From the NCBI GenBank assembly GCA_019244235.1, contig JAFASY010000193.1:1-64000 (forward strand): a stretch of DNA of 64,000 nt, read 5' to 3'. Source of the DNA: Chroococcidiopsidaceae cyanobacterium CP_BM_ER_R8_30. Lineage in GTDB: Bacteria > Cyanobacteriota > Cyanobacteriia > Cyanobacteriales > Chroococcidiopsidaceae. How positions within the stretch are numbered: the stretch's first letter is position 1; every line of letters starts with the position of its first letter. The notes under the pieces were generated by a model. That model saw only the letters and a program-made list of their open reading frames with translations. It had not been told where the DNA came from and searched no databases. Below are positions 1-64,000 of this stretch, piece after piece. A program made the position numbers and the translations under genes.

Positions 1-379
1 CCATTGCTTGGATAAGATGTGCAACCGAAACCGACTGTGTTGTTTGCAATTCTCTGGTGATCGCATTCAAGCGACCAATTAGTGTGTTCAACCGTGCGAT
101 TTGCTCTCGTAGCCGAGTTTGATGTAAATTGATGACCTGCTGAAGCGAGAAGGCGGTGACATTTTCCAAGCACTCACGAATCTCCTTTAGAGAAAAGCCG
201 AGTTGCCGTAGCGACATGACTTGCTGCAACCGGATGATGTCTTGTTCGACATACAGCCGATGCCCACTCTCAGTTCGGTGCGAAGGTGAAAGTAACCCAA
301 TTTCGTCGTAATAGTGCAGAGTCCGAATTGAGATTCCGGTTTGTTTTGCCAGTTCACCAATTTTGATTTTGGTAGACAT
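1..379 (-). CDS. MerR-family transcriptional regulator (3' end cut by window edge)
   Basis: The reading frame starts at the ATG complementary to 377-379 and runs off the left edge, so 126 codons are visible. Residues 1-70 form the MerR winged helix: IKIGELAKQTGISIRTLHYY, then a wing and LRQLGFSLKEIRECLEN. A coiled-coil dimerisation helix follows (about residues 80-115). The effector domain is outside the window, so the ligand is unknown; HYYDEIGLL with no N-terminal metal motif fits the multidrug/TipA-like branch better than the metal sensors. A promoter with a palindrome in a 19-bp spacer lies just upstream and suggests autoregulation by DNA untwisting, the usual MerR mechanism. Confidence 0.9.
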   Translation of the reverse strand, partial: MSTKIKIGELAKQTGISIRTLHYYDEIGLLSPSHRTESGHRLYVEQDIIRLQQVMSLRQLGFSLKEIRECLENVTAFSLQQVINLHQTRLREQIARLNTLIGRLNAITRELQTTQSVSVAHLIQAM

Positions 380-425
380 GATCGCAGCAGCTCCTAGGCA
401 CCAGAGAAATGCAACCGATGATGCG

Positions 426-456
426 ATACTAGAGCCTGACGTTACGTGAGGATCAA
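426..456 (-). promoter_or_regulatory. MerR-type promoter with operator in a 19-bp spacer
   Basis: Read on the minus strand, TTGATC (451-456) is followed after exactly 19 bases by TAGTAT (426-431). The spacer holds CCTCACGTAACGTCAGG (435-451), an inverted repeat with one mismatch. The long 19-bp spacer with a dyad between -35 and -10 is the hallmark of MerR-activated promoters. It lies 47 bases upstream of the MerR start codon, so autoregulation is inferred. Confidence 0.7.
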
Positions 457-769
457 GGGCAATCTCAAAAATTCTGATCTCAGTTATTTTCTTGAGAAAA
501 TGACTGAGCGGAGCCAGCCTCGGTGTGAATATGTTGAATTGCAGCTAATTACGTTTTGCGTTCGAATGACAGAGTTGAACGGGGGCAAATGACTTCAAAC
601 ACCAGACGCAGAATCTCTCAACCCTCCGTTCCAACGACGTGTTGGGGGGTACCTTCGTGCCCAACAAATCAAACTTCTCATATCATCACGAAGAATACTC
701 GCAACAACGCGAGCGACGCAGTCGCATAAATGTATCAGAACTCTTGAGTACCAAATTTATGGGTCAAAT
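457..769. other. Intergenic stretch, nothing recognised
   Basis: No coding region, RNA gene or clear repeat was seen between the MerR promoter and the small acidic proline-rich frame at 770. No long inverted repeat or terminator is visible. Confidence 0.5.
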
Positions 770-991
770 ATGCTACAATTACAGCCACTTCCATTCAGCC
801 TTGGTTCTCGGTTAGAGGCGATCGCAACCCCTCCTGAATTAGAGCCAAATCCTGTCATCGATCCTGCATCAGAGCCAGATCCCGAACCAATTTCAACGCC
901 TGCTCCTGCTCCAGAACCAGACCCCGAACCAAGCCCTGAGTCTGACCCCGATCTCGTTCCTGAACTCGATCCGGTACCTACTCCATCATAG
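770..991 (+). CDS. Small Pro/Asp/Glu-rich open frame, doubtful
   Basis: This 73-residue frame is dominated by PEPDPEP-like repeats from about residue 25 onward, giving a very acidic, proline-rich, presumably disordered chain. No signal peptide, domain or membrane segment is seen. Such tails are common in cyanobacterial envelope and secreted proteins, so it could be a small linker-like protein or the remnant of a longer one. There is no convincing ribosome binding site before the ATG, and repeat-driven open frames can arise by chance. It converges on the MltA gene. Confidence 0.25.
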   Translation: MLQLQPLPFSLGSRLEAIATPPELEPNPVIDPASEPDPEPISTPAPAPEPDPEPSPESDPDLVPELDPVPTPS

Positions 992-1008
992 TGAGAGGGG
1001 TCAGCAAC

Positions 1009-2199
1009 TCATTCCTTGAGCAATAAATAATACAATTGCCCATTGCCACCAGTGACCCCTGCACGCTCACCAGCCTGTTCACCAGTTCCCATGAAATAAT
1101 CTACGCGACCTGGTCCTTTAATTGCACTGCCTGTATCCTGATCGAGGACATAGCGGCTCACAGTCCGATATTGCATCTGACCAGTTGGTTGAATAAAAGG
1201 TAGTGAAGTAAAGATCAGTGCCAAAGCACCTGGTGGCATTAGAGACTTATCTGTAGCGATTGAACGCTCAGCTGTTAATGGCACCCCGATACTCCCTGTA
1301 GCTGGAGCACCGTAGCTTTCCTTAAAAAAAACAAAGCCACGCTGGCGTGGCAGATAGCTATTCAGTTCATTAGGATGCTGTTTAAAATACTGCATCATTA
1401 CTGGTAGCGTTAAACCATTTAGGGGCAGTTTTCCATCTTTGGCAAGCTCATGACCAACGCTGGTATAAGGGTAATCAGTCTTACCAGCAAACTCCAACGT
1501 CATGTCAGTACCATCCGTCATATGGAAACGAGCTGAACCCTCAATTTGCACAAGGAAGGCTTCAAGCCGATCGCGCATCCATAGCAACTCTGAGCCATGC
1601 AAGCGACTTTTCGCTCCCAGTAAACCATCCTTTCCTTCTAACTGGGCGCGGGTCGGTTGTGGGTGAGACCAAGTGCTAAAATCTGGCGGTAGTCGATACA
1701 GGGGGTAGCGATACTCTGGTGTTTGAATCCGACTAGCGATATGAATTGGCTCATAGTAGGCAGTGAATAGAACATCGCCTTTACCGTCTTTGCCAACCGA
1801 TTGGTACAAGACAAACTCCTGGCGAACAGCAGCCTGGAGTTCGGATGGTGAATGAGAGCTAACAACTAAGGAGCGAAAACGCTCTAGGCTACGAAAGACG
1901 CGATCGCGCGTAAATTCAGCCACCGGATACCGCTGGTAAGCAGCAGCAGCATCACTGGTTTGCAGGTAGCGCAAACTATTATCAATCGATGATAGCAATG
2001 CCTCCTTGTCTCCAGGCTGACCTCCTTCACCCCAAATTTGCTCATCTAAACCTAATGCTTCTGACTGGCAGCAGTTCGTTTTCTGCTTTTGAGCAACAAC
2101 TGGTCGCAGTTGGATGCTGGCATAGGATGTCAAAGTAGGGGCCAAACTTGTCACTCCTAGACTTAGAGTCATTACACAAATTGTCTTGCTGATATTCAT
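1009..2199 (-). CDS. mltA: Membrane-bound lytic murein transglycosylase A (MltA, GH102)
   Basis: MltA cleaves the MurNAc-GlcNAc bond of peptidoglycan, leaving 1,6-anhydro ends, in the periplasm during wall turnover. The 396-residue protein has an N-terminal signal-like hydrophobic segment (about residues 8-27), the MltA beta-barrel domain (about 130-300, with YEPIHIASRIQTPEYRYPLY) and a C-terminal 3D domain with the conserved aspartates in LDQDTGSAIKGPGRVDYF. No lipobox cysteine is evident after the signal segment, so it may be soluble or anchored by the uncleaved helix. Its ATG overlaps the stop of the upstream small gene (ATGA), so the two are translationally coupled. Confidence 0.93.
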   Translation of the reverse strand: MNISKTICVMTLSLGVTSLAPTLTSYASIQLRPVVAQKQKTNCCQSEALGLDEQIWGEGGQPGDKEALLSSIDNSLRYLQTSDAAAAYQRYPVAEFTRDRVFRSLERFRSLVVSSHSPSELQAAVRQEFVLYQSVGKDGKGDVLFTAYYEPIHIASRIQTPEYRYPLYRLPPDFSTWSHPQPTRAQLEGKDGLLGAKSRLHGSELLWMRDRLEAFLVQIEGSARFHMTDGTDMTLEFAGKTDYPYTSVGHELAKDGKLPLNGLTLPVMMQYFKQHPNELNSYLPRQRGFVFFKESYGAPATGSIGVPLTAERSIATDKSLMPPGALALIFTSLPFIQPTGQMQYRTVSRYVLDQDTGSAIKGPGRVDYFMGTGEQAGERAGVTGGNGQLYYLLLKE

Positions 2200-2450
2200 G
2201 AAAATCGTTCCACACTAGAGCTGAAGATCGGTTCCACCCGAATCGCAACAATCCGGGATGGACGTACAACCATGTACTCCCCCTGAATATTTTTGAGCGG
2301 CACACTAATGAAGTCGTCTGAAGTAGCCTTCGGCATGAGTTCGCCACTGTACCACTTCTGAAACTCTTGAATGTTGGAAAAACGCACTTCTTCCCGGTGA
2401 CCGCCATCCATCAGCAGGTGTACTACATACTCATTAGGAGTCCTGGGCAT
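2196..2450 (-). CDS. Small conserved-looking hypothetical protein coupled to mltA
   Basis: The 84-residue product from the ATG at 2450 begins MPRTPNEYVVHLLMDGG; an upstream ATG would add seven residues but fits less well. It predicts as a beta hairpin, a helix (FSNIQEFQKWY) and two strands ending VVRPSRIVAIRVEP. I do not recognise a named family. The stop codon overlaps the mltA start in an ATGA, implying one transcript and coupled translation. The layout resembles the hypothetical protein at 15288-15590, which also ends with a strand pair of the form (I/V)V.I.V.P. Confidence 0.7.
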   Translation of the reverse strand: MPRTPNEYVVHLLMDGGHREEVRFSNIQEFQKWYSGELMPKATSDDFISVPLKNIQGEYMVVRPSRIVAIRVEPIFSSSVERFS

Positions 2451-2500
2451 AACGAAAATAATTTGAAACACATCGAACCCATTGTCAACTACCTATCCCT

Positions 2501-3271
2501 TTAAGTGAAGAGATTGAATCGTTTTAGCTGGGTTTCAATCACTTTAGGGAGTGTTTTATTAAGTTCTTTGGTATTTTTAAAGCGTAAGGATTGATAGGTT
2601 GGCAAATCAAAGGGAAATTGCCCTTGTAAGTCGCTGCGCTCCATCTGGGCTAGCAAAATCTGCTCTGTCCGCTTGCTTTGAATGGCATAACCGATTTCAA
2701 TACAGACATTTGGGCTAGGAATCAGTTGCTGGTTTTCCTTGCCTTCAATTCCCGCAATTGGCGTACCATCAGCAATAAATAGTAGGCTTTTGTGGATATT
2801 GCGCATCATTGTTCGGTTGAGCCGGAGAGGTTCATTGCTAGAACGAAGGGATTCTACCAAAGTCAGCGGTAACCGCGATCTCGAGTTGAGAGTCTCCAAG
2901 CTGTGATACAATCCCTCTCGTAGTGCCTCACTAGATGCAGCATATTCAGTTTGATAAGAGAGGAAAATCGCTGGCTCAAGTTGCGCGATCACCGTTTGCT
3001 TGGTGAAATAAATCTCGTGGCTGCTCAAGTCAATATTCGAAATCGTATAGCCACCACTACCTTCAATATAAAATTCAACGTTTTCTCCCTCCAAGTACTG
3101 TTGAAACCAAGCTGACTGCTTAACTGCTTGAGCATCTTCTAAAAAGTCTGCGCGTAAACCTGACTTCAACAGACTATTTCTACTAAGTCGCAGGTCTTGA
3201 GGGCGTTTTTCTAGTTCTTGTAGCGGCTCATAATTCTGAATGTACCAAGCTTTGAGAGCAATAATCGCCAT
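2501..3271 (-). CDS. TIR-like domain protein with an uncharacterised N-terminal domain
   Basis: The 256-residue protein has two parts. Residues 1-95 (starting MAIIALKAWYIQNYEPLQEL) form an uncharacterised domain that I believe recurs in cyanobacteria. Residues 98-250 look like a TIR/nucleotide-hydrolase fold: AIFLSYQTEY (first strand and serine), LLFIADGTPI (central strand), SPNVCIEIGYAI at 186-197, and PFDLPTYQSL. The last two correspond to the NPNVMxELGYAL and LPFDLR motifs of TIR-like predicted nucleotide-binding proteins; Glu192 sits at the conserved glutamate. Such domains cleave NAD+ or act as nucleotide sensors in some defence systems. No partner effector gene is obvious beside it. It lies upstream of the mltA pair on the same strand, 50 bases away. 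Confidence 0.6.
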   Translation of the reverse strand: MAIIALKAWYIQNYEPLQELEKRPQDLRLSRNSLLKSGLRADFLEDAQAVKQSAWFQQYLEGENVEFYIEGSGGYTISNIDLSSHEIYFTKQTVIAQLEPAIFLSYQTEYAASSEALREGLYHSLETLNSRSRLPLTLVESLRSSNEPLRLNRTMMRNIHKSLLFIADGTPIAGIEGKENQQLIPSPNVCIEIGYAIQSKRTEQILLAQMERSDLQGQFPFDLPTYQSLRFKNTKELNKTLPKVIETQLKRFNLFT

Positions 3272-3427
3272 AATATTCTGTTAAGGCTATTCATGTTTGC
3301 CAAGTAGCACTAGTTTAATGTTTAGTCAAGCATCTATTTTTACACACCACAAGTGTCAACAGGAGATGAGTTCTGTTGCGTGTGGTTTGGTACCATAGCC
3401 ACAATTAGGCTCTGCGGGAGGATAAAA

Positions 3428-5371
3428 ATGGCTGCACCACAAGTAGCACCATATGGCTGTTGGAAATCACCAATCACCTCAGATCTGATTGTCTCTGCAA
3501 CGGTTGGACTGGGACCAGTTATCTTCAGTGTACAGGATATCTATTGGGTGGAAATGCGGCCAGCGGAGGCTGGTCGGAACGTCATAGTGCGTCACACCCC
3601 TGATGGGCAAACGCATGACATCACGCCATCTCCCTTCAATGCTCGCACCCGTGTCCACGAGTACGGCGGTGGCACCTTTTTAGTAGCAGGTAACACTGTT
3701 TACTTCTCCAACTTTGCTGACCAGCGCCTTTATTGTCAGATGACTGATGGCACTCCGCAACCGTTGACTCCTACAGTTGACATGCGATACGCAGATGGAA
3801 TAATTGATCGGCAGCGAGGTCGGATAATCTGTGTGCGGGAAGACCACACTGGTGCTGGGGAAGCTGTGAATACGTTGGTCAGTATTAATCTAGAGGGGAG
3901 CGAGGATGTCCAAGTGCTAGTCTCTGGAAATGACTTTTACGCCTCCCCACGCCTTAGCCCTCAAGGAGATCAACTGTGCTGGCTGAGCTGGAATCATCCG
4001 AATATGCCGTGGGATGGCACGGAACTGTGGGTGGCGCAGGTGAAACCAGATGGAACGCTTGCGGCAAAGCAGCAAGTTGCTGGCGGAGTTGATGAATCAA
4101 TCTTTCAGCCTGAGTGGTCACCAGATGGCATTCTGCACTTTATCTCAGATCGGTCAGACTGGTGGAATCTCTATCGGTGGATTGCTGATGATGTTGAACC
4201 CCTATGCGAAATGGCGGCTGAGTTTGGGTTACCCCAATGGGTGTTTGGCATGTCTACCTATGCATTTGCATCCAGTGATCGCATCATCTGTACTTACACT
4301 GAACAGGGAAAGTGGCATCTAGCCAGCATTGACTTGAAAACCCTACAGCTGCAAACAATTGATACTCCCTATACAGATATTTCTTCACTGCGGGCGAATG
4401 CTGAGAAGGCAGTATTCTGTGCTGGTTCCGCAACTGAACCAACTGCAATTGTTCTGTTGGATTTGACGACTGGTCAGAGTTCGGTACTGCGTCGTTCAAG
4501 CGAGTTAGCAATTGATCCAGGGTATCTATCTACTCCCCAAGCAGTTGATTTTCCAACGGAAAATGGCTTGACTGCACATGCCTTCTTTTATCCGCCTCAA
4601 AATCGTGACTACACCAAGCCAACCCAGGAGCTACCACCACTACTAGTCAAAAGTCATGGTGGTCCTACGTCGGCAGCGTCTAGTCGGCTTAACTTGGGAA
4701 TTCAATACTGGACAAGTCGCGGTTTCGCTGTCGTTGATGTTAATTACGGTGGCAGCACTGGCTACGGACGGGAATATCGCCAGCGATTAGACTACCAATG
4801 GGGCATTGTAGATGTTGATGATTGTGTGAATGCTGCCCGTTATCTTATTGAAAGCCAGCAAGTCGATGGAAATAGGATTGCAATCGCAGGGGGCAGTGCT
4901 GGTGGCTATACCACTCTTTGTGCCCTCACCTTCCGCAACAGCTTCAAAGCTGGTGCTAGTTACTATGGTGTCAGCGATCTAGAGGCATTAGCTCAGGATA
5001 CTCATAAGTTTGAGTCCCGCTACCTAGATCGTCTCATTGGTCCCTACCCTGAACGACGGGATCTCTATCGAGAGCGATCGCCCATCCATTTCACTGAGCG
5101 ACTTGACTGTCCAGTGATCTTCTTTCAAGGACTGGAGGACCAAGTTGTACCGCCTTCCCAAGCTGAGCTGCTGGTCGAAGCACTGAGAGAGAAGGGATTG
5201 CCAGTGGCGTATGTCCCCTTCGAGGGCGAGCAGCATGGTTTCCGTCGAGCTGAGAACATTAAGCATGCCCTAGATGGAGAATTTTACTTCTACTCAAGGG
5301 TTTTCGGCTTCGAGCCTGCCGAGGCGATAGAGCCAGTGCCGATTGATAACTTTTCTTCAAAGATGACTTAA
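3428..5371 (+). CDS. S9-family prolyl oligopeptidase / acylaminoacyl-type peptidase
   Basis: This 647-residue serine peptidase has a beta-propeller N-terminal half and an alpha/beta-hydrolase C-terminal half. The catalytic serine is in GGSAGGY (Ser codon 4895-4897, residue 490), the aspartate in GLEDQVVPP and the histidine in GEQHGF. It would hydrolyse short peptides in the cytoplasm; no signal peptide is seen. The frame is open to a GTG at 3353, but the ATG at 3428 is preceded by GGGAGG at ideal distance and begins [10 protein letters not shown], so it is preferred. The gene is alone on its strand, diverging from the TIR-like gene. Confidence 0.92.
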
Positions 5372-5429
5372 ATTGAACTGCAACCGCCCTTACCCTGCTG
5401 GAATGAATAGTTGCGCCATCTTTGGAAAT

Positions 5430-6338
5430 CTACTTAAGGGGAAGAAACACGTCAGTAATAGCCTCATGCTCAGGCACATCAGGAAAAAAACTGACTCTCT
5501 GTAGAAACAATGGAAAGTCTCGCGGTTCTTCTCCGCTCAACGGGAGCCAGTTTAAGTAAAGATAAGTGATACTCTCGCCAAGATTAGCGTCGTGTCCAAT
5601 GTGTCGCAACACGGCGCATCTACCACCAGGAATGGTTTTTTCTAAAACCCCAAATGGGTTGTCAGCCACATCTCGCTCTATTGATACGCATATGTCAAAA
5701 CGACATTTTTCAGGCGGGGTCTCGGACGGATTATCGTAGAGAATGTTGAAAGTATTGCCGACCTGGGGCGGCAGATTGTTCTGCTTTCGCCATTCGATAA
5801 ACTTGCGCACCGAATTCCCGATAAGACTTGGATCGCCACGGTGTTCAAGAACGGCTACTTTTGTGTCTTTAAAAGTGATTAGCTTGACTTTCGCAGGCTG
5901 ATTTTCTGGTTTCATATGCTTGACCCTCAAATCACTTAATGGTTGGTAAGTCAAGTGCCAAGGATGCCACTGTGGACACTCTCTGAACTCGGAAGGGGTT
6001 TGCCCTATGCTTTTCTTGAATGCACGACAAAACGATTCATGGTTTTCGTAGCCACTCGCCAGCGAGATATCGATGATCTGCATATGGTCACGAAAGGCAA
6101 GTTGGTAAGAAGCGCGCTTCAAGCGATTGAGTTGAACATATTTGTACACGCTAATCCCAAAAAGCTCAGAGAACTGCCTGCGAAAATGATGCTTTGAGAA
6201 TGCAGCAACGCCGCTAAGGCGATCGACAGTGAGGTCGTCGTCCAGATGAGAATCGATGTACTCAAGCACCTTGCGGAATCTAGAGTGATAAGTGTCAACT
6301 GTAGATTCAGTCAATGAAGCATCCTCCTCGGCTATCAA
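5430..6338 (-). CDS. AraC-family regulator with GyrI-like effector-binding domain
   Basis: The 302-residue protein carries an AraC two-helix-turn-helix DNA-binding domain at residues 20-120 (YIDSHLDDDLTVDRLSGVAA ... IDISLASGYENHESFCRAFK, then GQTPSEFR) and a GyrI-like small-molecule-binding domain at about 140-300 (VAVLEHRGDPSLIG, GGRCAVLRHIG, EEPRDFPLFLQRV). This architecture is that of SoxS/Rob-like and BmrR-like regulators sensing hydrophobic compounds, often controlling drug efflux. The target is unknown; no efflux gene lies next to it. Confidence 0.92.
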   Translation of the reverse strand: MIAEEDASLTESTVDTYHSRFRKVLEYIDSHLDDDLTVDRLSGVAAFSKHHFRRQFSELFGISVYKYVQLNRLKRASYQLAFRDHMQIIDISLASGYENHESFCRAFKKSIGQTPSEFRECPQWHPWHLTYQPLSDLRVKHMKPENQPAKVKLITFKDTKVAVLEHRGDPSLIGNSVRKFIEWRKQNNLPPQVGNTFNILYDNPSETPPEKCRFDICVSIERDVADNPFGVLEKTIPGGRCAVLRHIGHDANLGESITYLYLNWLPLSGEEPRDFPLFLQRVSFFPDVPEHEAITDVFLPLK

Positions 6339-6385
6339 TAGACTACTCCCTTGGAATCCACGAAGCCTGACAGAAATTGCTCAGT

Positions 6386-6613
6386 TTATCGATTCACCTC
6401 AAACAGATGACGAGGCAAGCCTGATTGGCGAATAATAGATTATAAGGTGCCAACGCGCAACTCTGAATAATTAGGAACTGGAACTGTTACCGTTGTATCT
6501 GGTAGTTTTTTCTGCATTATGATATAGTTGCCTCCCTGCCGTACTTGCACGAAATCATGTTGTGCTAGAATTTGGCAAACTTCTGCTGCTGACAGCACCC
6601 GCAGCTTACCCAA
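6386..6613 (-). pseudogene. hicA: hicA toxin gene, inactivated
   Basis: A HicA-type mRNA interferase frame starts at a TTG (6611-6613) overlapping the hicB stop. Its sequence, MGKLRVLSAAEVCQILAQHD, then FVQVRQGGNYIIMQKK, matches HicA throughout. Two lesions are visible. Tyr30 sits where HicA proteins have the catalytic histidine of GSH. An in-frame TAA at 6440-6442 ends the product at 57 residues, although the downstream codons still read SIIRQSGLPRHLFEVNR to a second stop at 6386. A CAA to TAA change explains the stop and CAT to TAT the tyrosine. The antitoxin hicB is intact. Confidence 0.75.
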
Positions 6614-6833
6614 TGTTAACCTCTACACGGGTGATAAAGACTGCGGAGTGTAATCGACTTTGAATTTCTGTTAGAGTGGCAGTCTCAAAAAACAATTCTA
6701 GTGCTTCAACTAAGCTCTGTTGTGCTTCTTCGACATTGTTCCTCTGACTAGCAATATCTAGCTCAGGACAAAGAGATACATATTCATCTTCTTCGCGTTT
6801 AATAATTGCCGTAAATTGCTGTGTTCTATTCAT
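6606..6833 (-). CDS. hicB: HicB-family antitoxin
   Basis: The 75-residue protein has the partial RNase H-like HicB fold: FTAIIKREEDEYVSLCPELD, then ASQRNNVEEAQQSLVEALELFFE. It lacks the C-terminal DNA-binding ribbon-helix-helix of longer HicB proteins, like many cyanobacterial stand-alone forms. In an intact pair it would bind and neutralise HicA. Its stop codon overlaps the start of the damaged hicA, so the operon order is antitoxin then toxin. The Uma2 gene ends 9 bases upstream of its start, so all three may share a transcript. Confidence 0.85.
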   Translation of the reverse strand: MNRTQQFTAIIKREEDEYVSLCPELDIASQRNNVEEAQQSLVEALELFFETATLTEIQSRLHSAVFITRVEVNIG

Positions 6834-6842
6834 GCTTTTACA

Positions 6843-7484
6843 TTACAAAGATCTAACCCATTCTCGGAAGCGGCGGCGAAGTGCTGTCCTGCCAGTCATT
6901 AGGTTTTGCTTGACGAAATCAGGTATTCTCTTTACCGGAAACTCAGGGAAAGTGAGGCTGCTTTCGGTTTCAACATACTCTTCTACCAGATGGTAGAGCC
7001 ACAGTTGCCCTTGGTCATACCGCCAAACTTCGGGAACACCCAGACGAGAGTAGATTTGCAAACGGTTCAATGACTTGTTGGTCATGTCTACCTCTAACAC
7101 CAAATCTGGGGGTGGATCTTGGTTCAAGTCAATGTCTAATCTTCCAAGAATTGCTGGTAGAGACTGGATGTAGAAGCACTCATCAGGTTCAGCTCCTGCC
7201 ATTTTTTCCTGTTTCTTCCAAGTGGTAGAGCCAAAACATTCGTACTCAATGCCTAATTCTTCTGCCAAATCTTGAATTAGATCACCAATTGAGCTTTTAA
7301 AGTACTCATGCTCTGGCAACGGCACCATAATCTCTAGCATTCCCTGGTCGTAAGCAATTCTATTTGCACGATGTTCCCCCAGTTCTGCCAAAATCTCCTC
7401 GAACTGAGACCAGGTCATACCGGAGAGTAAGACACTTTGACCAGGAGACAACATTAGCTGACCGAATTCAATAGTTACAGTCAT
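6843..7484 (-). CDS. Uma2-family endonuclease-like protein (DUF820)
   Basis: The 213-residue protein belongs to the large cyanobacterial Uma2/DUF820 family with a restriction-endonuclease fold. Visible signatures are LSPGQSVLLSGMTWSQFEEI at the N-terminus, ANRIAYDQGMLEIMVPLPEH, the PD-(D/E)XK-like core PPPDLVLEVDMTNKS and SRLGVPEVWRYDQG. The typical ExK lysine is not plainly kept. Members are scattered in high copy in cyanobacteria and no biological target is established. It precedes hicB on the same strand by 9 bases. Confidence 0.88.
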   Translation of the reverse strand: MTVTIEFGQLMLSPGQSVLLSGMTWSQFEEILAELGEHRANRIAYDQGMLEIMVPLPEHEYFKSSIGDLIQDLAEELGIEYECFGSTTWKKQEKMAGAEPDECFYIQSLPAILGRLDIDLNQDPPPDLVLEVDMTNKSLNRLQIYSRLGVPEVWRYDQGQLWLYHLVEEYVETESSLTFPEFPVKRIPDFVKQNLMTGRTALRRRFREWVRSL

Positions 7485-7631
7485 AGTTATCTAAATCCAC
7501 TGGAATGGAACTTTTACTAGGGCAGTTATCTTGAAAAAAGAGTTTTAGGGATTTAGCAAAGTTTTGCAGTGCTGCTTCAAGAGCATTCCCACAACTAGCA
7601 ATGTCAGTTTTATTAGCTAAGGCTTGTATAT

Positions 7632-7784
7632 CTATACATCTCGTGCTTTAAAAAAGTTATAGATAGCAAGGGCGATTGCTAACAATAGCAATATATGAAT
7701 TAGATTCCCTAAAATGTGCAAGGCTAGCCCTAATGCCCAAAAAGCAAATAAGAGAACTACAAGACCCCAAAGAAATCCCAGCAT
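7632..7784 (-). CDS. Lmo0937-family small membrane protein
   Basis: A 50-residue frame from the ATG at 7782-7784 encodes MLGFLWGLVVLLFAFWALGL followed by a histidine-containing turn, a second hydrophobic helix and a basic end, NFFKARDV. Two transmembrane helices joined by HILGNLIH fit the Lmo0937 family of small membrane proteins, which are often stress-linked in bacteria. No mechanism is known. It stands alone between Uma2 and a methyltransferase on the same strand. Confidence 0.7.
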   Translation of the reverse strand: MLGFLWGLVVLLFAFWALGLALHILGNLIHILLLLAIALAIYNFFKARDV

Positions 7785-7864
7785 AAATTTTACCAATTAA
7801 GATTAAAGATTACATTCTAGGATAATTCCACAAGAGCGATTGGAAATAATTTAGATACAAAGTT

Positions 7865-8494
7865 TTAACCTGATTTGAATCCAACTAATAGAGCCAGCTC
7901 CAGCCATTTCCAGTAGCAGTCTACGTCTGTAAACCCAATTTCTCTGAGCCAAATCAGTTGGGTTTCCATGTCTATCAACTTGTTAGAAGGGTCTTCGGTT
8001 TCTTTCGTGATCTCAATCGCCTTGAGAAAGCGTTCGTGGATTACAGTCGTAGGAGAGGCAACATGCTCTAGGTTGCAAAAAACTCCACCTGGCTCTAATA
8101 AGTCAAATACCTCAGTATAGAGTGAGCGCTTACGTTCATCAGTGCAGTGATGAATGGCAAAACTTGATACGACGACATCAAACTGACCAAGGGAAGGTAG
8201 AGGCAGATCGAGGTTATGCTCTACTACCTCAATTGTTTGATCTTTGGCAAACCGTTCTCGCACTAGCTTCAGCATTGTGGGTGAGAAATCCACAGCAACC
8301 CCAGAAGCTTGTGGACGATCGATCTTAAGGAGCGCTAGCAGCCGACCATCCCCTGTCCCAAGATCGAGGATGCGCTTAACATTTTGGGGAACGCAATCAA
8401 GCAGGACTACCTCTCCTTCTGTCCGATGGGGAAGCTGGTCAGCTCTAGCTAGATATCCCAACGCATGATCGGCAGTGTCCCACAGGTTTGCCAT
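7865..8494 (-). CDS. Class I SAM-dependent methyltransferase
   Basis: The 209-residue Rossmann-fold methyltransferase shows motif I as RILDLGTGDGRLL (about residues 40-52), motif II as GVAVDFSPTML and motif IV as FDVVVSSFAIHH. The substrate is unknown; the size and motifs suggest a small molecule. The ATG at 8494 follows a good ribosome binding site (AGGAG at 8500-8504) that overlaps the stop of the upstream broken frame, suggesting an operon with it and DUF3134. Confidence 0.9.
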   Translation of the reverse strand: MANLWDTADHALGYLARADQLPHRTEGEVVLLDCVPQNVKRILDLGTGDGRLLALLKIDRPQASGVAVDFSPTMLKLVRERFAKDQTIEVVEHNLDLPLPSLGQFDVVVSSFAIHHCTDERKRSLYTEVFDLLEPGGVFCNLEHVASPTTVIHERFLKAIEITKETEDPSNKLIDMETQLIWLREIGFTDVDCYWKWLELALLVGFKSG

Positions 8495-8503
8495 TTTGAT
8501 CTC

Positions 8504-8734
8504 CTAAGTAATCTCCCATTCGGTGCTGCCAACAAAAATGGTTGCTCCACTCTCTAATTGGGGATCAGCAGCGGCATTGACAATGGCGCGGGCAAATTCT
8601 TCGACGATAGGGAAAAACCCTGCCTGTTGACAACGAACCTCTATTTGCTCTGTGCCACTGGCTCGTAGCCAGAATAAACTGGCTTCTGACTATAAAAGTG
8701 ACCAAGTGGCTGGTGACGAAAACGATGCATTCAC
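8504..8734 (-). pseudogene. Short gene with an in-frame amber codon between DUF3134 and the methyltransferase
   Basis: A 76-codon frame begins at a GTG (8732-8734), two bases after the DUF3134 stop, and ends at 8504 in the ribosome binding site of the methyltransferase. It reads MNASFSSPATWSLL, then TAG (8690-8692), then continues for 61 codons (SEASLFWLRASGTEQIEVRC, ending IFVGSTEWEIT) without another stop. The tight fit at both ends argues that the whole frame was once translated and that TAG replaced a sense codon, most simply CAG (Gln). I do not recognise a family. Either it is a fresh pseudogene or, less likely, the downstream part is made separately; that part contains no ATG, GTG or TTG near its beginning. 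Confidence 0.45.
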
Positions 8735-8736
8735 CC

Positions 8737-8985
8737 CTAAGGCTCTTCTGCGTCCAGTTCTTCCTCCTCCCCCAGCTCAAAATCGTCTGCAATCTCCTCA
8801 GTATCTATCAGTCCGGAGATTTCTGGATCATCCCCATCAATTAGAGGATAATTAGTATCTAGGCTAGTCCGTGCTACTAAGCGACCAGTTGACTCTAGCC
8901 AGGTAATCATTGAAGACTCTTGGTGCACGGGGATGATAGGAGCAGGTTCGTACCGGGAGTACTCAATCAGAGGGTTTCTATTCAT
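8737..8985 (-). CDS. DUF3134 family protein
   Basis: The 82-residue protein from the ATG at 8985 starts MNRNPLIEYSRYEPAPIIPV and has the DUF3134 core SSMITWLESTGRLVARTSLD; an upstream GTG would add four residues. The C-terminus is strongly acidic (ADDFELGEEEELDAEEP). The family is cyanobacterial and of unknown function. It heads a same-strand series with the amber-interrupted gene and the methyltransferase. Confidence 0.85.
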   Translation of the reverse strand: MNRNPLIEYSRYEPAPIIPVHQESSMITWLESTGRLVARTSLDTNYPLIDGDDPEISGLIDTEEIADDFELGEEEELDAEEP

Positions 8986-9039
8986 CAACCAATTCACATC
9001 TGTAGCAAGTTGTTCTCCAATATAAAGTATAACTTGACG

Positions 9040-9084
9040 CAGTCAACGTTCCCCTGGAGGTTTCCTCCAGGGGAACGTTGACTG
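9040..9084. repeat. Perfect 21-bp palindrome with 3-base loop, dispersed repeat
   Basis: CAGTCAACGTTCCCCTGGAG plus G (9040-9060) is the exact reverse complement of 9064-9084, separated by TTT. The stem would form a very stable hairpin between the divergently transcribed DUF3134 and aminotransferase genes, so it is not in terminator position for either. The left flank TTGACGCAGTCAACG (9034-9048) recurs exactly at 54477-54491, and the GGAGG-TTN-CCTCC centre recurs near 15700, which points to a dispersed palindromic family. Confidence 0.85.
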
Positions 9085-9189
9085 ATTGTCTCAAGCGGGA
9101 ATCGGCATTAGTTACTATGGTTAGGAGTTCGCAAGAAATCGAAGAATAGACTACTAATCTTTATATCCGTTTGATGGCAGGATAGCTCA

Positions 9190-10344
9190 ATGCAAGATAA
9201 GTTAATGCTCATGATTCCTGGTCCAACGCCAGTGCCAGAGGCGGCGTTGCTTGCCCTAGCCAAGCACCCGATTGGTCACCGCACGAGTGAATTTGAACAA
9301 CTCATGGCGGAGGTAACTCAAAACCTTAAATGGTTGCACCAAACTGAAAGTGACGTGCTCATGCTGACTACTAGTGGCACTGGTGCTGTGGAAGCAGGAA
9401 TTATTAATTTCCTTAGCCCTGGCGATCGCATTCTAGTCGGGAGTAATGGCAAGTTTGGCGAACGCTGGGCCGAGGTCGGCGAAGCATACAGCCTTCAGGT
9501 GGAAAGAATTACAGCAGAGTGGGGTCAACCCCTAGATCCCCAGAAGTTTGCTGAGAAACTGGAATCTGACAAGGAAAAGCAGATTAAAGCTGTTGTCATT
9601 ACCCACAGTGAAACCTCTACTGGTGTCCTCAATGACTTAGAAACTATTAACCAGCATGTCAAAGCCCATGGTGAAGCGCTGATTATAGTCGATGCTGTCA
9701 CGAGCTTGGGAGCAGTCAATTTACCCATTGATGTCTGGGGTTTGGACGTGGTTGCCTCTGGTTCGCAAAAAGCCTATATGATTCCTCCAGGACTAGGTTT
9801 CGTTGCCGTTGGTCCTAAAGCCTGGGAAGCATACAAAACGGCCAAATTGCCTCGCTTCTATCTAGATTTGGGTCAGTATCGTAAAGCTTGTGCAAAAAAC
9901 ACGACTCCCTTTACGCCGCCAGTCAACTTGATTGTGGCTCTTGCCACCACTCTGCGGATGATGCGTCAAGAAGGCTTAGAATCTCTTTTCGCTCGGCACC
10001 ATCGACTCATGAATGCCACTCGCGCTGGCGTTAAGGGATTGAATCTACCACTACTAACAGCTGATAGTGCTGCTAGCCCAGCCATCACTGCTGTCGCCCC
10101 AGATCGGGTTAAAGCTGACCAAATTCGCACAACTATGCAAAAGCGCTTCGACATTTCCTTAGCTGGGGGACAAGACCATCTCAAAGGTCAGATCTTCCGG
10201 ATTGGTCATTTAGGATTCGTTAGCGATCGCGACATTCTCAGTTGTTTAGCATCCCTTGAAGTTGTTCTACAAGAACTGGGCTATGAGGAATTTACCCCTG
10301 GAGCTGGTGTAGCGGCGGCAGCTCGTGTGTTCACAGAGTCCTAA
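9190..10344 (+). CDS. PLP-dependent alanine/serine-glyoxylate aminotransferase family protein
   Basis: The 384-residue class V aminotransferase has the N-terminal signature MIPGPTPVPE, GHRTSEFEQL and TTSGTGAVEAG; the PLP-binding lysine is in SGSQKAYMIPPG. Relatives are annotated as alanine-glyoxylate or serine-glyoxylate aminotransferases and, historically, as the soluble hydrogenase 42-kDa subunit; a role in photorespiratory glyoxylate transamination is likely but the exact donor cannot be read from sequence. A strong terminator follows the stop by three bases, so it appears monocistronic. Confidence 0.92.
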   Translation: MQDKLMLMIPGPTPVPEAALLALAKHPIGHRTSEFEQLMAEVTQNLKWLHQTESDVLMLTTSGTGAVEAGIINFLSPGDRILVGSNGKFGERWAEVGEAYSLQVERITAEWGQPLDPQKFAEKLESDKEKQIKAVVITHSETSTGVLNDLETINQHVKAHGEALIIVDAVTSLGAVNLPIDVWGLDVVASGSQKAYMIPPGLGFVAVGPKAWEAYKTAKLPRFYLDLGQYRKACAKNTTPFTPPVNLIVALATTLRMMRQEGLESLFARHHRLMNATRAGVKGLNLPLLTADSAASPAITAVAPDRVKADQIRTTMQKRFDISLAGGQDHLKGQIFRIGHLGFVSDRDILSCLASLEVVLQELGYEEFTPGAGVAAAARVFTES

Positions 10345-10347
10345 GCT

Positions 10348-10383
10348 AAAGAAAGCGGGTTGAATTATCAACCCGCTTTCTTT
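10348..10383 (+). terminator. Rho-independent terminator of the aminotransferase gene
   Basis: AAAGAAAGCGGGTTGA (10348-10363) pairs perfectly with TCAACCCGCTTTCTTT (10368-10383) around an ATTA loop. The T-rich end TTTCTTTGTTT completes a classic intrinsic terminator just after the stop codon. Confidence 0.93.
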
Positions 10384-10495
10384 GTTTAAATGGAATAAAA
10401 CTCAACAAGATCGGTGGAATTTTCTTTGGTTTCAGCCTTGCCCGAATGAGTCGTCCTGGCATCCCAAAATTTCTCCTGACGTGAGTTATCGATTT

Positions 10496-10687
10496 CTACG
10501 CAGTTTCGAGCCAATCGTAAATTCGATCTAACTGCTCTAGTGTAATCAAACCGTACTGCCACAGAATCATTGGTAATGGTCCTGGGTCTTGTTCGCGGTG
10601 TCGTAGAGCAACATCAATGGAATCTGCAGAAATTGCCAAATCTTTCTGCAAAAAATTAATAAAGCGAGAATAGGTCGCTGGTGCCAT
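10496..10687 (-). CDS. DUF2949 family protein
   Basis: This 63-residue protein (MAPATYSRFINFLQKDLAIS ... GPLPMILWQYGLITLEQLDRIYDWLE) matches the cyanobacterial DUF2949 family closely over its full length. It is predicted all-helical and soluble; the function is unknown. A good ribosome binding site, GGAGGTGAAGG on the minus strand, lies just upstream of the ATG. It appears to be a single-gene unit. Confidence 0.9.
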   Translation of the reverse strand: MAPATYSRFINFLQKDLAISADSIDVALRHREQDPGPLPMILWQYGLITLEQLDRIYDWLETA

Positions 10688-11015
10688 TTTTCCTTCACCT
10701 CCTTTCCTTGATTGAACCTGATTTTGTCATATCGACCCTCTACCCTAAAGTAGCTAGTAGCCAATTTATTTTTTGTCCCTGCCGCTTTTAAAGAAAGTTT
10801 CCTTTAGCCAGATAGCAGTCCAGTTGTGGTGAACGCTCTTAGCGCTTGCGCCTAGGGATTAAAATCATACCTCAACTATTCGAGTAAAAACCTTAAGAAG
10901 CATTGCTCTTGTAAAATTTAATAGATATTTTTGTATCTTGTCCTGGTAAAGGAGAACACCTATAGGAAGGAGTACCTTTTCCATTTCTATATCTATCTAA
11001 ATGAGGAACAGGGAA
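10688..11015. other. Intergenic stretch without a recognised gene
   Basis: The 328 bases between DUF2949 and DUF192 contain AT-rich segments and a short GC-rich imperfect dyad near 10835-10855 (GCTCTTAGCGC). No ORF with family resemblance and no RNA gene was recognised. Confidence 0.5.
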
Positions 11016-11543
11016 TTAGGACTTGGAGTTGGTGGAGTTTAGGAAGTCAATCTTTACCTGGTCACCGACTTTCAAGCCTAGTTGAGCTGCTCGACCACCT
11101 CGCAGTTCGATCACTTGATCGACGGGTACTTTCGGTCCATAGGTCGGACAAGGGTTAGTTGTACAGGGAGGTACTTGAGGATCGATTGCTTTCACCACTC
11201 CATGCTGTAAAAATATCATGTCAAGTGGGATCAGCGTATTCTCCATCCAAAAGCTGACTGGCTGGGGTGGATTAAACGGAAACAACATGCCTCTGTTGTC
11301 CGCCAGACTAGTCCTATACATTAACCCTATAGCTTGCTGTTGAGGTGTTTTTGCCACTTCTAGCCCAATTGTGTGACCAGCAATAATTGCTTGGGCAGAA
11401 ATAGGGAGCGTTTGACCTGGCAAGCGCGGATTGACGCTGATGAACACTGATGGAATGGTTGAGGACACTGCTGGCAGGACACTAGTAAAACTTACAAGTA
11501 AAATACTGAACGCTGTTTCCAGCAAACTTGACCAGCCAAGCAC
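11016..11543 (-). CDS. DUF192 domain protein, exported
   Basis: The 175-residue protein has an N-terminal hydrophobic export signal (about residues 8-28) and a DUF192 beta-barrel domain at 45-170 with the family signature IGLMYRTSLADNRGMLFPF, VSFWMENTLIPLDMIFL and the C-terminal VIELRGGRAAQLGLKVGD. Two cysteines in PPCTTNPCPTYG could form a disulfide or bind metal outside the cytoplasm. The function of DUF192 is unknown. It follows the response-regulator gene on the same strand, 75 bases downstream. Confidence 0.9.
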   Translation of the reverse strand: MLGWSSLLETAFSILLVSFTSVLPAVSSTIPSVFISVNPRLPGQTLPISAQAIIAGHTIGLEVAKTPQQQAIGLMYRTSLADNRGMLFPFNPPQPVSFWMENTLIPLDMIFLQHGVVKAIDPQVPPCTTNPCPTYGPKVPVDQVIELRGGRAAQLGLKVGDQVKIDFLNSTNSKS

Positions 11544-11618
11544 CTTTCGTTCACTCCTAATCTCAATGCTGACAATTTTAGATTGGGTTCAAGAGTTAAT
11601 TTCGAGTTCCCCAATTCT

Positions 11619-12428
11619 CTAAGTCTCCCTCAACACATAACCGACGCCCCGAACCGTTTGAATCAGCCGCTTTTGACCTTCATCTTCAATCTTGAGGCGT
11701 AGATATCTAATATACACTTCAATGACATTAGACTCGCCCAGAAAGTCATAACCCCAAACATTTTCCAGGATTTGTTCGCGAGTTAAAACCTCACGCGGAT
11801 GCTCCATCAAGTACTTTAAAAGTTCAAATTCCTTCATTGTCAAATCAATTGCCTGCCCGTGGCGCAATGCTCTACGAGTAGCAAGGTCTAAAACAAGATC
11901 GCCAAACCGTAGCTGCTCGGTTCCACTATTATCTGGTTGCAAGTAGAGGCGTACTAACTGCAAAAACTCATCTGAGCGGTAGGGCTTGAGAAAATAATCA
12001 TCTGCTCCAGCTTCCAAGCAAGCCACTCGGTCATCGACCGTATCACGCGCCATTAACACTAACACTGGTACCCGCGCACCAGCACTTCTCAGATGGCTGC
12101 ATAATCCTAAGCCCGATTCTCCTGCTAGCATTCGGTCAACAACAATCAAAGCTGGCTGTCGTAGCCGAACTTGATGCAAACCACTAGTGGCATCAGAAGC
12201 CACTACCAGTTCATAGCCTAATTCCTTCAAATCAGCACTAACTTGCCGAGCCAAATTCTCGTCGGCTTCAACTAACAATACACAGGGATTGGAGTCAAGC
12301 CCAACCATACTTATATGCGGCTCATATAGATTTTGAGGAGTTCCAGTTGGTTTTAACTTAGACATCGCCTTAGTAATAAAAGCTAGGTGCAGATCGCAGA
12401 GGGCTATTTGAGCATTAATACCCAACAT
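11619..12428 (-). CDS. OmpR-family response regulator (NrrA/Rre37-like)
   Basis: The 269-residue protein has a receiver domain at about 48-162 (VLLVEADENLA, phosphoacceptor Asp in LIVVDRMLAGESG, KPYRSDE) and an OmpR winged helix at about 170-268 (FGDLVLDLATRRALRHG, LTREQILENVWGYDF, RGVGYVLRE). GLHQVRLRQPALIVVDRMLA and MARDTVDDRVACLEAGADDY resemble cyanobacterial NrrA/Rre37, the NtcA-controlled regulator of glycogen and sugar catabolism; this assignment is from memory of the family. An ATG at 12365 would give a 248-residue protein nearer the usual length. nadK lies 51 bases upstream on the same strand. Confidence 0.85.
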   Translation of the reverse strand: MLGINAQIALCDLHLAFITKAMSKLKPTGTPQNLYEPHISMVGLDSNPCVLLVEADENLARQVSADLKELGYELVVASDATSGLHQVRLRQPALIVVDRMLAGESGLGLCSHLRSAGARVPVLVLMARDTVDDRVACLEAGADDYFLKPYRSDEFLQLVRLYLQPDNSGTEQLRFGDLVLDLATRRALRHGQAIDLTMKEFELLKYLMEHPREVLTREQILENVWGYDFLGESNVIEVYIRYLRLKIEDEGQKRLIQTVRGVGYVLRET

Positions 12429-12479
12429 CCTATCACAAGAATTTATTCAAGGTAGGGCAGGGGGACAAGAGGAGTGGAC

Positions 12480-13397
12480 TTATGGCAATTCAACCGAAGT
12501 CGGTTTCGCAATATGGGGCAGCCCCCAGCCCAATTTCTCCCGCAAAATTCGGAAAAACTCCGGTGGCTGTAGGCGAATAAACCGGGCAGAGTAGGACGCC
12601 TTCTCTATTTCCACCCGATCCTCTGGAAAGACATAGCACCCTCCATTCCCATCCACTACCATCACCAACCGATTCGGATTAGCTGGAAATATCTTCACTC
12701 TCTCACTGTTAGAGAACACGAGTGCTCGAGAAGCAAGAGAATGCGGACAAATAGGCACTAGCTGTAGCACTGGTGCTCCTGGCGTAATGACTGCCCCACC
12801 AGCACTCAAAGAGTATGCCGTCGATCCAGTCGGCGTTGAAACAATCACACCATCTGCAGCAATATCCACTGGTGCATGTTGACCGATAGCAATCTCGAAA
12901 TGGCACATACTCGTTAACGGCTCTCGGTGTAGCACCATTTCATTGAGAGAGAGCGCTTCCCAACGAAGCGAATTGTCCCGCCATACCTTCACATTTAGCA
13001 TCAATCGTTCTTCAATTTCATACTGTCCCGCCATGAGCATTTCTAGGGCTTGGGGCAGTTGGTTCAGGTAAGTCTCAGTCAAAAAACCCATGTGACCAGT
13101 ATTCACCGCGAGTAATGGAATACCGCGGGAAGCTACCTGACGAAATCCCGAAAGGACTGTACCATCTCCTCCCAACACCACCGCAAAGCTCATTTCTGAG
13201 TCAAAGCCAGGTGGCGCTAGGCTATCAACTGGAGTATGGCAAACAGGACTGTCAGGATTAGAGTAGCCTAAAATGCCCCCAATTCCTGTTGCCATAGAAA
13301 CATCCCAACCGGCAGCGGTTAGTCTGTCTTTAAGTGTGATAGCGACACGACCTGCTATCGGTTTAACGTCGTTATAAATAATGCCTGCTTTGGGCAC
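12480..13397 (-). CDS. nadK: NAD(+) kinase
   Basis: NadK phosphorylates NAD+ to NADP+. The protein starts [17 protein letters not shown] from a GTG at 13397 (a TTG two codons earlier is possible). The diagnostic GGDGT is in [16 protein letters not shown], followed by [10 protein letters not shown], the conserved [20 protein letters not shown] and PICPHSL. Length (about 305) is typical of cyanobacterial NadK. The adjacent downstream response regulator may be co-transcribed. Confidence 0.95.
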
Positions 13398-13568
13398 GCT
13401 CAAGTTCCAGATTAAGGCGCTGCTTAGTGTTAAGTTAATCGTGGCACATTTTTGACCGAATCACCCAATATCAGAGTTAGAAGACCAATGGCAGCACTTG
13501 CTATCATGTTGAGGTCTAACTACTGGTCTTTATGAGAAGCCGAGGAGACTGCTAAAGGAGTTAATCTG

Positions 13569-14579
13569 TTGAAAGTTTGGGAAATTCAGCCACGAGAAGG
13601 ATTAAATGCTTTGACCCTGGTAGAGAAACCAGAGCCTCAACCACAACCAGGTCAAGTTCTGCTTAAGATGCGTGCCGCCTCACTGAATTACCGCGATTTA
13701 CTAACTGTTAAAGGGGCCTACAGCTCAAAGCAGCAGTTGCCTTTGATTCCCTTATCAGATGGTGTTGGCAAAGTTATTGCAGTTGGCGATGGAGTGACAA
13801 GAGTCAAAGTTGGCGAGCGGGTGGCAAGCAGCTTCATGCAAACCTGGGTAGCTGGCGAGTTTTCAGCCGCAAAAGCCAAGTCAGCTTTAGGTGGAGCAAT
13901 CGATGGGATCTTAGCCGAATATGTGAGTCTCCATGAAGATGGAGTTGTGCATCTGCCCAGACATTTGTCGGATGTAGAAGCAGCGACACTGCCATGTGCT
14001 GCTGTGACTGCTTGGCACGCGCTCATTACGACAGGCAATCTCAAGGCAGGAGATACTGTCTTAATTCAGGGAACAGGGGGTGTGTCAATATTTGCCCTCC
14101 AGTTCTCTACTATGCTGGGGGCGCGGGTCATTGCTATCTCTAGCAGTGACGAGAAGCTAGAGCGAGCCCGTCAGTTAGGTATGGCAGAAGGTATTAATTA
14201 CAAAAGGCTGCCAGACTGGGAAGAACAAGTCTGGCAGTTGACAGATAGTATTGGGGTTGACCATGTTGTCGAGGTGGGTGGAGCTGGCACATTGAACAAA
14301 TCCCTGCGTGCAGTGCGCATGGGTGGTCATATCAGCTTAATTGGCGTGCTAACTGGACTAAGAAGTGAAATTAGCACTGCCTCTATCTTGCAGAAGAATA
14401 TTCGAGTCCAGGGAATTTATGTCGGCAGTCGCGAGATGTTTGAAGCAATGAATCGTGCGATCACCTTACATGAAATGCGACCCGTTATCGATCGGGTGTT
14501 TCCCTTTGAGCAGGCACGTGAAGCACTGGCCTACATGGAAAGTGGCGCACATTTTGGCAAAATTTGCTTGCAGTTTTAG
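13569..14579 (+). CDS. Zinc-type alcohol dehydrogenase / quinone oxidoreductase family (MDR)
   Basis: This 336-residue medium-chain reductase has a GroES-like N-terminal half (LNYRDLLTVKGAYSS) and a Rossmann nucleotide-binding half (GDTVLIQGTGGVSIFALQFS). The catalytic-zinc cysteine is not present at the usual position, so an NADPH-dependent oxidoreductase of the quinone/enal reductase type is more likely than a true alcohol dehydrogenase. The TTG start at 13569 is supported by AAAGGAG eight bases upstream. It diverges from nadK and converges on ppa. Confidence 0.88.
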   Translation: MKVWEIQPREGLNALTLVEKPEPQPQPGQVLLKMRAASLNYRDLLTVKGAYSSKQQLPLIPLSDGVGKVIAVGDGVTRVKVGERVASSFMQTWVAGEFSAAKAKSALGGAIDGILAEYVSLHEDGVVHLPRHLSDVEAATLPCAAVTAWHALITTGNLKAGDTVLIQGTGGVSIFALQFSTMLGARVIAISSSDEKLERARQLGMAEGINYKRLPDWEEQVWQLTDSIGVDHVVEVGGAGTLNKSLRAVRMGGHISLIGVLTGLRSEISTASILQKNIRVQGIYVGSREMFEAMNRAITLHEMRPVIDRVFPFEQAREALAYMESGAHFGKICLQF

Positions 14580-14628
14580 AAGATTTTATCGAAAAGGGTG
14601 TAGTGAACCCCCACACCCCTTCTTGGTT

Positions 14629-15165
14629 TTATAGAGCAGCAGAATCGCGACCTTTCTCGCTGCCAGCTCTAACACACTCTTCCACCAGGGGCATGACTCG
14701 ATCAACATCCTGCCAACCGCGAATTTCCGTGATTTTCTTCTCTAGATTTTTATAAGTCCGGAAAAATTCAGCAATTTCATTCAGTCGATGCGGTGCTACA
14801 TCCTGGAGAGACATGATTTTGTTGTAGCGCGGGTCTTTATCAGGGACGCAAAGAATTTTCTCATCGCGATCGCCCCCATCAATCATCTCCAACATACCAA
14901 TTGGTCGCGCTGCTATAATGCACCCCGGAAAAGTCGGCTGATCTATCATTACCATTCCATCTAGCGGATCGCCGTCTTCAGCTAGGGTATTAGGTACAAA
15001 ACCATAATCGTAAGGATATTGCACCGAGGAATAAAGCACCCGATCCAGAGCAAAGGCTTGCAGCTCCTTGTCGTATTCGTATTTATTCTTACTACCTGCA
15101 GGGATTTCAATCAGCACATTGATTAGACCTGGCTTGGGTTGGGCTGGAATGCGGGATAAGTCCAC
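14629..15165 (-). CDS. ppa: Inorganic pyrophosphatase (family I)
   Basis: This enzyme hydrolyses pyrophosphate from biosynthesis. The product from the GTG at 15165 begins [20 protein letters not shown], the usual cyanobacterial start, with GGAG ten bases upstream; a TTG start 24 bases earlier is less likely. Active-site residues are seen in [20 protein letters not shown], the family I signature DGDPLDGMV and CVPDKDPRY. Length is 178 residues. It converges on the oxidoreductase gene. Confidence 0.95.
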
Positions 15166-15287
15166 GGGGAAAGTTCTCCAAAGTGACAAATGCTGGTAGG
15201 GTATGATCTCTCACTCCCTAAAGACGCATTTTAGGCGAAGAGCGCACCTCCTTGTAGGCACTTTATCTCCTGAGTCTGCTATCTTCA

Positions 15288-15590
15288 CTAAGAGCGCATA
15301 ACGCTGCGAGTGAGCGCAGTCACCCGTCGGGCATCGGAGAACACACCTTCACCTTGGATTTTAGGCACAGGAGGTCTGACTTCAATTTTCACAACATTAG
15401 CAGTCTGGATGCAAACCGTTTGCTCTGGTAGATGGAGAATCCACCAAGGTTTTTCTAAGAGCTGTCTAATTTCTTGGTGGAACTCCGCCTCAGTCACAGC
15501 TGCGTTTGGTACTCGGAGAACGTTAAACGACTCTGTCTGACCATTGACGAAGTGAAATGTTAGCTGTGTTAAGTTCTCTTGACTATTCAT
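15288..15590 (-). CDS. Small conserved-looking hypothetical protein
   Basis: The 100-residue product (MNSQENLTQLTFHFVNGQTE, then PWWILHLPEQTVCIQTANVV) predicts as a beta hairpin, a helix and a strand pair ending KIEVRPPVP, plus a basic tail. I do not recognise a named family. Its layout resembles the small protein before mltA at 2196-2450. It lies upstream of ppa on the same strand with a 122-base gap, so independent expression is likely. Confidence 0.65.
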   Translation of the reverse strand: MNSQENLTQLTFHFVNGQTESFNVLRVPNAAVTEAEFHQEIRQLLEKPWWILHLPEQTVCIQTANVVKIEVRPPVPKIQGEGVFSDARRVTALTRSVMRS

Positions 15591-15654
15591 TGTCAGGCAC
15601 TCCTCTGGAACTAAAGTAACAACTCAATCTAGACCGCGAAAGGCGGTCACGTGC

Positions 15655-15716
15655 AGCGTTCTCTTGCGCGTCACCTGCTGCTCGCGTGGTGGAGGTTGCC
15701 TCCCTCGAGAACGCTG
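15655..15716. repeat. Imperfect palindrome, dispersed GTTCTC/GAGAAC family
   Basis: CAGCGTTCTC (15655-15664) is inverted as GAGAACGCTG (15707-15716), with GGAGGTTGCCTCC near the centre-right and another dyad, GACCGCGAAAGGCGGTC, just before it. The GGAGG-TTN-CCTCC core matches the perfect palindrome at 9040-9084. It is intergenic, between the hypothetical gene and a decayed TPR gene. Confidence 0.6.
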
Positions 15717-15928
15717 ATCTTGGAAAAAAGGCAGTGTTCCATTGACTGGAATTTGATCTTATTGCTAATTTAGCTGCTATTTGGTTGAGACAAAATCCTA
15801 AATTTGTTTGTTAAGCTATGCTACTCTTTGGGAAATCCTAAAAAAAATCACTCCAAAGTATGGTGTGAAAATTTCTACGACTAGATCTGAATCTTACAGC
15901 AGAATTCTTTTTCCAGCAGGGAGTACGC

Positions 15929-16208
15929 ATGGTCAAGGCAGAGAAATATGCCAAAGCGCCGACAATCTACTTCCTGGTACAATAAAGTCTGTTGTTACGC
16001 CTCCCAAATCAACGCCGAGTTAGCGCTAGAAAATCTGCAACAGGCCATTAATCTAAATCCTGACAAATATCGGCAGATGGCAATAACTGCCTCCGCTTTT
16101 GACAAGATTAGGCAAGATGAGAGGTTCCAGGCTTTGATTCGAGAATTGCAGCAAAAAACTCCTAACACCAATGCTGAACGATTCCAACAAAACCTTAGAA
16201 ACGATTGA
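15929..16208 (+). pseudogene. Decayed TPR-protein 3' end upstream of cobO
   Basis: The C-terminal part, from about 15975, reads WYNKVCCYAS, then LALENLQQAINLNPDKYRQM and FDKIRQDERFQALIRELQ, which is the terminal TPR and tail found in many cyanobacterial TPR proteins. The preceding part, MVKAEKYAKAP from the ATG at 15929, lies in a different frame and runs into a stop, so a frameshift separates the two. No N-terminal TPR repeats are present. The end overlaps the start of cobO by 38 bases. The last 80 codons could still be translated from the ATG at 15948, but a functional protein is unlikely. Confidence 0.6.
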
Positions 16209-16830
16209 ACCTACGGCAACAGTGACATCACTGACTCCTGAGCAGTATCAAAGAAAGATGCAACGGCGGAAGGAAGTACAGGATGAGCGAGTTGCTCAAG
16301 CTGCGCAAACAAAAGGCTTAATCATTGTCAATACTGGTAACGGTAAGGGTAAAACCACAGCAGCGTTAGGGATGGTACTGCGCTCACTAGGGCACGGCTA
16401 TCGAGTCGCAATCGTCCAATTTATTAAGGGTGCCTGGGAACCAGCGGAAAAGGCTATCCTGAGTCGGTTTTCTGACCAGTTGGAATTTCAGGCAATGGGA
16501 GAAGGCTTTACTTGGGAAACCCAAGATCGAGAGCGAGATATAAAGAAAGCTCAGGCAGCCTGGGAAACAGCACTGACATTCATTCATAACCCTGACTTTA
16601 AACTAGTACTGTTGGATGAGGTTAACGTAGCGCTAAAACTAGGCTATTTAAGTGTTGAGCAAGTTTTGGCGGGATTGGAACAAAAACCAGCTGATTCCCA
16701 CGTCATCCTCACTGGTAGAGGTGCTCCCACGGCTCTCATTGAGCGGGCTGACCTAGTAACCGAAATGACACTGGTCAAGCATCCTTTCCGAGAGCAAGGT
16801 ATCAAAGCTCAGCCGGGGATTGAGTACTGA
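16171..16830 (+). CDS. cobO: Cob(I)yrinic acid a,c-diamide adenosyltransferase
   Basis: CobO (BtuR/CobA type) transfers the 5'-deoxyadenosyl group from ATP to the reduced cobalt of corrinoids. The 219-residue protein has the P-loop GNGKGKTT at residues 56-63, FIKGAWEPAE, a Walker-B-like LVLLDEVNVALKLGYL, and HVILTGRGAP. An internal region with QRRKEVQDERVAQA forms the N-terminal helix typical of cyanobacterial CobO. The start overlaps the decayed TPR gene. No cobalamin riboswitch is visible upstream. Confidence 0.95.
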   Translation: MLNDSNKTLETIEPTATVTSLTPEQYQRKMQRRKEVQDERVAQAAQTKGLIIVNTGNGKGKTTAALGMVLRSLGHGYRVAIVQFIKGAWEPAEKAILSRFSDQLEFQAMGEGFTWETQDRERDIKKAQAAWETALTFIHNPDFKLVLLDEVNVALKLGYLSVEQVLAGLEQKPADSHVILTGRGAPTALIERADLVTEMTLVKHPFREQGIKAQPGIEY

Positions 16831-16850
16831 TCCCAGTGATAAAAAAATAC

Positions 16851-16867
16851 CCCTGTCAAGGACAGGG
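16851..16867 (-). terminator. Hairpin terminator, mainly for the sigma-factor gene
   Basis: CCCTGTC (16851-16857) pairs with GACAGGG (16861-16867) around AAG. Read on the minus strand the hairpin is followed by GTATTTTTTTATC, a good T-tract, about 100 bases after the sigma-factor stop. On the plus strand only TTTGGG follows, so it may stop cobO transcripts less efficiently. Confidence 0.75.
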
Positions 16868-16969
16868 TTTGGGATGTAGGGTGTGGGGAAGAACCCTAAG
16901 GAGAATTCCTCTTTCTTTGTACCGCCAAGGGTGTAGGCAACAAAGCTATCACTACACCCGACACCCTGT

Positions 16970-17956
16970 TTAACTTGCAATATACTCCTGCACATTCGCC
17001 CGACGACGGCGCAGATGAGCAAGGGCTTGATGCTCCAGTTGACGGACTCGCTCACGACTCAGGTTAAGCTGCTCTCCAACTTTTGCTAAAGACAACTCAT
17101 TGCCATCCTCTAAGCCGAAACGCAAGCTCAAGACCTGCCGCTGTTGAGGCGTTAGCTCTGATAGCAGATCATCTAGGTCTTGGCGCAGCGACTCCTGCGT
17201 CATATAATGCTCTGGTGATGGTCCTTCATCCTCTAAAAGGTCCTGAAGTTCTGTGTCTTGGTTATCCCCAACGCGGACATCTAACGAAACTGGTTGCCGA
17301 GCCATATTCATATACTCCCGGATTTGAGCTGGTTCAAGCTCCAGCTCCTTACCGATCTCAGCTGGTGTGGGGCTACGTCCCAATTTCTGGGCTAGTTCCC
17401 GTTGCACCTTCTTGATTTTGTTAAGTTTCTCAGTAATATGAATCGGCAAGCGGATGGTACGAGCCTGCTGGGCGATCGCTCTGGTAATCGCTTGGCGAAT
17501 CCACCAGTATGCATAGGTCGAGAACTTGTAACCCCTTGTCGGGTCAAACTTCTCTACACCACGCTCTAAGCCCATAGTGCCTTCCTGGATCAAGTCCAAG
17601 AATTCCATGTTGCGCTTCTGGTACTTCTTGGCAATAGCCACGACCAAGCGCAAGTTAGCCTCAATCATTTTTTGCTTAGAGCGCTGTCCGCGCCGCACAG
17701 TTTCTTTTAATTCGGTCTCGCTAACATGAACATGTGTCGCCCACTCTTGTGTGGTCGGTTCGCGGTGCAGTTTTTTCGCTAAGACCGCTTTAGCTTCAAG
17801 TAGGGGCATCAATTGCTGCACCTGCTTGCCATAAACAATCTCTTGTTCGCGCGTTAGTAGCGGCACACGACCGATCTCACGCAGGTAGGTACGCACCATG
17901 TCAGCTGTAAACTTGGTGGTGTTGGGTTTTTCAGTTTTGGTGTTAACTGTGGGCAT
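16970..17956 (-). CDS. Group-2 RNA polymerase sigma factor (RpoD/SigA family, SigB/SigD-like)
   Basis: The 328-residue protein has sigma regions 1.2 (MVRTYLREIGRVPLL), 2 (ANLRLVVAIAKKYQKRNMEF and STYAYWWIRQAITRAIAQQA), 3 and 4 (LTPQQRQVLSLRFGL, LSRERVRQLEHQALAHLRRR). It lacks the long acidic N-terminus of the primary SigA and is the length of cyanobacterial group-2 factors; the RRRRANVQEYIAS tail is most like SigD, though SigB cannot be excluded. Such factors handle light, redox and stress responses. The transcript ends at the hairpin near 16860. Confidence 0.93.
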   Translation of the reverse strand: MPTVNTKTEKPNTTKFTADMVRTYLREIGRVPLLTREQEIVYGKQVQQLMPLLEAKAVLAKKLHREPTTQEWATHVHVSETELKETVRRGQRSKQKMIEANLRLVVAIAKKYQKRNMEFLDLIQEGTMGLERGVEKFDPTRGYKFSTYAYWWIRQAITRAIAQQARTIRLPIHITEKLNKIKKVQRELAQKLGRSPTPAEIGKELELEPAQIREYMNMARQPVSLDVRVGDNQDTELQDLLEDEGPSPEHYMTQESLRQDLDDLLSELTPQQRQVLSLRFGLEDGNELSLAKVGEQLNLSRERVRQLEHQALAHLRRRRANVQEYIAS

Positions 17957-18430
17957 CGTTGCGTCGTCAACTCCGTAGACAGTTCGAATGCTAAATATCT
18001 ATTCAGTGGGTAGAGCGGCAATGAAGAACAATCATCTGCGTTCTATTAGGACATTAACCAAGGTTAAATCAGCCAACATCCCACAGAAGATGTAAAGACC
18101 TTCTTACCACAGGTAATAGCAGCTAACTCACACTTAGCAGTACTCAAAATATGTAATCTGGCAATCCGAGAACAATCCAGTACCAAGACAGTAAAAAATA
18201 CGAAGCGGTTATGAGTTTGACTTCATCTATATTATTACGAATTGAGAGACTCGTAAAGAGCAAGAACCTCGACTGCACTAACAACTGGTGCAGCGGAGGA
18301 ATGTTCTCAGGCTTAAGAGCAATCTGCTATTACCTTTACTCTTCTATAATGACTCTTCTAGCCCTTAACTAGCCACCAATAGGAAGCCGGATAACCGAAC
18401 TAACTAAGACCCTATACTGGTAGGATATCA
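17957..18430. other. 474-base intergenic stretch upstream of the sigma factor
   Basis: This region separates the HerA-like gene from the sigma-factor gene, both on the minus strand. No ORF or known RNA was recognised. A small dyad CTGCAC/GTGCAG lies at 18273-18293. The length would allow a long regulated 5' leader or a small RNA, but nothing in the sequence proves it. Confidence 0.5.
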
Positions 18431-20146
18431 CTAAAAACCCAGATCGGCTTTAGCAAGTTCAGCGGCAGCAAAGACTTCGTCATCTGACTTTTCTTCCCAA
18501 GCAACATCCCCAATTTCGGTGTAGAAAGTCTCATCGTAGGGTCGCGTTCTGACAACTACAGGCATAGGAACCGCATGACCTAGAATTAGGGCTTGCTGCT
18601 TTGAGTCTAGCTTTGCTAAGACAGAGCGGAGGTTTTGACCACCAGAGACACCAGTAAAAATAGCTTCAATGTCTTTCTCGTCGTTAAGTAAAGCCGTGAT
18701 CCGGGTTCCTACCTGAGACATGACTTCGTTATCAATTCCTGATGGACGCTGGTCAACGACCAAGAGCGTGACAAAGTATTTGCGCATCTCGCGAGCAATG
18801 GTGCCAAAGATAGTTTGGCGAACAGTAGCCGGGTCAAGAAAGCGGTGGGCCTCTTCGATGGTAATGACCAGAGGGCGAGGGCGATCACTCACATTCTTTG
18901 TTTGCAAAAATTTCTCTGCTTTGCGGACATAGGACTGATGAATCCGACGAGAAATGAGATTAGTCGCCAGCATGTAAGACAGCATATTCGACTGAGAGCC
19001 GAACTCAATCACAACATGCTTTCCGGCATCCAAAGACTCCAATATTTGACCGACATAGTTATGGGGACAGCTCGTCCGCATATACTTCAACTCATCTAAA
19101 CGCAGCAGTTTCCGCTGCAAAGCCATAATTGAAGACTTATTCCCTCGTTTTTCTTCACAAAAGGAATCAATTTCCTCATTACTCATAGCTAGCAGCTGGG
19201 CAATCCAAGATCGACCAAACTCATTGCGCAGGATAATAGCATTCTCCAGACTAGCTTCCGAAAGATTTAGCTCATTACGCACCAGCATAATGTCTTCAAC
19301 CTCAATTTGGTCGTAGCCGAGATAAAGTTCCTGGGCATCGCGCACACCACGCCGCTTGGTAGAGTCAGAGTCAAGGGTGTAGATTTGTACTTGACCTGGA
19401 AACAATTGCCGTAGACCTTTAACGGTGCTAAACTGTTTGCCTTCGCAGGTTGCTTCCCAACCATACTCTGAGTGCATATCGAAAATTAGGTTAACTGCTG
19501 CTTGCTTGCGAATAATGCCTGACAACAGTAACCGAGTCAGAAAAGATTTTCCTGTCCCCGATTTCCCAAATACACCATTGCTACGTTCTACAAATCGGTC
19601 TAAATCGATACAGATAGGTACATCCATATCCAGCGGTTGACCGATGGCAAAATTGCGTCGTGATGGGTCATCTTCCCAACCAAATACTGCCCGAAAGTCC
19701 CGTACGCTAGCATCGTAAACTTGACTGAAGTGACTGGGGATCGTCTTAACTGGCAGCAATTCTATTTTACTGCTGCTTTGTGGTTGAAAAGATGCTAATG
19801 AATTCTGCCCATTGATACTGACTCTTTCTAACACCCCGTTGCTCATTTCTTCTGGAGTGAACATCAGCATGGGAGTCAAGTTAACCGTGCCAAAGGTGCC
19901 ACCTCCAGCTAGCACTTCTCGTAAAAAATCATCTTCAGGATTAGGCGGGTTAGCGACAATCCGGTTACTAGATGTCCCTAGTGCTACATCTGTAAGCATA
20001 CAGAAGAAACGCGATCGCACCCCCTCTACTACCAGAAACTTTCCCACCCGCATATCTTCTACTGAGACGTCAGGGTGCAATCGCACCTCTAACCCCTGGC
20101 TGAGAGAGCCCTGTGTAACTGAGCCTAATGGCTTACCTAGATTCAT
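18431..20146 (-). CDS. HerA-like ATPase (DUF87/HAS-barrel)
   Basis: The 571-residue protein has an N-terminal beta-barrel (residues 1-140) and a FtsK/HerA-type ATPase domain. Walker A is GKSGTGKS at 194-201, in VFGKSGTGKSFLTRLLLSGI; Walker B is VITIEE at 427-432, followed by AHRFLDP; an arginine-finger-type REMRKYFVTLLVVDQRPSG lies beyond. HerA enzymes are hexameric DNA translocases that pair with NurA nuclease in archaea or with SIR2-like effectors in some defence loci. No such partner lies beside it, so a cyanobacterial housekeeping role is equally possible. Confidence 0.85.
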   Translation of the reverse strand: MNLGKPLGSVTQGSLSQGLEVRLHPDVSVEDMRVGKFLVVEGVRSRFFCMLTDVALGTSSNRIVANPPNPEDDFLREVLAGGGTFGTVNLTPMLMFTPEEMSNGVLERVSINGQNSLASFQPQSSSKIELLPVKTIPSHFSQVYDASVRDFRAVFGWEDDPSRRNFAIGQPLDMDVPICIDLDRFVERSNGVFGKSGTGKSFLTRLLLSGIIRKQAAVNLIFDMHSEYGWEATCEGKQFSTVKGLRQLFPGQVQIYTLDSDSTKRRGVRDAQELYLGYDQIEVEDIMLVRNELNLSEASLENAIILRNEFGRSWIAQLLAMSNEEIDSFCEEKRGNKSSIMALQRKLLRLDELKYMRTSCPHNYVGQILESLDAGKHVVIEFGSQSNMLSYMLATNLISRRIHQSYVRKAEKFLQTKNVSDRPRPLVITIEEAHRFLDPATVRQTIFGTIAREMRKYFVTLLVVDQRPSGIDNEVMSQVGTRITALLNDEKDIEAIFTGVSGGQNLRSVLAKLDSKQQALILGHAVPMPVVVRTRPYDETFYTEIGDVAWEEKSDDEVFAAAELAKADLGF

Positions 20147-20254
20147 GCTCAGATTGCGAACTTTTTGGCTTATCTTAAGTCAATTTTTGTTTTATACTAC
20201 AAAATCGGCAAAAGAAAGGCTTAAAACTAAAAAAATGACCATCTGGAGCAGGGC

Positions 20255-21046
20255 TTACTCAATATTGATTGAATTAGGTGCTGAACTCTTGTAGCTAGAT
20301 GGTACTAGCGGCTGGCGATATTGTGCATAGAGGCGATCACGCCAAGTGAAGAACGGCTCATAGACGACACTATCAGCTAATCCTGGCACTCCTTTGCCTC
20401 TTAACGTTGCAGGTAGGTTGAGATAAGGTTCCTCTGGAAACTTGAGCAAAATTGACAAACCTGCCACAGCAAAATCTGCCAGTGTCGGTTGGTCTCCCAC
20501 TAAGTAGGGACTGTCTGCCAAGAGCAGGCAGAGAGCCTCTAAGTCTTGCTTGAGATCGGCTTCTGCCCTCTTAACCACTTCTTGGCTCAAGCCAACACCA
20601 AAGCCCAACACCTGTAGCAACTCGCTTGGTACAGCTTCCACTAAAACCTTAACAATATCAGGCGTAGCGGCGGGCAAGAGTGACTTACGGAGACTTTGAT
20701 TTTTGCTAAGAGCCCCGAATAGTACTTGTCTGCTTTTCGTCCCAATAGATTCATCTGCCCATTCCTCAATTAGTAAGCACAGTCCTCGCTGTTTTGGGTC
20801 AGTGGGAATTAGTGGTCTATCGGGATATTGCTGATCTAAATATTTAGCGATCTCAGTCGAATCTGCCACAACCTGGCTTCCATCTTTCAGAACAGGTACT
20901 TGTCGCTGACCAGTCAGCCTGAAGAGTTCTACCTGTCCAATTCCTGGGGTAACTTCGATTTTGCGATATGCTAGCCCCTTGTAATCTAGAACTAACCGAA
21001 CTTTTTCACTGTACTGAGATAGTTCAAATTGATATAACTCTAACAT
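20255..21046 (-). CDS. Glutathione S-transferase family protein
   Basis: The 263-residue protein has a thioredoxin-like N-terminal domain (LYQFELSQYSEKVRLVLDYK, cis-Pro in GQRQVPVLKDG, then DSTEIAKYLDQQYP) and an all-helical C-terminal domain (LADFAVAGLSILLKF). Ser at the SQYSEKV site would be the activating residue. Substrate unknown; detoxification or peroxide metabolism is inferred from the fold only. It lies 108 bases upstream of the HerA-like gene on the same strand. Confidence 0.9.
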   Translation of the reverse strand: MLELYQFELSQYSEKVRLVLDYKGLAYRKIEVTPGIGQVELFRLTGQRQVPVLKDGSQVVADSTEIAKYLDQQYPDRPLIPTDPKQRGLCLLIEEWADESIGTKSRQVLFGALSKNQSLRKSLLPAATPDIVKVLVEAVPSELLQVLGFGVGLSQEVVKRAEADLKQDLEALCLLLADSPYLVGDQPTLADFAVAGLSILLKFPEEPYLNLPATLRGKGVPGLADSVVYEPFFTWRDRLYAQYRQPLVPSSYKSSAPNSINIE

Positions 21047-21134
21047 CTTGTTTCTCCGATTCTTACTCTCATTATCAGCAAACAGTCAAACTCTTATAAT
21101 TGTTTGGGCTAAATAACTGAAAACCACAACAAGA

Positions 21135-21160
21135 CTCCCTCAAACATGCGTTTGAGGGAG
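21135..21160 (-). terminator. Hairpin downstream of the GlsB-family gene
   Basis: CTCCCTCAAAC (21135-21145) pairs perfectly with GTTTGAGGGAG (21150-21160) around ATGC. On the minus strand it follows the GlsB-family stop by about 40 bases and is trailed by the moderately T-rich TCTTGTTGTGGTTTTC. Confidence 0.7.
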
Positions 21161-21198
21161 AGTAAATAAAACATTCTAAAGCAGTAAATGCTTTATGC

Positions 21199-21480
21199 TT
21201 ATACTGCACGGCGTGACAGCAAGCCCCATACAAACAGAACGATAAGAGCGCCAAGCACAGCAAATACAACTCCGCCGACTGTCAGTGCCCCTACAGACGC
21301 TGCTGCTGCGCCAGTACTTCCAGGGAATATAAGGTTACCTATCCAGCCTCCGACCAACGCGCCCACAACTCCTAAGATCGTAGTTGCTAAGAACCCTCCA
21401 CCTTGGTATCCAGGATAAATGGCTTTCGCAATGGCTCCAGCAATCAGACCTAGTATGATCCAAGCAATTATTCCCCACAT
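21199..21480 (-). CDS. GlsB/YeaQ/YmgE-family stress-response membrane protein
   Basis: From the ATG at 21480 the 93-residue protein begins MWGIIAWIILGLIAGAIAKA and has three glycine-rich transmembrane helices, including GGGFLATTILGVVGALVGGW, ending in WGLLSRRAV. This is the transglycosylase-associated/YmgE family, general-stress membrane proteins of unknown mechanism. Upstream in-frame starts add an unlikely charged leader. It is monocistronic with a hairpin terminator. Confidence 0.9.
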   Translation of the reverse strand: MWGIIAWIILGLIAGAIAKAIYPGYQGGGFLATTILGVVGALVGGWIGNLIFPGSTGAAAASVGALTVGGVVFAVLGALIVLFVWGLLSRRAV

Positions 21481-21691
21481 CGCTTCTTGTTCCTTGTTTC
21501 TGATTTTTTTAATTAGACACGTATAACCTATCACTTCGAACTACGCGATCCAATCTGTCGAGGGGAATATTCTAAAGACGTAGAGGCAGGAGCGGCAATA
21601 CTAGTTTGAGATTTTGGATTTTAGACTTTGAATTGGGCCAACGAGTGTTGAGGTATCAAAATTTGCGTCAAAAGCTCTTACTTGCCTCTCG

Positions 21692-21706
21692 TACCAGTTT
21701 CTGGTA
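21692..21706. promoter_or_regulatory. Short palindrome upstream of the fasciclin gene
   Basis: TACCAG-TTT-CTGGTA is a perfect 6-bp inverted repeat with a 3-base spacer, 54 bases before the GTG start. It could be an operator or a small leader hairpin; no known regulator motif is matched. Confidence 0.3.
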
Positions 21707-21760
21707 ACAATTAAACCTGGCGTAAGACTTGAAAGTCGCTTGATGGGAGGGTAAATTACT

Positions 21761-22423
21761 GTGGAAATTGAACATCACTCTGCTCTGCTCAAGAAATTGG
21801 CTGTTAACCTGCTGGGAGTAGTAGCTGCTAGTGTCTTAATCGGTTTCCCTGCCGGAGCACAGAGTTCAGGAGGCTCTCTCAATCCCCACCCCAGTATTTT
21901 TAACGAGCTTCCTTATAGAGGTAGGGGTAGCACGCCTTCAAACACTACGACACCCTCTTCTAATCAGCCAACAACTAGAACTCAGAACAATATAGTGGCT
22001 GTCACAGCAGCAAACGGCTCCTTCAAAACTCTGACAATGGCTTTGGCAGCAGCAGGACTAGATAAAACACTCGCAGGAAAAGGACCCTTTACCGTTTTTG
22101 CTCCAACAGACCAAGCGTTTGCTACGCTGCCGCCAGCTACTTTGCAACAGTTGTTGATGCCAGAGAATAAAGACTTGCTGGTTAAGATATTGACATACCA
22201 CGTAGTCCCTGGGAAGATCGCATCCACCCAACTGAAAACGGGCGAAGTCCAAACAACAGAAGGTAGCCCGTTACAGATCAAAGTTAGCCAAGGCGAAGTC
22301 ATGGTAAACAACGCTAACGTGACAAACGCAGATATTGTAGCCAGCAATGGCGTTATCCATGCAATCAATCAGGTGATGCTGCCGCCCGACCTACAGGGTA
22401 GCAGTAGCTCGAATACTCATTAA
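21761..22423 (+). CDS. Secreted fasciclin (FAS1) domain protein
   Basis: The 220-residue protein starts at GTG and has an export signal (KLAVNLLGVVAASVLIGFPA, cleavage near AGAQS), a Ser/Thr/Asn-rich linker and one FAS1 domain at about 78-212 with the H1 and H2 motifs (GPFTVFAPTDQAFATLP and NGVIHAINQVMLPP). FAS1 proteins act in cell adhesion and surface association. It precedes the PMT-type gene on the same strand by 58 bases. Confidence 0.93.
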   Translation: MEIEHHSALLKKLAVNLLGVVAASVLIGFPAGAQSSGGSLNPHPSIFNELPYRGRGSTPSNTTTPSSNQPTTRTQNNIVAVTAANGSFKTLTMALAAAGLDKTLAGKGPFTVFAPTDQAFATLPPATLQQLLMPENKDLLVKILTYHVVPGKIASTQLKTGEVQTTEGSPLQIKVSQGEVMVNNANVTNADIVASNGVIHAINQVMLPPDLQGSSSSNTH

Positions 22424-22481
22424 CAGTGAAATTCTCTCAAAAGATTCCTCAAAATCCCCTAAAATTCAGTTGCTAGCAGCT

Positions 22482-24164
22482 ATGTCCGGGTTCAAAAAGC
22501 TTAACAGCCAGCCGTTGCCATGGTTCACAATTGGACTGGCTGGAGTATTTTTATTCTGTCTAGCCCTGCGATTTTGGGGACTGGGTCGGTTTAACACTCT
22601 AGTGTTTGATGAGGTCTATTACGCTAAATTTGCCAATAACTACCTGACCCATACCCGCTTTTTTGACGGTCATCCACCGTTAAGTAAATATCTGATTGCC
22701 ATTGGGATGTGGATAGGCGATCGCCTTCCCTTCGGACGAGATGCAATGAATAGTCTGGCTGGCTCTGTTCATTCCACTTGGAGCTATCGCTGGTTGAACG
22801 CTCTGACTGGCTCTTTTATTCCTCTCGTGATGGCGGGGATAGCCTATCAGCTGAGTTACCGCAAGAGCTATGCTTTGATTGCGGCTCTACTCGCGGCAAC
22901 CGATGGCATCTTTTTGGTAGATTCACGTTATGCCTTGAATAACGTCTATCTAGTTATCTTTGGGCTATTGGGGCAATGGTTTTTATTGCGGGCATTGGAA
23001 CGTCGGGGGCTAGGTCGTAGGTTTTGGTCAGCTTTAGCTGCAATTCTCCAACGAGGGTTGCTGCGTCGGCGAGTGAGGAGGGGGTTTTGGTTAACTTTAG
23101 CTGTAATTCTCCGCCGAGGGTTACTACGTTGGTGGCGCGGACGTGGGCTTTGGCTAACCCTAGCTGGTATTGGATTTGGTGCCGCAGCTTCTGTCAAGTG
23201 GAATGGATTAGGATTTTTGCTAGGAGCATATTTAATCTGGCTGACTGCTTGGGCACTGCGCTTGGTGCGATACTTTCAGTCCAGAGCTACTGCTGCCAAC
23301 CCTGAAGTCATACAGAGGAAGACTGCTTTAGGATACTTGACACAGCTGAATGCTTGGCACGTTCTATTCTATTTAGCGATTATTCCTGCCTTTTTCTATT
23401 GGGTTGAATGGATTCCTCACCTCCAACTCAATCCAAGATTTGATTTTTGGGAAGTGCAAAGTCAGATCTTGGCTTACCACGAACGGGTTGGCGATGGTCC
23501 GAAAGTACATCCCTATTGTTCTCATTGGTACACTTGGCCTTTGATGCTAAGACCAGTGGCTTTCTTTTATGCAACAACTCAGAGGCTTACAGATCCATTG
23601 CCAGTTATGGGGCCGCCTCTGCCTGGAATTGATGGAAAAGTCGTGTATGATGTTCACGACATTGGGAATCCCTTCTTATGGTGGTTCTCAACGGTTGCAA
23701 TCTTATGGCTACTGTGGATGCTGACGCATCAATTTTGGATCTGGGTATTTGCCTTGCGTTTTGATGTTTCAACCATAAGAGTTAGTTGGCAACCTTTCCA
23801 AATCCAAATTGCTCTTTATCTGGTTCTTAACTGGATTGCCAACCTGCTGCCTTGGGTAAAGGTCACTCGCTGTACATTCCTATATCACTATATGGAATCT
23901 TATGTATTTGCGGTGTTAGCGTTCGCTTGGCTAGTTGACCATTGGCTTTCTAGTTATCGACGTGACATCCGAGCCCTAGGCGTCACCCTAGTCTTTATCA
24001 TCCTGCTAGCTTTTATCTACTGGATGCCTATCTACTTGGGTCTTCCCTTGACTCCAGAGGGCTATCATGCACGACTGCCACGCTTTGACATCTATTTGTT
24101 GCCTCCTTGGCTCAGCCAGCGGATACCGAGTTGGGTCAATGAGTGGTTGATTAACTGGATCTAG
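22482..24164 (+). CDS. PMT-family phospholipid-carrier-dependent glycosyltransferase
   Basis: The 560-residue multi-spanning protein starts MSGFKKLNSQPLPWFTIG at an ATG (22482); a TTG four codons earlier is possible. The N-terminal loop has the catalytic acidic pair in LVFDEVYYAKF and GHPPLSKYLI, as in dolichyl-phosphate-mannose protein mannosyltransferases (GT39). It would transfer a sugar from a polyprenyl phosphate outside the membrane. An Arg/Leu/Trp-rich insertion at about residues 180-228, coded by a 63-bp tandem repeat, precedes SVKWNGLG. Its stop overlaps that of trmB in a convergent arrangement. Confidence 0.9.
   Translation: MSGFKKLNSQPLPWFTIGLAGVFLFCLALRFWGLGRFNTLVFDEVYYAKFANNYLTHTRFFDGHPPLSKYLIAIGMWIGDRLPFGRDAMNSLAGSVHSTWSYRWLNALTGSFIPLVMAGIAYQLSYRKSYALIAALLAATDGIFLVDSRYALNNVYLVIFGLLGQWFLLRALERRGLGRRFWSALAAILQRGLLRRRVRRGFWLTLAVILRRGLLRWWRGRGLWLTLAGIGFGAAASVKWNGLGFLLGAYLIWLTAWALRLVRYFQSRATAANPEVIQRKTALGYLTQLNAWHVLFYLAIIPAFFYWVEWIPHLQLNPRFDFWEVQSQILAYHERVGDGPKVHPYCSHWYTWPLMLRPVAFFYATTQRLTDPLPVMGPPLPGIDGKVVYDVHDIGNPFLWWFSTVAILWLLWMLTHQFWIWVFALRFDVSTIRVSWQPFQIQIALYLVLNWIANLLPWVKVTRCTFLYHYMESYVFAVLAFAWLVDHWLSSYRRDIRALGVTLVFIILLAFIYWMPIYLGLPLTPEGYHARLPRFDIYLLPPWLSQRIPSWVNEWLINWI
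23021..23165 (+). repeat. 63-bp in-frame tandem repeat, 2.3 copies
   Basis: Copies begin at 23021 (GTTTTGGTCAGCTTTAGCTG), 23084 (GTTTTGGTTAACTTTAGCTG) and 23147 (GCTTTGGCTAACCCTAGCTG), exactly 63 bases apart, with point differences. Each encodes 21 residues of the form FW.LA.IL.RGLLR..R.G. The insertion sits between membrane helices of the PMT protein. Confidence 0.85.
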
Positions 24165-24796
24165 TCTCGGATAAACAGAGCGCGATAAACAGGTTCTCCC
24201 TGTACCAGAGTAGATTTTTCCCGTTCAGTTGGTACTGATAGGGGATTTTCTAATAGCCATGCTTGTCCTCCCTGCCTCTGAAAAGCAGGGTGAGCAGCGA
24301 AGTGATCGCACATTTCCATAGCTAGTGTCTCAATATCTGACTGGAGGAACACAATGCCTCCAACTGCCAGATAAGTCGCTAATTCTGCCACTAATTGCGG
24401 TTGCACTAATCGGCGTTTGGCATGTCGATGTTTGAACCAAGGATCGGGGAACTGGATTGTGACTCGTTGTAGGGCACCTGTTGGATAACTTCCGAGCAGT
24501 GGACGCAATGAGTTATTCACATTGCAAAATAGGTAGTGGAGATTGGTCAGTCTTAGCTGATCCCGCCGCGCTATCGCCTCCTGTACCAAAGGTTTGCGTA
24601 TTTCCAATCCCAGAAAATTCCATCTAGGTTCTATCTGAGCCATGCTCGATAAGAAATGTCCTTTACCGCAGCCGATATCTAAATGCAACGGTTGTGTAGA
24701 GTTGCTATAGATATCTTCCCAATTGAGCGGGTTGACTGGGGTTTGATACTTCTGGGATAAGGGGTTGACGTGTTGACGGACTCGGACGGCTGCCAA
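24161..24796 (-). CDS. trmB: tRNA (guanine(46)-N7)-methyltransferase
   Basis: TrmB makes m7G46 in tRNA. Chosen start is the TTG at 24796, giving MAAVRVRQHVNPLSQKYQTP, the usual cyanobacterial N-terminus (about 211 residues); the longer frame to 24931 would overlap the riboflavin synthase start. Visible motifs are LHLDIGCGKGHFL (SAM), FLGLEIRKPLVQEA, FPDPWFKHRHAKRRLVQP (tRNA binding) and SVPTEREK. It overlaps the PMT stop by four bases. Confidence 0.93.
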   Translation of the reverse strand: MAAVRVRQHVNPLSQKYQTPVNPLNWEDIYSNSTQPLHLDIGCGKGHFLSSMAQIEPRWNFLGLEIRKPLVQEAIARRDQLRLTNLHYLFCNVNNSLRPLLGSYPTGALQRVTIQFPDPWFKHRHAKRRLVQPQLVAELATYLAVGGIVFLQSDIETLAMEMCDHFAAHPAFQRQGGQAWLLENPLSVPTEREKSTLVQGEPVYRALFIRD

Positions 24797-24929
24797 AGTT
24801 GCTTCAATACCTGATACAGATTTAAGGTAGTTGTTATGGTAAGTTCTAGACTCAGACCATATCATTTTCGATCCTAGCAAAGTGAGCGGAAAGTGTTCAA
24901 AGTAGCAGTCATTTAGGCTCAAACGCACC

Positions 24930-25586
24930 ATGTTTACAGGACTAGTTCAGACATTAGGAACGATTCGACCGCTAGGGAGCCATACTTATCAAATTACCTG
25001 TATGAGCGAGACAGCTGCCTCAATCTTGCATGACCTTGCCGTTGGTGACAGTGTGGCAGTTGATGGCGTTTGCTTGACTGTAATGGAGGTGTTGCCCCAA
25101 GGGTTTACTGCTGCGGCTTCGCCAGAAACACTTCGTCGTACTACCCTAGGGCAGCGGCAATTAGATAATGGCTTTGTTAACCTAGAAGCCTCACTGCGGG
25201 TTGGTAGCAAGCTCGGCGGTCATTTTGTTATGGGTCATGTGGACGGGCTTGGTTGCTTGCAGACGGTGGAGCAAACAGCGACATCCTGGGAAATGAGTTT
25301 TACTACATCTGACGCGATCGCCCGCTATATCGTCCCTAAAGGCAGTATTGCTGTTAATGGTGTAAGTCTAACAATAGCCAACTGCGACTTAGACGGGAGG
25401 TGGTTTAAGGTAGCGGTGATTCCCCTTACCTATGCCGAGACCAATCTCCGCGATCTAAGAGCAGGTAGCTGGGTAAATTTAGAAGGTGATATTTTAGGCA
25501 AATACGTGGAAAAGTTGCTCAATAACTCTAGCAATGGTTCAGTTGAGGTGACACCAGCATTTTTAGCAGAACATGGCTATTTGTAA
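24930..25586 (+). CDS. ribE: Riboflavin synthase, alpha chain
   Basis: This enzyme dismutates two 6,7-dimethyl-8-ribityllumazines to riboflavin. The 218-residue protein starts MFTGLVQTLGTI and has two lumazine-binding repeats (VDGVCLTVMEVLPQGFTAAA and VNGVSLTIANCDLDGRWFKV), with GGHFVMGHVDG between them. It lies divergent from trmB with almost no space between the annotated starts, so promoters must lie inside coding sequence if the longer trmB start were used. Confidence 0.96.
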   Translation: MFTGLVQTLGTIRPLGSHTYQITCMSETAASILHDLAVGDSVAVDGVCLTVMEVLPQGFTAAASPETLRRTTLGQRQLDNGFVNLEASLRVGSKLGGHFVMGHVDGLGCLQTVEQTATSWEMSFTTSDAIARYIVPKGSIAVNGVSLTIANCDLDGRWFKVAVIPLTYAETNLRDLRAGSWVNLEGDILGKYVEKLLNNSSNGSVEVTPAFLAEHGYL

Positions 25587-25657
25587 CCTCTCTGCCGCAG
25601 CCGAACGGCACCAAAATCAAAGCTCCTCATGCTAGCAGCAAATTTCTCACCCGCTAA

Positions 25658-27079
25658 CTAGCCGCCCTTAACCATTGGCTTGGGGACTTGAGCTGTTTGT
25701 TTGGGTGCCTGGGCAGTACGCAACGTATCTACCAACCGAGCCATAGCGTGCTGCAACTGAACGCCAGGGTCGATGGCAACCCATCCGGCAGGAGTCATCT
25801 GGCGGATTTCAAAGTGAAGGTGAGGACCAGTAGACAGACCAGTGCTGCCAACACGCCCAATTATGGCTCCTTGCTGGACCCATTGACCAGGTTGCACAAA
25901 GATTTGTGAGAGGTGCCCGTATAGGGTCTGTTCAATAGGTTTTTGGTGTTGGAGAACAACTGCTAAGCCGTAACCGCCCATATAGTCAGCAACTACCACG
26001 TTACCTGCATATGCTGCCATCACTGGTGTACCTAGGGGTGCCCCTAAATCGGTCCCGGGGTGGAAATCGTTACTGCCTGTAACCGGAGAAATCCGCCAGC
26101 CAAAGATTGAAGTAATTGGGGCAGGAATACTGAGCGGAAACTGTAGCCCTGTATCAGCATTATCTGGCTGTTCATTTGGTGGTGGGAATTGCTGGTATCC
26201 CAACATGGCACTACGGGGTGGCAGAGTCACAGTTTCCGGTAAAGACATGTCTCCTATATTCTTCAGAGCCATCAAGTCAGAAGCTGTAGCAGGCTGCTGA
26301 GTAGCGCTAAATCCGTTAGAACTGACACTAATGGGACCAATTGGAACTGGAGGGAGCCCGGTTGCAGCAACGTTTTCATTCCTGCCCGTCCATCTGGGCG
26401 GTTGAACCATAGAACTAGCGATGCTATTTTCTGCTGAACCTCTAGCTCTATAGCCAAGTGCCGCCCTACTTGCTGGTTCTGAGGGTAATTCTGCCGCACC
26501 ACAAAGACTGCCAGACAGCCCTTGTCCTGGGCGCAAAACAGTTTTACAGCCAGTCGAACGTTCCATCAGTACGACTTGACTTGGAGCTTGATAGGCACTT
26601 GTAGCACCAACACTGTATTTAGTCGGGTCAATATAAGCGCTATCGTAATCTGTAGCAGGATTGGTGGCAGTTTTTTCTAGAGTTCGAGTAGGTTGAGCCG
26701 GAACTGGGCGGCTAACGGGTTGGGGGAGCGTGATAACAGCACCAACTCGATCGATTGATGGGGTTATTGTATCGGAAGTGGGAAGAAGCTGTGGTTGTTT
26801 TCTTTCCAGTCGGACTGGTACTGGGGAAAGACTTGCCGCTGTGGGTTGAGGATTTTCAGGAACCGATTTTGCTGGAGCTGCTATTGGGAGCCTCACATCA
26901 GCGGTGGGCAAGGTGACGGTGCTTGGTGAAGTTCCAGTTTGAGCCCAAACCAGACCACTACTGAGGATACCCAGACCACCTACACAACTCAGGCTTTGTA
27001 CTATTAAGGATCGAGAAGCATGCGTAATTGGCGAGTGGCGTAAGCATAGCCGGGCAAATTCTTCAGTTCGCTGAGTCAT
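25658..27079 (-). CDS. M23-family peptidase with LytM domain, exported
   Basis: The 473-residue protein has an N-terminal signal (SLSCVGGLGILSSGLVWAQT), a long Pro/Ser-rich low-complexity stretch (about residues 50-310) and a C-terminal LytM endopeptidase domain: zinc ligands in HPGTDLG (HxxxD), YGHLSQIFV and HLHFEIRQ (HxH). It would cut peptidoglycan cross-bridges in the periplasm, or act as a cell-wall regulator. It converges on ribE and diverges from pgeF. Confidence 0.93.
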   Translation of the reverse strand: MTQRTEEFARLCLRHSPITHASRSLIVQSLSCVGGLGILSSGLVWAQTGTSPSTVTLPTADVRLPIAAPAKSVPENPQPTAASLSPVPVRLERKQPQLLPTSDTITPSIDRVGAVITLPQPVSRPVPAQPTRTLEKTATNPATDYDSAYIDPTKYSVGATSAYQAPSQVVLMERSTGCKTVLRPGQGLSGSLCGAAELPSEPASRAALGYRARGSAENSIASSMVQPPRWTGRNENVAATGLPPVPIGPISVSSNGFSATQQPATASDLMALKNIGDMSLPETVTLPPRSAMLGYQQFPPPNEQPDNADTGLQFPLSIPAPITSIFGWRISPVTGSNDFHPGTDLGAPLGTPVMAAYAGNVVVADYMGGYGLAVVLQHQKPIEQTLYGHLSQIFVQPGQWVQQGAIIGRVGSTGLSTGPHLHFEIRQMTPAGWVAIDPGVQLQHAMARLVDTLRTAQAPKQTAQVPKPMVKGG

Positions 27080-27251
27080 TTTTCCTCTTGGTTGTTTCTA
27101 GTTAGCCAATGAGACGATTAGCTATAGCCCAAACTGATTGTATCCTGGCTTAAGCAAATTTATTCCAGGGGATAGAAGCTAGCTATATAAATCCGAATCC
27201 TATCTCTCAGGCTAATATGAAGTTCGCACATTCTTTTTCGCGCATTCTTTG

Positions 27252-28043
27252 ATGTCCATGCATACTTGGCAATGGCAAACTTGGGAAGAATTGCCCTATT
27301 TAACTTGCAGCCTCCTAAAACCCTGGCCCCATGGCTTTTTTACTCAGAAGTTTTGGCCTCGCTCCCCGTTAGAGCTAGTGAAGGTGTTCCAGCCTGATGC
27401 TGAGGTTTATCAGCTCAAACAGGTACATGGTAATACTGTCCTCACTCCTTCAGAAATCGGTAGCTCAATGGATAATGGTACGTCTGAATCTGGGATGGCA
27501 GATGGTTTAATCACCGAGCGACAGTCCCAGGCGGTGTGGGTTGCAAGTGCTGACTGTACCCCAGCGTTGATAGCAGACGGCAAAACTGGACAAGTGGGAG
27601 CAATTCATGCTGGATGGCGCGGAACAGCAACAAAAATTGTGCCACAAGCGATCGCCCGACTCCGCGATCGAGGTAGCAGACTTCAGGATTTGCGTGTAGT
27701 CTTAGGACCTGCAATCTCGGGTTCAGTCTACCAGGTATCCTTGCAGGTAGCAGCCCTAGTGGGAGCCAGCATTATTCCGGGCGATCCAGACACCGCTACC
27801 GAGTCGATTCTAGATGGTTTGCACCATTTGCCAAATTCTCCTCTCCTAGCAGACTCTAAACCAGATAGAGTCCGACTAGATATCCGTCGGGTGATCGCTC
27901 TACAGCTGGAGCAGTTGGGTATTGGTCCTGACCAGGTGGTGATCGCACCTCATTGTACCTATCAAGATATGCGGTTCTTTTCCTACCGCCGCGACCCCAG
28001 GAAAAAAGTCCAGTGGTCTGGAATTGTCAGCGCTCATGTTTAG
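27252..28043 (+). CDS. pgeF: Peptidoglycan editing factor PgeF (YfiH/laccase-domain)
   Basis: The 263-residue protein keeps the metal-binding residues of the polyphenol oxidase/YfiH fold: QLKQVHGN, ASADCTPALIAD, AIHAGWRGTATKIVP and APHCTYQDMRFFSYRRD. PgeF removes misincorporated L-Ser from UDP-MurNAc peptides; it also shows laccase and purine nucleoside phosphorylase activity in relatives. The ATG at 27252 is preferred over the TTG just before it. It converges on the SRPBCC gene. Confidence 0.93.
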   Translation: MSMHTWQWQTWEELPYLTCSLLKPWPHGFFTQKFWPRSPLELVKVFQPDAEVYQLKQVHGNTVLTPSEIGSSMDNGTSESGMADGLITERQSQAVWVASADCTPALIADGKTGQVGAIHAGWRGTATKIVPQAIARLRDRGSRLQDLRVVLGPAISGSVYQVSLQVAALVGASIIPGDPDTATESILDGLHHLPNSPLLADSKPDRVRLDIRRVIALQLEQLGIGPDQVVIAPHCTYQDMRFFSYRRDPRKKVQWSGIVSAHV

Positions 28044-28064
28044 GCAGTGCCTCATTATCAGCAG

Positions 28065-28604
28065 CTAACAATCAAAACACCCATCCTTAAGGGCTTTTTT
28101 CTTGCTTTGCATAGCTGGTCGTGCCGCCTTTTCAACCGCTGCGACTAAAGCTGCTGCTACCCGAGCAGCAGAAGGTCGTGACAAAGGCCAGATGAGTGGT
28201 GACAGCCAGCCGCGCAAGGTCACTGAGTACGATACACAGGTCCCAAAAACTGTTGATTCCATCCGATATGTGACTCGTTCTTCCACACCCGGAATTGCTA
28301 TCACTCTCACACTCAGCAACTCCCTAGGGTTTACCCGCTCCACAAAAATACGGATGGGAATTGGACCTAGACGCGTCACTGCCTGAAAGATCAGCCCAGG
28401 TTTGGGCACCAATCCGTAAGGAACATTAGTTCTTGCCAGTACTGGATGCCAGGAGACGTCGTCCAAGTCAACGACCTTCTGCCACAGCTCATCCACAGAG
28501 GCAGAACTAATCTCTCGATAAGTTCGTGCTAAAGAACAGCCAAACCAGCGTCTTTGACAGTAGATGATTTTGGATAAGCAGCCTTGCATCTTCTTGATCC
28601 TCAT
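28065..28604 (-). CDS. SRPBCC / polyketide cyclase-like lipid-binding protein
   Basis: The 179-residue protein has a START-like helix-grip fold: YREISSASVDELWQKVVDLD, then IPIRIFVERVNPRELLSVRV and SYSVTLRGWLSPLIWPL. It ends in an Ala/Lys-rich helix. The ligand is unknown. The true start may be internal because the first 25 residues are irregular. It converges on pgeF and diverges from hemF. Confidence 0.75.
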   Translation of the reverse strand: MRIKKMQGCLSKIIYCQRRWFGCSLARTYREISSASVDELWQKVVDLDDVSWHPVLARTNVPYGLVPKPGLIFQAVTRLGPIPIRIFVERVNPRELLSVRVIAIPGVEERVTYRMESTVFGTCVSYSVTLRGWLSPLIWPLSRPSAARVAAALVAAVEKAARPAMQSKKKALKDGCFDC

Positions 28605-28768
28605 GGCTATAGCATGGCAGGAAAACTGGTGTGGTTGGCAACTATTCTGATAGGATATTGTATTTTAACCATAATCTCTCGGCTCTGATAGTGAGAGATG
28701 AATGTAGCTTAAGTAGATCTACTAATTCTAATTTGAGAGAAGATAAATGAGGAATTAATGTTGATATT

Positions 28769-29806
28769 ATGACGACTGCTTCAACTCCTCAAGCTAATCC
28801 ATCCAAATCTCTCCCTCCAGTTGATGCCAAGGCTAGGGTTAGTCAATTGGTGCAACAGCTACAAGATAATATCTGTCAAGCCTTAGAACAGCTAGATGGA
28901 AAAGGTAGATTTCAAGAAGATGCGTGGGAACGGGATGAAGGAGGTGGAGGGCGATCGCGTGTCCTCCGGGATGGAGCTGTATTTGAACAAGCTGGGGTCA
29001 ACTTTTCTGAGATCTGGGGGGAGCAACTACCACCCTCGATTCTCGCACAACGTCCGGAGGCAAAGGGACATAACTTTTATGTCACAGGTACGTCGATGGT
29101 GTTGCATCCCCGCAATCCATACATTCCAACTGTTCACCTCAATTATCGCTACTTTGAAGCGGGACCAGTCTGGTGGTTTGGTGGCGGCACAGACATGACA
29201 CCCTACTATCCTTTTGCTGAAGATGCTGCCCATTTTCATACCACGCTGAAGCAAGCTTGCGATGCTTGCCATCCACATTACTACCCGGTGTTCAAATACT
29301 GGTGTGATGAATATTTTTACCTAAAGCATCGCCAGGAAAATCGAGGAGTAGGCGGCATCTTTTTTGACTATCAAGATGGTCAGGGTCAGTTGTATCGAGG
29401 ACCGCATCCCAATGGCAATGCGGCAGCCTACAGTAACGAGGTAGGAACGCTAGAGCCCCGAACTTGGGAGGATATTTTTGCTTTTGTCTCTAGCTGTAGC
29501 AAAGGGTTTTTGCCTGCCTATCTACCAATTGTGGAGCGACGGCGGTCCCTAGAGTATGGCGATCACGAACGCCAATTCCAGCTCTACCGCCGAGGTCGGT
29601 ATGTAGAATTTAACCTTGTTTATGACCGGGGCACGATTTTTGGTCTTCAAACTAATGGACGCACTGAGTCGATTCTGATGTCTTTACCGCCTTTGGTGCG
29701 TTGGGAATATGGCTACAAACCGGAACCCAATACGCCGGAAGCGGAGTTATATGAAGTTTTCTTAAAGCCTCAGGACTGGGCGAATTGGGGGAAGGAAGTA
29801 TCTTGA
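28769..29806 (+). CDS. hemF: Oxygen-dependent coproporphyrinogen-III oxidase
   Basis: HemF converts coproporphyrinogen III to protoporphyrinogen IX with O2 in the chlorophyll/heme pathway. The 345-residue protein has the family blocks [62 protein letters not shown] and [15 protein letters not shown]. The N-terminal extension (residues 1-25) is typical of cyanobacteria. It converges on cpcT. Confidence 0.97.
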
Positions 29807-29826
29807 CGAAGCAAAGAGCGTTGCTC

Positions 29827-29844
29827 AAGGGAGGCTCCTCCTTT
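29827..29844. repeat. Short hairpin between convergent hemF and cpcT
   Basis: AAGGGAGG-CT-CCTCCTTT forms an 8-bp stem with one mismatch, in a run with AAGAGCG and GTTAACG flanks. It sits 20 bases after the hemF stop and 8 before that of cpcT, so it may serve both as a terminator, though a clear T-tract is lacking. Confidence 0.4.
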
Positions 29845-29851
29845 AAGAACG

Positions 29852-30454
29852 TTAACGTTTGTGGAAACGAAATGGGCCGAGGATAGCTCCCCACAAAGCT
29901 TTGCCTGTTGCAGGGTCAATTCCTTTGTCGTAGCTTAAAAATTCTGCCTCTCGTGCCTCAAAGCCTAGGGAAACATGTGTTGTTTGACCGTTATAGGTGA
30001 AGCAACAACGAGCCTCAGGGGGCAGGGCGGCAGAAAAGTGATAGTGGTTTGGTGCTATCTGTTGCTGCGTGACGGTAAGCAGGCAACCCGGTAGCAGCTC
30101 GAATTGATCGGGTGATAGGGTTTCGAGTAAGGCAGGGTTACGACCGCCACCAAGTAGGACATCTGGCTGTTTGGGCATATAGTACTGAACCTGTAGCGAT
30201 GCATCTGAATTGCCTCCCTGTAGCCGCATCAAGCGCTGGCGATAAGGTCTATCCAGATTGATGACGCTGGCTTGTTCAGCAAAGAGGGTGATGCTGTCTT
30301 CTGTAAATAAAGGGACTGGTCGTTGCCAGAGACGGAGGTGGACATACCACGCTGGCTCGGCAAGTGCCTGTTCTTGGTTATCAAATTCACCAGTTAGATA
30401 GCGAGCAAGAGCAATAAGCTCTGGAGAGAAGGGCAAATCCATTAAAGGATACAT
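29852..30454 (-). CDS. cpcT: CpcT/CpeT-type phycobiliprotein chromophore lyase
   Basis: CpcT attaches phycocyanobilin to Cys155 of phycocyanin beta subunits. The 200-residue protein has the CpcT barrel signatures ALARYLTGEFDNQEQAL, YVHLRLWQRP, EQASVINLDRPYRQRL and YNGQTTHVSLGFEAREAEF, ending GPFRFHKR. The ATG at 30442 (four codons later) is an alternative start. It indicates functional phycobilisomes. Confidence 0.93.
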   Translation of the reverse strand: MYPLMDLPFSPELIALARYLTGEFDNQEQALAEPAWYVHLRLWQRPVPLFTEDSITLFAEQASVINLDRPYRQRLMRLQGGNSDASLQVQYYMPKQPDVLLGGGRNPALLETLSPDQFELLPGCLLTVTQQQIAPNHYHFSAALPPEARCCFTYNGQTTHVSLGFEAREAEFLSYDKGIDPATGKALWGAILGPFRFHKR

Positions 30455-30678
30455 GTATAAAATACATCCAAATATTATAGTTGTTCTGCTGAATTAGCTG
30501 GGGCAGACATACAGAAGTTCTGCTGTAGATCCGCCAATTTAGGGCAGATATCCAGCGAGGTAGTTGTTCATCTCCCAATAATCGGAGATCGGGAGATGGT
30601 GCCTAAGCCTTGTTGCCTTGGCAAAAGTCGCTCTTTAGCGAGACAATAGATTATACGTCTTCCCGTTAGGTCTGAGTT

Positions 30679-31431
30679 GTGAATAACGTTCGCACTGTTT
30701 CCGATACCAAGCGAGCCTTCTACTCCCTCCACACCCGTCCCATCAATACCATCTATCGTCGGGTGATAGAAGAGTTGATGGTAGAAATGCACTTGCTGTC
30801 GGTTAATGTCGATTTTAGCTACAATCCCATATATGCCTTGGGCGTCTTTACTGCCTTCGAGCGGTTTATGCAGGGCTACCAGCCAGCACGGGACGAAGCC
30901 CCGATCTTTAACGCCCTATGTCAATCTGTAGAAAGCGATCCGCAACAGTACCGACAGGATGCTGAGAGAATAGCAGCTTTCGCTAAGAGTTTATCAATAC
31001 AAGATCTAATTGCTTGGGTGAGTGGGTCAACTCAGATAGATGGAACTAGCGATTTGCAGTCACAGGTGCGGGCGATCGCAAATAACCCCAGTTTTAAGTA
31101 CAGTCGTTTGTTTGCTATTGGTGTATTCACCTTGTTAGAGCTAGCTGATGCTGAACTGGTTAAGGACGAAAAGCAGCGGATGGAGGCTTTAAAGCAAATT
31201 TCTGCTGCTCTACACCTATCGGAGGATAAACTACAGAAAGATCTGGATCTGTACCGCAGTAACTTAGAAAAAATGGCGCAGGCGCTGACTGTGATGGCAG
31301 ATGTACTTTCAGCAGAACGCAAAAAACGTCAACAACGCTCTCAACCGCAAGGTGCAGCCGTTGCCCCCAATGCTGATGAACCGTCTCAAGCATCCGGTCC
31401 GCCTCAAGATAAAGCCTCGTCAGGTTCTTAA
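30679..31431 (+). CDS. thf1: Photosystem II biogenesis protein Psp29 / Thf1
   Basis: Thf1/Psp29 is needed for normal photosystem II assembly and thylakoid formation. The 250-residue protein starts at GTG with [20 protein letters not shown] and contains [19 protein letters not shown] and [20 protein letters not shown]. The C-terminal tail is Gln/Pro/Ala-rich. It overlaps the 3' end of the convergent PD-(D/E)XK-like gene by four bases. Confidence 0.95.
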
Positions 31432-32063
31432 GCAATGTGGCGGAGTAAAGCAGCTACCAAAATCCGCATAAGAGATTCCAAGTCCTCTGGCACTCGGTAA
31501 CTGTTAATTCCTTGCTCAAAATGCTTTGCGCTCCGGTATAACGTGCCAAACTGCCATATAGTTCCAGTTGAGACTGCCCCTACCAAAATAGGTTGAACGG
31601 GGACTTGTGGCGAGCCATCCCATTGGTCGATTGCTATTAGTTCCGCAACCAATTGTGTAAATCCTCTAGTCAAATCCTCATATTTGGCTTCAATAATCAA
31701 AAGTTGGGACTTTGGCGTATTAACTCTCAATAAATAATCTAGACTACCCTGAAGCTGCTCCGAGACCTTTAGTGGATACTCGATTCGTAGCTCTGCATGA
31801 GTGTAATGAATCAGCTCCGTCACTACTCGCGAGATCAGGATTTCCCGCCGAGCCAACTCACTCGTTAGTGGTACATAAGGCAACACCTCTTCAATTCGCT
31901 CCCGCAACTCTTGCAAACGGTCGAGTTCACCAGAGAATTGAGGTAGGTTTAATACCTTGCGAGTTAAAGAGTAGCCAAATTCTCCTGCCAGTTCACTCGC
32001 TTCAAAGCCTAGCTCAAAGTATCGGCTAAACGTGTAGCTTTGATTGGGGTTGAGTAGGGTCAT
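31428..32063 (-). CDS. Hypothetical protein with PD-(D/E)XK nuclease-like core
   Basis: The 211-residue protein has a helical N-terminal half ([19 protein letters not shown]) and a region with an Asp then Ex[10 protein letters not shown] followed by [11 protein letters not shown] (Asp134-Glu148-Lys150 by rough count), preceded by [11 protein letters not shown]. This pattern suits a restriction-endonuclease fold like type I R or related cyanobacterial hypotheticals. Function unknown. It diverges from a coiled-coil gene at 32158, 95 bases apart, which may share its regulation. Confidence 0.75.
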
Positions 32064-32157
32064 AAAAATTGGTGTTAAGGGGTATATTCAACAATTGAAA
32101 TAGAAAGAGCAGAACTGCAATTTTTAATACAGTAGAAGATAGAGCCAGCAAAAAACC

Positions 32158-32442
32158 ATGACCAACAGTAATGACAGGCTAGACAGGATAGAAGCACTAC
32201 AGCTCCAGACGCAGCAGATTGTTGATTCTAATTCGCGAGCAATTCAAGCATTAGCTGATCGCTTAGCCGAACTGGCTCTAAGACAAGAGGAAGCTCAAGA
32301 AGAAAGAGCAGAACTGCGCCAAGCAACAATTGGAATCGCTAACCTACTCAGTTCCCTAGATAGCGATCGCCCTACAATCCTGCGGAAGCTGACTAGCATT
32401 GAGAATAAAGTAGACCGACTCTTGGGAAGAGGCGATGACTAG
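32158..32442 (+). CDS. Small coiled-coil protein, paralogue of 46943-47323
   Basis: The 94-residue protein is a continuous helix with heptad character (RLDRIEALQLQTQQIVDSNS, AEERAELRQ) and the block GIANLLSSLDSDRPTILRKL at residues 58-77, followed by a final leucine-rich segment IENKVDRLLGR. The same 20-residue block is identical in the protein at 46943-47323, which ends prematurely after it. No named family is recognised. It diverges from the nuclease-like gene at 31428. Confidence 0.7.
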   Translation: MTNSNDRLDRIEALQLQTQQIVDSNSRAIQALADRLAELALRQEEAQEERAELRQATIGIANLLSSLDSDRPTILRKLTSIENKVDRLLGRGDD

Positions 32443-32491
32443 GCTCCATGACAACTCATAGTGCCGCGCTTTGGTCTTCAATTGCAGCGAG

Positions 32492-33289
32492 TTACTTCCG
32501 GTGGGCTATGTAGAGAGCCGTTAAGTAACTCTTGGTAATACAACCGTTGAACTTAGTGTCAATTAACTCTGCAATCTCATGAAACAGGCGCTCTCGTTTG
32601 CTACTGTCCAAATTTATGTGACCAGAGTAAGTTTTTAAAACGTCGATATAGCTGGCAGCGTTGTAAGCAACATCCCATTGATACTTACGAACTGTTACCT
32701 TGCCAAACAAACCTGTCTGCTCGATCTCGCCTGTTTTGTCCTCCACCTCGTCAGGATGAGGGAGAGGTTTATCATCTTTAACTAGTTCAGGCACAAAGCG
32801 ATAGTAAAGCTGCTGCACTGCTTCAAAGCAACACGCGCTAGTGTCGCTATGCACATGCAAGTTCCAAAATAGGGCAATTGCTCCCCCTGTTCTGAGGGCA
32901 CAAGCAGTTTTGGGATAGGCAATTGCTGGGTCGAGCCAGTGAAAAGCTGTCGCCGCGAACACTAAATCAAAGGCTCCCTCTTCTATCGACCAGTCCTCGA
33001 AGGCTCCGGTATGCACCTTTGCTAAAGGATAAGCAGCCAGTTTGTGTCGGGCAACGGCAGCGAGGTTCTCCCCCAGTTCGAGGCAGAGGAGACGATAACC
33101 TCGACGAGCCAAAGGTACTGTAGCTTGACCAGTGCCGCAACCGATTTCAAGTATCCTTCCATCTGATGGAATTCCTGATAGAGACACGATAGCGTCAAAT
33201 AGTTCCTCTGGATAGCCTGGTCGTGCTTGGTCATAAAGCATTGCCACTTGATCAAAAGTGGTTCGTAACTGCTTATCTCCCTTTGTCAT
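32492..33289 (-). CDS. Class I SAM-dependent methyltransferase
   Basis: The 265-residue protein has motif I as RILEIGCGTGQATVPLARRG (about residues 45-64), then LCLELGENLAAVAR and FDLVFAATAFHWLDP. HWLDP and the overall arrangement resemble the UbiE/trans-aconitate methyltransferase group. Substrate unknown. It diverges from another methyltransferase at 33460, which starts 171 bases away. Confidence 0.9.
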   Translation of the reverse strand: MTKGDKQLRTTFDQVAMLYDQARPGYPEELFDAIVSLSGIPSDGRILEIGCGTGQATVPLARRGYRLLCLELGENLAAVARHKLAAYPLAKVHTGAFEDWSIEEGAFDLVFAATAFHWLDPAIAYPKTACALRTGGAIALFWNLHVHSDTSACCFEAVQQLYYRFVPELVKDDKPLPHPDEVEDKTGEIEQTGLFGKVTVRKYQWDVAYNAASYIDVLKTYSGHINLDSSKRERLFHEIAELIDTKFNGCITKSYLTALYIAHRK

Positions 33290-33459
33290 CCATTTATCTC
33301 CTCTGTTGGTCAGGGATTTTAAGCGTGTTCATAAAGACCTCCGGAAAACTGCATCCTGCAACTGGAGGGTAGTTAGTTTAGCATTTTACTAAAGCGTTGC
33401 ATCCTGCTTGCTAAAGACAATCTAGGCGAAGCGCTTAGAACATTTCAACGAGGCATCAT

Positions 33460-34218
33460 GTGAAATCAACCGTGCGTTACGCTGATTATGATGGTTTTGC
33501 CAAAATTTACAATTCTCATTGGGGTCCAAGTTACGGTGCCAGAGCCATTCCTCTTCTAAAGAAGTTGATCCTGGAGGACATTCCCAAATCAGCCACTATT
33601 CTCGATTTATGCTGCGGTACTGGTCACATAACACAAGCACTATTAAATGAAGGTTACACTGTCACAGGAATTGATGGGTCTAGCAATCTCTTGGACTATG
33701 CTCAGCAGAATGCCCCTGGTGCCCGTTTCGTATTGGCAGATGCTAGGTACTTTCAATCGCATAGTGTGTTTGATGCTGCTTTCTCCCTCAACGATAGTTT
33801 GAATCACATCATGAGCCTTAAGGAACTCATAGATGTTTTCAGAAATGTTAATTCATCACTGCATCCGGGAGGATGGTTCCTTTTCGATCTCAATCTTGCA
33901 TATAAATATGAAACGTCTTGGGTAGGCTCTTTCGCAATAGTTGAAGACGATATTGTCTGTGCTGTTCGTGCTAAGACAAACATGGATCAAAAAGTAGCAG
34001 AATTTGCCGCGACTATTTTTGAGCAGGAAAACATGATTTGGATAAGAAAAGATGTTACGCTTTATCAAACTTGGTATGAAGTATATGATGTTGTGAAGGG
34101 TTTAGATAACAGCGGCTTCTATGACGTAGCTGTTCTCAATAAGAATGCCGAGATGTTATTAGATACTTTCCAAGTAGATAAGGCGTATTTCAAATGTAGA
34201 AAGATACCAAATCTTTGA
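33460..34218 (+). CDS. Class I SAM-dependent methyltransferase
   Basis: This 252-residue protein from a GTG start has motif I as ILDLCCGTGHITQALLNEGY and ITGIDGSSNLLDYAQ-like motif II, then FDAAFSLNDSLNHIM. The substrate is unknown and the sequence is not especially close to the divergent neighbour, so the pair may reflect a hotspot rather than a pathway. Confidence 0.85.
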   Translation: MKSTVRYADYDGFAKIYNSHWGPSYGARAIPLLKKLILEDIPKSATILDLCCGTGHITQALLNEGYTVTGIDGSSNLLDYAQQNAPGARFVLADARYFQSHSVFDAAFSLNDSLNHIMSLKELIDVFRNVNSSLHPGGWFLFDLNLAYKYETSWVGSFAIVEDDIVCAVRAKTNMDQKVAEFAATIFEQENMIWIRKDVTLYQTWYEVYDVVKGLDNSGFYDVAVLNKNAEMLLDTFQVDKAYFKCRKIPNL

Positions 34219-34329
34219 AAAAAGCCTTAGCTATTTTTCTCTTCAATGTGAACATCAAAATCTGCATTAAAGATTTCAATTTCTGTACTCGTTAGCTATT
34301 ACGCCTTTCCCGGAGCAAGAATACCTATA

Positions 34330-34686
34330 TTAAAAAGATAGTTTTCTAAACCTATGTCCATCCGATTCTACAACCACAAACGCTCTTTCTAACTCTACTT
34401 CTGAATAGGTTTCTATAATTTTTGCTAATTCATTATGAACTGAATTGACAGTTTTAGGCAGAATTCGAAGATAAATAACACCAGTACCAATATTTCTAAC
34501 AAAAATGAGATTTCCGTAGTCCCTATCTCGCGTGACAAGAATGCGGTTCTGCCCCTGTGCTATCCTGAGTATTTCTTCATCACTTGCTTGTGAAAGACCA
34601 ATCTGAGCCGCAAGAACTACATCATGTCCTGCATCGAAGAATTTCACTACTATAGCATAAACATCTTGATCCAGTAAGAATCTCAT
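34330..34686 (-). CDS. DUF5615 PIN-like toxin
   Basis: The 118-residue protein starts MRFLLDQDVYAIVVKFFDAG and has the PIN-like acidic pattern: Asp6 and Asp8 in LLDQDV, SDEEIL, and the C-terminal TRDRDYGNLIF. PIN-domain toxins are Mg-dependent RNases. Its start overlaps the DUF433 stop by four bases (ATGA), a standard antitoxin-toxin order. Confidence 0.88.
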   Translation of the reverse strand: MRFLLDQDVYAIVVKFFDAGHDVVLAAQIGLSQASDEEILRIAQGQNRILVTRDRDYGNLIFVRNIGTGVIYLRILPKTVNSVHNELAKIIETYSEVELERAFVVVESDGHRFRKLSF

Positions 34687-34922
34687 GCTTGGGCAGATAC
34701 AAAATGAATATCTTCAGCCGCTACCAGCGCAATGGCGTACCGTAGGCAGGCACGAATATTCTCAATTTGCAAGTCTGGATGATATTCTCGAATAATGTCT
34801 TCAAATGAAAAATCCTCGCTCAGCAATTCGAGAACACTCTGTACAGTAATACGTGTACTTGCTATGCAAGGCTTACCAAAGTGGATTTGAGAGTTGACTG
34901 AAATTCTGTCTATATTTTCCAT
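34683..34922 (-). CDS. DUF433 antitoxin
   Basis: The 79-residue protein contains the DUF433 helix-turn-helix-like core: GKPCIASTRITVQSVLELLS, FSFEDIIREYHPDLQIENIR, CLRYAIALV. DUF433 proteins are cognate antitoxins for DUF5615 PIN-like proteins and presumably repress the operon. The pair overlaps by four bases. Confidence 0.9.
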   Translation of the reverse strand: MENIDRISVNSQIHFGKPCIASTRITVQSVLELLSEDFSFEDIIREYHPDLQIENIRACLRYAIALVAAEDIHFVSAQA

Positions 34923-35340
34923 GAAATTAAGTTATGGCTTAATCTTAAGGATTCATCATTTTCCATCCAAACCTTACTCTAGTGAAGAGTGACTTAGCAC
35001 TCTCACGAATTTTGGTTCATTGATAGAACTTATTTTAACACTACCTATCAGGTTATAAAGTTCGGGCAGCAGGTTTCACATTCAACAATAAAGGTAACGC
35101 CTGTGGCTAATTTGTTATTATTTGTTCCATCATGCAAGCCCTGATAAGTTCAGGAGATAAGTGGTCAATCTAATCAGGTATGGACATGGTAACAGACCTC
35201 AGAGATCGGGCTTTATTGAATGAAAGATAGCCACAGCCTCACTTTATAAGGGCTTCGGTAATAGTCAAGGTAAGGAGAGATCGCGTTTTGGAGTCATGTA
35301 GGACTGCTACGCTAGCAAATAGAGTTTTTCATTGGGCAAG
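34923..35340. other. Intergenic, possible operator for the DUF433/DUF5615 operon
   Basis: The 418-base gap between the antitoxin start and mnmE holds GAGTG-N6-CACTC (34987-35002), a perfect inverted repeat 65 bases upstream of the DUF433 start and a candidate autoregulatory operator. The rest contains no recognised gene. Confidence 0.35.
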
Positions 35341-36723
35341 ATGTCCGAGAGTTTTGCAACAGGTGGAACTATAGCCGCGATCGCTACAGCTATCGTTCCC
35401 CAACAAGGTAGCGTTGGCATTGTACGGATGTCGGGGGTAGAGGCAATGGCGATCGCCCGCAGCTTATTCCATGCTCCTGGGCGTCAAACTTGGGAAAGTC
35501 ATCGCATACTCTACGGCTATATCCGTCATCCTCAAACGCATCAACTGGTAGATGAAGCACTATTGCTGATCATGCAGGCTCCCCGCTCCTATACCCGTGA
35601 AGATGTCGTAGAGTTCCATTGCCATGGAGGAATTATCGCCGTGCAGCAGGTGCTGCAATTGTGTTTAGAGCAAGGGGCAAGGCTAGCTCAGCCAGGAGAA
35701 TTTACCTTAAGAGCGTTTTTAAACGGGCGGCTAGATCTGACTCAAGCTGAGAGTGTTGCCGATCTGGTGGGAGCTAAATCCTCCCAAGCAGCTCAAACTG
35801 CCTTAGCTGGTTTACAGGGCAAGTTAGCTCATCCCATCCGTCAATTACGTGCTAGATGCCTGGAAATCTTAGCTGAGATTGAAGCTCGGATTGATTTTGA
35901 AGAGGACTTGCTACCACTAGATGAACCAGCACTCCAAGTAGAAATTGAGCAGGTGTTGGCAGAAGTTACTCACATCTTAGCCACAGCCGAGCGGGGAGAA
36001 TTGCTGCGTACCGGATTGAAAGTGGCAATCATCGGGCGTCCAAATGTGGGTAAATCGAGTTTGTTGAATGCCTGGAGCCAGAGTGATCGCGCTATTGTAA
36101 CTGACATGCCTGGGACAACCCGCGATTTGGTGGAGTCTCAGCTAGTCGTGGGGGGCATTCCAGTGCAGGTACTCGATACAGCAGGGATTCGGGAGACAGC
36201 CGATCGAGTCGAGAAGATTGGCGTCGAGCGATCGCGTTCGGCTGCCCTCTTTGCCGATCTCGTACTCCTCACGATTGATGCCTCAGTTGGCTGGACAGCT
36301 GCCGAGCAGGAAATTTACACCCAAATGCAAAATCGTCCTCTCATTCTGGTCATTAACAAAATTGATCTAGCAACAGCAGAAGCAGTGCAATACCCAGCAT
36401 CCATTCGCCACGTTATCAAAACAGTTGCTGCTCAAAACCAAGGAATTCAAGCTTTAGAACAAGCTATTTTGGAGACAGTGCAAGCTGGAAAGATCGATTC
36501 AGCTAATCTAGATTTGGCAATTAACCAAAGACAAGCAGCAGCCTTGACAAGGGCTAAAATATCTCTCCAACAGGTGCAAGCAACAGTAGCCCAACAACTA
36601 CCCCTTGATTTCTTATCAATCGATCTGCGAGGTGCAATTCAAGCTTTAGGAGAAATCACTGGCGAAGAGGTTACGGAGTCAGTCCTTGACCGAATTTTCA
36701 GCCGATTTTGCATTGGAAAATAA
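35341..36723 (+). CDS. mnmE: tRNA modification GTPase MnmE
   Basis: MnmE with MnmG installs cmnm5U at U34. The 460-residue protein from the ATG at 35341 (a TTG three codons earlier is possible) has the N-terminal folate-binding domain ([16 protein letters not shown]), helical parts, and an inserted G domain with [12 protein letters not shown] (G1), DTAGIRE (G3), NKIDLA (G4), ending with the catalytic CIGK. Convergent with the GH31 gene. Confidence 0.97.
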
Positions 36724-36735
36724 TCGGCAGTTTTC

Positions 36736-39117
36736 TTAAAACACTAGACGATGTGCTGTGCCATCATCTTGGAAACTCTGCTCTCCGACGCCGACAAGAT
36801 CTACAGATACCTCACGCACCGGAGGTGTCCAATTTCCCTCACGCGCTGCAATCTCCACAATTGTCTGTTGCCCAACCCTACTGACACGGTATTGTGTTGT
36901 TGCCCAGGCACCATTCCTGTACTCAAAGGTATGCCCATCATCTTCATAAAGCTGCCATTCGCCATCACCAGACCAAATGCGCAGCGTCAACTGGTCAAGC
37001 GGATGCTCATCAGTGTACTGCATCACTGGTCCCATTGGGATAATTGCCCCCGCCCGCACGTAAAGTGGCATTCGCTCTAATGGGGCATGAGCCAGAATAT
37101 GGGTTGAGCCTGAGTAGCGTTCGCCACTCCACCAGTCGTACCAAGTTCCTTCTGGGAGGTATACTGCTCGGTACTCAATTCCAGGACGATAAATCGGTGC
37201 TGCCATGAGTGAGGGGCCGAGTAATACCTGGTCGTAGAGCGTGTAGGTCTTTAGATCTTGCGGGAAATGATACAACAAAGGGCGTAATATTGGTGCGCCA
37301 GTCGTTGCTGCTTCCCAGAACAGGGTATATAGATAGGGAAGTAGCCGATAGCGCAGCTCGATATATTCGCGGCAGATGCGTTCAACGTGAGCGCCGAACA
37401 CCCAAGGCTCATGACGAGCAGTACTCATGGCCGAATGACCGCGCATCAGAGGGTAAAGCATCCCCACCTGCATCCAACGGGCAAATAATTCTGCTGTGGC
37501 ATTGCCAGCAAAACCACCGATATCACACCCGACAAATGCCACCCCCGACAACCCCATGTTACACAGCATCGGTAATGACATCTCCAGATGCTCCCATAAA
37601 GACTGGTTATCACCCATCCATACAGACGACCAACGCTGCACGCCAGCGTAGCCTGAGCGTGTCAGTACGAATGAGCGTTCAGTCGGGCGCAACTGTTCCA
37701 ATCCAGCACTTGCCGCCTGAGCCATCGTTAGCCCATACAAATTATGGACTTCTGCATGATTTGTACGCTCATTATCTGCTCCTTGGGGTGCATCCAGGGG
37801 AAACCAAATTTTATGACCAGGATCTCCGAAGGGACGATCATCAATTGCTGGTTCATTCATATCGTTCCAAATTCCAGCTACACCAATATCAGTCAGGCTT
37901 TGATGTAGGTTGCTCCACCAAGTACGCACCTCTGGTCGCAGGAAATCGGGAAATACAGCTTTATCGGGCCAAACATAGCCATGGAACAATCCGCCATCGG
38001 CTAGACGCACAAAAAAGTCATGCTCTAACCCTTTGTCAAAGACATGGTAGTCGGCTTCTGGCTCATATTTAACACCCGGATCGACAATCGTCACTGTCTT
38101 AAATCCTGAGAGTGCCAAATCTCTCACGAGTTTACTAGGATCAGGGAAGCGCTTGGGACTCCAGGTAAAAACCCGGTAGCCACGCATGTAGTCAATATCA
38201 AGGTGAATCACATCACAAGGGATGCGGCGATCACGGAAATCACGCGCCAATTGCCGCACGACTATTTCAGACTCGTAACTCCAGCGGCACTGATGGTAGC
38301 CTAGTGCCCAACGGGGCGGCATTGGCATCCGACCAGTGAGTTGGGTGTAGGTGTAAAGGATTTGCTCCAGGCGAGGACCGTAAATGATGTAGTAATCTAA
38401 GTTGTCACCGCGCGTTTCCATCTGCCAGACTCCTGGCTTTTGCGCACCAATATCGAACTGGCTCCAGAAGGTGGTGTTGAAAAAGATGCCATAGGCGACT
38501 TCTGGACGTAGGGCAATAAAAAAGGGAATCGCCTGGTACATCTCATCGGTGAGCGAACCATAATCTAGGGCATCAACTGTCCAGTTAGTCTTGCACTCAG
38601 CCAGTTTATCGAGCAACCCGGTGCGTTCGCCAAAGCCGTAGAAGTGTTCGTCAGCTGCAATCTGCTTCCAAGCAGCAACGGCACCAGTACGCCAGCCCAT
38701 ACCTGAATCTATATCCTGTGCAAATGCACGACCAGCTTTGTCAAAGCAGCCAATGCGACAGGGTTGGCGATGGACGCATACTCGTATCTGCTCGGTTTCG
38801 ATTTCTACAACTTCATCAGTCTCTCGCACCTCAAAAGGGACAACTGACCAGGCATAATCATCCAATGTCACAGCCCATGAGCGGCGCGGCAGAAAAACGC
38901 CAGTTGGTGCAAGTTGTACCCGAATTAAGTTTGGTGCTAACACTTTAATGATAAGATGGGGACTATCACTCCCAACATTCTGCTGGACACTGCTCTGTCG
39001 TCGCACTCCCGACAGCTCAAAGTGGATGCCGCGCTCGTCACGCTGAATAGATTGCACTGCCCCAATTTCTGACCAGGGCTGATGATTTGCAGGCAGTTTT
39101 CCAAAATATTGCGGCAT
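36736..39117 (-). CDS. GH31 alpha-glucosidase
   Basis: The 793-residue protein has an N-terminal beta domain, a TIM barrel with catalytic nucleophile Asp in GIWNDMNEPAI and acid/base Asp in VGCDIGGFAG, and GYHQCRWSYESE near the substrate site. C-terminal beta domains include AGAIIPMGPVM. It would remove alpha-linked glucose from oligosaccharides or glycogen breakdown products; no signal peptide, so intracellular. Convergent with mnmE by 12 bases. Confidence 0.95.
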   Translation of the reverse strand: MPQYFGKLPANHQPWSEIGAVQSIQRDERGIHFELSGVRRQSSVQQNVGSDSPHLIIKVLAPNLIRVQLAPTGVFLPRRSWAVTLDDYAWSVVPFEVRETDEVVEIETEQIRVCVHRQPCRIGCFDKAGRAFAQDIDSGMGWRTGAVAAWKQIAADEHFYGFGERTGLLDKLAECKTNWTVDALDYGSLTDEMYQAIPFFIALRPEVAYGIFFNTTFWSQFDIGAQKPGVWQMETRGDNLDYYIIYGPRLEQILYTYTQLTGRMPMPPRWALGYHQCRWSYESEIVVRQLARDFRDRRIPCDVIHLDIDYMRGYRVFTWSPKRFPDPSKLVRDLALSGFKTVTIVDPGVKYEPEADYHVFDKGLEHDFFVRLADGGLFHGYVWPDKAVFPDFLRPEVRTWWSNLHQSLTDIGVAGIWNDMNEPAIDDRPFGDPGHKIWFPLDAPQGADNERTNHAEVHNLYGLTMAQAASAGLEQLRPTERSFVLTRSGYAGVQRWSSVWMGDNQSLWEHLEMSLPMLCNMGLSGVAFVGCDIGGFAGNATAELFARWMQVGMLYPLMRGHSAMSTARHEPWVFGAHVERICREYIELRYRLLPYLYTLFWEAATTGAPILRPLLYHFPQDLKTYTLYDQVLLGPSLMAAPIYRPGIEYRAVYLPEGTWYDWWSGERYSGSTHILAHAPLERMPLYVRAGAIIPMGPVMQYTDEHPLDQLTLRIWSGDGEWQLYEDDGHTFEYRNGAWATTQYRVSRVGQQTIVEIAAREGNWTPPVREVSVDLVGVGEQSFQDDGTAHRLVF

Positions 39118-39189
39118 ACAAAGATAGATGACAGGCGATCGCTACTTCACTTTACTTTACAACCATAATCTACTTGTTTGAGTGGGCTT

Positions 39190-39345
39190 GTATCCCACAG
39201 CCGCCAGTCTCCTGCCGTGACAAAGCGGCGGATCGCGAGTCGGCTTCGCGCTTAGTTTTCATAGGTCTAATTGCGAATTACGCCAGCGACTTAGCGTTGC
39301 CGTTTGCGAAGCATGCCGAAGGCGTAGGCGTCCCAAGCGAATTGT
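39190..39345. repeat. Dispersed cyanobacterial repeat remnants
   Basis: The 317-base gap upstream of the ureidoglycolate-lyase-like gene contains GCCGTGACAAAGCGGCGG, TCGCGAGTCGGCTTCGCG and GCATGCCGAAGGCGTAGGCG, GC-rich palindromic pieces typical of short dispersed repeats in cyanobacterial intergenic regions. No gene is visible. Confidence 0.5.
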
Positions 39346-39434
39346 TTTGTCATGCTCTCATAATGGTTGTTGGTTGTTAGCCTCTCTTTGCAACATCAGT
39401 TCTGCTACCGTTTTTCGTGTGAGATTAGTTACCC

Positions 39435-39959
39435 ATGAACACGTTCAAAGCGTTAAATAACGAAGACTCCCCCCTGCAAAATCGGTTGACCGCTCAGTGG
39501 ATAACCAGAGAGAATTTTCAGCGGTACGGCCAGGTAATTTTTGCTGCCAGTGATAGCAAACCCTTTGATTCAAATGATGCACAGCTAGTCTTAAAAAATG
39601 GTGTTCCTCGCTTCTATATCATGCATCTTCATCATAGAGGTCGTAAATTTCATACGATTACGCGCCATCGCCAATGTACCCAATGTTTAGGTTCGCTAGA
39701 AGGCAAGGAATGGTTAATAGCCGTTGCCCCACCTTCGGATACATCCCAGCCAGTCTTAGAGGAAATTGCTGCCTTTCGGATTCTAGGCAATTGCTTCATC
39801 AAGTTAGACATTGGCACTTGGCATGCTGGACCCTACTTTGATGGTGACTCTATTGATTTCTACAACTTGGAACTTAGTGATACAAATATCAATGATCGTG
39901 ACACTTATAACTTCTTGAAAACCGATAACTTAGAGTGGGAAATTGTGCTTAAGCAATAG
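39435..39959 (+). CDS. Ureidoglycolate lyase-family cupin
   Basis: The 174-residue protein resembles AllA/ureidoglycolate lyase: AQWITRENFQRYGQVIFAAS, RFYIMHLHHRGRKFHTITRH (metal ligands), QCTQCLGSLEGKEWLIAVAP and LDIGTWHAGPYF. AllA releases glyoxylate and urea from ureidoglycolate in purine catabolism; no other allantoin genes are nearby, so the cyanobacterial family may do something related on another ureido acid. Confidence 0.82.
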   Translation: MNTFKALNNEDSPLQNRLTAQWITRENFQRYGQVIFAASDSKPFDSNDAQLVLKNGVPRFYIMHLHHRGRKFHTITRHRQCTQCLGSLEGKEWLIAVAPPSDTSQPVLEEIAAFRILGNCFIKLDIGTWHAGPYFDGDSIDFYNLELSDTNINDRDTYNFLKTDNLEWEIVLKQ

Positions 39960-40073
39960 ATATTAGTACAAAGTTTTTCCTACCTGAACTAATCTCAGTA
40001 GTTGATGCTCCCATGCTACCTGCAACAATGTAGCAGGCTCTAGAAGAACATAAGAGCATAATTTCTGCATAGA

Positions 40074-40089
40074 TGTGACATAAATCACA
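40074..40089. promoter_or_regulatory. Perfect SYCRP1 (CRP) binding site
   Basis: TGTGACATAAATCACA is a perfect TGTGA-N6-TCACA palindrome, the consensus for cyanobacterial cAMP receptor protein SYCRP1. It sits about 208 bases upstream of the hypothetical gene at 40290, in a 330-base gap that otherwise holds no gene, only the hairpin-like CTACCTGCAACAATGTAGCA near 40016. Confidence 0.65.
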
Positions 40090-40289
40090 CCAAATAGTGG
40101 AAAGTTTATTGATTATGAAGCAAGATCGCTTAAAAAGAACAAATGTGTTTTACCTCCATAGATGCAACTTTGAAAAAACAATCTGAGCTAGGTATTATGA
40201 GACTTTTAGAACTAAAGCCATTATTTGATTTTTGCTATCAACCGTTTTTCTCTATTCTCAGGCAGAAGGTGAAATAGGACTAAGAAAAA

Positions 40290-40634
40290 ATGGCTAATGA
40301 TCATATTCAAGCTGACTTTCTATTCCAAGTCATATTACACTTTCTGAGATTAACTCAAACACCATTAAGACAGTTATTGAATCGATGTCGATTATCTGTA
40401 GGATTGATGCGAACAGGGGATTCAGCTATCATAATTGACTGTGATTCTTTATCAGATGCTAGAAAACTGGTACAAGATCAAGTCCCAAGTCTGGCTTCGA
40501 TAGCTGAACTTCTGGGAATTCGATGGATTTTTATTCGGCACCACGGAAAATCTTTCTATGCCTTCAACGCTCAACTTCTATTGCATAGCTCTGAACAGGG
40601 GTCAATAGGTAGTGATGTCCATTTGGACACATAA
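40290..40634 (+). CDS. Hypothetical protein downstream of a CRP site
   Basis: This 114-residue protein has no recognised domain. An N-terminal helix (ADFLFQVILHFLRLTQTPLR) is followed by TGDSAIIIDCDSLSDARKLV and a strand-rich end, LGIRWIFIRHHGKSFYAFN. The CRP-type palindrome upstream suggests possible cAMP control. The gene stands alone between unrelated neighbours. Confidence 0.6.
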   Translation: MANDHIQADFLFQVILHFLRLTQTPLRQLLNRCRLSVGLMRTGDSAIIIDCDSLSDARKLVQDQVPSLASIAELLGIRWIFIRHHGKSFYAFNAQLLLHSSEQGSIGSDVHLDT

Positions 40635-40720
40635 CATCTATAGCAGTTGACCCAGTCAAGCAGATCTCTCTGATACTCTTCATTTAGCCGTCTCTCTCTA
40701 AGACTTACCAATTGAGCTGG

Positions 40721-41311
40721 TTACTCGGTCTTAACTGGCTCAGATATATCTGCTGAGACTATTTCCTCTTCTGGTTCAATCAGATCAGATGTATCTGCTG
40801 AGATTATTTCCTCGCTTGTCTCGGCTACTTCTGATGTGGCCTCTTCAGCAGAAGCTTCTGCAATAGAACCAGATTCCTCACTCGCTTGAGTCTCTATTTG
40901 TAGTGTTTGTGGTGGTTGGGTCAGAGCATCAGTACTAACAGTTGTGTCAGATATTTGCCCTTCAAGAGGTTGCACGGCTCTTGAGACAAAAGCCTCTTTT
41001 GGAATCTCAGCAAAAGAAGGTATATCTTTCTGAAAAATTAATTGCTGAATCACACCGCGATCTAAACTCTTTCTTCCGAGTTTTTGCGAGAGTGCAACAA
41101 TTTTTTGCCCTAAGTCTTCTCCTAGCTTTGCTGCGTGTGTACTAGTGCCAACAAACTGCTGTGAGATTTTTTTAACCAGATGATTAAACTCTTTATTACC
41201 TTTGCGTGTAGAGGGGTCAATCCCACCAGCAGAAATAACTTTCTTTGCATTCTGCTTAATTAATTTCTCGGCCTGCCTGTTGCTAAGTTGGGTTGGATTA
41301 GCTGGAGTCAT
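40721..41311 (-). CDS. Hypothetical protein with acidic repeat tail
   Basis: The 196-residue protein has a Lys-rich helical N-terminal half (SNRQAEKLIKQNAKKVISAG, KISQQFVGTSTHAAKLGEDL) and a long acidic Ala/Ser/Glu tail (from about residue 120). The tail has an internal repeat, EEIISADTSD and EEEIVSADIS, about 17 residues apart. Function unknown. It diverges from the GT2 gene. Confidence 0.6.
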   Translation of the reverse strand: MTPANPTQLSNRQAEKLIKQNAKKVISAGGIDPSTRKGNKEFNHLVKKISQQFVGTSTHAAKLGEDLGQKIVALSQKLGRKSLDRGVIQQLIFQKDIPSFAEIPKEAFVSRAVQPLEGQISDTTVSTDALTQPPQTLQIETQASEESGSIAEASAEEATSEVAETSEEIISADTSDLIEPEEEIVSADISEPVKTE

Positions 41312-41445
41312 CTCTTCCCTTTGCCTCTACTCTGCACCTTCTGATAGTATTATCGGATTCACTTACTCTCTTCAGTTTCCTTCACATTGCCACTACCGCT
41401 TGCTCAAGGGGACTATCTCTGTACTTTCAATTCTATTCCCTTTTT

Positions 41446-42252
41446 ATGACCGCCACAGTTGACATCCTTATCCCCACCTATCATCGCCCTGCTGGTTTGG
41501 CTGTCACTCTTACTAGCTTGATATCCCAAACTTGTAATGACTTCCATGTCTTAATCTCTGACCAAACTGAGGACAGTGATGCTGTAGCAAGTTGCGAGGT
41601 GCAGGCTGCGTTACGCGTCCTTCGCGCCCATGGACATCCTATCACAGTCCACAAACATATACCGCGTCGGGGAATAGCAGAGCATCGCCAGTTTTTGTTA
41701 GAACAGTCGACAGCACCCTACTCGCTATTCCTCGACGATGACTTAATCTTGGAATCAGACGTAGTAGAGCGGATGCTTATTGCTATTCAGGAAGAGGGTT
41801 GCGGCTTCGTAGGTAGCGCCGTTATCGGTCTCAGCTATATCTCTGATATCCGACCAGATGAACAATCCATTGAGTTTTGGGACGGTCCAGTGCAACCAGA
41901 AATAGTTCTGTCAGGCAGCGCACAATGGGATCGTTGGCGCCTTCACAACGCAGCCAACCTCTATCACGTCCAGCAGCAATTAGGAATTACCTCTAACAAA
42001 CAACGTAAATATAAAGTTGCCTGGATTGGTGGCTGCGTCATGTATGACACTGCTAAACTTCGCAACGTAGGCGGTTATTCTTTTTGGCGGCAGCTCCCGC
42101 AGGAACACTGTGGTGAGGACGTTTTAGTTCAGCTCCGGATGATGAAACGCTACGGTGGCTGTGGTCTGATTCCTTCAGGCGTCTATCACCAGGAGCTACC
42201 TACAACTATCGCTAATCGAGCCGTAGCAGCAGATCGGTCTCTTAGCTGTTAG
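41446..42252 (+). CDS. Glycosyltransferase family 2 protein
   Basis: The 268-residue GT-A protein has ATVDILIPTYHRPAGLAVTL, the metal-binding DXD-like LFLDDDLILES and WIGGCVMYDTAKLRNVGGY, with EDVLVQLRMMKRYGGC. It is a soluble inverting glycosyltransferase for an unknown polysaccharide. Its end overlaps the WGxxGxxG gene by four bases on the other strand. Two GT9 genes follow 0.6 kb downstream. Confidence 0.9.
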   Translation: MTATVDILIPTYHRPAGLAVTLTSLISQTCNDFHVLISDQTEDSDAVASCEVQAALRVLRAHGHPITVHKHIPRRGIAEHRQFLLEQSTAPYSLFLDDDLILESDVVERMLIAIQEEGCGFVGSAVIGLSYISDIRPDEQSIEFWDGPVQPEIVLSGSAQWDRWRLHNAANLYHVQQQLGITSNKQRKYKVAWIGGCVMYDTAKLRNVGGYSFWRQLPQEHCGEDVLVQLRMMKRYGGCGLIPSGVYHQELPTTIANRAVAADRSLSC

Positions 42253-42671
42253 TACCTATTGCTGCCAGAACGAGTACTTACATCTTCTGGATCGCGATAT
42301 GCGGCCGGTTGAGCTTTCCCACGATTGACGCCAGCAAGTCCAAGTAATCCAACTAAGCCAAACAATCCCCAGTAGCCACCGCCGCCACCGCCGCCATTGT
42401 TGGCTGTGTAACCTCCGGTGCCAGTACCAGCAGTACCTGCGGTACCAGTGCCAGCGGTACCTGCAGTGCCAGTGCCAGCAGCACCAGTACCAGCGGTACC
42501 TGTAGTGCCAGTGCCAGCAGTACCTGGAGCCGCGGTTGTTGTGTTTCCACTGGTGGTTGCACTTCCACCACCAGTTGTTTGAGCGGATACAGGTATATGA
42601 GTAGGTAGAACGGCCAGACTCAATCCTAAGGCACTAGCTCCGAGAACTTTAGAGAAATTAACAAGCTTCAT
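42249..42671 (-). CDS. WGxxGxxG family protein with Gly-Thr-Ala repeats
   Basis: The 140-residue protein has an export signal (VLGASALGLSLAVLPTHIPV), a low-complexity GTAGTGTAG-type repeat region (about residues 45-85) coded by a matching minisatellite at 42410-42540, and the C-terminal WGLFGLVGLLGLAG motif followed by a basic/polar end. Members of this class are short exported proteins of unknown function. It is not a CRISPR array. Confidence 0.8.
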   Translation of the reverse strand: MKLVNFSKVLGASALGLSLAVLPTHIPVSAQTTGGGSATTSGNTTTAAPGTAGTGTTGTAGTGAAGTGTAGTAGTGTAGTAGTGTGGYTANNGGGGGGGYWGLFGLVGLLGLAGVNRGKAQPAAYRDPEDVSTRSGSNRY

Positions 42672-42852
42672 GATTAAACTCCTTCGCTGTTCAAAGCTTT
42701 TTCTTACTTAATTTCCGAGTCAATTTAATCCAATTTCTATGTCAAAATTTATCAATTTCCTTTATGTTAAAAATCAATCTTTGGCGTGAACCTTGGTAGA
42801 TTCAAGCTCTCACTCTGGAGATAGGAAAACTTCTAGTCGAATTCATATTCTC

Positions 42853-43866
42853 ATGAACTACGACGTACAAAAGCTCTTATTCGTAGAATTACTGGGTGGA
42901 ATTGGTGATGTTTTGATCGCTCTATCCGCTATTCAAGCATTAGGACGTTCTTATATGGGAGCTGAACTTACCGTCCTGACCTTTTCACCTGGTGGCGAAC
43001 TGCTGGTAAGCGATCCACTGATCCAAAGCATTATCTATGCTGAACATGGCAATGCTCGAAGATCGATTGAGGTTTTACTAGCTGAGCAACCCTTTGATCT
43101 CATTGTGTCAGATACTAATTACGACGGCATTGCAGAATTGATTCAAAGCAGCGCTGCCCAGCGAAGCGTTACTAATTTGTGGCGATCACCACCATCCAAT
43201 CAACAAGTGAGTGATCGCTTCTTAGAGATTCTGCTAATGGAGGGTTTAATCACACCAGATGTCATCCAACCGCCACAGCTCTACCTCACTGCTTCTGAAC
43301 ATCATATAGCTCAACAGCTATATGGGTTAGTCCGTCGTCCCCTAATCTTTTTATGCCCAGATGCTGGGATGCAGATTAAGCGTTGGTCTGAGGTTAACTT
43401 TGTGACTTTGGGTCAAAGCTTGCAGCAACAGTATGGTGCCACAGTTATCGTGCCAGTTGGTTCTGACTTAGAACTCTCAGTTAAGATTGCCGAGGCGATT
43501 GGTAAGAGTGCTAGAATTTTACCCCGTGGCAAACTGCGCCATTTGGCAGCTACTCTAGCCTGTGCTGACCTAGTCGTTGCAGCCGACACTGGCTTGGCTC
43601 GGATTGCTGCAGTTATGGGTGTACCGACAATTACCCTATTCGGTCCCTCTTGGTACGGGCGCTACGGTCAACCACTGCCGCATCTCAACTTACAGGGTTA
43701 CCCAGAGTGTTCTGAGCGAGCGATCCACAACTTCACAGAGCAATACTGTTGGTACAGTGGCATTTGTCCCTTAGAGCAAAATTGGCAGAGCTGTATGGAA
43801 GCCATCTCTCCATCTGAGGTGTTAGCTGCCGCAGAAAAGTTGTTGACAAAAGACCATAAGGAGTAA
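42853..43866 (+). CDS. Glycosyltransferase family 9 protein (heptosyltransferase-like)
   Basis: The 337-residue product from the ATG at 42853 (a TTG at 42793 would add 20 residues) has the GT9 N-terminal KLLFVELLGGIGDVLIALSA and the C-terminal ADTGLARIAAVMGVPTITLF. It would transfer a heptose-like or other sugar from an ADP- or UDP-linked donor in lipopolysaccharide-type assembly. It is 10 bases before the second GT9 gene, so they are likely co-transcribed. Confidence 0.9.
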   Translation: MNYDVQKLLFVELLGGIGDVLIALSAIQALGRSYMGAELTVLTFSPGGELLVSDPLIQSIIYAEHGNARRSIEVLLAEQPFDLIVSDTNYDGIAELIQSSAAQRSVTNLWRSPPSNQQVSDRFLEILLMEGLITPDVIQPPQLYLTASEHHIAQQLYGLVRRPLIFLCPDAGMQIKRWSEVNFVTLGQSLQQQYGATVIVPVGSDLELSVKIAEAIGKSARILPRGKLRHLAATLACADLVVAADTGLARIAAVMGVPTITLFGPSWYGRYGQPLPHLNLQGYPECSERAIHNFTEQYCWYSGICPLEQNWQSCMEAISPSEVLAAAEKLLTKDHKE

Positions 43867-43876
43867 GAAAGCAACG

Positions 43877-44956
43877 ATGCCAAATTCTCAATGGGACAAC
43901 GAGTGGGCAAAGGCACGTAACATCTTGGTCATGCGACTAGATAATATTGGGGATGTGATTATGACAAGCCCTGCCTTACGCGCCCTTAAAGAAAACTTGC
44001 CGGAATGTCGCATTACACTCATGGCAAGCCCGTCTGGAGTGCAGGCAGCAACTTTGTTACCCTGGGTGGATGACGTGCTACCAAGACGTGTCCTCTGGCA
44101 GGATTTGGGGCAGCTCGATTTTGCTCCAGCACGGGAGTGGGAATTGGTTCAGACCCTGCGCGATGGCAACTTCGATGCCGCAATTGTTTTTACTAGTTTT
44201 AGCCAAAGTCCCCACCCGGCAGGATTCTTATGCTATCTAGCTGGTATTCCCTTGCGGTTGGGTGAGTCCAAAGAACTTGGAGGCGGCGTCCTGACAACGG
44301 AAGTGGCTACAGCACCGGAGGAGATGCATCAAGTTGAGCGTAATTTGCGGTTAATCTCGTCAGTTGGGTTTACTGTGAGCCAAAGCAGTCTCTCAATACA
44401 GATTGACGCTACTACCAAACAAGCAGTCAGGCAACTGCTAGCTGAGCATGGTATATCTCCTGGCGCACCTTATTTATTACTCAATCCCTGGACAAGTTGT
44501 CAGGCACGCAATTACGACTCTCAACGCTTTGCGGTGGCGGCTCGACGCTTGGCTGAAATCACCAACTGGTCAGTTATTGTGACTGGTGTAGCTAAAGACC
44601 GCGATCGCAGTCAACCGTTAATAGCAGCGCTATCGCCCCATGCCCTTGACTTCATTGGTACGACAACACTGCCGCAACTAGCCGCTCTGATTGCCGAAGC
44701 TCGGTTAGTGCTGACTAACAATACTGCAACTATGCATCTAGCAGATGCTACGCGTACACCTAATGTCGTCCTGTTTGCTGGTACTGAGTACGAGTCACAA
44801 TGGCAACCGCGCTACAGCCCATCACGGCTACTCCGCAATCCTACTGCATGCAGTCCCTGTTATGCCTTTACATGTCCGTATAATTTGGAATGCCTAGATA
44901 TTCCACCAACAGCAGTAGTAGCAGCAGGACTGGAGCTAGTGGGATGTTTAGCTTGA
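43877..44956 (+). CDS. Glycosyltransferase family 9 protein
   Basis: This 359-residue protein starts MPNSQWDNEWAKARNILVMR and has DNIGDVIMTSPALRAL, PYLLLNPWTSCQARNYDSQR and VLTNNTATMHLADATRTPNV, the typical ADP-heptose transferase pattern. CSPCYAFTCPYNLECLDIPP near the C-terminus is the conserved Cys-rich end of the family. It pairs with the preceding GT9 and may act on adjacent sugar positions. Confidence 0.9.
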   Translation: MPNSQWDNEWAKARNILVMRLDNIGDVIMTSPALRALKENLPECRITLMASPSGVQAATLLPWVDDVLPRRVLWQDLGQLDFAPAREWELVQTLRDGNFDAAIVFTSFSQSPHPAGFLCYLAGIPLRLGESKELGGGVLTTEVATAPEEMHQVERNLRLISSVGFTVSQSSLSIQIDATTKQAVRQLLAEHGISPGAPYLLLNPWTSCQARNYDSQRFAVAARRLAEITNWSVIVTGVAKDRDRSQPLIAALSPHALDFIGTTTLPQLAALIAEARLVLTNNTATMHLADATRTPNVVLFAGTEYESQWQPRYSPSRLLRNPTACSPCYAFTCPYNLECLDIPPTAVVAAGLELVGCLA

Positions 44957-45150
44957 AAGCCCTAAGTTTTAACACTGTATTTTCACGGTAATGATTTAAG
45001 GGCGGACGTTAAATCCTCAGTAAAAGCACTGTTGGAAAAAATAGTAGGGGTGGAATTTAATTCTTCTGGAACTGAAGTTACGAAGGGTTGTCTCAGACAA
45101 GACTGCATCCGTTCGTAGCAAATTTATCTTGATTCAGAGGAATTAATCTT

Positions 45151-46845
45151 GTGAGTTTTCTCAAGAACTTATCAGTGCTTTTTGTAAGAGCTACACTTTT
45201 TACACCTTCAAGTTTTATTGCAATCATTACAATAGCTACTGCTATAACTACCGCTCTTGGCATGGCATTGAGAGCGGAAGCAGCTACACTCAGCGTTGAT
45301 GAAAACTTTGCTGGAAGTAAGTTTTTGGGTGAATCGCAAGGCTTTTTCCCACCTGATACCCAGGGCGCAGTTGGACCCAGTGACATTACTGAATTCGTTA
45401 ATGGTGAATACGACGTCTATGATAAAACTGGCAATCACCTTCAGAGCAGTACGCTTAACCAGTTTTGGACGAACGCTGGTGTGAGTTTTAACAGCTTCAC
45501 CTATGACCCAAGAGTAGTATACGACCCTTTCAGCAACCGCTGGTATGCTGCTGCGGCTGACAATCCAGGTCAACAAAACAATTTTCTGCTTGCTGTATCA
45601 AAAACCTCAGACCCAACAGCAGGTTGGACTGGTTTTACAATTAACAGCGATTCAACTGGCACTCGCTGGGCAGATTATCCTACATTAGGCTTTAACAACG
45701 ATGGTGTCTATCTAGCAGCAAACATGTTTTCAATTAACGGTAGTAATTGCTCTCAGTGTACAACAACGATTGTTGCAGTACCGAAGAGCAGCCTGCTGGC
45801 GGGTACGGACGCTAACTATACAAAATTTGAAAATCAAAGTCCCAACAGTATAGGATTTTCTGTGCAGCCCGTTGTTAATCTAGACAATAATGGGCTGCCG
45901 GAGGCTTTGCTGTCTAGCTACAATACACCAGGTGGTTTGCTGAAGAGATCTGACATTACTGGAAGTATAAATGCGCCGAGTACGGTACAGCTAAACGGCT
46001 CTCATGGTAATACCAATCCGGCAGCTAGTATTAATGGTGGGTCTAGTACTACGTCAATAGGGTCTACCCAATTGGGAAATCCGATAGCGGTTACTGACCC
46101 AGATCTTCCGGCTCTCCCTATATTTTCTGTGGGTCAGGCATCTGCGCCAACGCTCTCTACAAATAATGGATTTATTTCCAGCAAACCATACAATACTGCA
46201 CCATCTGCCCAGCAACCTGGTGGTCCGAATACTATAGATACGAGCGACACTCGCTTGAGTTCAAATGTCGTTTTGAAAAACGGAATTATCTGGGGGGTGC
46301 AAGATGTGCAAAACCCTAATAGTAACCGTGCGGCCATGCGCTTTTTCAAGATTAGAGCTAGTGACAATACAGTTCTTCAAGACCAGTTAATCGGCGACCC
46401 GAATTCTGATTATTATTACGGTTCAATTGCTGTCAACTCACCAAACGATGTTGTAATTGGCTTTAGTCGATCAAGCAGCCAAGAGTACGCTAGTAGCTAT
46501 GCTGTGTTAGGTGAGCCTGACTCCTCAGGAAACATTATGTTCAATACTCCAGTCCTACTACACTCAGGGCAAGCTAGCTACCAGCAATTAGACGGTAATA
46601 GTACAAACCGTTGGGGTGACTACAGCGCTACTGTTCTCGATCCGAGCGACCCCTCTGGGTCTACTTTCTGGACATTTCAGGAAACTGCTGATGTTGTTGC
46701 TAATAGTTGGGATACTGAAATCACTCAGCTGAAAATCAGTCAACCCGCTAATGTCCCTGAACCCAGTTCGCTTCTGGATTTATTGACGTTTGGTGCTTTG
46801 ATTACTAGTTCTCTGCTGAAACGTAAGTCAGTAGCGAAGCTGTAG
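45151..46845 (+). CDS. Large exported protein with PEP-CTERM sorting signal
   Basis: The 564-residue protein starts at GTG with an export signal (ITIATAITTALGMALRAEA, mature chain from about residue 45) and ends with the PEP-CTERM signal: VPEPSS near residue 538, a hydrophobic helix (LLDLLTFGALITSSLL) and KRK. The bulk is beta-rich (DTQGAVGPSDITEFVNGEYD and many Asn/Gly/Ser turns) without a named catalytic domain. An exosortase would cleave and release it to the surface; none is in this window. The GT9 genes just upstream may help decorate the surface. Confidence 0.85.
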   Translation: MSFLKNLSVLFVRATLFTPSSFIAIITIATAITTALGMALRAEAATLSVDENFAGSKFLGESQGFFPPDTQGAVGPSDITEFVNGEYDVYDKTGNHLQSSTLNQFWTNAGVSFNSFTYDPRVVYDPFSNRWYAAAADNPGQQNNFLLAVSKTSDPTAGWTGFTINSDSTGTRWADYPTLGFNNDGVYLAANMFSINGSNCSQCTTTIVAVPKSSLLAGTDANYTKFENQSPNSIGFSVQPVVNLDNNGLPEALLSSYNTPGGLLKRSDITGSINAPSTVQLNGSHGNTNPAASINGGSSTTSIGSTQLGNPIAVTDPDLPALPIFSVGQASAPTLSTNNGFISSKPYNTAPSAQQPGGPNTIDTSDTRLSSNVVLKNGIIWGVQDVQNPNSNRAAMRFFKIRASDNTVLQDQLIGDPNSDYYYGSIAVNSPNDVVIGFSRSSSQEYASSYAVLGEPDSSGNIMFNTPVLLHSGQASYQQLDGNSTNRWGDYSATVLDPSDPSGSTFWTFQETADVVANSWDTEITQLKISQPANVPEPSSLLDLLTFGALITSSLLKRKSVAKL

Positions 46846-46909
46846 AGTGACAAGTTAAATAACTACGTCGACAAATTATTTGTCAAAGTCATCCGTCGAT
46901 ATATCTCAA

Positions 46910-46952
46910 TCGGAGCGGCGGGATTCGAACCCACAACCTCCACTATCCCAAA
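46910..46952 (-). pseudogene. 3' half of a tRNA-Pro(UGG) gene, cut at the anticodon loop
   Basis: Read on the minus strand, TTTGGGA (loop with anticodon TGG) is followed by TAGTG (anticodon-stem 3' strand), GAGGTT (variable region), GTGGG-TTCGAAT-CCCGC (T arm) and CGCTCCG plus discriminator A. The bases before TTTGGGA do not pair with TAGTG, and no 5' half is found nearby. The fragment is fused to the end of the coiled-coil gene, whose last codons (NFALG and stop) are read from it. No CCA is encoded. Confidence 0.75.
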
Positions 46953-47323
46953 GCAAAGTTCAATTTCCTGAGAATGGTAGGTCTATCGCTGTCAAGGGAT
47001 GAGAGCAGGTTGGCAATCCCCATCGTCACTTGACGTAGCTCTTGGCGCTCTGCCTTCGCTTCTTCGCGGTCTTGCTCCACAGCTAACTTGAAAGTCGTGA
47101 TGTCTTCTGTTAGTGCTTGTATTGCCCGACCGTTCGATTGGGTCAGTTGTTCGATTTGTCCAATAGACCGCTCAATCCGAGTCATGCGCTCGTTACTTTC
47201 TTGCCTATCGCGCTCCATCGTCTGCTCTAATCGCGTCATGCGCTCATTACTAGCTATGACTGACTGCTGTAATAAAGCCTCTATCTGAGCTAGGCGATCG
47301 CCACTGCTACTTGTGTTGGTCAT
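46943..47323 (-). CDS. Coiled-coil protein, 3' end truncated at the tRNA fragment
   Basis: The 126-residue protein is nearly all coiled coil (RLAQIEALLQQSVIASNERM, then a repeated SNERMTR(L/I)E and AERQELRQ). Residues 103-122 are identical to its paralogue at 32158-32442 (GIANLLSSLDSDRPTILRKL). Right after this block the paralogue continues with an IENKVDRLL helix, whereas this gene ends NFALG at the tRNA-Pro fragment, so its 3' end appears to have been replaced. It follows the RHH gene by 30 bases. Confidence 0.75.
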   Translation of the reverse strand: MTNTSSSGDRLAQIEALLQQSVIASNERMTRLEQTMERDRQESNERMTRIERSIGQIEQLTQSNGRAIQALTEDITTFKLAVEQDREEAKAERQELRQVTMGIANLLSSLDSDRPTILRKLNFALG

Positions 47324-47353
47324 CGCGCACCGCCAGGGTCTTTAGTGCTGCGT

Positions 47354-47557
47354 TCATGCTGTCTCCTCTGGGTCAAAATGCTTGACTGCTTCTGGATCAA
47401 ACGTTCTCAGAATTCGCTCCAAAGTTTCAGAACGACTCAGTCCCAGCTCATCCGCCAGTTCATCAAGGGCAGCTAAAGACTGCTCAGTAATCATGAACTG
47501 TTTTGAGACCTTAGCCTTCCCATAAAGCTTAGACTCAACCCGCCTCGTCACTGGCAT
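47354..47557 (-). CDS. Ribbon-helix-helix (CopG-like) antitoxin/regulator
   Basis: From the ATG at 47557 the 67-residue protein begins MPVTRRVESKLYGKAKVSKQ and has the RHH core: a strand (KQFMITEQS), helix LAALDELADELGLSRSETLE and RILRTFDPEA. An earlier ATG would add 15 residues but is less likely. Such proteins repress their own operons, often as antitoxins; the following coiled-coil gene, 30 bases downstream, is the natural partner candidate. Confidence 0.8.
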   Translation of the reverse strand: MPVTRRVESKLYGKAKVSKQFMITEQSLAALDELADELGLSRSETLERILRTFDPEAVKHFDPEETA

Positions 47558-47604
47558 AACTAACACCGCCATATCTACATACATCCATAGTACTGTCATC
47601 ATTA

Positions 47605-47661
47605 ATTTAATAATATATCATTATGTTGATAATAGCGTTTTGATATCGTTATAATGATAAT
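47605..47661. promoter_or_regulatory. AT-rich divergent control region with inverted repeats
   Basis: The stretch upstream of the RHH gene holds ATATCATTATG (47615 region) and ATAATGATAAT (near 47650), inverted relative to each other, with TGATAATAG and GATATCGTTAT between. RHH regulators bind such repeated half-sites, so autoregulation is likely but not proved. Confidence 0.45.
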
Positions 47662-47662
47662 T

Positions 47663-47739
47663 AGGTATGGCAAGAAGCCGTCGCGCTCTCCCGACAAAAG
47701 TTGAATGCGACGGCTTCAGCCAAACACTATATCATACCT
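47663..47739. repeat. Nested inverted repeat (77-base hairpin)
   Basis: AGGTATG (47663-47669) pairs with CATACCT (47733-47739), and GAAGCCGTCGC (47674-47684) with GCGACGGCTTC (47707-47717), around a 22-base inner loop. The whole would fold as an arm with a bulge. It overlaps the start of the short frame at 47705. It could be a structured RNA, an attenuator or the end of a lost mobile element. Confidence 0.6.
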
Positions 47740-47923
47740 GACCGCGCCCAATGCTGAAAAGACCCAGCGTACATATCGTTATATGTGCCAGTTGGCATCC
47801 CACGAGCTAGAACTCGACCGTGACGGCATCCCAGTGCCTAAGCACTTCCAGATTGTTGATGTGGTAGTGACTGAGCCAGGAGAAGCGCCAGTACGTCAAC
47901 TGGTTGCCGCGAGAGCTGGCTGA
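47705..47923 (+). CDS. Short open frame in the scar region, doubtful
   Basis: The 72-residue frame reads ISYLTAPNAEKTQRTYRYMC, then SHELELDRDGIPVPKHFQIV and VVVTEPGEAPVRQL. Base composition and codon use look like coding sequence but no family is recognised, and the start lies within the nested hairpin. It could be the remains of a longer protein: immediately after its stop the sequence reads IDIWEPEDGCPF in another frame. Confidence 0.35.
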   Translation: MRRLQPNTISYLTAPNAEKTQRTYRYMCQLASHELELDRDGIPVPKHFQIVDVVVTEPGEAPVRQLVAARAG

Positions 47924-48027
47924 AAGGATTCTCCATCATTGACATCTGGGAACCCGAAGACGGTTGCCCGTTCTAACAGTAGGAGGAGATTGCCCTAGTC
48001 GTGACTAGGGCGATCGCATCTACAGAT

Positions 48028-48402
48028 ATGCCTTACTGCTACTGACTTCACTTCACCCGCAAAATTGGCAATCTAAACAATTCTCGCGGACAGGCACAGC
48101 ATTATTTGGGATTCACATCTGGGTCAATTCAACGACGACTGGAACAACATCGCAGTGGTGCTGGAGCAAAGATAACTCGCGCAGCCGTCAAAGATTACGG
48201 TGTCGAACTTAAACTAGCTCGACAGTGGTCAAAGGCGACTCGAACCTTAGAGCGCCAATTGAAAAGTAATCACAATTTCCGTCGAATTTGCCCGATCTGT
48301 ACTTGTACGCCGATGCCAGAACAAACCATCAAATATTGGAATCGCGGATGGTTTGATTCTCTTCCGGCTGTCACTGCTAATGAAAGCGAAATTCCATTCT
48401 AG
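48028..48402 (+). pseudogene. GIY-YIG nuclease gene with premature TGA
   Basis: The frame from ATG at 48028 reads MPYCY, then TGA (48043-48045), then LHFTRKIGNLNNSRGQAQHY followed by LGFTSGSIQRRLEQHRSGAG and ARQWSKATRTLERQLK. The YCY-x-LHF start with GHYLG-type YIG replaced by HYLGF, the arginine in RRLEQH and the glutamate/lysine in LERQLK identify the GIY-YIG family. Relatives have leucine where the TGA is. A downstream ATG (48106) would omit the first motif strand, so the product is probably dead. Confidence 0.65.
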
Positions 48403-48919
48403 GAGAAAAAGCGAATAATTGATTACAATTAATAGTCTGACGGGGTGACAGCGAGGAGGAAAACCATGTCAGTTGGAGATTTGGACGTTTTATGGTAGAA
48501 AAAAGAGCGGATTTGCTTTAACACAAGACCGCTGGCTCAAAAATGCTATCTGAATTGTATCGAACCTGCCTTCAAAGTCAACTGAGTCAGTCCCAATTAC
48601 ATATATGGACTAGCAAAATTTCCTTCAGTCATTCGTTCTCACAGATGCCGCACTTCAGCTCTTACATCAACTATTATCGCATATCGCAACGCACAGCCGC
48701 AGTCCTAATCCTGAAGAAGCCGAGCCGAAAAAATCAATTGAGCTGCTGTCTCCAGAGCAATAGTCAAAACAGCTTGAACTGGATGCTAGAGATTTTCCTT
48801 TTAGCAGTGGAATACATCTGATAATTAAGTCTTTCCTGACCATTCGGTTAACAGATAAACCATCAGGCGTAGGAAATATTTTCAACTGATTAATGGGCTA
48901 ATTTTTGCTATTAAGAGCC
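48403..48919. other. Gene remnants of uncertain origin
   Basis: This 517-base stretch has several broken frames. One (ATG at 48543) starts MLSELYRTCLQSQLSQSQL, which resembles the N-terminus of cyanobacterial IS4-type transposases, then loses similarity. Another, from about 48620, reads FLQSFVLTDAALQLLHQLLS and ends EAEPKKSIELLSPEQ before a TAG, beyond which the frame stays open to 48888. No intact gene is visible. Confidence 0.4.
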
Positions 48920-49543
48920 TCATCTTTTGACCTGAAGTACCTGCAAACTCCCTCCTGCATAAAAGTTTTGTTTGCATACCTTAAACCCTGTCTCCTCCAG
49001 CAATTTAGTCAAATCCGTTTTCAGGAGCTGCCACGCTGTCTCTGTTTCAAACAATAGTAAGAATAGAGACAGCCCAGGCCAAAAGACCCAATTATTAGGA
49101 GCGTGAAAATCTACTAAAGTAAATATTCCTTCCGGTTTTAGCACCCGGTAGACTTCTTTGAGAATCTGCTGAAGTTGGCTAGGTTCCATTTCATGCAGTG
49201 CTGTACTGGTATGCACGAGATCGAAGCAAGCATCGGGAAACGGCATGTTCTCAGCGAAAGCCTCAACATACTGGGCTTGAGTCACATTCTGCTGCGCTCG
49301 CTTCAAGGATAAAGGTGAAGCATCTAGTCCCGTAACGTTTTGGGAGAACTGTACTAATATTTGCGTTGCTTGACCACTACCGCAACAGAGGTCAAGCACC
49401 TTGGTTTCTGGGTGAATAGTTAACCCTTGTAAAGCTAGCTGGCGAAATCGAACCTCACCGCCTACACTCAAAGCAGCTAGACCAGCGATCGCATCGTACA
49501 ACCATTGGTAGCGGTAGCTCCAGTCTCTTAAAATTGTTGCCAC
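48920..49543 (-). CDS. Class I SAM-dependent methyltransferase (UbiE-like)
   Basis: The 207-residue protein has LALQGLTIHPETKVLDLCCG (motif I as VLDLCCGSGQATQI), NVTGLDASPLSLKRAQQN and FDLVHTSTALHEMEPSQLQQ. It resembles ubiquinone/menaquinone-type methyltransferases but the substrate is not known. It diverges from hemH by 83 bases. Confidence 0.9.
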   Translation of the reverse strand: MATILRDWSYRYQWLYDAIAGLAALSVGGEVRFRQLALQGLTIHPETKVLDLCCGSGQATQILVQFSQNVTGLDASPLSLKRAQQNVTQAQYVEAFAENMPFPDACFDLVHTSTALHEMEPSQLQQILKEVYRVLKPEGIFTLVDFHAPNNWVFWPGLSLFLLLFETETAWQLLKTDLTKLLEETGFKVCKQNFYAGGSLQVLQVKR

Positions 49544-49626
49544 AACTTAACTCCTTTTATCAACTGGCACACTTAGTAAAGATATATTGTTAAACTTAGT
49601 AACAAAGCTGAAAGGATCGGGGTGCT

Positions 49627-50799
49627 GTGACTGTTAATGGTCGTGTTGGGGTATTATTACTTAATCTTGGTGGTCCGGATCAAATAGAGGACGTTGGTCC
49701 GTTTTTATTTAACCTGTTTTCTGACCCAGAAATTATTCGTCTACCATTCAAATGGCTGCAAAGACCTCTTGCCTGGTGGATTTCTACACTGAGAACCAAG
49801 AAATCGCAAGAAAACTATCGGCAAATTGGTGGGGGTTCTCCCTTAAGGCAGATCACCGAGGCGCAAGCTCAGGCACTTCAGGATCAGCTACAGGCACTAG
49901 GTCAGGAAGCCCAGATCTATGTGGGAATGCGCTATTGGCACCCCTTTACAGAAGAAGCGATCGCTAGGATCAAGCGCGATCGAATTGAACGTCTTGTGAT
50001 TCTGCCACTGTATCCCCAATTCTCCATTAGTACCAGTGGTTCAAGTTTTCGGTTACTTGAAAGACTGTGGCATGAAGACCCAAAAATTCAGCGAATTGAG
50101 TATACCGTTATTCCCTCCTGGTACAAACAGCCTGGTTATCTCCAGTCGATGTCTCAGTTGATGGCGCAGGAACTCAATCAGTTCCCCGATCCTGAGCAAG
50201 TTCATATCTTTTTCAGTGCCCATGGCGTTCCTCGCAACTACGTTGAAGAGGCAGGCGATCCCTATCAACACGAAATTGAGGAATGTACTGAGCTCATTAT
50301 GCAAACCCTCAATCGACCTAACCCCCATACTTTAGCGTATCAAAGTCGAGTAGGACCAGTAGAATGGCTCCAGCCCTACACTGAAGATGCAATTCAAAAC
50401 TTGGGAGCACAAGGTGTCACAGATCTACTCGTCGTTCCCATTAGTTTTGTTTCTGAACACATCGAGACGCTACAAGAGATTGATATAGAGTACCGGGAGG
50501 TCGCAGAACACGCAGGTATTCGGAACTTTCGTCGCGTGCCAGCTCCTAACACTAATCCGGTCTTTATTGAGGCAATGGCACAGTTAGTGCTGGAGGCGTT
50601 GAAATCTCCCAGTCTTAAACTGGCTCAAGTCACTCAGATGAAGAAAAAGGTCAAGATGTACCCGCAAGAGCGTTGGCAGTGGGGGATGACGACAGCAGCA
50701 GAAGTCTGGAATGGTCGTCTTGCCATGATTGGATTTATTGCACTGTTAATCGAACTGATTAGCGGTCATGGGCTCCTGCATCTTGTGGGAATTTTGTGA
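49627..50799 (+). CDS. hemH: Ferrochelatase with C-terminal CAB/Hli-like domain
   Basis: HemH inserts Fe2+ into protoporphyrin IX. The 390-residue protein starts at GTG ([20 protein letters not shown]), with the catalytic His in [17 protein letters not shown] and the conserved [12 protein letters not shown]. The C-terminal segment, [20 protein letters not shown], is the chlorophyll a/b-binding motif found in cyanobacterial and plant ferrochelatase-2 and helps regulate heme versus chlorophyll flow. It converges on the DUF4126 gene. Confidence 0.97.
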
Positions 50800-50801
50800 T
50801 T

Positions 50802-51350
50802 CTACGGTCGCAGGTGCTTCTCGCGCTGCCATGCTTGATAGCTGCGGACCGAAAACCATAGCAGGAGTAGAGCAATTAATCCTCCTGGTACCGGAGCGTA
50901 AAGCGTCAGGAAAACCAGAGAAACGCACAAAATATCTTGACCAAAAGCAACCCATAAGGGCAAACCTCGTAAACGATAGAGCCAACTAGCCTGAATTAAC
51001 TGTAGTAGCAAAGCAAATAAACCACTCACAATTCCGACAATCCAAATTAGCCAGATTGGTGAATTGTGACTTTGGACAACAGAGACACCCATAATACCTC
51101 CAGTGATTGGGCTAAACAATAACTGGATTAGCTGCAATACCCGTTGTCCTAAAAAACTTTTAGAGGCGAATAACTCAATTATCGACCAGCTAGCGAGGAA
51201 CGCTAGCAAGACCAATGAGGGAATACGAGACAAGACTGGAACGCTAGACAAAAAGCTATAACCCTGCAATAGGCTAATGACCAGCAGGGGTAGAGCAGCT
51301 CTCATTCCTGCCGCCGCAGAAGCAGAAAGCGCGGCGAGGAGTTCAACCAT
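50802..51350 (-). CDS. DUF4126 family membrane protein
   Basis: The 182-residue protein has about five hydrophobic helices, starting MVELLAALSASAAAGMRAAL (the family's glycine/alanine first helix) and including SRIPSLVLLAFLASWSIIEL and GGIMGVSVVQS. DUF4126 function is unknown. Its stop codon lies 2 bases beyond that of hemH. Confidence 0.88.
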   Translation of the reverse strand: MVELLAALSASAAAGMRAALPLLVISLLQGYSFLSSVPVLSRIPSLVLLAFLASWSIIELFASKSFLGQRVLQLIQLLFSPITGGIMGVSVVQSHNSPIWLIWIVGIVSGLFALLLQLIQASWLYRLRGLPLWVAFGQDILCVSLVFLTLYAPVPGGLIALLLLWFSVRSYQAWQREKHLRP

Positions 51351-51430
51351 TGAGGAGATGCAGCAAGGGTACTGCCACTATGATAAAAGCGAATTACTCT
51401 TAGATGCTTCCTGGCAGTGAGCAAGACACC

Positions 51431-51901
51431 TTAGTGACCATCCCAAGTCACCCAATTGTGAGATATCCCAACAGGCATAACTGCCCCAACTAGGTTGGTC
51501 TCACTTAGGATGGCTCCAGTTAGTTCTGCCCCGCTAAGTTCTGCTTCCCTCAGATCGGCCTCAGTTAGGTTTGCTCCAGTTAGGTTCGCGCTGCGCAAAT
51601 CAGCCCAACTAAGGTTTGCCCGACGTAGGTCTACTCCACTCAAGTCAGCCCCAATGAGGTTGGCATGAGTCAAGGTAGCCGCAGTCAGATTTGCTCCAAT
51701 CAAGTCAGCATTAGTCAGGTTAGCATGGCTCAAATTAGCGCCGCTGAGATTTACCCCACTCAAATCAGCTCCACTGAGATCAGCGCAACTCAGATCTATC
51801 CCACTCAGGCTTGCACGGCTTAAGTCTGCTTGATGTAGGGATGCTCGGTTAAAATCCCTTTCTCCCATTGCATATCGGCTAAGAAGTTGACTTGTGTCCA
51901 T
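51431..51901 (-). CDS. Pentapeptide repeat protein
   Basis: The 156-residue protein consists mainly of A(D/N)LXX repeats from residue 20 to 140 (for example LSRASLSGIDLSCADLSGAD), about two dozen units forming a right-handed beta-helix. Such proteins may mimic DNA or serve as scaffolds; no target is indicated. The DNA repeat pattern reflects the protein repeats and is not a CRISPR. Confidence 0.9.
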   Translation of the reverse strand: MDTSQLLSRYAMGERDFNRASLHQADLSRASLSGIDLSCADLSGADLSGVNLSGANLSHANLTNADLIGANLTAATLTHANLIGADLSGVDLRRANLSWADLRSANLTGANLTEADLREAELSGAELTGAILSETNLVGAVMPVGISHNWVTWDGH

Positions 51902-52022
51902 ATCATCTACCTCAAATCCATAGGTAAGCCAGTGCCAGCTGTGACTCCCAAATTGCCTGTTATCACCCCTACTGTACTAGCTAGAGCGCTTAGTTTCATT
52001 TTGCTCTAGTTTTTGCCGATGG

Positions 52023-52235
52023 ATGCTGTTACTTAACGGAACTAAACTTAAGCCTTTTGTCGATACTCTTTTAGAGATTGATAAGACAAAATATGAAGTT
52101 ACAAGTCCATTTACAAAAGTATATAATTGCATTGCTTGGGCAGTTCATGAAACTGACCGTTGGTGGTCTCCTGTCCCTGAAGATGAGGGTTTATCAGGTG
52201 AATTGTATGGAACGGTACAACGGTTCATGAAGTGA
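52023..52235 (+). pseudogene. Truncated DUF7689-like fragment
   Basis: The 70-residue frame includes VYNCIAWAVHETDRWWSPVP, the N-terminal core of a cyanobacterial YNCIAWA family (DUF7689-like), but lacks the C-terminal part of typical 150-200-residue members, ending QRFMK. It abuts the convergent protease-TPR gene. Either truncated or an unusually short version. Confidence 0.5.
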
Positions 52236-52273
52236 GGGATACAACCCTAGAGAATCTTGAGAACAGATTCAAT

Positions 52274-53779
52274 TTAATGCTTTTTCGGTATCCTCTTATC
52301 AGCACTGCTTGCTTGCTCATAACCGTTGGCACTTGGCCGAAAACTCTCCATGGCAGTACGAATGGCTCCCCGATGGTAGTAAGCAAGGTTGTAGTCGTGA
52401 CTCAGCCGAATTGCTTGATTGTAATCGCTGATTGCTCCTTGTTTGTCTCCTATTTGATAGCGTGCTGCTCCCCGGTTGTAGTAAGCAGTGGCATATCTGG
52501 GAAGGAACCGAATTGCTTGATTATAATCTCTAATTGCTCCCAGTGTGTCTCCTAGCTGATAACGAGCCATACCCAGATTGTTGTATGCCAAGGCGAACTT
52601 ACGACTGAGCCGAATTGCCTGCAGATAATCTTTAATAGCTCCCTGCTTATCTCCTAATTGATAGTGAGCCATACCCAGATTGTTGTAGACTAGGGCAAAT
52701 TTAGCTCCGAGCCGAATTGCTTGCTGATAATCTTGAATGGCTCCTTGCTTATCTCCTAATTTGTAGCGAGTCTCTCCTCGATTATAATAGGCAAAGGGAT
52801 CTTTGGGGTTAAGCTGAATTGCTTCGGTGTAACTCCTAATTGCTTCTCGATCTTTTCCTTCGATGCTAAGGCTATTACCTTGCTGGTAGTAAGCAAGGGC
52901 AAAATTATGAGGGATATGGACAGATTGAGAACGAGAAAGACGACGAGCCTTGACATTTCTAGCAGCAATGGGATGACTGTTCTGAGGAGGGCGGGTACTA
53001 ATGAGGGAGTGATTATTCTGTAGTGCTTTAGAGCTAATCAGCCCAGTTTGAGCCCTCAGTGCTACAAAGGTATTAATTGGAATACCCGCGTTAAATCCAG
53101 TTTTAATCGGTATACTTCTCCCTGACTCACTTTGAGCAGTACCAATAGTTTCTCCTTCCCCGTGAATACCAACCACGCGTCCTTCAACGTCAAAGACTGG
53201 GCTACCACTCATCCCACTCACTGTCTCAGCGTTGTAGCGTAAGGTATATCCTGCTGGAGCGCTTTGTAGGCGACTTGTAATTGTTCCTGGTGAAAATTCA
53301 TAGTCACGATGAATACTTTTTTGCCACTCTAGGGCAGGATATCCTGAAACGTAGACCTCAGACCCAATTTCCGCTTGTGTAGAGTTTCCTAAGCGGGCAA
53401 GTGGGTAATGATCAGAACTCTCAAAGGTTACTAACGCTAAATCTGGGCCGTTCTCACTTTGCTGCAACCGTTGTACCTGAATGATTGGGTATGTCTTCCC
53501 CGTTTCGGTGCTAATCGTGTAGGTCAAATCTGACCTTTTTACTACGTGGTTAGCTGTCAACACCGTGTAAGTATGACCAGATTTGGAAATAATGACACCT
53601 GAGCCTCCGCCACCTATGTTGTCGTTAATTTGTACAGTGATAGGAGCCGCTATCCGCGCAACTTCTCGAGGCGTCTTGGCAGTGACTAATGTTGCTTGAG
53701 TGAACACCATTGCTGCGATCACTGCCGTTTCTGCAAGCAAGTACCGCAGTACCCTCAACTGAGAATAATCTGGTTTCAT
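52274..53779 (-). CDS. Trypsin-like serine protease fused to TPR repeats
   Basis: The 501-residue protein has a signal/membrane segment (LLAETAVIAAMVFTQATLVT), an S1/HtrA-like protease domain at 40-250 with His in VLTANHVVK, Asp in PDLALVTFE and Ser in GMSGSPVFD, and about five to six TPR units from residue 290 (YYQQGNSLSIEGKDREAIRS through QIGDKQGAISDYNQAIRLSH). The last TPR breaks off into a different tail (RTAMESFRPSANGYEQASSA), suggesting a 3' alteration. Periplasmic quality control is the likely role. Confidence 0.9.
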   Translation of the reverse strand: MKPDYSQLRVLRYLLAETAVIAAMVFTQATLVTAKTPREVARIAAPITVQINDNIGGGGSGVIISKSGHTYTVLTANHVVKRSDLTYTISTETGKTYPIIQVQRLQQSENGPDLALVTFESSDHYPLARLGNSTQAEIGSEVYVSGYPALEWQKSIHRDYEFSPGTITSRLQSAPAGYTLRYNAETVSGMSGSPVFDVEGRVVGIHGEGETIGTAQSESGRSIPIKTGFNAGIPINTFVALRAQTGLISSKALQNNHSLISTRPPQNSHPIAARNVKARRLSRSQSVHIPHNFALAYYQQGNSLSIEGKDREAIRSYTEAIQLNPKDPFAYYNRGETRYKLGDKQGAIQDYQQAIRLGAKFALVYNNLGMAHYQLGDKQGAIKDYLQAIRLSRKFALAYNNLGMARYQLGDTLGAIRDYNQAIRFLPRYATAYYNRGAARYQIGDKQGAISDYNQAIRLSHDYNLAYYHRGAIRTAMESFRPSANGYEQASSADKRIPKKH

Positions 53780-53857
53780 AACTTTTTATGTAACAACTTG
53801 CTAGAATTTTGCCACATGATAAGGTTTAAAACCAGTATCAGCCGATGACTGCTCTAG

Positions 53858-54673
53858 CTACACCCTCTTCTTTGTCATCATTTGTTGACGAATGGCTAAC
53901 AAGTCTTTAATGGCTTTCACCGTTTCTTTCCCCAAATGCCAGTTTTGGGTTTCTCCGTCGCTGAACACTAATTTTACTTGTAGGGTTTTGTTGGGCAGTT
54001 GGGCGAGGGCATCTGTAAGCTTAGTCAAGTTAAATCTATCACTGCCAGCACTACAGGTGACGGCAGGCAAGTGGACGCCAAAAGCATAGTCGAAGTTTTC
54101 GTCTAATGGGTTCAAGAACTGGTCGTCGAAGGGGTCACCGAATCCATGAGAGGGTGTATTGTAGCCAGGTTGAATCTCCCGCAACTGAGCCGGATTTTCT
54201 GCAATGCTTTGATCGATGGTCAAGAGAGGCTGTTTTTTGTCGAGTAGAGTGATCGCACTCAAGCGGGCGCTTGCTGCGCTGAGAGAGTTTGTAGGTAGAC
54301 AGTAACGTGCAGCGACTAGCAACTGGTTATCGGTGGGATTTACGCTCCAGAGGCTAAAGAAGCCAAAAGACGGTTCGCTAGGCTCATAATCTTTGTCTTT
54401 TACGGCATAAACTGATCCAGTAAAAAACACCCGACTAAAAGGAGCCTGTTTGAGGGAGATAGGTGTTGTGGGTATATTGACGCAGTCAACGCAGCTCCCG
54501 GAGGGAGCCTTTGGGAGAACTTTGATAGCTGAGGTCGGGTTAGGCTGAAACACAACTATGCCAATCGTGATTAGGCAGCTCACTACTACAACGTTAAAGA
54601 ATCGCTGTTTGAACGAACGCAAACTTATAAGAAAATCTTCAAGCGTACTTGGCTCACGCAGCGTGGTTGTCAT
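53858..54673 (-). CDS. Hypothetical exported/membrane-anchored protein carrying a repeat-derived segment
   Basis: The 271-residue protein has one N-terminal hydrophobic segment (FFNVVVVSCLITIGIVVFQP) and an extracytoplasmic remainder with SVYAVKDKDYEPSEPSFGFF, SHGFGDPFDDQFLNPLDENF and the C-terminal LVFSDGETQNWHLGKETVKA. No named family is recognised. Residues around SGSCVDCVNIP are encoded by a dispersed palindromic repeat (54477-54510). It lies 78 bases upstream of the protease-TPR gene on the same strand. Confidence 0.7.
   Translation of the reverse strand: MTTTLREPSTLEDFLISLRSFKQRFFNVVVVSCLITIGIVVFQPNPTSAIKVLPKAPSGSCVDCVNIPTTPISLKQAPFSRVFFTGSVYAVKDKDYEPSEPSFGFFSLWSVNPTDNQLLVAARYCLPTNSLSAASARLSAITLLDKKQPLLTIDQSIAENPAQLREIQPGYNTPSHGFGDPFDDQFLNPLDENFDYAFGVHLPAVTCSAGSDRFNLTKLTDALAQLPNKTLQVKLVFSDGETQNWHLGKETVKAIKDLLAIRQQMMTKKRV
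54477..54510. repeat. Dispersed palindromic repeat inside a coding region
   Basis: TTGACGCAGTCAACG (54477-54491) is identical to 9034-9048 and is followed by GCTCCC-GGA-GGGAGC. It lies in frame within the hypothetical gene at 53858-54673 and encodes part of APSGSCVDCVNIP. Confidence 0.65.
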
Positions 54674-54727
54674 GAAGAGCGATCACCCCCGCTTTCTAGG
54701 TAGCAAGGTAACTACCTATATTGTATT

Positions 54728-55231
54728 GTGAGAACATACTTGTATCCAACAAACTCTACATCTATCTTGAGAAATAATTTTTTCATTCTTCGGGTATACT
54801 TAATGGAACTGCGATCTACTCATCGACTGCAGACGCCACCTTTCAAGCGAAGAACCCAAATCTCAAGTATGAATTCTTTAGAGTTAGAAGTAGAAGTCGG
54901 AAGGATAGCTAGGGCAATGATGACCCGTAACTCTGAAATCGGGAAAGAACTGATTGAGTATTTGAGGACTCAGCTGACGATTGAGGCGGTGGCAGGTGTG
55001 GTCATTGTGAGTATCGAGCGTTTGATCTGGTTTGATGTTGATGCAGTTTTCTGGACCATAGAAAATCTGATTCCGGCTGATGTGATGCATGAAATCAGAA
55101 GGATGACAACAGTTGTTTTCTACCAACGATTGATTAGTAAAAAATTTGTGCCGGGACAAGATTTCAGTGTTGATGCCAACGGTAAGTTGCTGGTCAGCGA
55201 TCGTGCTAGAACAGCTATGTTCACTCGCTAA
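54728..55231 (+). CDS. Hypothetical protein upstream of murF
   Basis: This frame of up to 167 residues (a start at 54803 or 54869 is also possible; the latter gives MNSLELEVEVGRIARAMMTR) has no recognised domain. It is a soluble alpha/beta-looking protein with VVIVSIERLIWFDVDAVFWT and DANGKLLVSDRARTAMFTR. It ends 11 bases before murF on the same strand. Confidence 0.65.
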   Translation: MRTYLYPTNSTSILRNNFFILRVYLMELRSTHRLQTPPFKRRTQISSMNSLELEVEVGRIARAMMTRNSEIGKELIEYLRTQLTIEAVAGVVIVSIERLIWFDVDAVFWTIENLIPADVMHEIRRMTTVVFYQRLISKKFVPGQDFSVDANGKLLVSDRARTAMFTR

Positions 55232-55242
55232 CTGTTATCAGT

Positions 55243-56610
55243 ATGCCTTTTTGCGCCACTCTACAACAATTAGCTGAAGTTCTGGTCACTACGCCGATTC
55301 ATATCTCTGACGCTTCCCTAACAACTGGTATCACTACTGATACCCGTAGCCTCAAGCCAGGTGAAGTCTTTGTAGCGCTACGTGGTGAGAAGTTTGATGG
55401 GCATGAATTTGTTCAAGAGGCGATGGCAAGAGGGGCGATCGCAGCAATTACTGACCATGAACTATCAGTATCGTTGCCGCAAATGTTGGTAACAGATACC
55501 CTACAGGCATACCAGAAACTAGCTAGCTGGTGGCGCAACCAGTTCTCGATCCCGGTTGTTGCTGTTACTGGCTCTGTCGGCAAAACGACAACGAAGGAGC
55601 TAATTGCTGCGGTTTTGGCAACCCAAGGACAGGTGTTCAAAACTCATGCCAACTACAACAACGAAATCGGAGTACCCAAAACCCTACTAGAATTGGACAC
55701 AGAGCATGACTACGCTGTAATTGAAATGGCAATGCGGGCACCAGGAGAGATTGCCCACTTGACTCAGATAGCTCGTCCAACTATCGGTGTGATTACGAAT
55801 GTGGGAACAGCTCATATTGAGCGACTGGGTTCCGAGGAAGCGATCGCGCAAGCAAAGTGTGAGTTGCTAGATACAATGCCCTCAGCTAGCGTTGCCATTC
55901 TTAACTATGACAATTCTCGATTAATGTCTACAGCAAGGCAGGTTTGGCAGGGGCAAACTTTAACTTATGGTTTAGAAGGTGGCGATCTACAAGGCACGTT
56001 GATTAACAATGAGACCCTATATGTAGAGGGAATGCAACTGTCTTTACCTTTACCTGGTCGTCACAACGCCTCTAATTTCATGGCAGCTCTCGCGGTAGCA
56101 AAGGTTCTCCAAATTGATTTCTCTTGCTTAACATCAGGGCTAACAGTCAATCTGCCATCTGGTCGATCTCAGCGCTACGAGCTGCCTGGGGATGTGGCAA
56201 TCCTAGATGAAACTTACAATGCTGCACCAGAATCTATGTTGGCATCGTTGCAGTTGTTGATGCAGACACCAGGAAAGCGACATATTGCCGTCCTTGGTGC
56301 AATGAAGGAGTTGGGAGAGCGATCGCCACAGTTCCATTACCAAGTAGGAGCAGGCGTGCGTGACTTGGCTGTAGATACGCTGCTAGTTTTGGTCGATCAC
56401 CCAGATGCAACAGCAATTGCCCATGGTGCATCTAGTATTCCAACTGAGTGTTTTTATACCCATGATGCTATTGTCGAGCGGTTACTGGCATTTGTGCAAC
56501 CAGGCGATCGCTTGCTGTTTAAAGCTTCACATGCTGTGAGACTCGACCAGGTTGTCAATCGATTTCGTACCGAGTTTTGTCGTACCTCGAACAACGAAAA
56601 TCATGTTTGA
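55243..56610 (+). CDS. murF: UDP-N-acetylmuramoyl-tripeptide--D-alanyl-D-alanine ligase
   Basis: MurF adds D-Ala-D-Ala to the UDP-MurNAc tripeptide. The 455-residue protein has the Mur ligase N-terminal domain (TDTRSLKPGEVFVALRGEKF), the ATP-binding VAVTGSVGKTTTKELIAAV, and GVITNVGTAHIERLGSEEAI, plus DETYNAAPESM in the C-terminal domain. It is followed by a strong hairpin. Confidence 0.96.
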   Translation: MPFCATLQQLAEVLVTTPIHISDASLTTGITTDTRSLKPGEVFVALRGEKFDGHEFVQEAMARGAIAAITDHELSVSLPQMLVTDTLQAYQKLASWWRNQFSIPVVAVTGSVGKTTTKELIAAVLATQGQVFKTHANYNNEIGVPKTLLELDTEHDYAVIEMAMRAPGEIAHLTQIARPTIGVITNVGTAHIERLGSEEAIAQAKCELLDTMPSASVAILNYDNSRLMSTARQVWQGQTLTYGLEGGDLQGTLINNETLYVEGMQLSLPLPGRHNASNFMAALAVAKVLQIDFSCLTSGLTVNLPSGRSQRYELPGDVAILDETYNAAPESMLASLQLLMQTPGKRHIAVLGAMKELGERSPQFHYQVGAGVRDLAVDTLLVLVDHPDATAIAHGASSIPTECFYTHDAIVERLLAFVQPGDRLLFKASHAVRLDQVVNRFRTEFCRTSNNENHV

Positions 56611-56662
56611 GGTAATAAACAATAAGCAGACAAGACCAGCATTGTCTGTTTGTTTATTACCC
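56611..56662 (+). terminator. Long hairpin after murF
   Basis: GGTAATAAACAATAAGCAGA (from 56611, plus CAA) pairs with TTGTCTGTTTGTTTATTACC (ending 56662) with a small bulge, immediately after the murF stop. A T-rich CTTCGTTTTCTCT follows. It is likely the murF terminator. Confidence 0.7.
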
Positions 56663-56759
56663 TTCGTTTTCTCTGGGTTAGGGTGGCTCCATCCCTCTCA
56701 CTTCTTAACCATTAACTTAGAGATAAAATCATTAATTAAGCATTAAGAATTTTATCTCT

Positions 56760-57500
56760 ATGCTCGTTCTCTTACTCGCGCTTTCCAGTTTTGTCGCCTG
56801 GTTCGTCAGTAGCCTAGCTGGAGGCGGCAGTCCGTTTATCATCATTCCCATGGTCGATTTCTTGTTGGAGACGCAAGTTGTCCCTCCCGTCGTCACAACA
56901 GGGATGCTGCTTGGCAACTTCCAAAGGGTTTTGCTATTCTGGCAGGATCTTGATTGGCAGTTGACTTGGTGGTACTTGCCTGGAGCTGTATCGGGGGCAA
57001 TACTGGGTGCCTTTGTATTTACCCAAACCCAACTGCAATGGCTACAAGTTCTGCTAGGATTATTTCTCGTCAGTTCCATTTTCAGTTTTGGGTTTGGAAG
57101 AAAAGAACGCTCCTTTAGGGTTAGCGGATGGTTTTTCTTACCTGCTGGTTTTGCCTACGCTTTTCTTTCAGGACTCATTGGCAGTATTGGTCCAGTCCTT
57201 AATCCGTTTTACTTGAATTACGGATTGGTTAAGGAAAAGATGATTGCTACCAAATCTGCCCATGTCTTAGTAGTACATGTATTTAAACTGGCAACATATG
57301 CTGTATTGGGTGCGTTAACTATTCCTGAGCTGGGATACGGACTAGTAATTGGACTTGCCGCTGCCCCTGGTAATTGGTTAGGGCAGCTAGCTCTGCGCAG
57401 GATTAGTGAAGAGCAGTTTCGCCAGTTCGTCGTTGCTCTGGTAACCATCAGTGGCTTGTTAATTCTCTGGGAACAGAGAGATTTCTTTGCCTTTTGGTGA
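56760..57500 (+). CDS. TauE/SafE family membrane permease
   Basis: The 246-residue protein has about seven to eight transmembrane helices and the TauE/SafE pattern: SSFVAWFVSSLAGGGSPFII, VVTTGMLLGNFQRVLLFWQD and a second glycine-rich repeat, GLIGSIGPVLNPFYLNYGLV. The family moves sulfite, taurine-derived sulfonates or sulfoacetate. The substrate is not determinable here. Confidence 0.9.
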   Translation: MLVLLLALSSFVAWFVSSLAGGGSPFIIIPMVDFLLETQVVPPVVTTGMLLGNFQRVLLFWQDLDWQLTWWYLPGAVSGAILGAFVFTQTQLQWLQVLLGLFLVSSIFSFGFGRKERSFRVSGWFFLPAGFAYAFLSGLIGSIGPVLNPFYLNYGLVKEKMIATKSAHVLVVHVFKLATYAVLGALTIPELGYGLVIGLAAAPGNWLGQLALRRISEEQFRQFVVALVTISGLLILWEQRDFFAFW

Positions 57501-57632
57501 AATCAGGTTCCTATTACTCCTAGGCATTATGGAATCATAGGTGTAGATTCAAGGAAATAAATTTCACAAAAATTTTAACTGGGCTCCTAGAATGAGCAAA
57601 ACTTATATTAAAGAGGTAATGATAAGATCGGC

Positions 57633-58649
57633 ATGAATGCGCTTCGAGAATCTGCCGTGCTTCGTTCTCCAACTTTAATACCTCAGCCAGCCCCGACAGC
57701 AGTTACTGACCATAGTCGCCTGCGACTGTTCTCCGGCTCTGCTAACATACCGCTCTCTCAGGAAGTTGCTCACTCTCTGGGCATGGAACTAGGACCGATG
57801 ATCCGTAAACGGTTTGCGGATGGGGAACTTTATATTCAAATTCAAGAATCGATTCGCGGTTGTGATGTTTTCCTGATTCAGCCAACTTGCCAGCCAGTGA
57901 ACGATCACTTGATGGAGTTGTTGATCATGATTGATGCCTGTCGTCGAGCTTCGGCACGGCAGATTACAGCAGTGATTCCTTACTATGGATATGCTAGGGC
58001 AGACCGCAAAACCGCTGGGCGAGAGTCGATAACTGCCAAGCTGGTAGCAAACCTAATTACTGAGGCAGGAGCCCATCGGTTGCTAGCAATGGATTTACAC
58101 TCTGCCCAGATTCAGGGTTATTTTGATATTCCCTTTGATCATGTCTACGGTTCGCCAGTATTGCTAGACTACCTGACAAGCAAACAACTATCTGATATCG
58201 TCGTAGTCTCGCCAGATGTAGGCGGCGTAGCAAGAGCTAGGGCATTTGCCAAGAAGCTAGATGATGCACCACTAGCAATCATTGATAAACGGCGTCAGTC
58301 TCACAATGTAGCAGAAGTTCTCAATGTCATTGGAGATGTGAAGGGTAAAACGGCAGTGCTAGTGGATGACATGATCGACACTGGTGGCACAATATCTCAA
58401 GGTGCAAAATTGTTGCGGGACGAGGGAGCGCGCCAGGTTTACGCCTGTGCGACACATGCAGTGTTTTCTTACCCAGCTACTGAGCGACTCTCAGGTGGTT
58501 TATTTGAAGAGGTCATTGTTACAAATACGATTCCGGTGCCAGAGAGCGACCGATTCGAGGAACTAACGGTACTTTCAGTAGCGAGCTTGCTAGGGGAAAC
58601 GATATGGCGAGTGCATGAAGACAGCTCTGTTAGCAGTATGTTTCGCTAA
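57633..58649 (+). CDS. prs: Ribose-phosphate pyrophosphokinase
   Basis: PRPP synthase makes the PRPP used for nucleotides, His and Trp. The 338-residue protein has an N-terminal extension, then LRLFSGSANIPLSQEVAHSL, the ATP-binding GRESITAKLVANLITEAGAH, VVSPDVGGVARARAFAKKL and the PRPP loop VDDMIDTGGTISQGAKLL. Convergent with the hypothetical membrane gene. Confidence 0.96.
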   Translation: MNALRESAVLRSPTLIPQPAPTAVTDHSRLRLFSGSANIPLSQEVAHSLGMELGPMIRKRFADGELYIQIQESIRGCDVFLIQPTCQPVNDHLMELLIMIDACRRASARQITAVIPYYGYARADRKTAGRESITAKLVANLITEAGAHRLLAMDLHSAQIQGYFDIPFDHVYGSPVLLDYLTSKQLSDIVVVSPDVGGVARARAFAKKLDDAPLAIIDKRRQSHNVAEVLNVIGDVKGKTAVLVDDMIDTGGTISQGAKLLRDEGARQVYACATHAVFSYPATERLSGGLFEEVIVTNTIPVPESDRFEELTVLSVASLLGETIWRVHEDSSVSSMFR

Positions 58650-58681
58650 AGAAAGCTGTCCTTGAGCTGGAGAAGCAATAG

Positions 58682-59224
58682 CTATTGCGGAATATTAGTT
58701 TGCAGAATAGTGGGCCAAGCTAGTAACAGAAGCATAACTAAATTGCTCGACCAAAAAAATAGCAAGAGCCACAGCAAGCTATTTATAGCTATACCTCTGC
58801 TTGTGCTGAGGTGAGTAATAGTAGTTATCATCTGTTTGCCCTCCCATAATTGCCAGAGCCGAAAAGCAGTGTAAATGCTTCCAATCACCACGACAATACT
58901 AGGAAATAAAACCTGACTCAAAACCTGTTCAGACAAAATCTGAAAAATTAGAACCAATAGATATAAACCCAGAAAGAGGCGCAGCTTCTTCTGACCTATC
59001 CAAACAAAGAAAGCAATTCCAGGAAGTAATAGTCCAATTAAGATAGCGACTAAAAGCCAAATTCGGATAAATTTACTTGCCCAGTCGCTATAATTGAGGG
59101 TTAGTTTGATTGGCAATATGCTATTAATTGCGAGCCAGCCAATTAGCAGAATGAGTAGAGTGGCAAGGGTGACAAATGAGAGTGTTGTTTTCCAGGTCAA
59201 GGGTGTGGGAATTGAGGAACTCAT
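58682..59224 (-). CDS. Hypothetical membrane protein with about five helices
   Basis: The 180-residue protein has helices starting LSFVTLATLLILLIGWLAIN, LVAILIGLLLPGIAFFVWIG, LGLYLLVLIFQILSEQV, FPSIVVVIGSIYTAF and LLWLLLFFWSSNLVMLLLLA, with a basic loop KKLR. No family is recognised. It is divergent from the ABC importer genes and could be membrane-associated but unrelated. Confidence 0.7.
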   Translation of the reverse strand: MSSSIPTPLTWKTTLSFVTLATLLILLIGWLAINSILPIKLTLNYSDWASKFIRIWLLVAILIGLLLPGIAFFVWIGQKKLRLFLGLYLLVLIFQILSEQVLSQVLFPSIVVVIGSIYTAFRLWQLWEGKQMITTITHLSTSRGIAINSLLWLLLFFWSSNLVMLLLLAWPTILQTNIPQ

Positions 59225-59272
59225 GGAAGTATCTTACGACATGGACTAAGAATGAGTGTAGGCATCAAATCT

Positions 59273-60187
59273 ATGAAAAAAAAGTTACTTTGTGGGATAG
59301 TGTTCTTCTTGCTGACATTGGCAGCCTGCTCCCCAAAATCGAGTGAGACTTCTCCATCCGGTGAGACTAAAAATCAACCTTTCACGGTAGGAGCTATCCC
59401 CGATCAAGATCCAGAAAAGTTACAGCGGTTGTACAGTAAATTGGCAACCTACTTGCAGAAACAGTTAGGTGTGCCAGTAACCTATAAACCAGTTACAGAC
59501 TATACCGCTGCGGTTACTGCTTTTAAGGTGGGTGATCTAGATATGGTTTGGTTTGGAGGTTTGACTGGTGTTCAGGCGCAATTGCAGGTCAAGGGAGCCC
59601 AGGCGATCGCCCAACGGAACATTGATAACCAATTTCATAGCATCTTTATTGCTAACAAAACAACAGGACTCAAACCGATCCAGAATATCAATGGTTTGAA
59701 AGAACTCAAAGGACATACCTTCACCTTTGGCAGTGAGTCTTCCACATCAGGACGACTCATGCCCCAGTATTTCCTGAAACAGGCTGGTGTCAGTCTTAAC
59801 GATTTCAAAGGTCAAGTTGGCTTTTCTAGCTCCCATGATGCTACGCTCAAACTTGTAGAAGCAGGAACCTACGACGCTGGCGTTTTAAATGAACAAGTTT
59901 GGAAGAGTCGAGTGCAGTCTGGGGAAGCTAACTTAAACAAAGTAGAAGTTCTCTGGCGGACACCCTCCTACTATGACTACCATTGGGTCATTAATCCCAG
60001 CGTCAACCAGCGTTATGGCAATGACTTTATCAAAAAAGTGCAGACAGCTCTTTTAAAGCTGAACCCTAATGTGCCACAGCAAAAAGAAATTCTAGATCTG
60101 TTTGGGGCCCAGAAGTTCATCCCCACAAAAAATTCTAACTATGCCCAAATTGAAACGATTGGTCGTGATATCGGAATGATTAAGTGA
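59273..60187 (+). CDS. Phosphonate/selenate-type ABC transporter substrate-binding lipoprotein
   Basis: The 304-residue protein from the ATG at 59273 has a lipoprotein signal, MKKKLLCGIVFFLLTLAACS (lipobox LAAC); a start at 59252 would add seven residues. The mature protein belongs to the PhnD-like binding family: GAIPDQDPEKLQRLYSKLAT, LDMVWFGGLTGVQAQLQVKG and FTFGSESSTSGRLMPQYFLK. Cyanobacterial members are annotated as putative selenate or phosphonate binders; the ligand is uncertain. It heads a tight three-gene operon. Confidence 0.88.
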   Translation: MKKKLLCGIVFFLLTLAACSPKSSETSPSGETKNQPFTVGAIPDQDPEKLQRLYSKLATYLQKQLGVPVTYKPVTDYTAAVTAFKVGDLDMVWFGGLTGVQAQLQVKGAQAIAQRNIDNQFHSIFIANKTTGLKPIQNINGLKELKGHTFTFGSESSTSGRLMPQYFLKQAGVSLNDFKGQVGFSSSHDATLKLVEAGTYDAGVLNEQVWKSRVQSGEANLNKVEVLWRTPSYYDYHWVINPSVNQRYGNDFIKKVQTALLKLNPNVPQQKEILDLFGAQKFIPTKNSNYAQIETIGRDIGMIK

Positions 60188-60966
60188 GCGGTACTGACCC
60201 GATTTTTGAACTTAAGCACGTTGCTAAGCGATTTGGAAAGTCGCGAGTGCTTGCTAATATTAATTTGCAGATCCTAGCAGGTGAGAGAGTGGCGCTAGTT
60301 GGACCGAGTGGGGCTGGCAAAAGTACGTTGCTCGGTCTACTGAATGGCACCCAACTTCCTAGCCAGGGAGAAGTTTGGGTCTTTGGTCGCAACTTGGCGC
60401 GTCTATCTCCTTCCCAGTTGCGCCAAGTACAGCGGCGGATTGGTACAATTTACCAGCAGTTGCATCTAGTTGATAACCTACGAGTAATTCATAATCTCAA
60501 CGCTGGGCATCTTGGTCGTTGGTCACTCTTCAAAGCCGTCGTCTCGCTATTCTTTCCACTAGAAGTGGAGACGGCAGCGCAAGCACTCTTCAAGGTGGGA
60601 ATACCCGAAAAACTTTATGAGCGAACCGATCAGCTATCGGGTGGTCAGAAGCAGCGAGTGGCTCTTGCTCGGGTACTGGTGCAAAATCCCATCGTCATTT
60701 TGGCAGATGAACCCATTTCAAGTCTTGACCTTGGGCGTAGCCGCGAGATTATGGATCTGTTACGGGACATGAGCGAACAGACAGGCCAAACACTGATTAT
60801 TAGCCTTCATGCCATTGAACTTGCCCTGAGTCATTGCCAACGAATTATCGGTTTGCGTCAAGGGCGGATTTTATTTGATGTCCCAGCACCAGAAGTTTTA
60901 CCAGAAATGGTCGAAGCCTTATATCGAATTGAAAACGCTCGTACTGAGCCAATTCAAAAAATCTGA
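60184..60966 (+). CDS. phnC: ABC transporter ATP-binding protein, PhnC-type
   Basis: The 260-residue ATPase has Walker A GPSGAGKSTLLGLL, signature LSGGQKQRVALARVL, Walker B VILADEPISSLD, and an H-loop in LHAIELALSHC. It begins at a GTG overlapping the binding-protein stop by four bases (GTGA), so it is translationally coupled. The PhnC name reflects family, not proved substrate. Confidence 0.9.
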   Translation: MSGTDPIFELKHVAKRFGKSRVLANINLQILAGERVALVGPSGAGKSTLLGLLNGTQLPSQGEVWVFGRNLARLSPSQLRQVQRRIGTIYQQLHLVDNLRVIHNLNAGHLGRWSLFKAVVSLFFPLEVETAAQALFKVGIPEKLYERTDQLSGGQKQRVALARVLVQNPIVILADEPISSLDLGRSREIMDLLRDMSEQTGQTLIISLHAIELALSHCQRIIGLRQGRILFDVPAPEVLPEMVEALYRIENARTEPIQKI

Positions 60967-60968
60967 GA

Positions 60969-62714
60969 ATGCCGCAGATTGAACACAAAGCCATTCAAAA
61001 TTCAGTTGCAAAAACCTCCACACGCCCAACACTTTTCAACCAGCGATCGCTGTGGAGTCTATTTGGCATTGCTGCGATTATCTCGTCAATAGCTCAAACG
61101 GGCTTATTTAGGCAAGATATCATCAATCCAGGAGGATGGTCTGTCTTCCTACATTTTCTTATTGCCAGTCTGCATCCAGACCTCAGTCCTGAACTGTTAT
61201 CTCTAACGCTGGATGCAACAATAGTCACCCTGGCATACGCTATGTATGGTACAGCTTTCAGTGTATTTCTCGGTCTCGTCGGTGGTGTTTTGGCATCACA
61301 GGTTTGGTGGCAGTCAGTATTTATGACCTACTCCCATCGCCAATTCCAACCGACTGCAATAGCTCCTTGGCTGATCATCCGTGCCTTGCTGTCGATTCCC
61401 CGTGCCATTCACGAACTGATCTGGGGATTATTCTTCATCAACATCTTCGGGCTCGATCCCTTAGTTGCCATTTTGGCAATTACAATTCCCTTTGGCGCTG
61501 TCACTGCCAAAGTTTTTTCAGAAATCTTAGACGAAACACCACGCCAACCCCTGATAGCACTTTTGAGTAGCGGCGTTTCCCCCCCGAAAGCATTCATCTA
61601 TAGCCTGCTTCCCCAAGCGTTTCCTTATCTTCTCTCATATACCTTCTACCGCTTTGAGTGTTCAATCCGCTCTGCTGCAGTGTTAGGAATTATTGGAGCT
61701 GGCGGTTTGGGGTATCAAATTCTGCTTAGCCTCCAGTCTCTGCGCTATGAGCAGATTTGGACCTTCTTCTTTGCCCTTTTCCTGTTAAATGGCTCAGTTG
61801 ATTTTTGGAGTGCGCTGCTCCGCCATCACCTAGGATCGCCCAATCGTCTCGATTTGAATAGCCTGAAACTACAGGGATCTAAACGACCAACAATAAACCG
61901 CCAAAGCCATCTAATTCTGTTCGCTTCCAGCATCGGTGCCATTGCACTATTGCTATGCTCCTTTTCAATCAAGATTGACTATACAAAACTTTGGGCACCC
62001 CGAACGATTCAACTTCTAGAAGAGTTTATTGGGGAAGTGTTCCCACCAAATATCAATACAACTCAGTTTGGCGAACTATTTAACCTCTCTACACAGACTC
62101 TCGCCATGTCTATCCTGGCGATCGCTCTTGCTGGTTTAGGGGGAATGCTACTCTGTTTTCCTGCCGCCCGTATCTTATTACCAGGAGGAGTGCTGAATCC
62201 AATTAGCCAAAGCCCGCATCATTGGTTCTGGGGTACTATTATCCTGTTGTTAACCCGAAGCCTGCTGCTAATCTCGCGAGCAATTCCTGCACCTATTTGG
62301 GCTTTGATTCTGCTATTTATTCTATTTCCTGGAATCTTACCAGGGGCAATTGCTCTAGGCCTGCACAATCTAGGTATTTTAGGTCGATTGATGGCCGAAG
62401 TGATTGAAGAGCTAGACGAGCGTCCCCTGCGATCGCTACAAGCTCTGGGAGCAACCAGTCCTCAAGTTTTTCTCTACGGAGTTTTACCCAACGCGCTGCC
62501 TCAATTTATTGCTTACATTCTTTACCGTTGGGAAGTGTGCATGAGAGAGACAGTAATCGTAGGTTTAGTGGGAGCTGGAGGATTAGGACGGCTATTAACA
62601 GAGCAATTAAGCAGCTTCGACTATAAAAGCTTAGTAACAACCCTCCTATGCTTTATAGTTCTCACATTTGGAGTCGATCTACTCAGCGCCTCTTTTCGGC
62701 GTTTAGTTAGATAG
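60969..62714 (+). CDS. Fused double permease of the phosphonate-type ABC importer
   Basis: The 581-residue protein contains two PhnE-like permease domains in one chain, each with an EAA-type loop: residues about 80-280 (ALLSSGVSPPKAFIYSLLPQ) and about 380-575 (SLQALGATSPQVFLYGVLPN). A single polypeptide thus replaces a homodimer or heterodimer. It starts 2 bases after the ATPase stop. Both domains keep the glycine in the EAA loop. Confidence 0.9.
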   Translation: MPQIEHKAIQNSVAKTSTRPTLFNQRSLWSLFGIAAIISSIAQTGLFRQDIINPGGWSVFLHFLIASLHPDLSPELLSLTLDATIVTLAYAMYGTAFSVFLGLVGGVLASQVWWQSVFMTYSHRQFQPTAIAPWLIIRALLSIPRAIHELIWGLFFINIFGLDPLVAILAITIPFGAVTAKVFSEILDETPRQPLIALLSSGVSPPKAFIYSLLPQAFPYLLSYTFYRFECSIRSAAVLGIIGAGGLGYQILLSLQSLRYEQIWTFFFALFLLNGSVDFWSALLRHHLGSPNRLDLNSLKLQGSKRPTINRQSHLILFASSIGAIALLLCSFSIKIDYTKLWAPRTIQLLEEFIGEVFPPNINTTQFGELFNLSTQTLAMSILAIALAGLGGMLLCFPAARILLPGGVLNPISQSPHHWFWGTIILLLTRSLLLISRAIPAPIWALILLFILFPGILPGAIALGLHNLGILGRLMAEVIEELDERPLRSLQALGATSPQVFLYGVLPNALPQFIAYILYRWEVCMRETVIVGLVGAGGLGRLLTEQLSSFDYKSLVTTLLCFIVLTFGVDLLSASFRRLVR

Positions 62715-62754
62715 TACTTATCAGCAGCAATCCTTGCAGGAGTTGAAAAATCTC

Positions 62755-62784
62755 CTCCGTGTCCTCTGTGCCTCTGCGGTTCGT
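62755..62784. repeat. Common cyanobacterial intergenic repeat
   Basis: CTCCGTGTCCTCTGTGCCTC (from 62755, then TGCGGTTCGT) is a short sequence often found repeated between genes of cyanobacteria. It lies between the permease and NUDIX genes. Confidence 0.5.
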
Positions 62785-62818
62785 AAAAAAGATAGTTGTC
62801 ACAACTCAGATAGGACTG

Positions 62819-63247
62819 CTACAGATAATCTAAAAACTGTTCCGGTACTAGTCTAAGTTCCCCAGATTTAAAGCGGCTGATCTCTACCCAAAGTGCAGTT
62901 TTCTGCCGCTTTCCCTCTGAAAAAACCAACTGGTCTAGCTGGTAAAACTTTGGATCAGCAAAATCACACTGATAAAGTTGAATAATTTCATGACCAGGAT
63001 TCTCATTAAATATAAACAAGTTTTCGAGACAGCCCAGATACTGAATATTCTTCAATTCCGCCTGGATTTCTTCTTGAAATTCCCTTTCCAAAGCAGCGCG
63101 ACTAGTTTCTCCAAAGTCAACTCCGCCGCCCATAGCTCGATAAAAAGTTTGTTGCTTTGCCGGATCAAAACCTTGGGAGATAAAAGTGCGATCGCCGTCC
63201 CGAATCAGTCCCAAAGCTAACACGCGAATTTCACCTGGTTTGTGCAT
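62819..63247 (-). CDS. NUDIX hydrolase
   Basis: The 142-residue protein contains the NUDIX box G-x5-E-x7-REUxEE: GGVDFGETSRAALEREFQEE (residues about 41-60). It would hydrolyse a nucleoside diphosphate linked to another group; the substrate is unknown. It lies 2 bases after the DUF3531 stop, in the same operon as the TPR gene upstream. Confidence 0.92.
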   Translation of the reverse strand: MHKPGEIRVLALGLIRDGDRTFISQGFDPAKQQTFYRAMGGGVDFGETSRAALEREFQEEIQAELKNIQYLGCLENLFIFNENPGHEIIQLYQCDFADPKFYQLDQLVFSEGKRQKTALWVEISRFKSGELRLVPEQFLDYL

Positions 63248-63249
63248 TT

Positions 63250-63705
63250 TTAATTCTCGTCATAAGTAAAACTAGGGCGGCTCTCACTATCTTCAACTGG
63301 CCAGTCTTCGTTCTCACCACCAATAATTAAGCGTTCAATGCTAACGTATTCCTGACTCAATTGCTGAAGAGCGTTAATTAAAACATCTAGGGCAAGTGCA
63401 TCACTCGTTCCCAAGTCAAACCAACAACGTGCCCATGTTCCCTCATACTCAAATTCACCCATATTATGCATGAGAGCCATCAAGCTACTGTCAGCTGCAT
63501 GCTGATCATAGTTCATGTAGCTGAGATCGAGTCCAGTTTCCTGTACTTGGATATTTTCAGCATTAAATCCCCCTAGTTTACCCAGGTAAAACCAAGAGTT
63601 AAATACCTCCTCGACATACCGCTTTTCCAAATCAGAAGGAACCGTGCTGAACTCTAGCCACAACCACAGATCAAAAGGATTAAACTCACGAAACTCTACC
63701 TGCAT
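63250..63705 (-). CDS. DUF3531 family protein
   Basis: From the ATG at 63705 the 151-residue protein begins MQVEFREFNPFDLWLWLEFS and shows the DUF3531 core SWFYLGKLGGFNAENIQVQE and YEGTWARCWFDLGTSDALAL. It is a cyanobacterial/chloroplast family of unknown function. An upstream TTG overlaps the TPR stop, but the ATG has a better ribosome binding site (GAGGTGGGG). Confidence 0.9.
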   Translation of the reverse strand: MQVEFREFNPFDLWLWLEFSTVPSDLEKRYVEEVFNSWFYLGKLGGFNAENIQVQETGLDLSYMNYDQHAADSSLMALMHNMGEFEYEGTWARCWFDLGTSDALALDVLINALQQLSQEYVSIERLIIGGENEDWPVEDSESRPSFTYDEN

Positions 63706-63719
63706 CGCATCACCCCACC

Positions 63720-64000
63720 TCAACCCGCATTATTCGGAGCCGCACTCAACCGTTCCGCAACTCTGCGACGCTCCCGCTCAATCTGTGCAACCAGACTAGC
63801 AGGGAGTTGATTTTTCTTTTGCGTTGCTATATCAAAATTCTTGAGCGACTCCCGAAACAAGGTAAGATTATTTTGGTTCTGACCCTGTTTGGCTAGAATT
63901 TGAGCTTTGAGATAATACAGCTCTGGATTATTAGGTGCAGCTTGCAAGGCTCGGTTTACAGATGCTAGAGCTGCATCAAGCTGACCTAAATCCCTTTGAC
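63720..64000 (-). CDS. TPR-containing protein (5' end cut by window edge)
   Basis: The visible 93 codons hold a TPR-like unit (LGQLDAALASVNRALQAAP, then NNPELYYLKAQILAKQGQNQ) and a helical, Arg-rich end (VAQIERERRRVAERLSAAP). The N-terminus lies beyond the right edge, so function is not determinable. Its stop is 15 bases before the DUF3531 start, suggesting a shared operon with DUF3531 and NUDIX. Confidence 0.75.
   Translation of the reverse strand, partial: QRDLGQLDAALASVNRALQAAPNNPELYYLKAQILAKQGQNQNNLTLFRESLKNFDIATQKKNQLPASLVAQIERERRRVAERLSAAPNNAG

Follow-up and report, generated by a model that had tools for sequence, protein, structure and literature searches.

How the 3′ half of a proline tRNA gene came to be fused to the end of a coiled-coil protein gene is the question raised by positions 46910–47323 of this cyanobacterial DNA. 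The window, i.e., the whole stretch that was analyzed, comprises bases 1–64000 of a 77-kb contig (C313) from a draft assembly of 5.54 Mb in 328 contigs.

The tRNA-Pro(GGG) relic and the shortened coiled-coil gene

The tRNA part lies on the minus strand at 46910–46953, reads CTTTGGGATAGTGGAGGTTGTGGGTTCGAATCCCGCCGCTCCGA from 46953 to 46910, and corresponds to nucleotides 30–73 of tRNA-Pro(GGG), spanning the anticodon loop, T arm, and acceptor and ending exactly at the discriminator base, A73. It was identical to same-family tRNA-Pro(GGG) genes at 42 of 44 positions (95.5%, E 1.3e-15 in a comparison within 81 kb), and a second alignment with the genes of relatives gave 95.8% identity over 48 bp. 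This identity, together with an open reading frame that runs into the tRNA, bears out the sequence-only reading that a tRNA-Pro 3′ half, T arm and acceptor end included, is fused to the end of a coiled-coil gene. The isotype given there, UGG, was wrong: the relic is Pro(GGG), the isotype that ARAGORN assigned to all 29 intact relatives listed, and the Pro(UGG) gene of this genome, on contig C111, is a different, intact gene. The same reading had the tRNA part begin exactly at the anticodon loop; the break is indeed there, at the 5′ edge of the loop, but homology starts at C30, two bases earlier.

Two substitutions, G37→A and C48→T, separate the relic from the tRNA-Pro(GGG) genes of relatives. 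Since both G37 and C48 are constant among all intact copies listed from relatives, the relic is probably dead, free of selection for tRNA function, and judging from its sequence it is unlikely to function as half of a tRNA. Neither ARAGORN nor Rfam called a tRNA at the relic because the 5′ half is missing.

The coiled-coil open reading frame (46943–47323, minus strand, 126 aa) is cut at the junction, and its stop codon, TAG, is formed by tRNA bases T38-A39-G40. Between the two parts, at 46954–46959 on the minus strand, the sequence reads ACTTTG, a partial repeat of the ACTTTGG of the tRNA, such that the join carries a 5-bp CTTTG tandem (ACTTTG-CTTTGGG). The last five codons had been ascribed to the tRNA as a whole; strict identity to the tRNA is confined to the stop codon, the two complete codons before it, and a portion of a third, whereas the remainder comes from the partial ACTTTG repeat. 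Sequence comparison identified an intact paralogue with a full tail at 32158–32442 on the plus strand, ending in SLDSDRPTILRKLTSIENKVDRLLGRGDD, whereas the junction copy ends in SLDSDRPTILRKLNFALG. An IENKxDxLL-type tail is kept in this paralogue and in some twenty same-subfamily homologues from other genomes; therefore, as first noted from the paralogue, the tail was truly lost at the junction. The coiled-coil protein had no match in viral contigs or phages and two weak matches, both from Stanieria, in plasmids; the junction DNA had no match in phage and plasmid records, nor did the exact 43-nt pattern in viral contigs.

The CTTTG tandem resembles micro-homology or slippage and brings in illegitimate recombination, by which an integrase-free deletion or inversion would have joined tRNA-Pro(GGG) to the coiled-coil gene with the help of these few homologous bases. 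The cut within the reading frame of the coiled-coil gene and the absence of an integrase nearby also fit such an event, but the break coincides with the point at which integrases cross over, and integrases in this family use this tRNA gene repeatedly (described below); we consider this origin unlikely.

Surroundings of the junction and contents of the assembly

On the coiled-coil side, the junction is followed by a small ribbon-helix-helix (RHH, CopG-type) open reading frame upstream of the coiled-coil gene (47354–47602, minus strand; Pfam RHH_1 above the gathering score) and, farther out, by a block composed of a methyltransferase gene (minus strand) and hemH (plus strand) at 48920–50799. This block represents an ancestral neighborhood: of seven relatives examined, three have the two genes side by side, and in none of these are they near tRNA-Pro. 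The non-conserved DNA, ∼2 kb that contain the coiled-coil gene, the RHH gene, and a GIY-YIG open reading frame, extends no farther than this block. With the block only 2 kb away, the site does not contain an island of the usual size. The G+C content at 46–49 kb is ordinary.

The gene on the tRNA 3′ side (45151–46845, plus strand) is absent from the 18 other genomes of the family and had no Pfam match; by eye, it encodes a signal peptide and a PEP-CTERM-like end. In this genome and in a same-family genome (G005) alike, an alpha-glucosidase gene is found ∼8 kb past the 3′ end of the tRNA, in opposite orientation in the two, and this shared gene weakly suggests that the tRNA 3′ side may be native; it is the single gene on that side in common with the native locus of relatives. 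The scar itself is located outside the native DUF1818-tRNA locus, in an arrangement unlike that of relatives.

Searches of the assembly recovered no intact tRNA-Pro(GGG), no second 3′ half (the relic is the only copy there), and no 5′ half, the Pro(UGG) gene serving as positive control, and the best local scores for a degenerate 5′ half near the junction were at background. DUF1818, the usual gene upstream of tRNA-Pro(GGG), was likewise not found in the assembly with a query that, in relatives, hits the tRNA-Pro(GGG) loci with 62–82% identity. The check first proposed, recovery of the intact tRNA gene, yielded only the Pro(UGG) gene, which has a different sequence. Of the usual set of three Pro tRNA genes, this assembly (G000) contains just the UGG gene, intact Pro(GGG) and Pro(CGG) not being found, and Pro-type 5′ halves gave one match here versus two to four in each of the 18 other family genomes; since Pro(CGG) is missing too and the 5′-half match is single, gaps in the draft may contribute to the missing copies. 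A search for an integrase and a partner attachment site was also unsuccessful: no integrase or integrase remnant was detected across C313, in the window and at 60–77 kb, by comparison with the integrases of two relatives, nor by Pfam among the open reading frames neighboring the scar, and a partner site is not demonstrable because the assembly lacks the intact gene, its 5′ half, and DUF1818. No convincing remnants of the other tRNAs collected from this genome were present in the window.

The missing genes could also be read in two other ways. A misjoining of two unrelated stretches in a 328-contig draft would be in keeping with the lack of intact tRNA-Pro(GGG) and DUF1818; however, the join shares ∼5 bases, assembler overlaps need far more than this, and the relic, with two mutations of its own, is more than a conserved functional gene put in the wrong place, making a chimera highly improbable. 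A tRNA gene that is functional but split, permuted, or interrupted by an intron, with its 5′ half elsewhere, would account for the failure to find an intact copy, but the complementary 5′ half is nowhere in the assembly, an A replaces G37, and tRNA-Pro(GGG) is ordinary and unsplit in relatives; we give this reading almost no credence.

tRNA-Pro(GGG) as an integration target in relatives

Comparison with relatives established that tRNA-Pro(GGG) serves as an integrase target in genomes of the same family. In G005, which has the highest hemH identity to the genome studied here, an intact tRNA-Pro(GGG) is followed by a tyrosine integrase gene (PF00589) and phage genes, including one for a tape-measure protein, and a 67-bp identical repeat with the tRNA 3′ part lies 21.46 kb downstream of the tRNA, delimiting a prophage of ∼21 kb beyond which the DNA resembles the native flank of another genome (G013). 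This 21.4-kb prophage resembles the junction in family, in target gene, and in the 3′ fragment at its far end, but its 67-bp repeat extends into the D arm and its end carries no coiled-coil gene. A second integrase gene is present just past the distal tRNA repeat (L077:11670–12734) and may belong to a second, tandem element.

A different outcome was found in G012, where all that remains at the native DUF1818 locus is the 5′ half, which breaks off in the anticodon loop after CACTTTGGGGT, and the intact tRNA-Pro(GGG) is located at 3.016 Mb, adjoined by an integrase gene and with a copied 63-bp promoter/5′ half. The 5′ half and the intact copy are 1.15 Mb apart on opposite strands (L116, L078, and L235), which suggests a large inversion through an integrated prophage. 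Taken together, G005 and G012 therefore show that integrases use tRNA-Pro(GGG), that either half can be displaced, and that inversions can part the halves. Separately, in G006 (L120:10238–18776), the intact tRNA-Pro(CGG) gene is preceded, at a distance of 8.45 kb, by a broken 5′ copy, and an integrase-like open reading frame (17458–18729) and a primase/helicase-like open reading frame (13584–15827) lie between the two; this locus looks like a 5′-fragment island.

Origin of the junction

Crossovers in the anticodon loop and 3′ fragments form a common pattern among the elements collected by Islander, which include 2083 islands with anticodon-centered sites and 3760 with 3′ fragments (PMC4383910). 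The junction shares this pattern, in that the fragment (46910–46953) runs to the 3′ end of the gene at A73, the crossover falls in the anticodon loop (subsite A) with homology from nucleotide 30, and relatives carry such elements at the same tRNA gene. It differs from Islander-type islands and prophages in being a scar alone, lacking island, integrase, and intact gene: an intact cognate tRNA on the same replicon in the correct orientation was not found in the assembly, a draft that may have gaps, and an integrase between such a gene and the fragment was found neither in C313 nor by Pfam among the neighboring open reading frames. Phages with tRNA-dependent lysogeny also have an integrase that recombines in a host tRNA gene, but in these the core measures ∼10 bp and the tRNA is supplied by the phage itself (PMC10865867).

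We consider it likely that an integrative element left this junction as an attR-type attachment site, now fossil, and that rearrangement subsequently detached it. Under this scenario, an element with a tyrosine integrase would have inserted by recombination in the anticodon loop of tRNA-Pro(GGG). The tRNA gene would have been made whole at one end of the element by the element itself, and the original 3′ half would have been displaced to the other end, adjoining DNA of the element with the coiled-coil gene and, probably, the RHH gene. A later deletion, inversion, or decay would have removed the element and parted the scar from the restored tRNA, with the scar still joined to a shortened gene from the element. 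The original interpretation as an attachment-site junction is thus supported by the break at the anticodon loop and by the use of the same tRNA gene as an integrase target in relatives; the attribution to a lost or distant element holds in a weak sense, given that the assembly has no intact gene, C313 has no integrase, and the site is not the native locus. Scars of this kind in tRNA genes are a well-known, ordinary feature of genomes.

RHH and coiled-coil genes also occur together at another tRNA gene. In a Thermosynechococcaceae MAG (L169, 4893–7173), a 2.2-kb island without an integrase is arranged as intact tRNA-Val(CAC), an RHH-like open reading frame, a coiled-coil gene, a 144-aa open reading frame, a second coiled-coil open reading frame, and a 47-nt tRNA-Val 3′ half identical to the same tRNA. 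Like the junction, this mini-island has RHH-like and coiled-coil genes beside a tRNA 3′ half that starts at the anticodon stem, and no integrase; in contrast, it involves another tRNA, which is still intact and in place, and a different coiled-coil subtype. At a further locus (L171), a coiled-coil gene directly follows tRNA-Ala. Within the genome studied here, a frameshifted coiled-coil paralogue lies directly downstream of tRNA-Thr(GGT) on contig C287 (L178:6151–6650). A general link of the coiled-coil family to tRNA genes was unsupported, with none of 26 further loci in an order-wide sample near a tRNA gene and three loci near tRNAs found by other means; such rarity beside tRNA genes counts against the attachment-site origin of the junction. 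An association of RHH/coiled-coil genes with tRNA genes is accordingly a lead only, chosen after the fact, and it is decidedly doubtful that small integrase-less RHH and coiled-coil cassettes insert at several cyanobacterial tRNA genes (Pro, Val, and perhaps Thr and Ala) by way of the integrases of other elements, in which case the junction and the L169 island would be two such insertions.

The scar illustrates that such traces outlive the elements that left them and that neighboring genes can be trimmed in the process. It adds tRNA-Pro(GGG) to the repeatedly used integration sites in this cyanobacterial family, with both 3′-fragment (G005 and the genome studied here) and 5′-fragment (G012) outcomes, and the possible link of RHH/coiled-coil genes to tRNA genes offers a small, testable lead.
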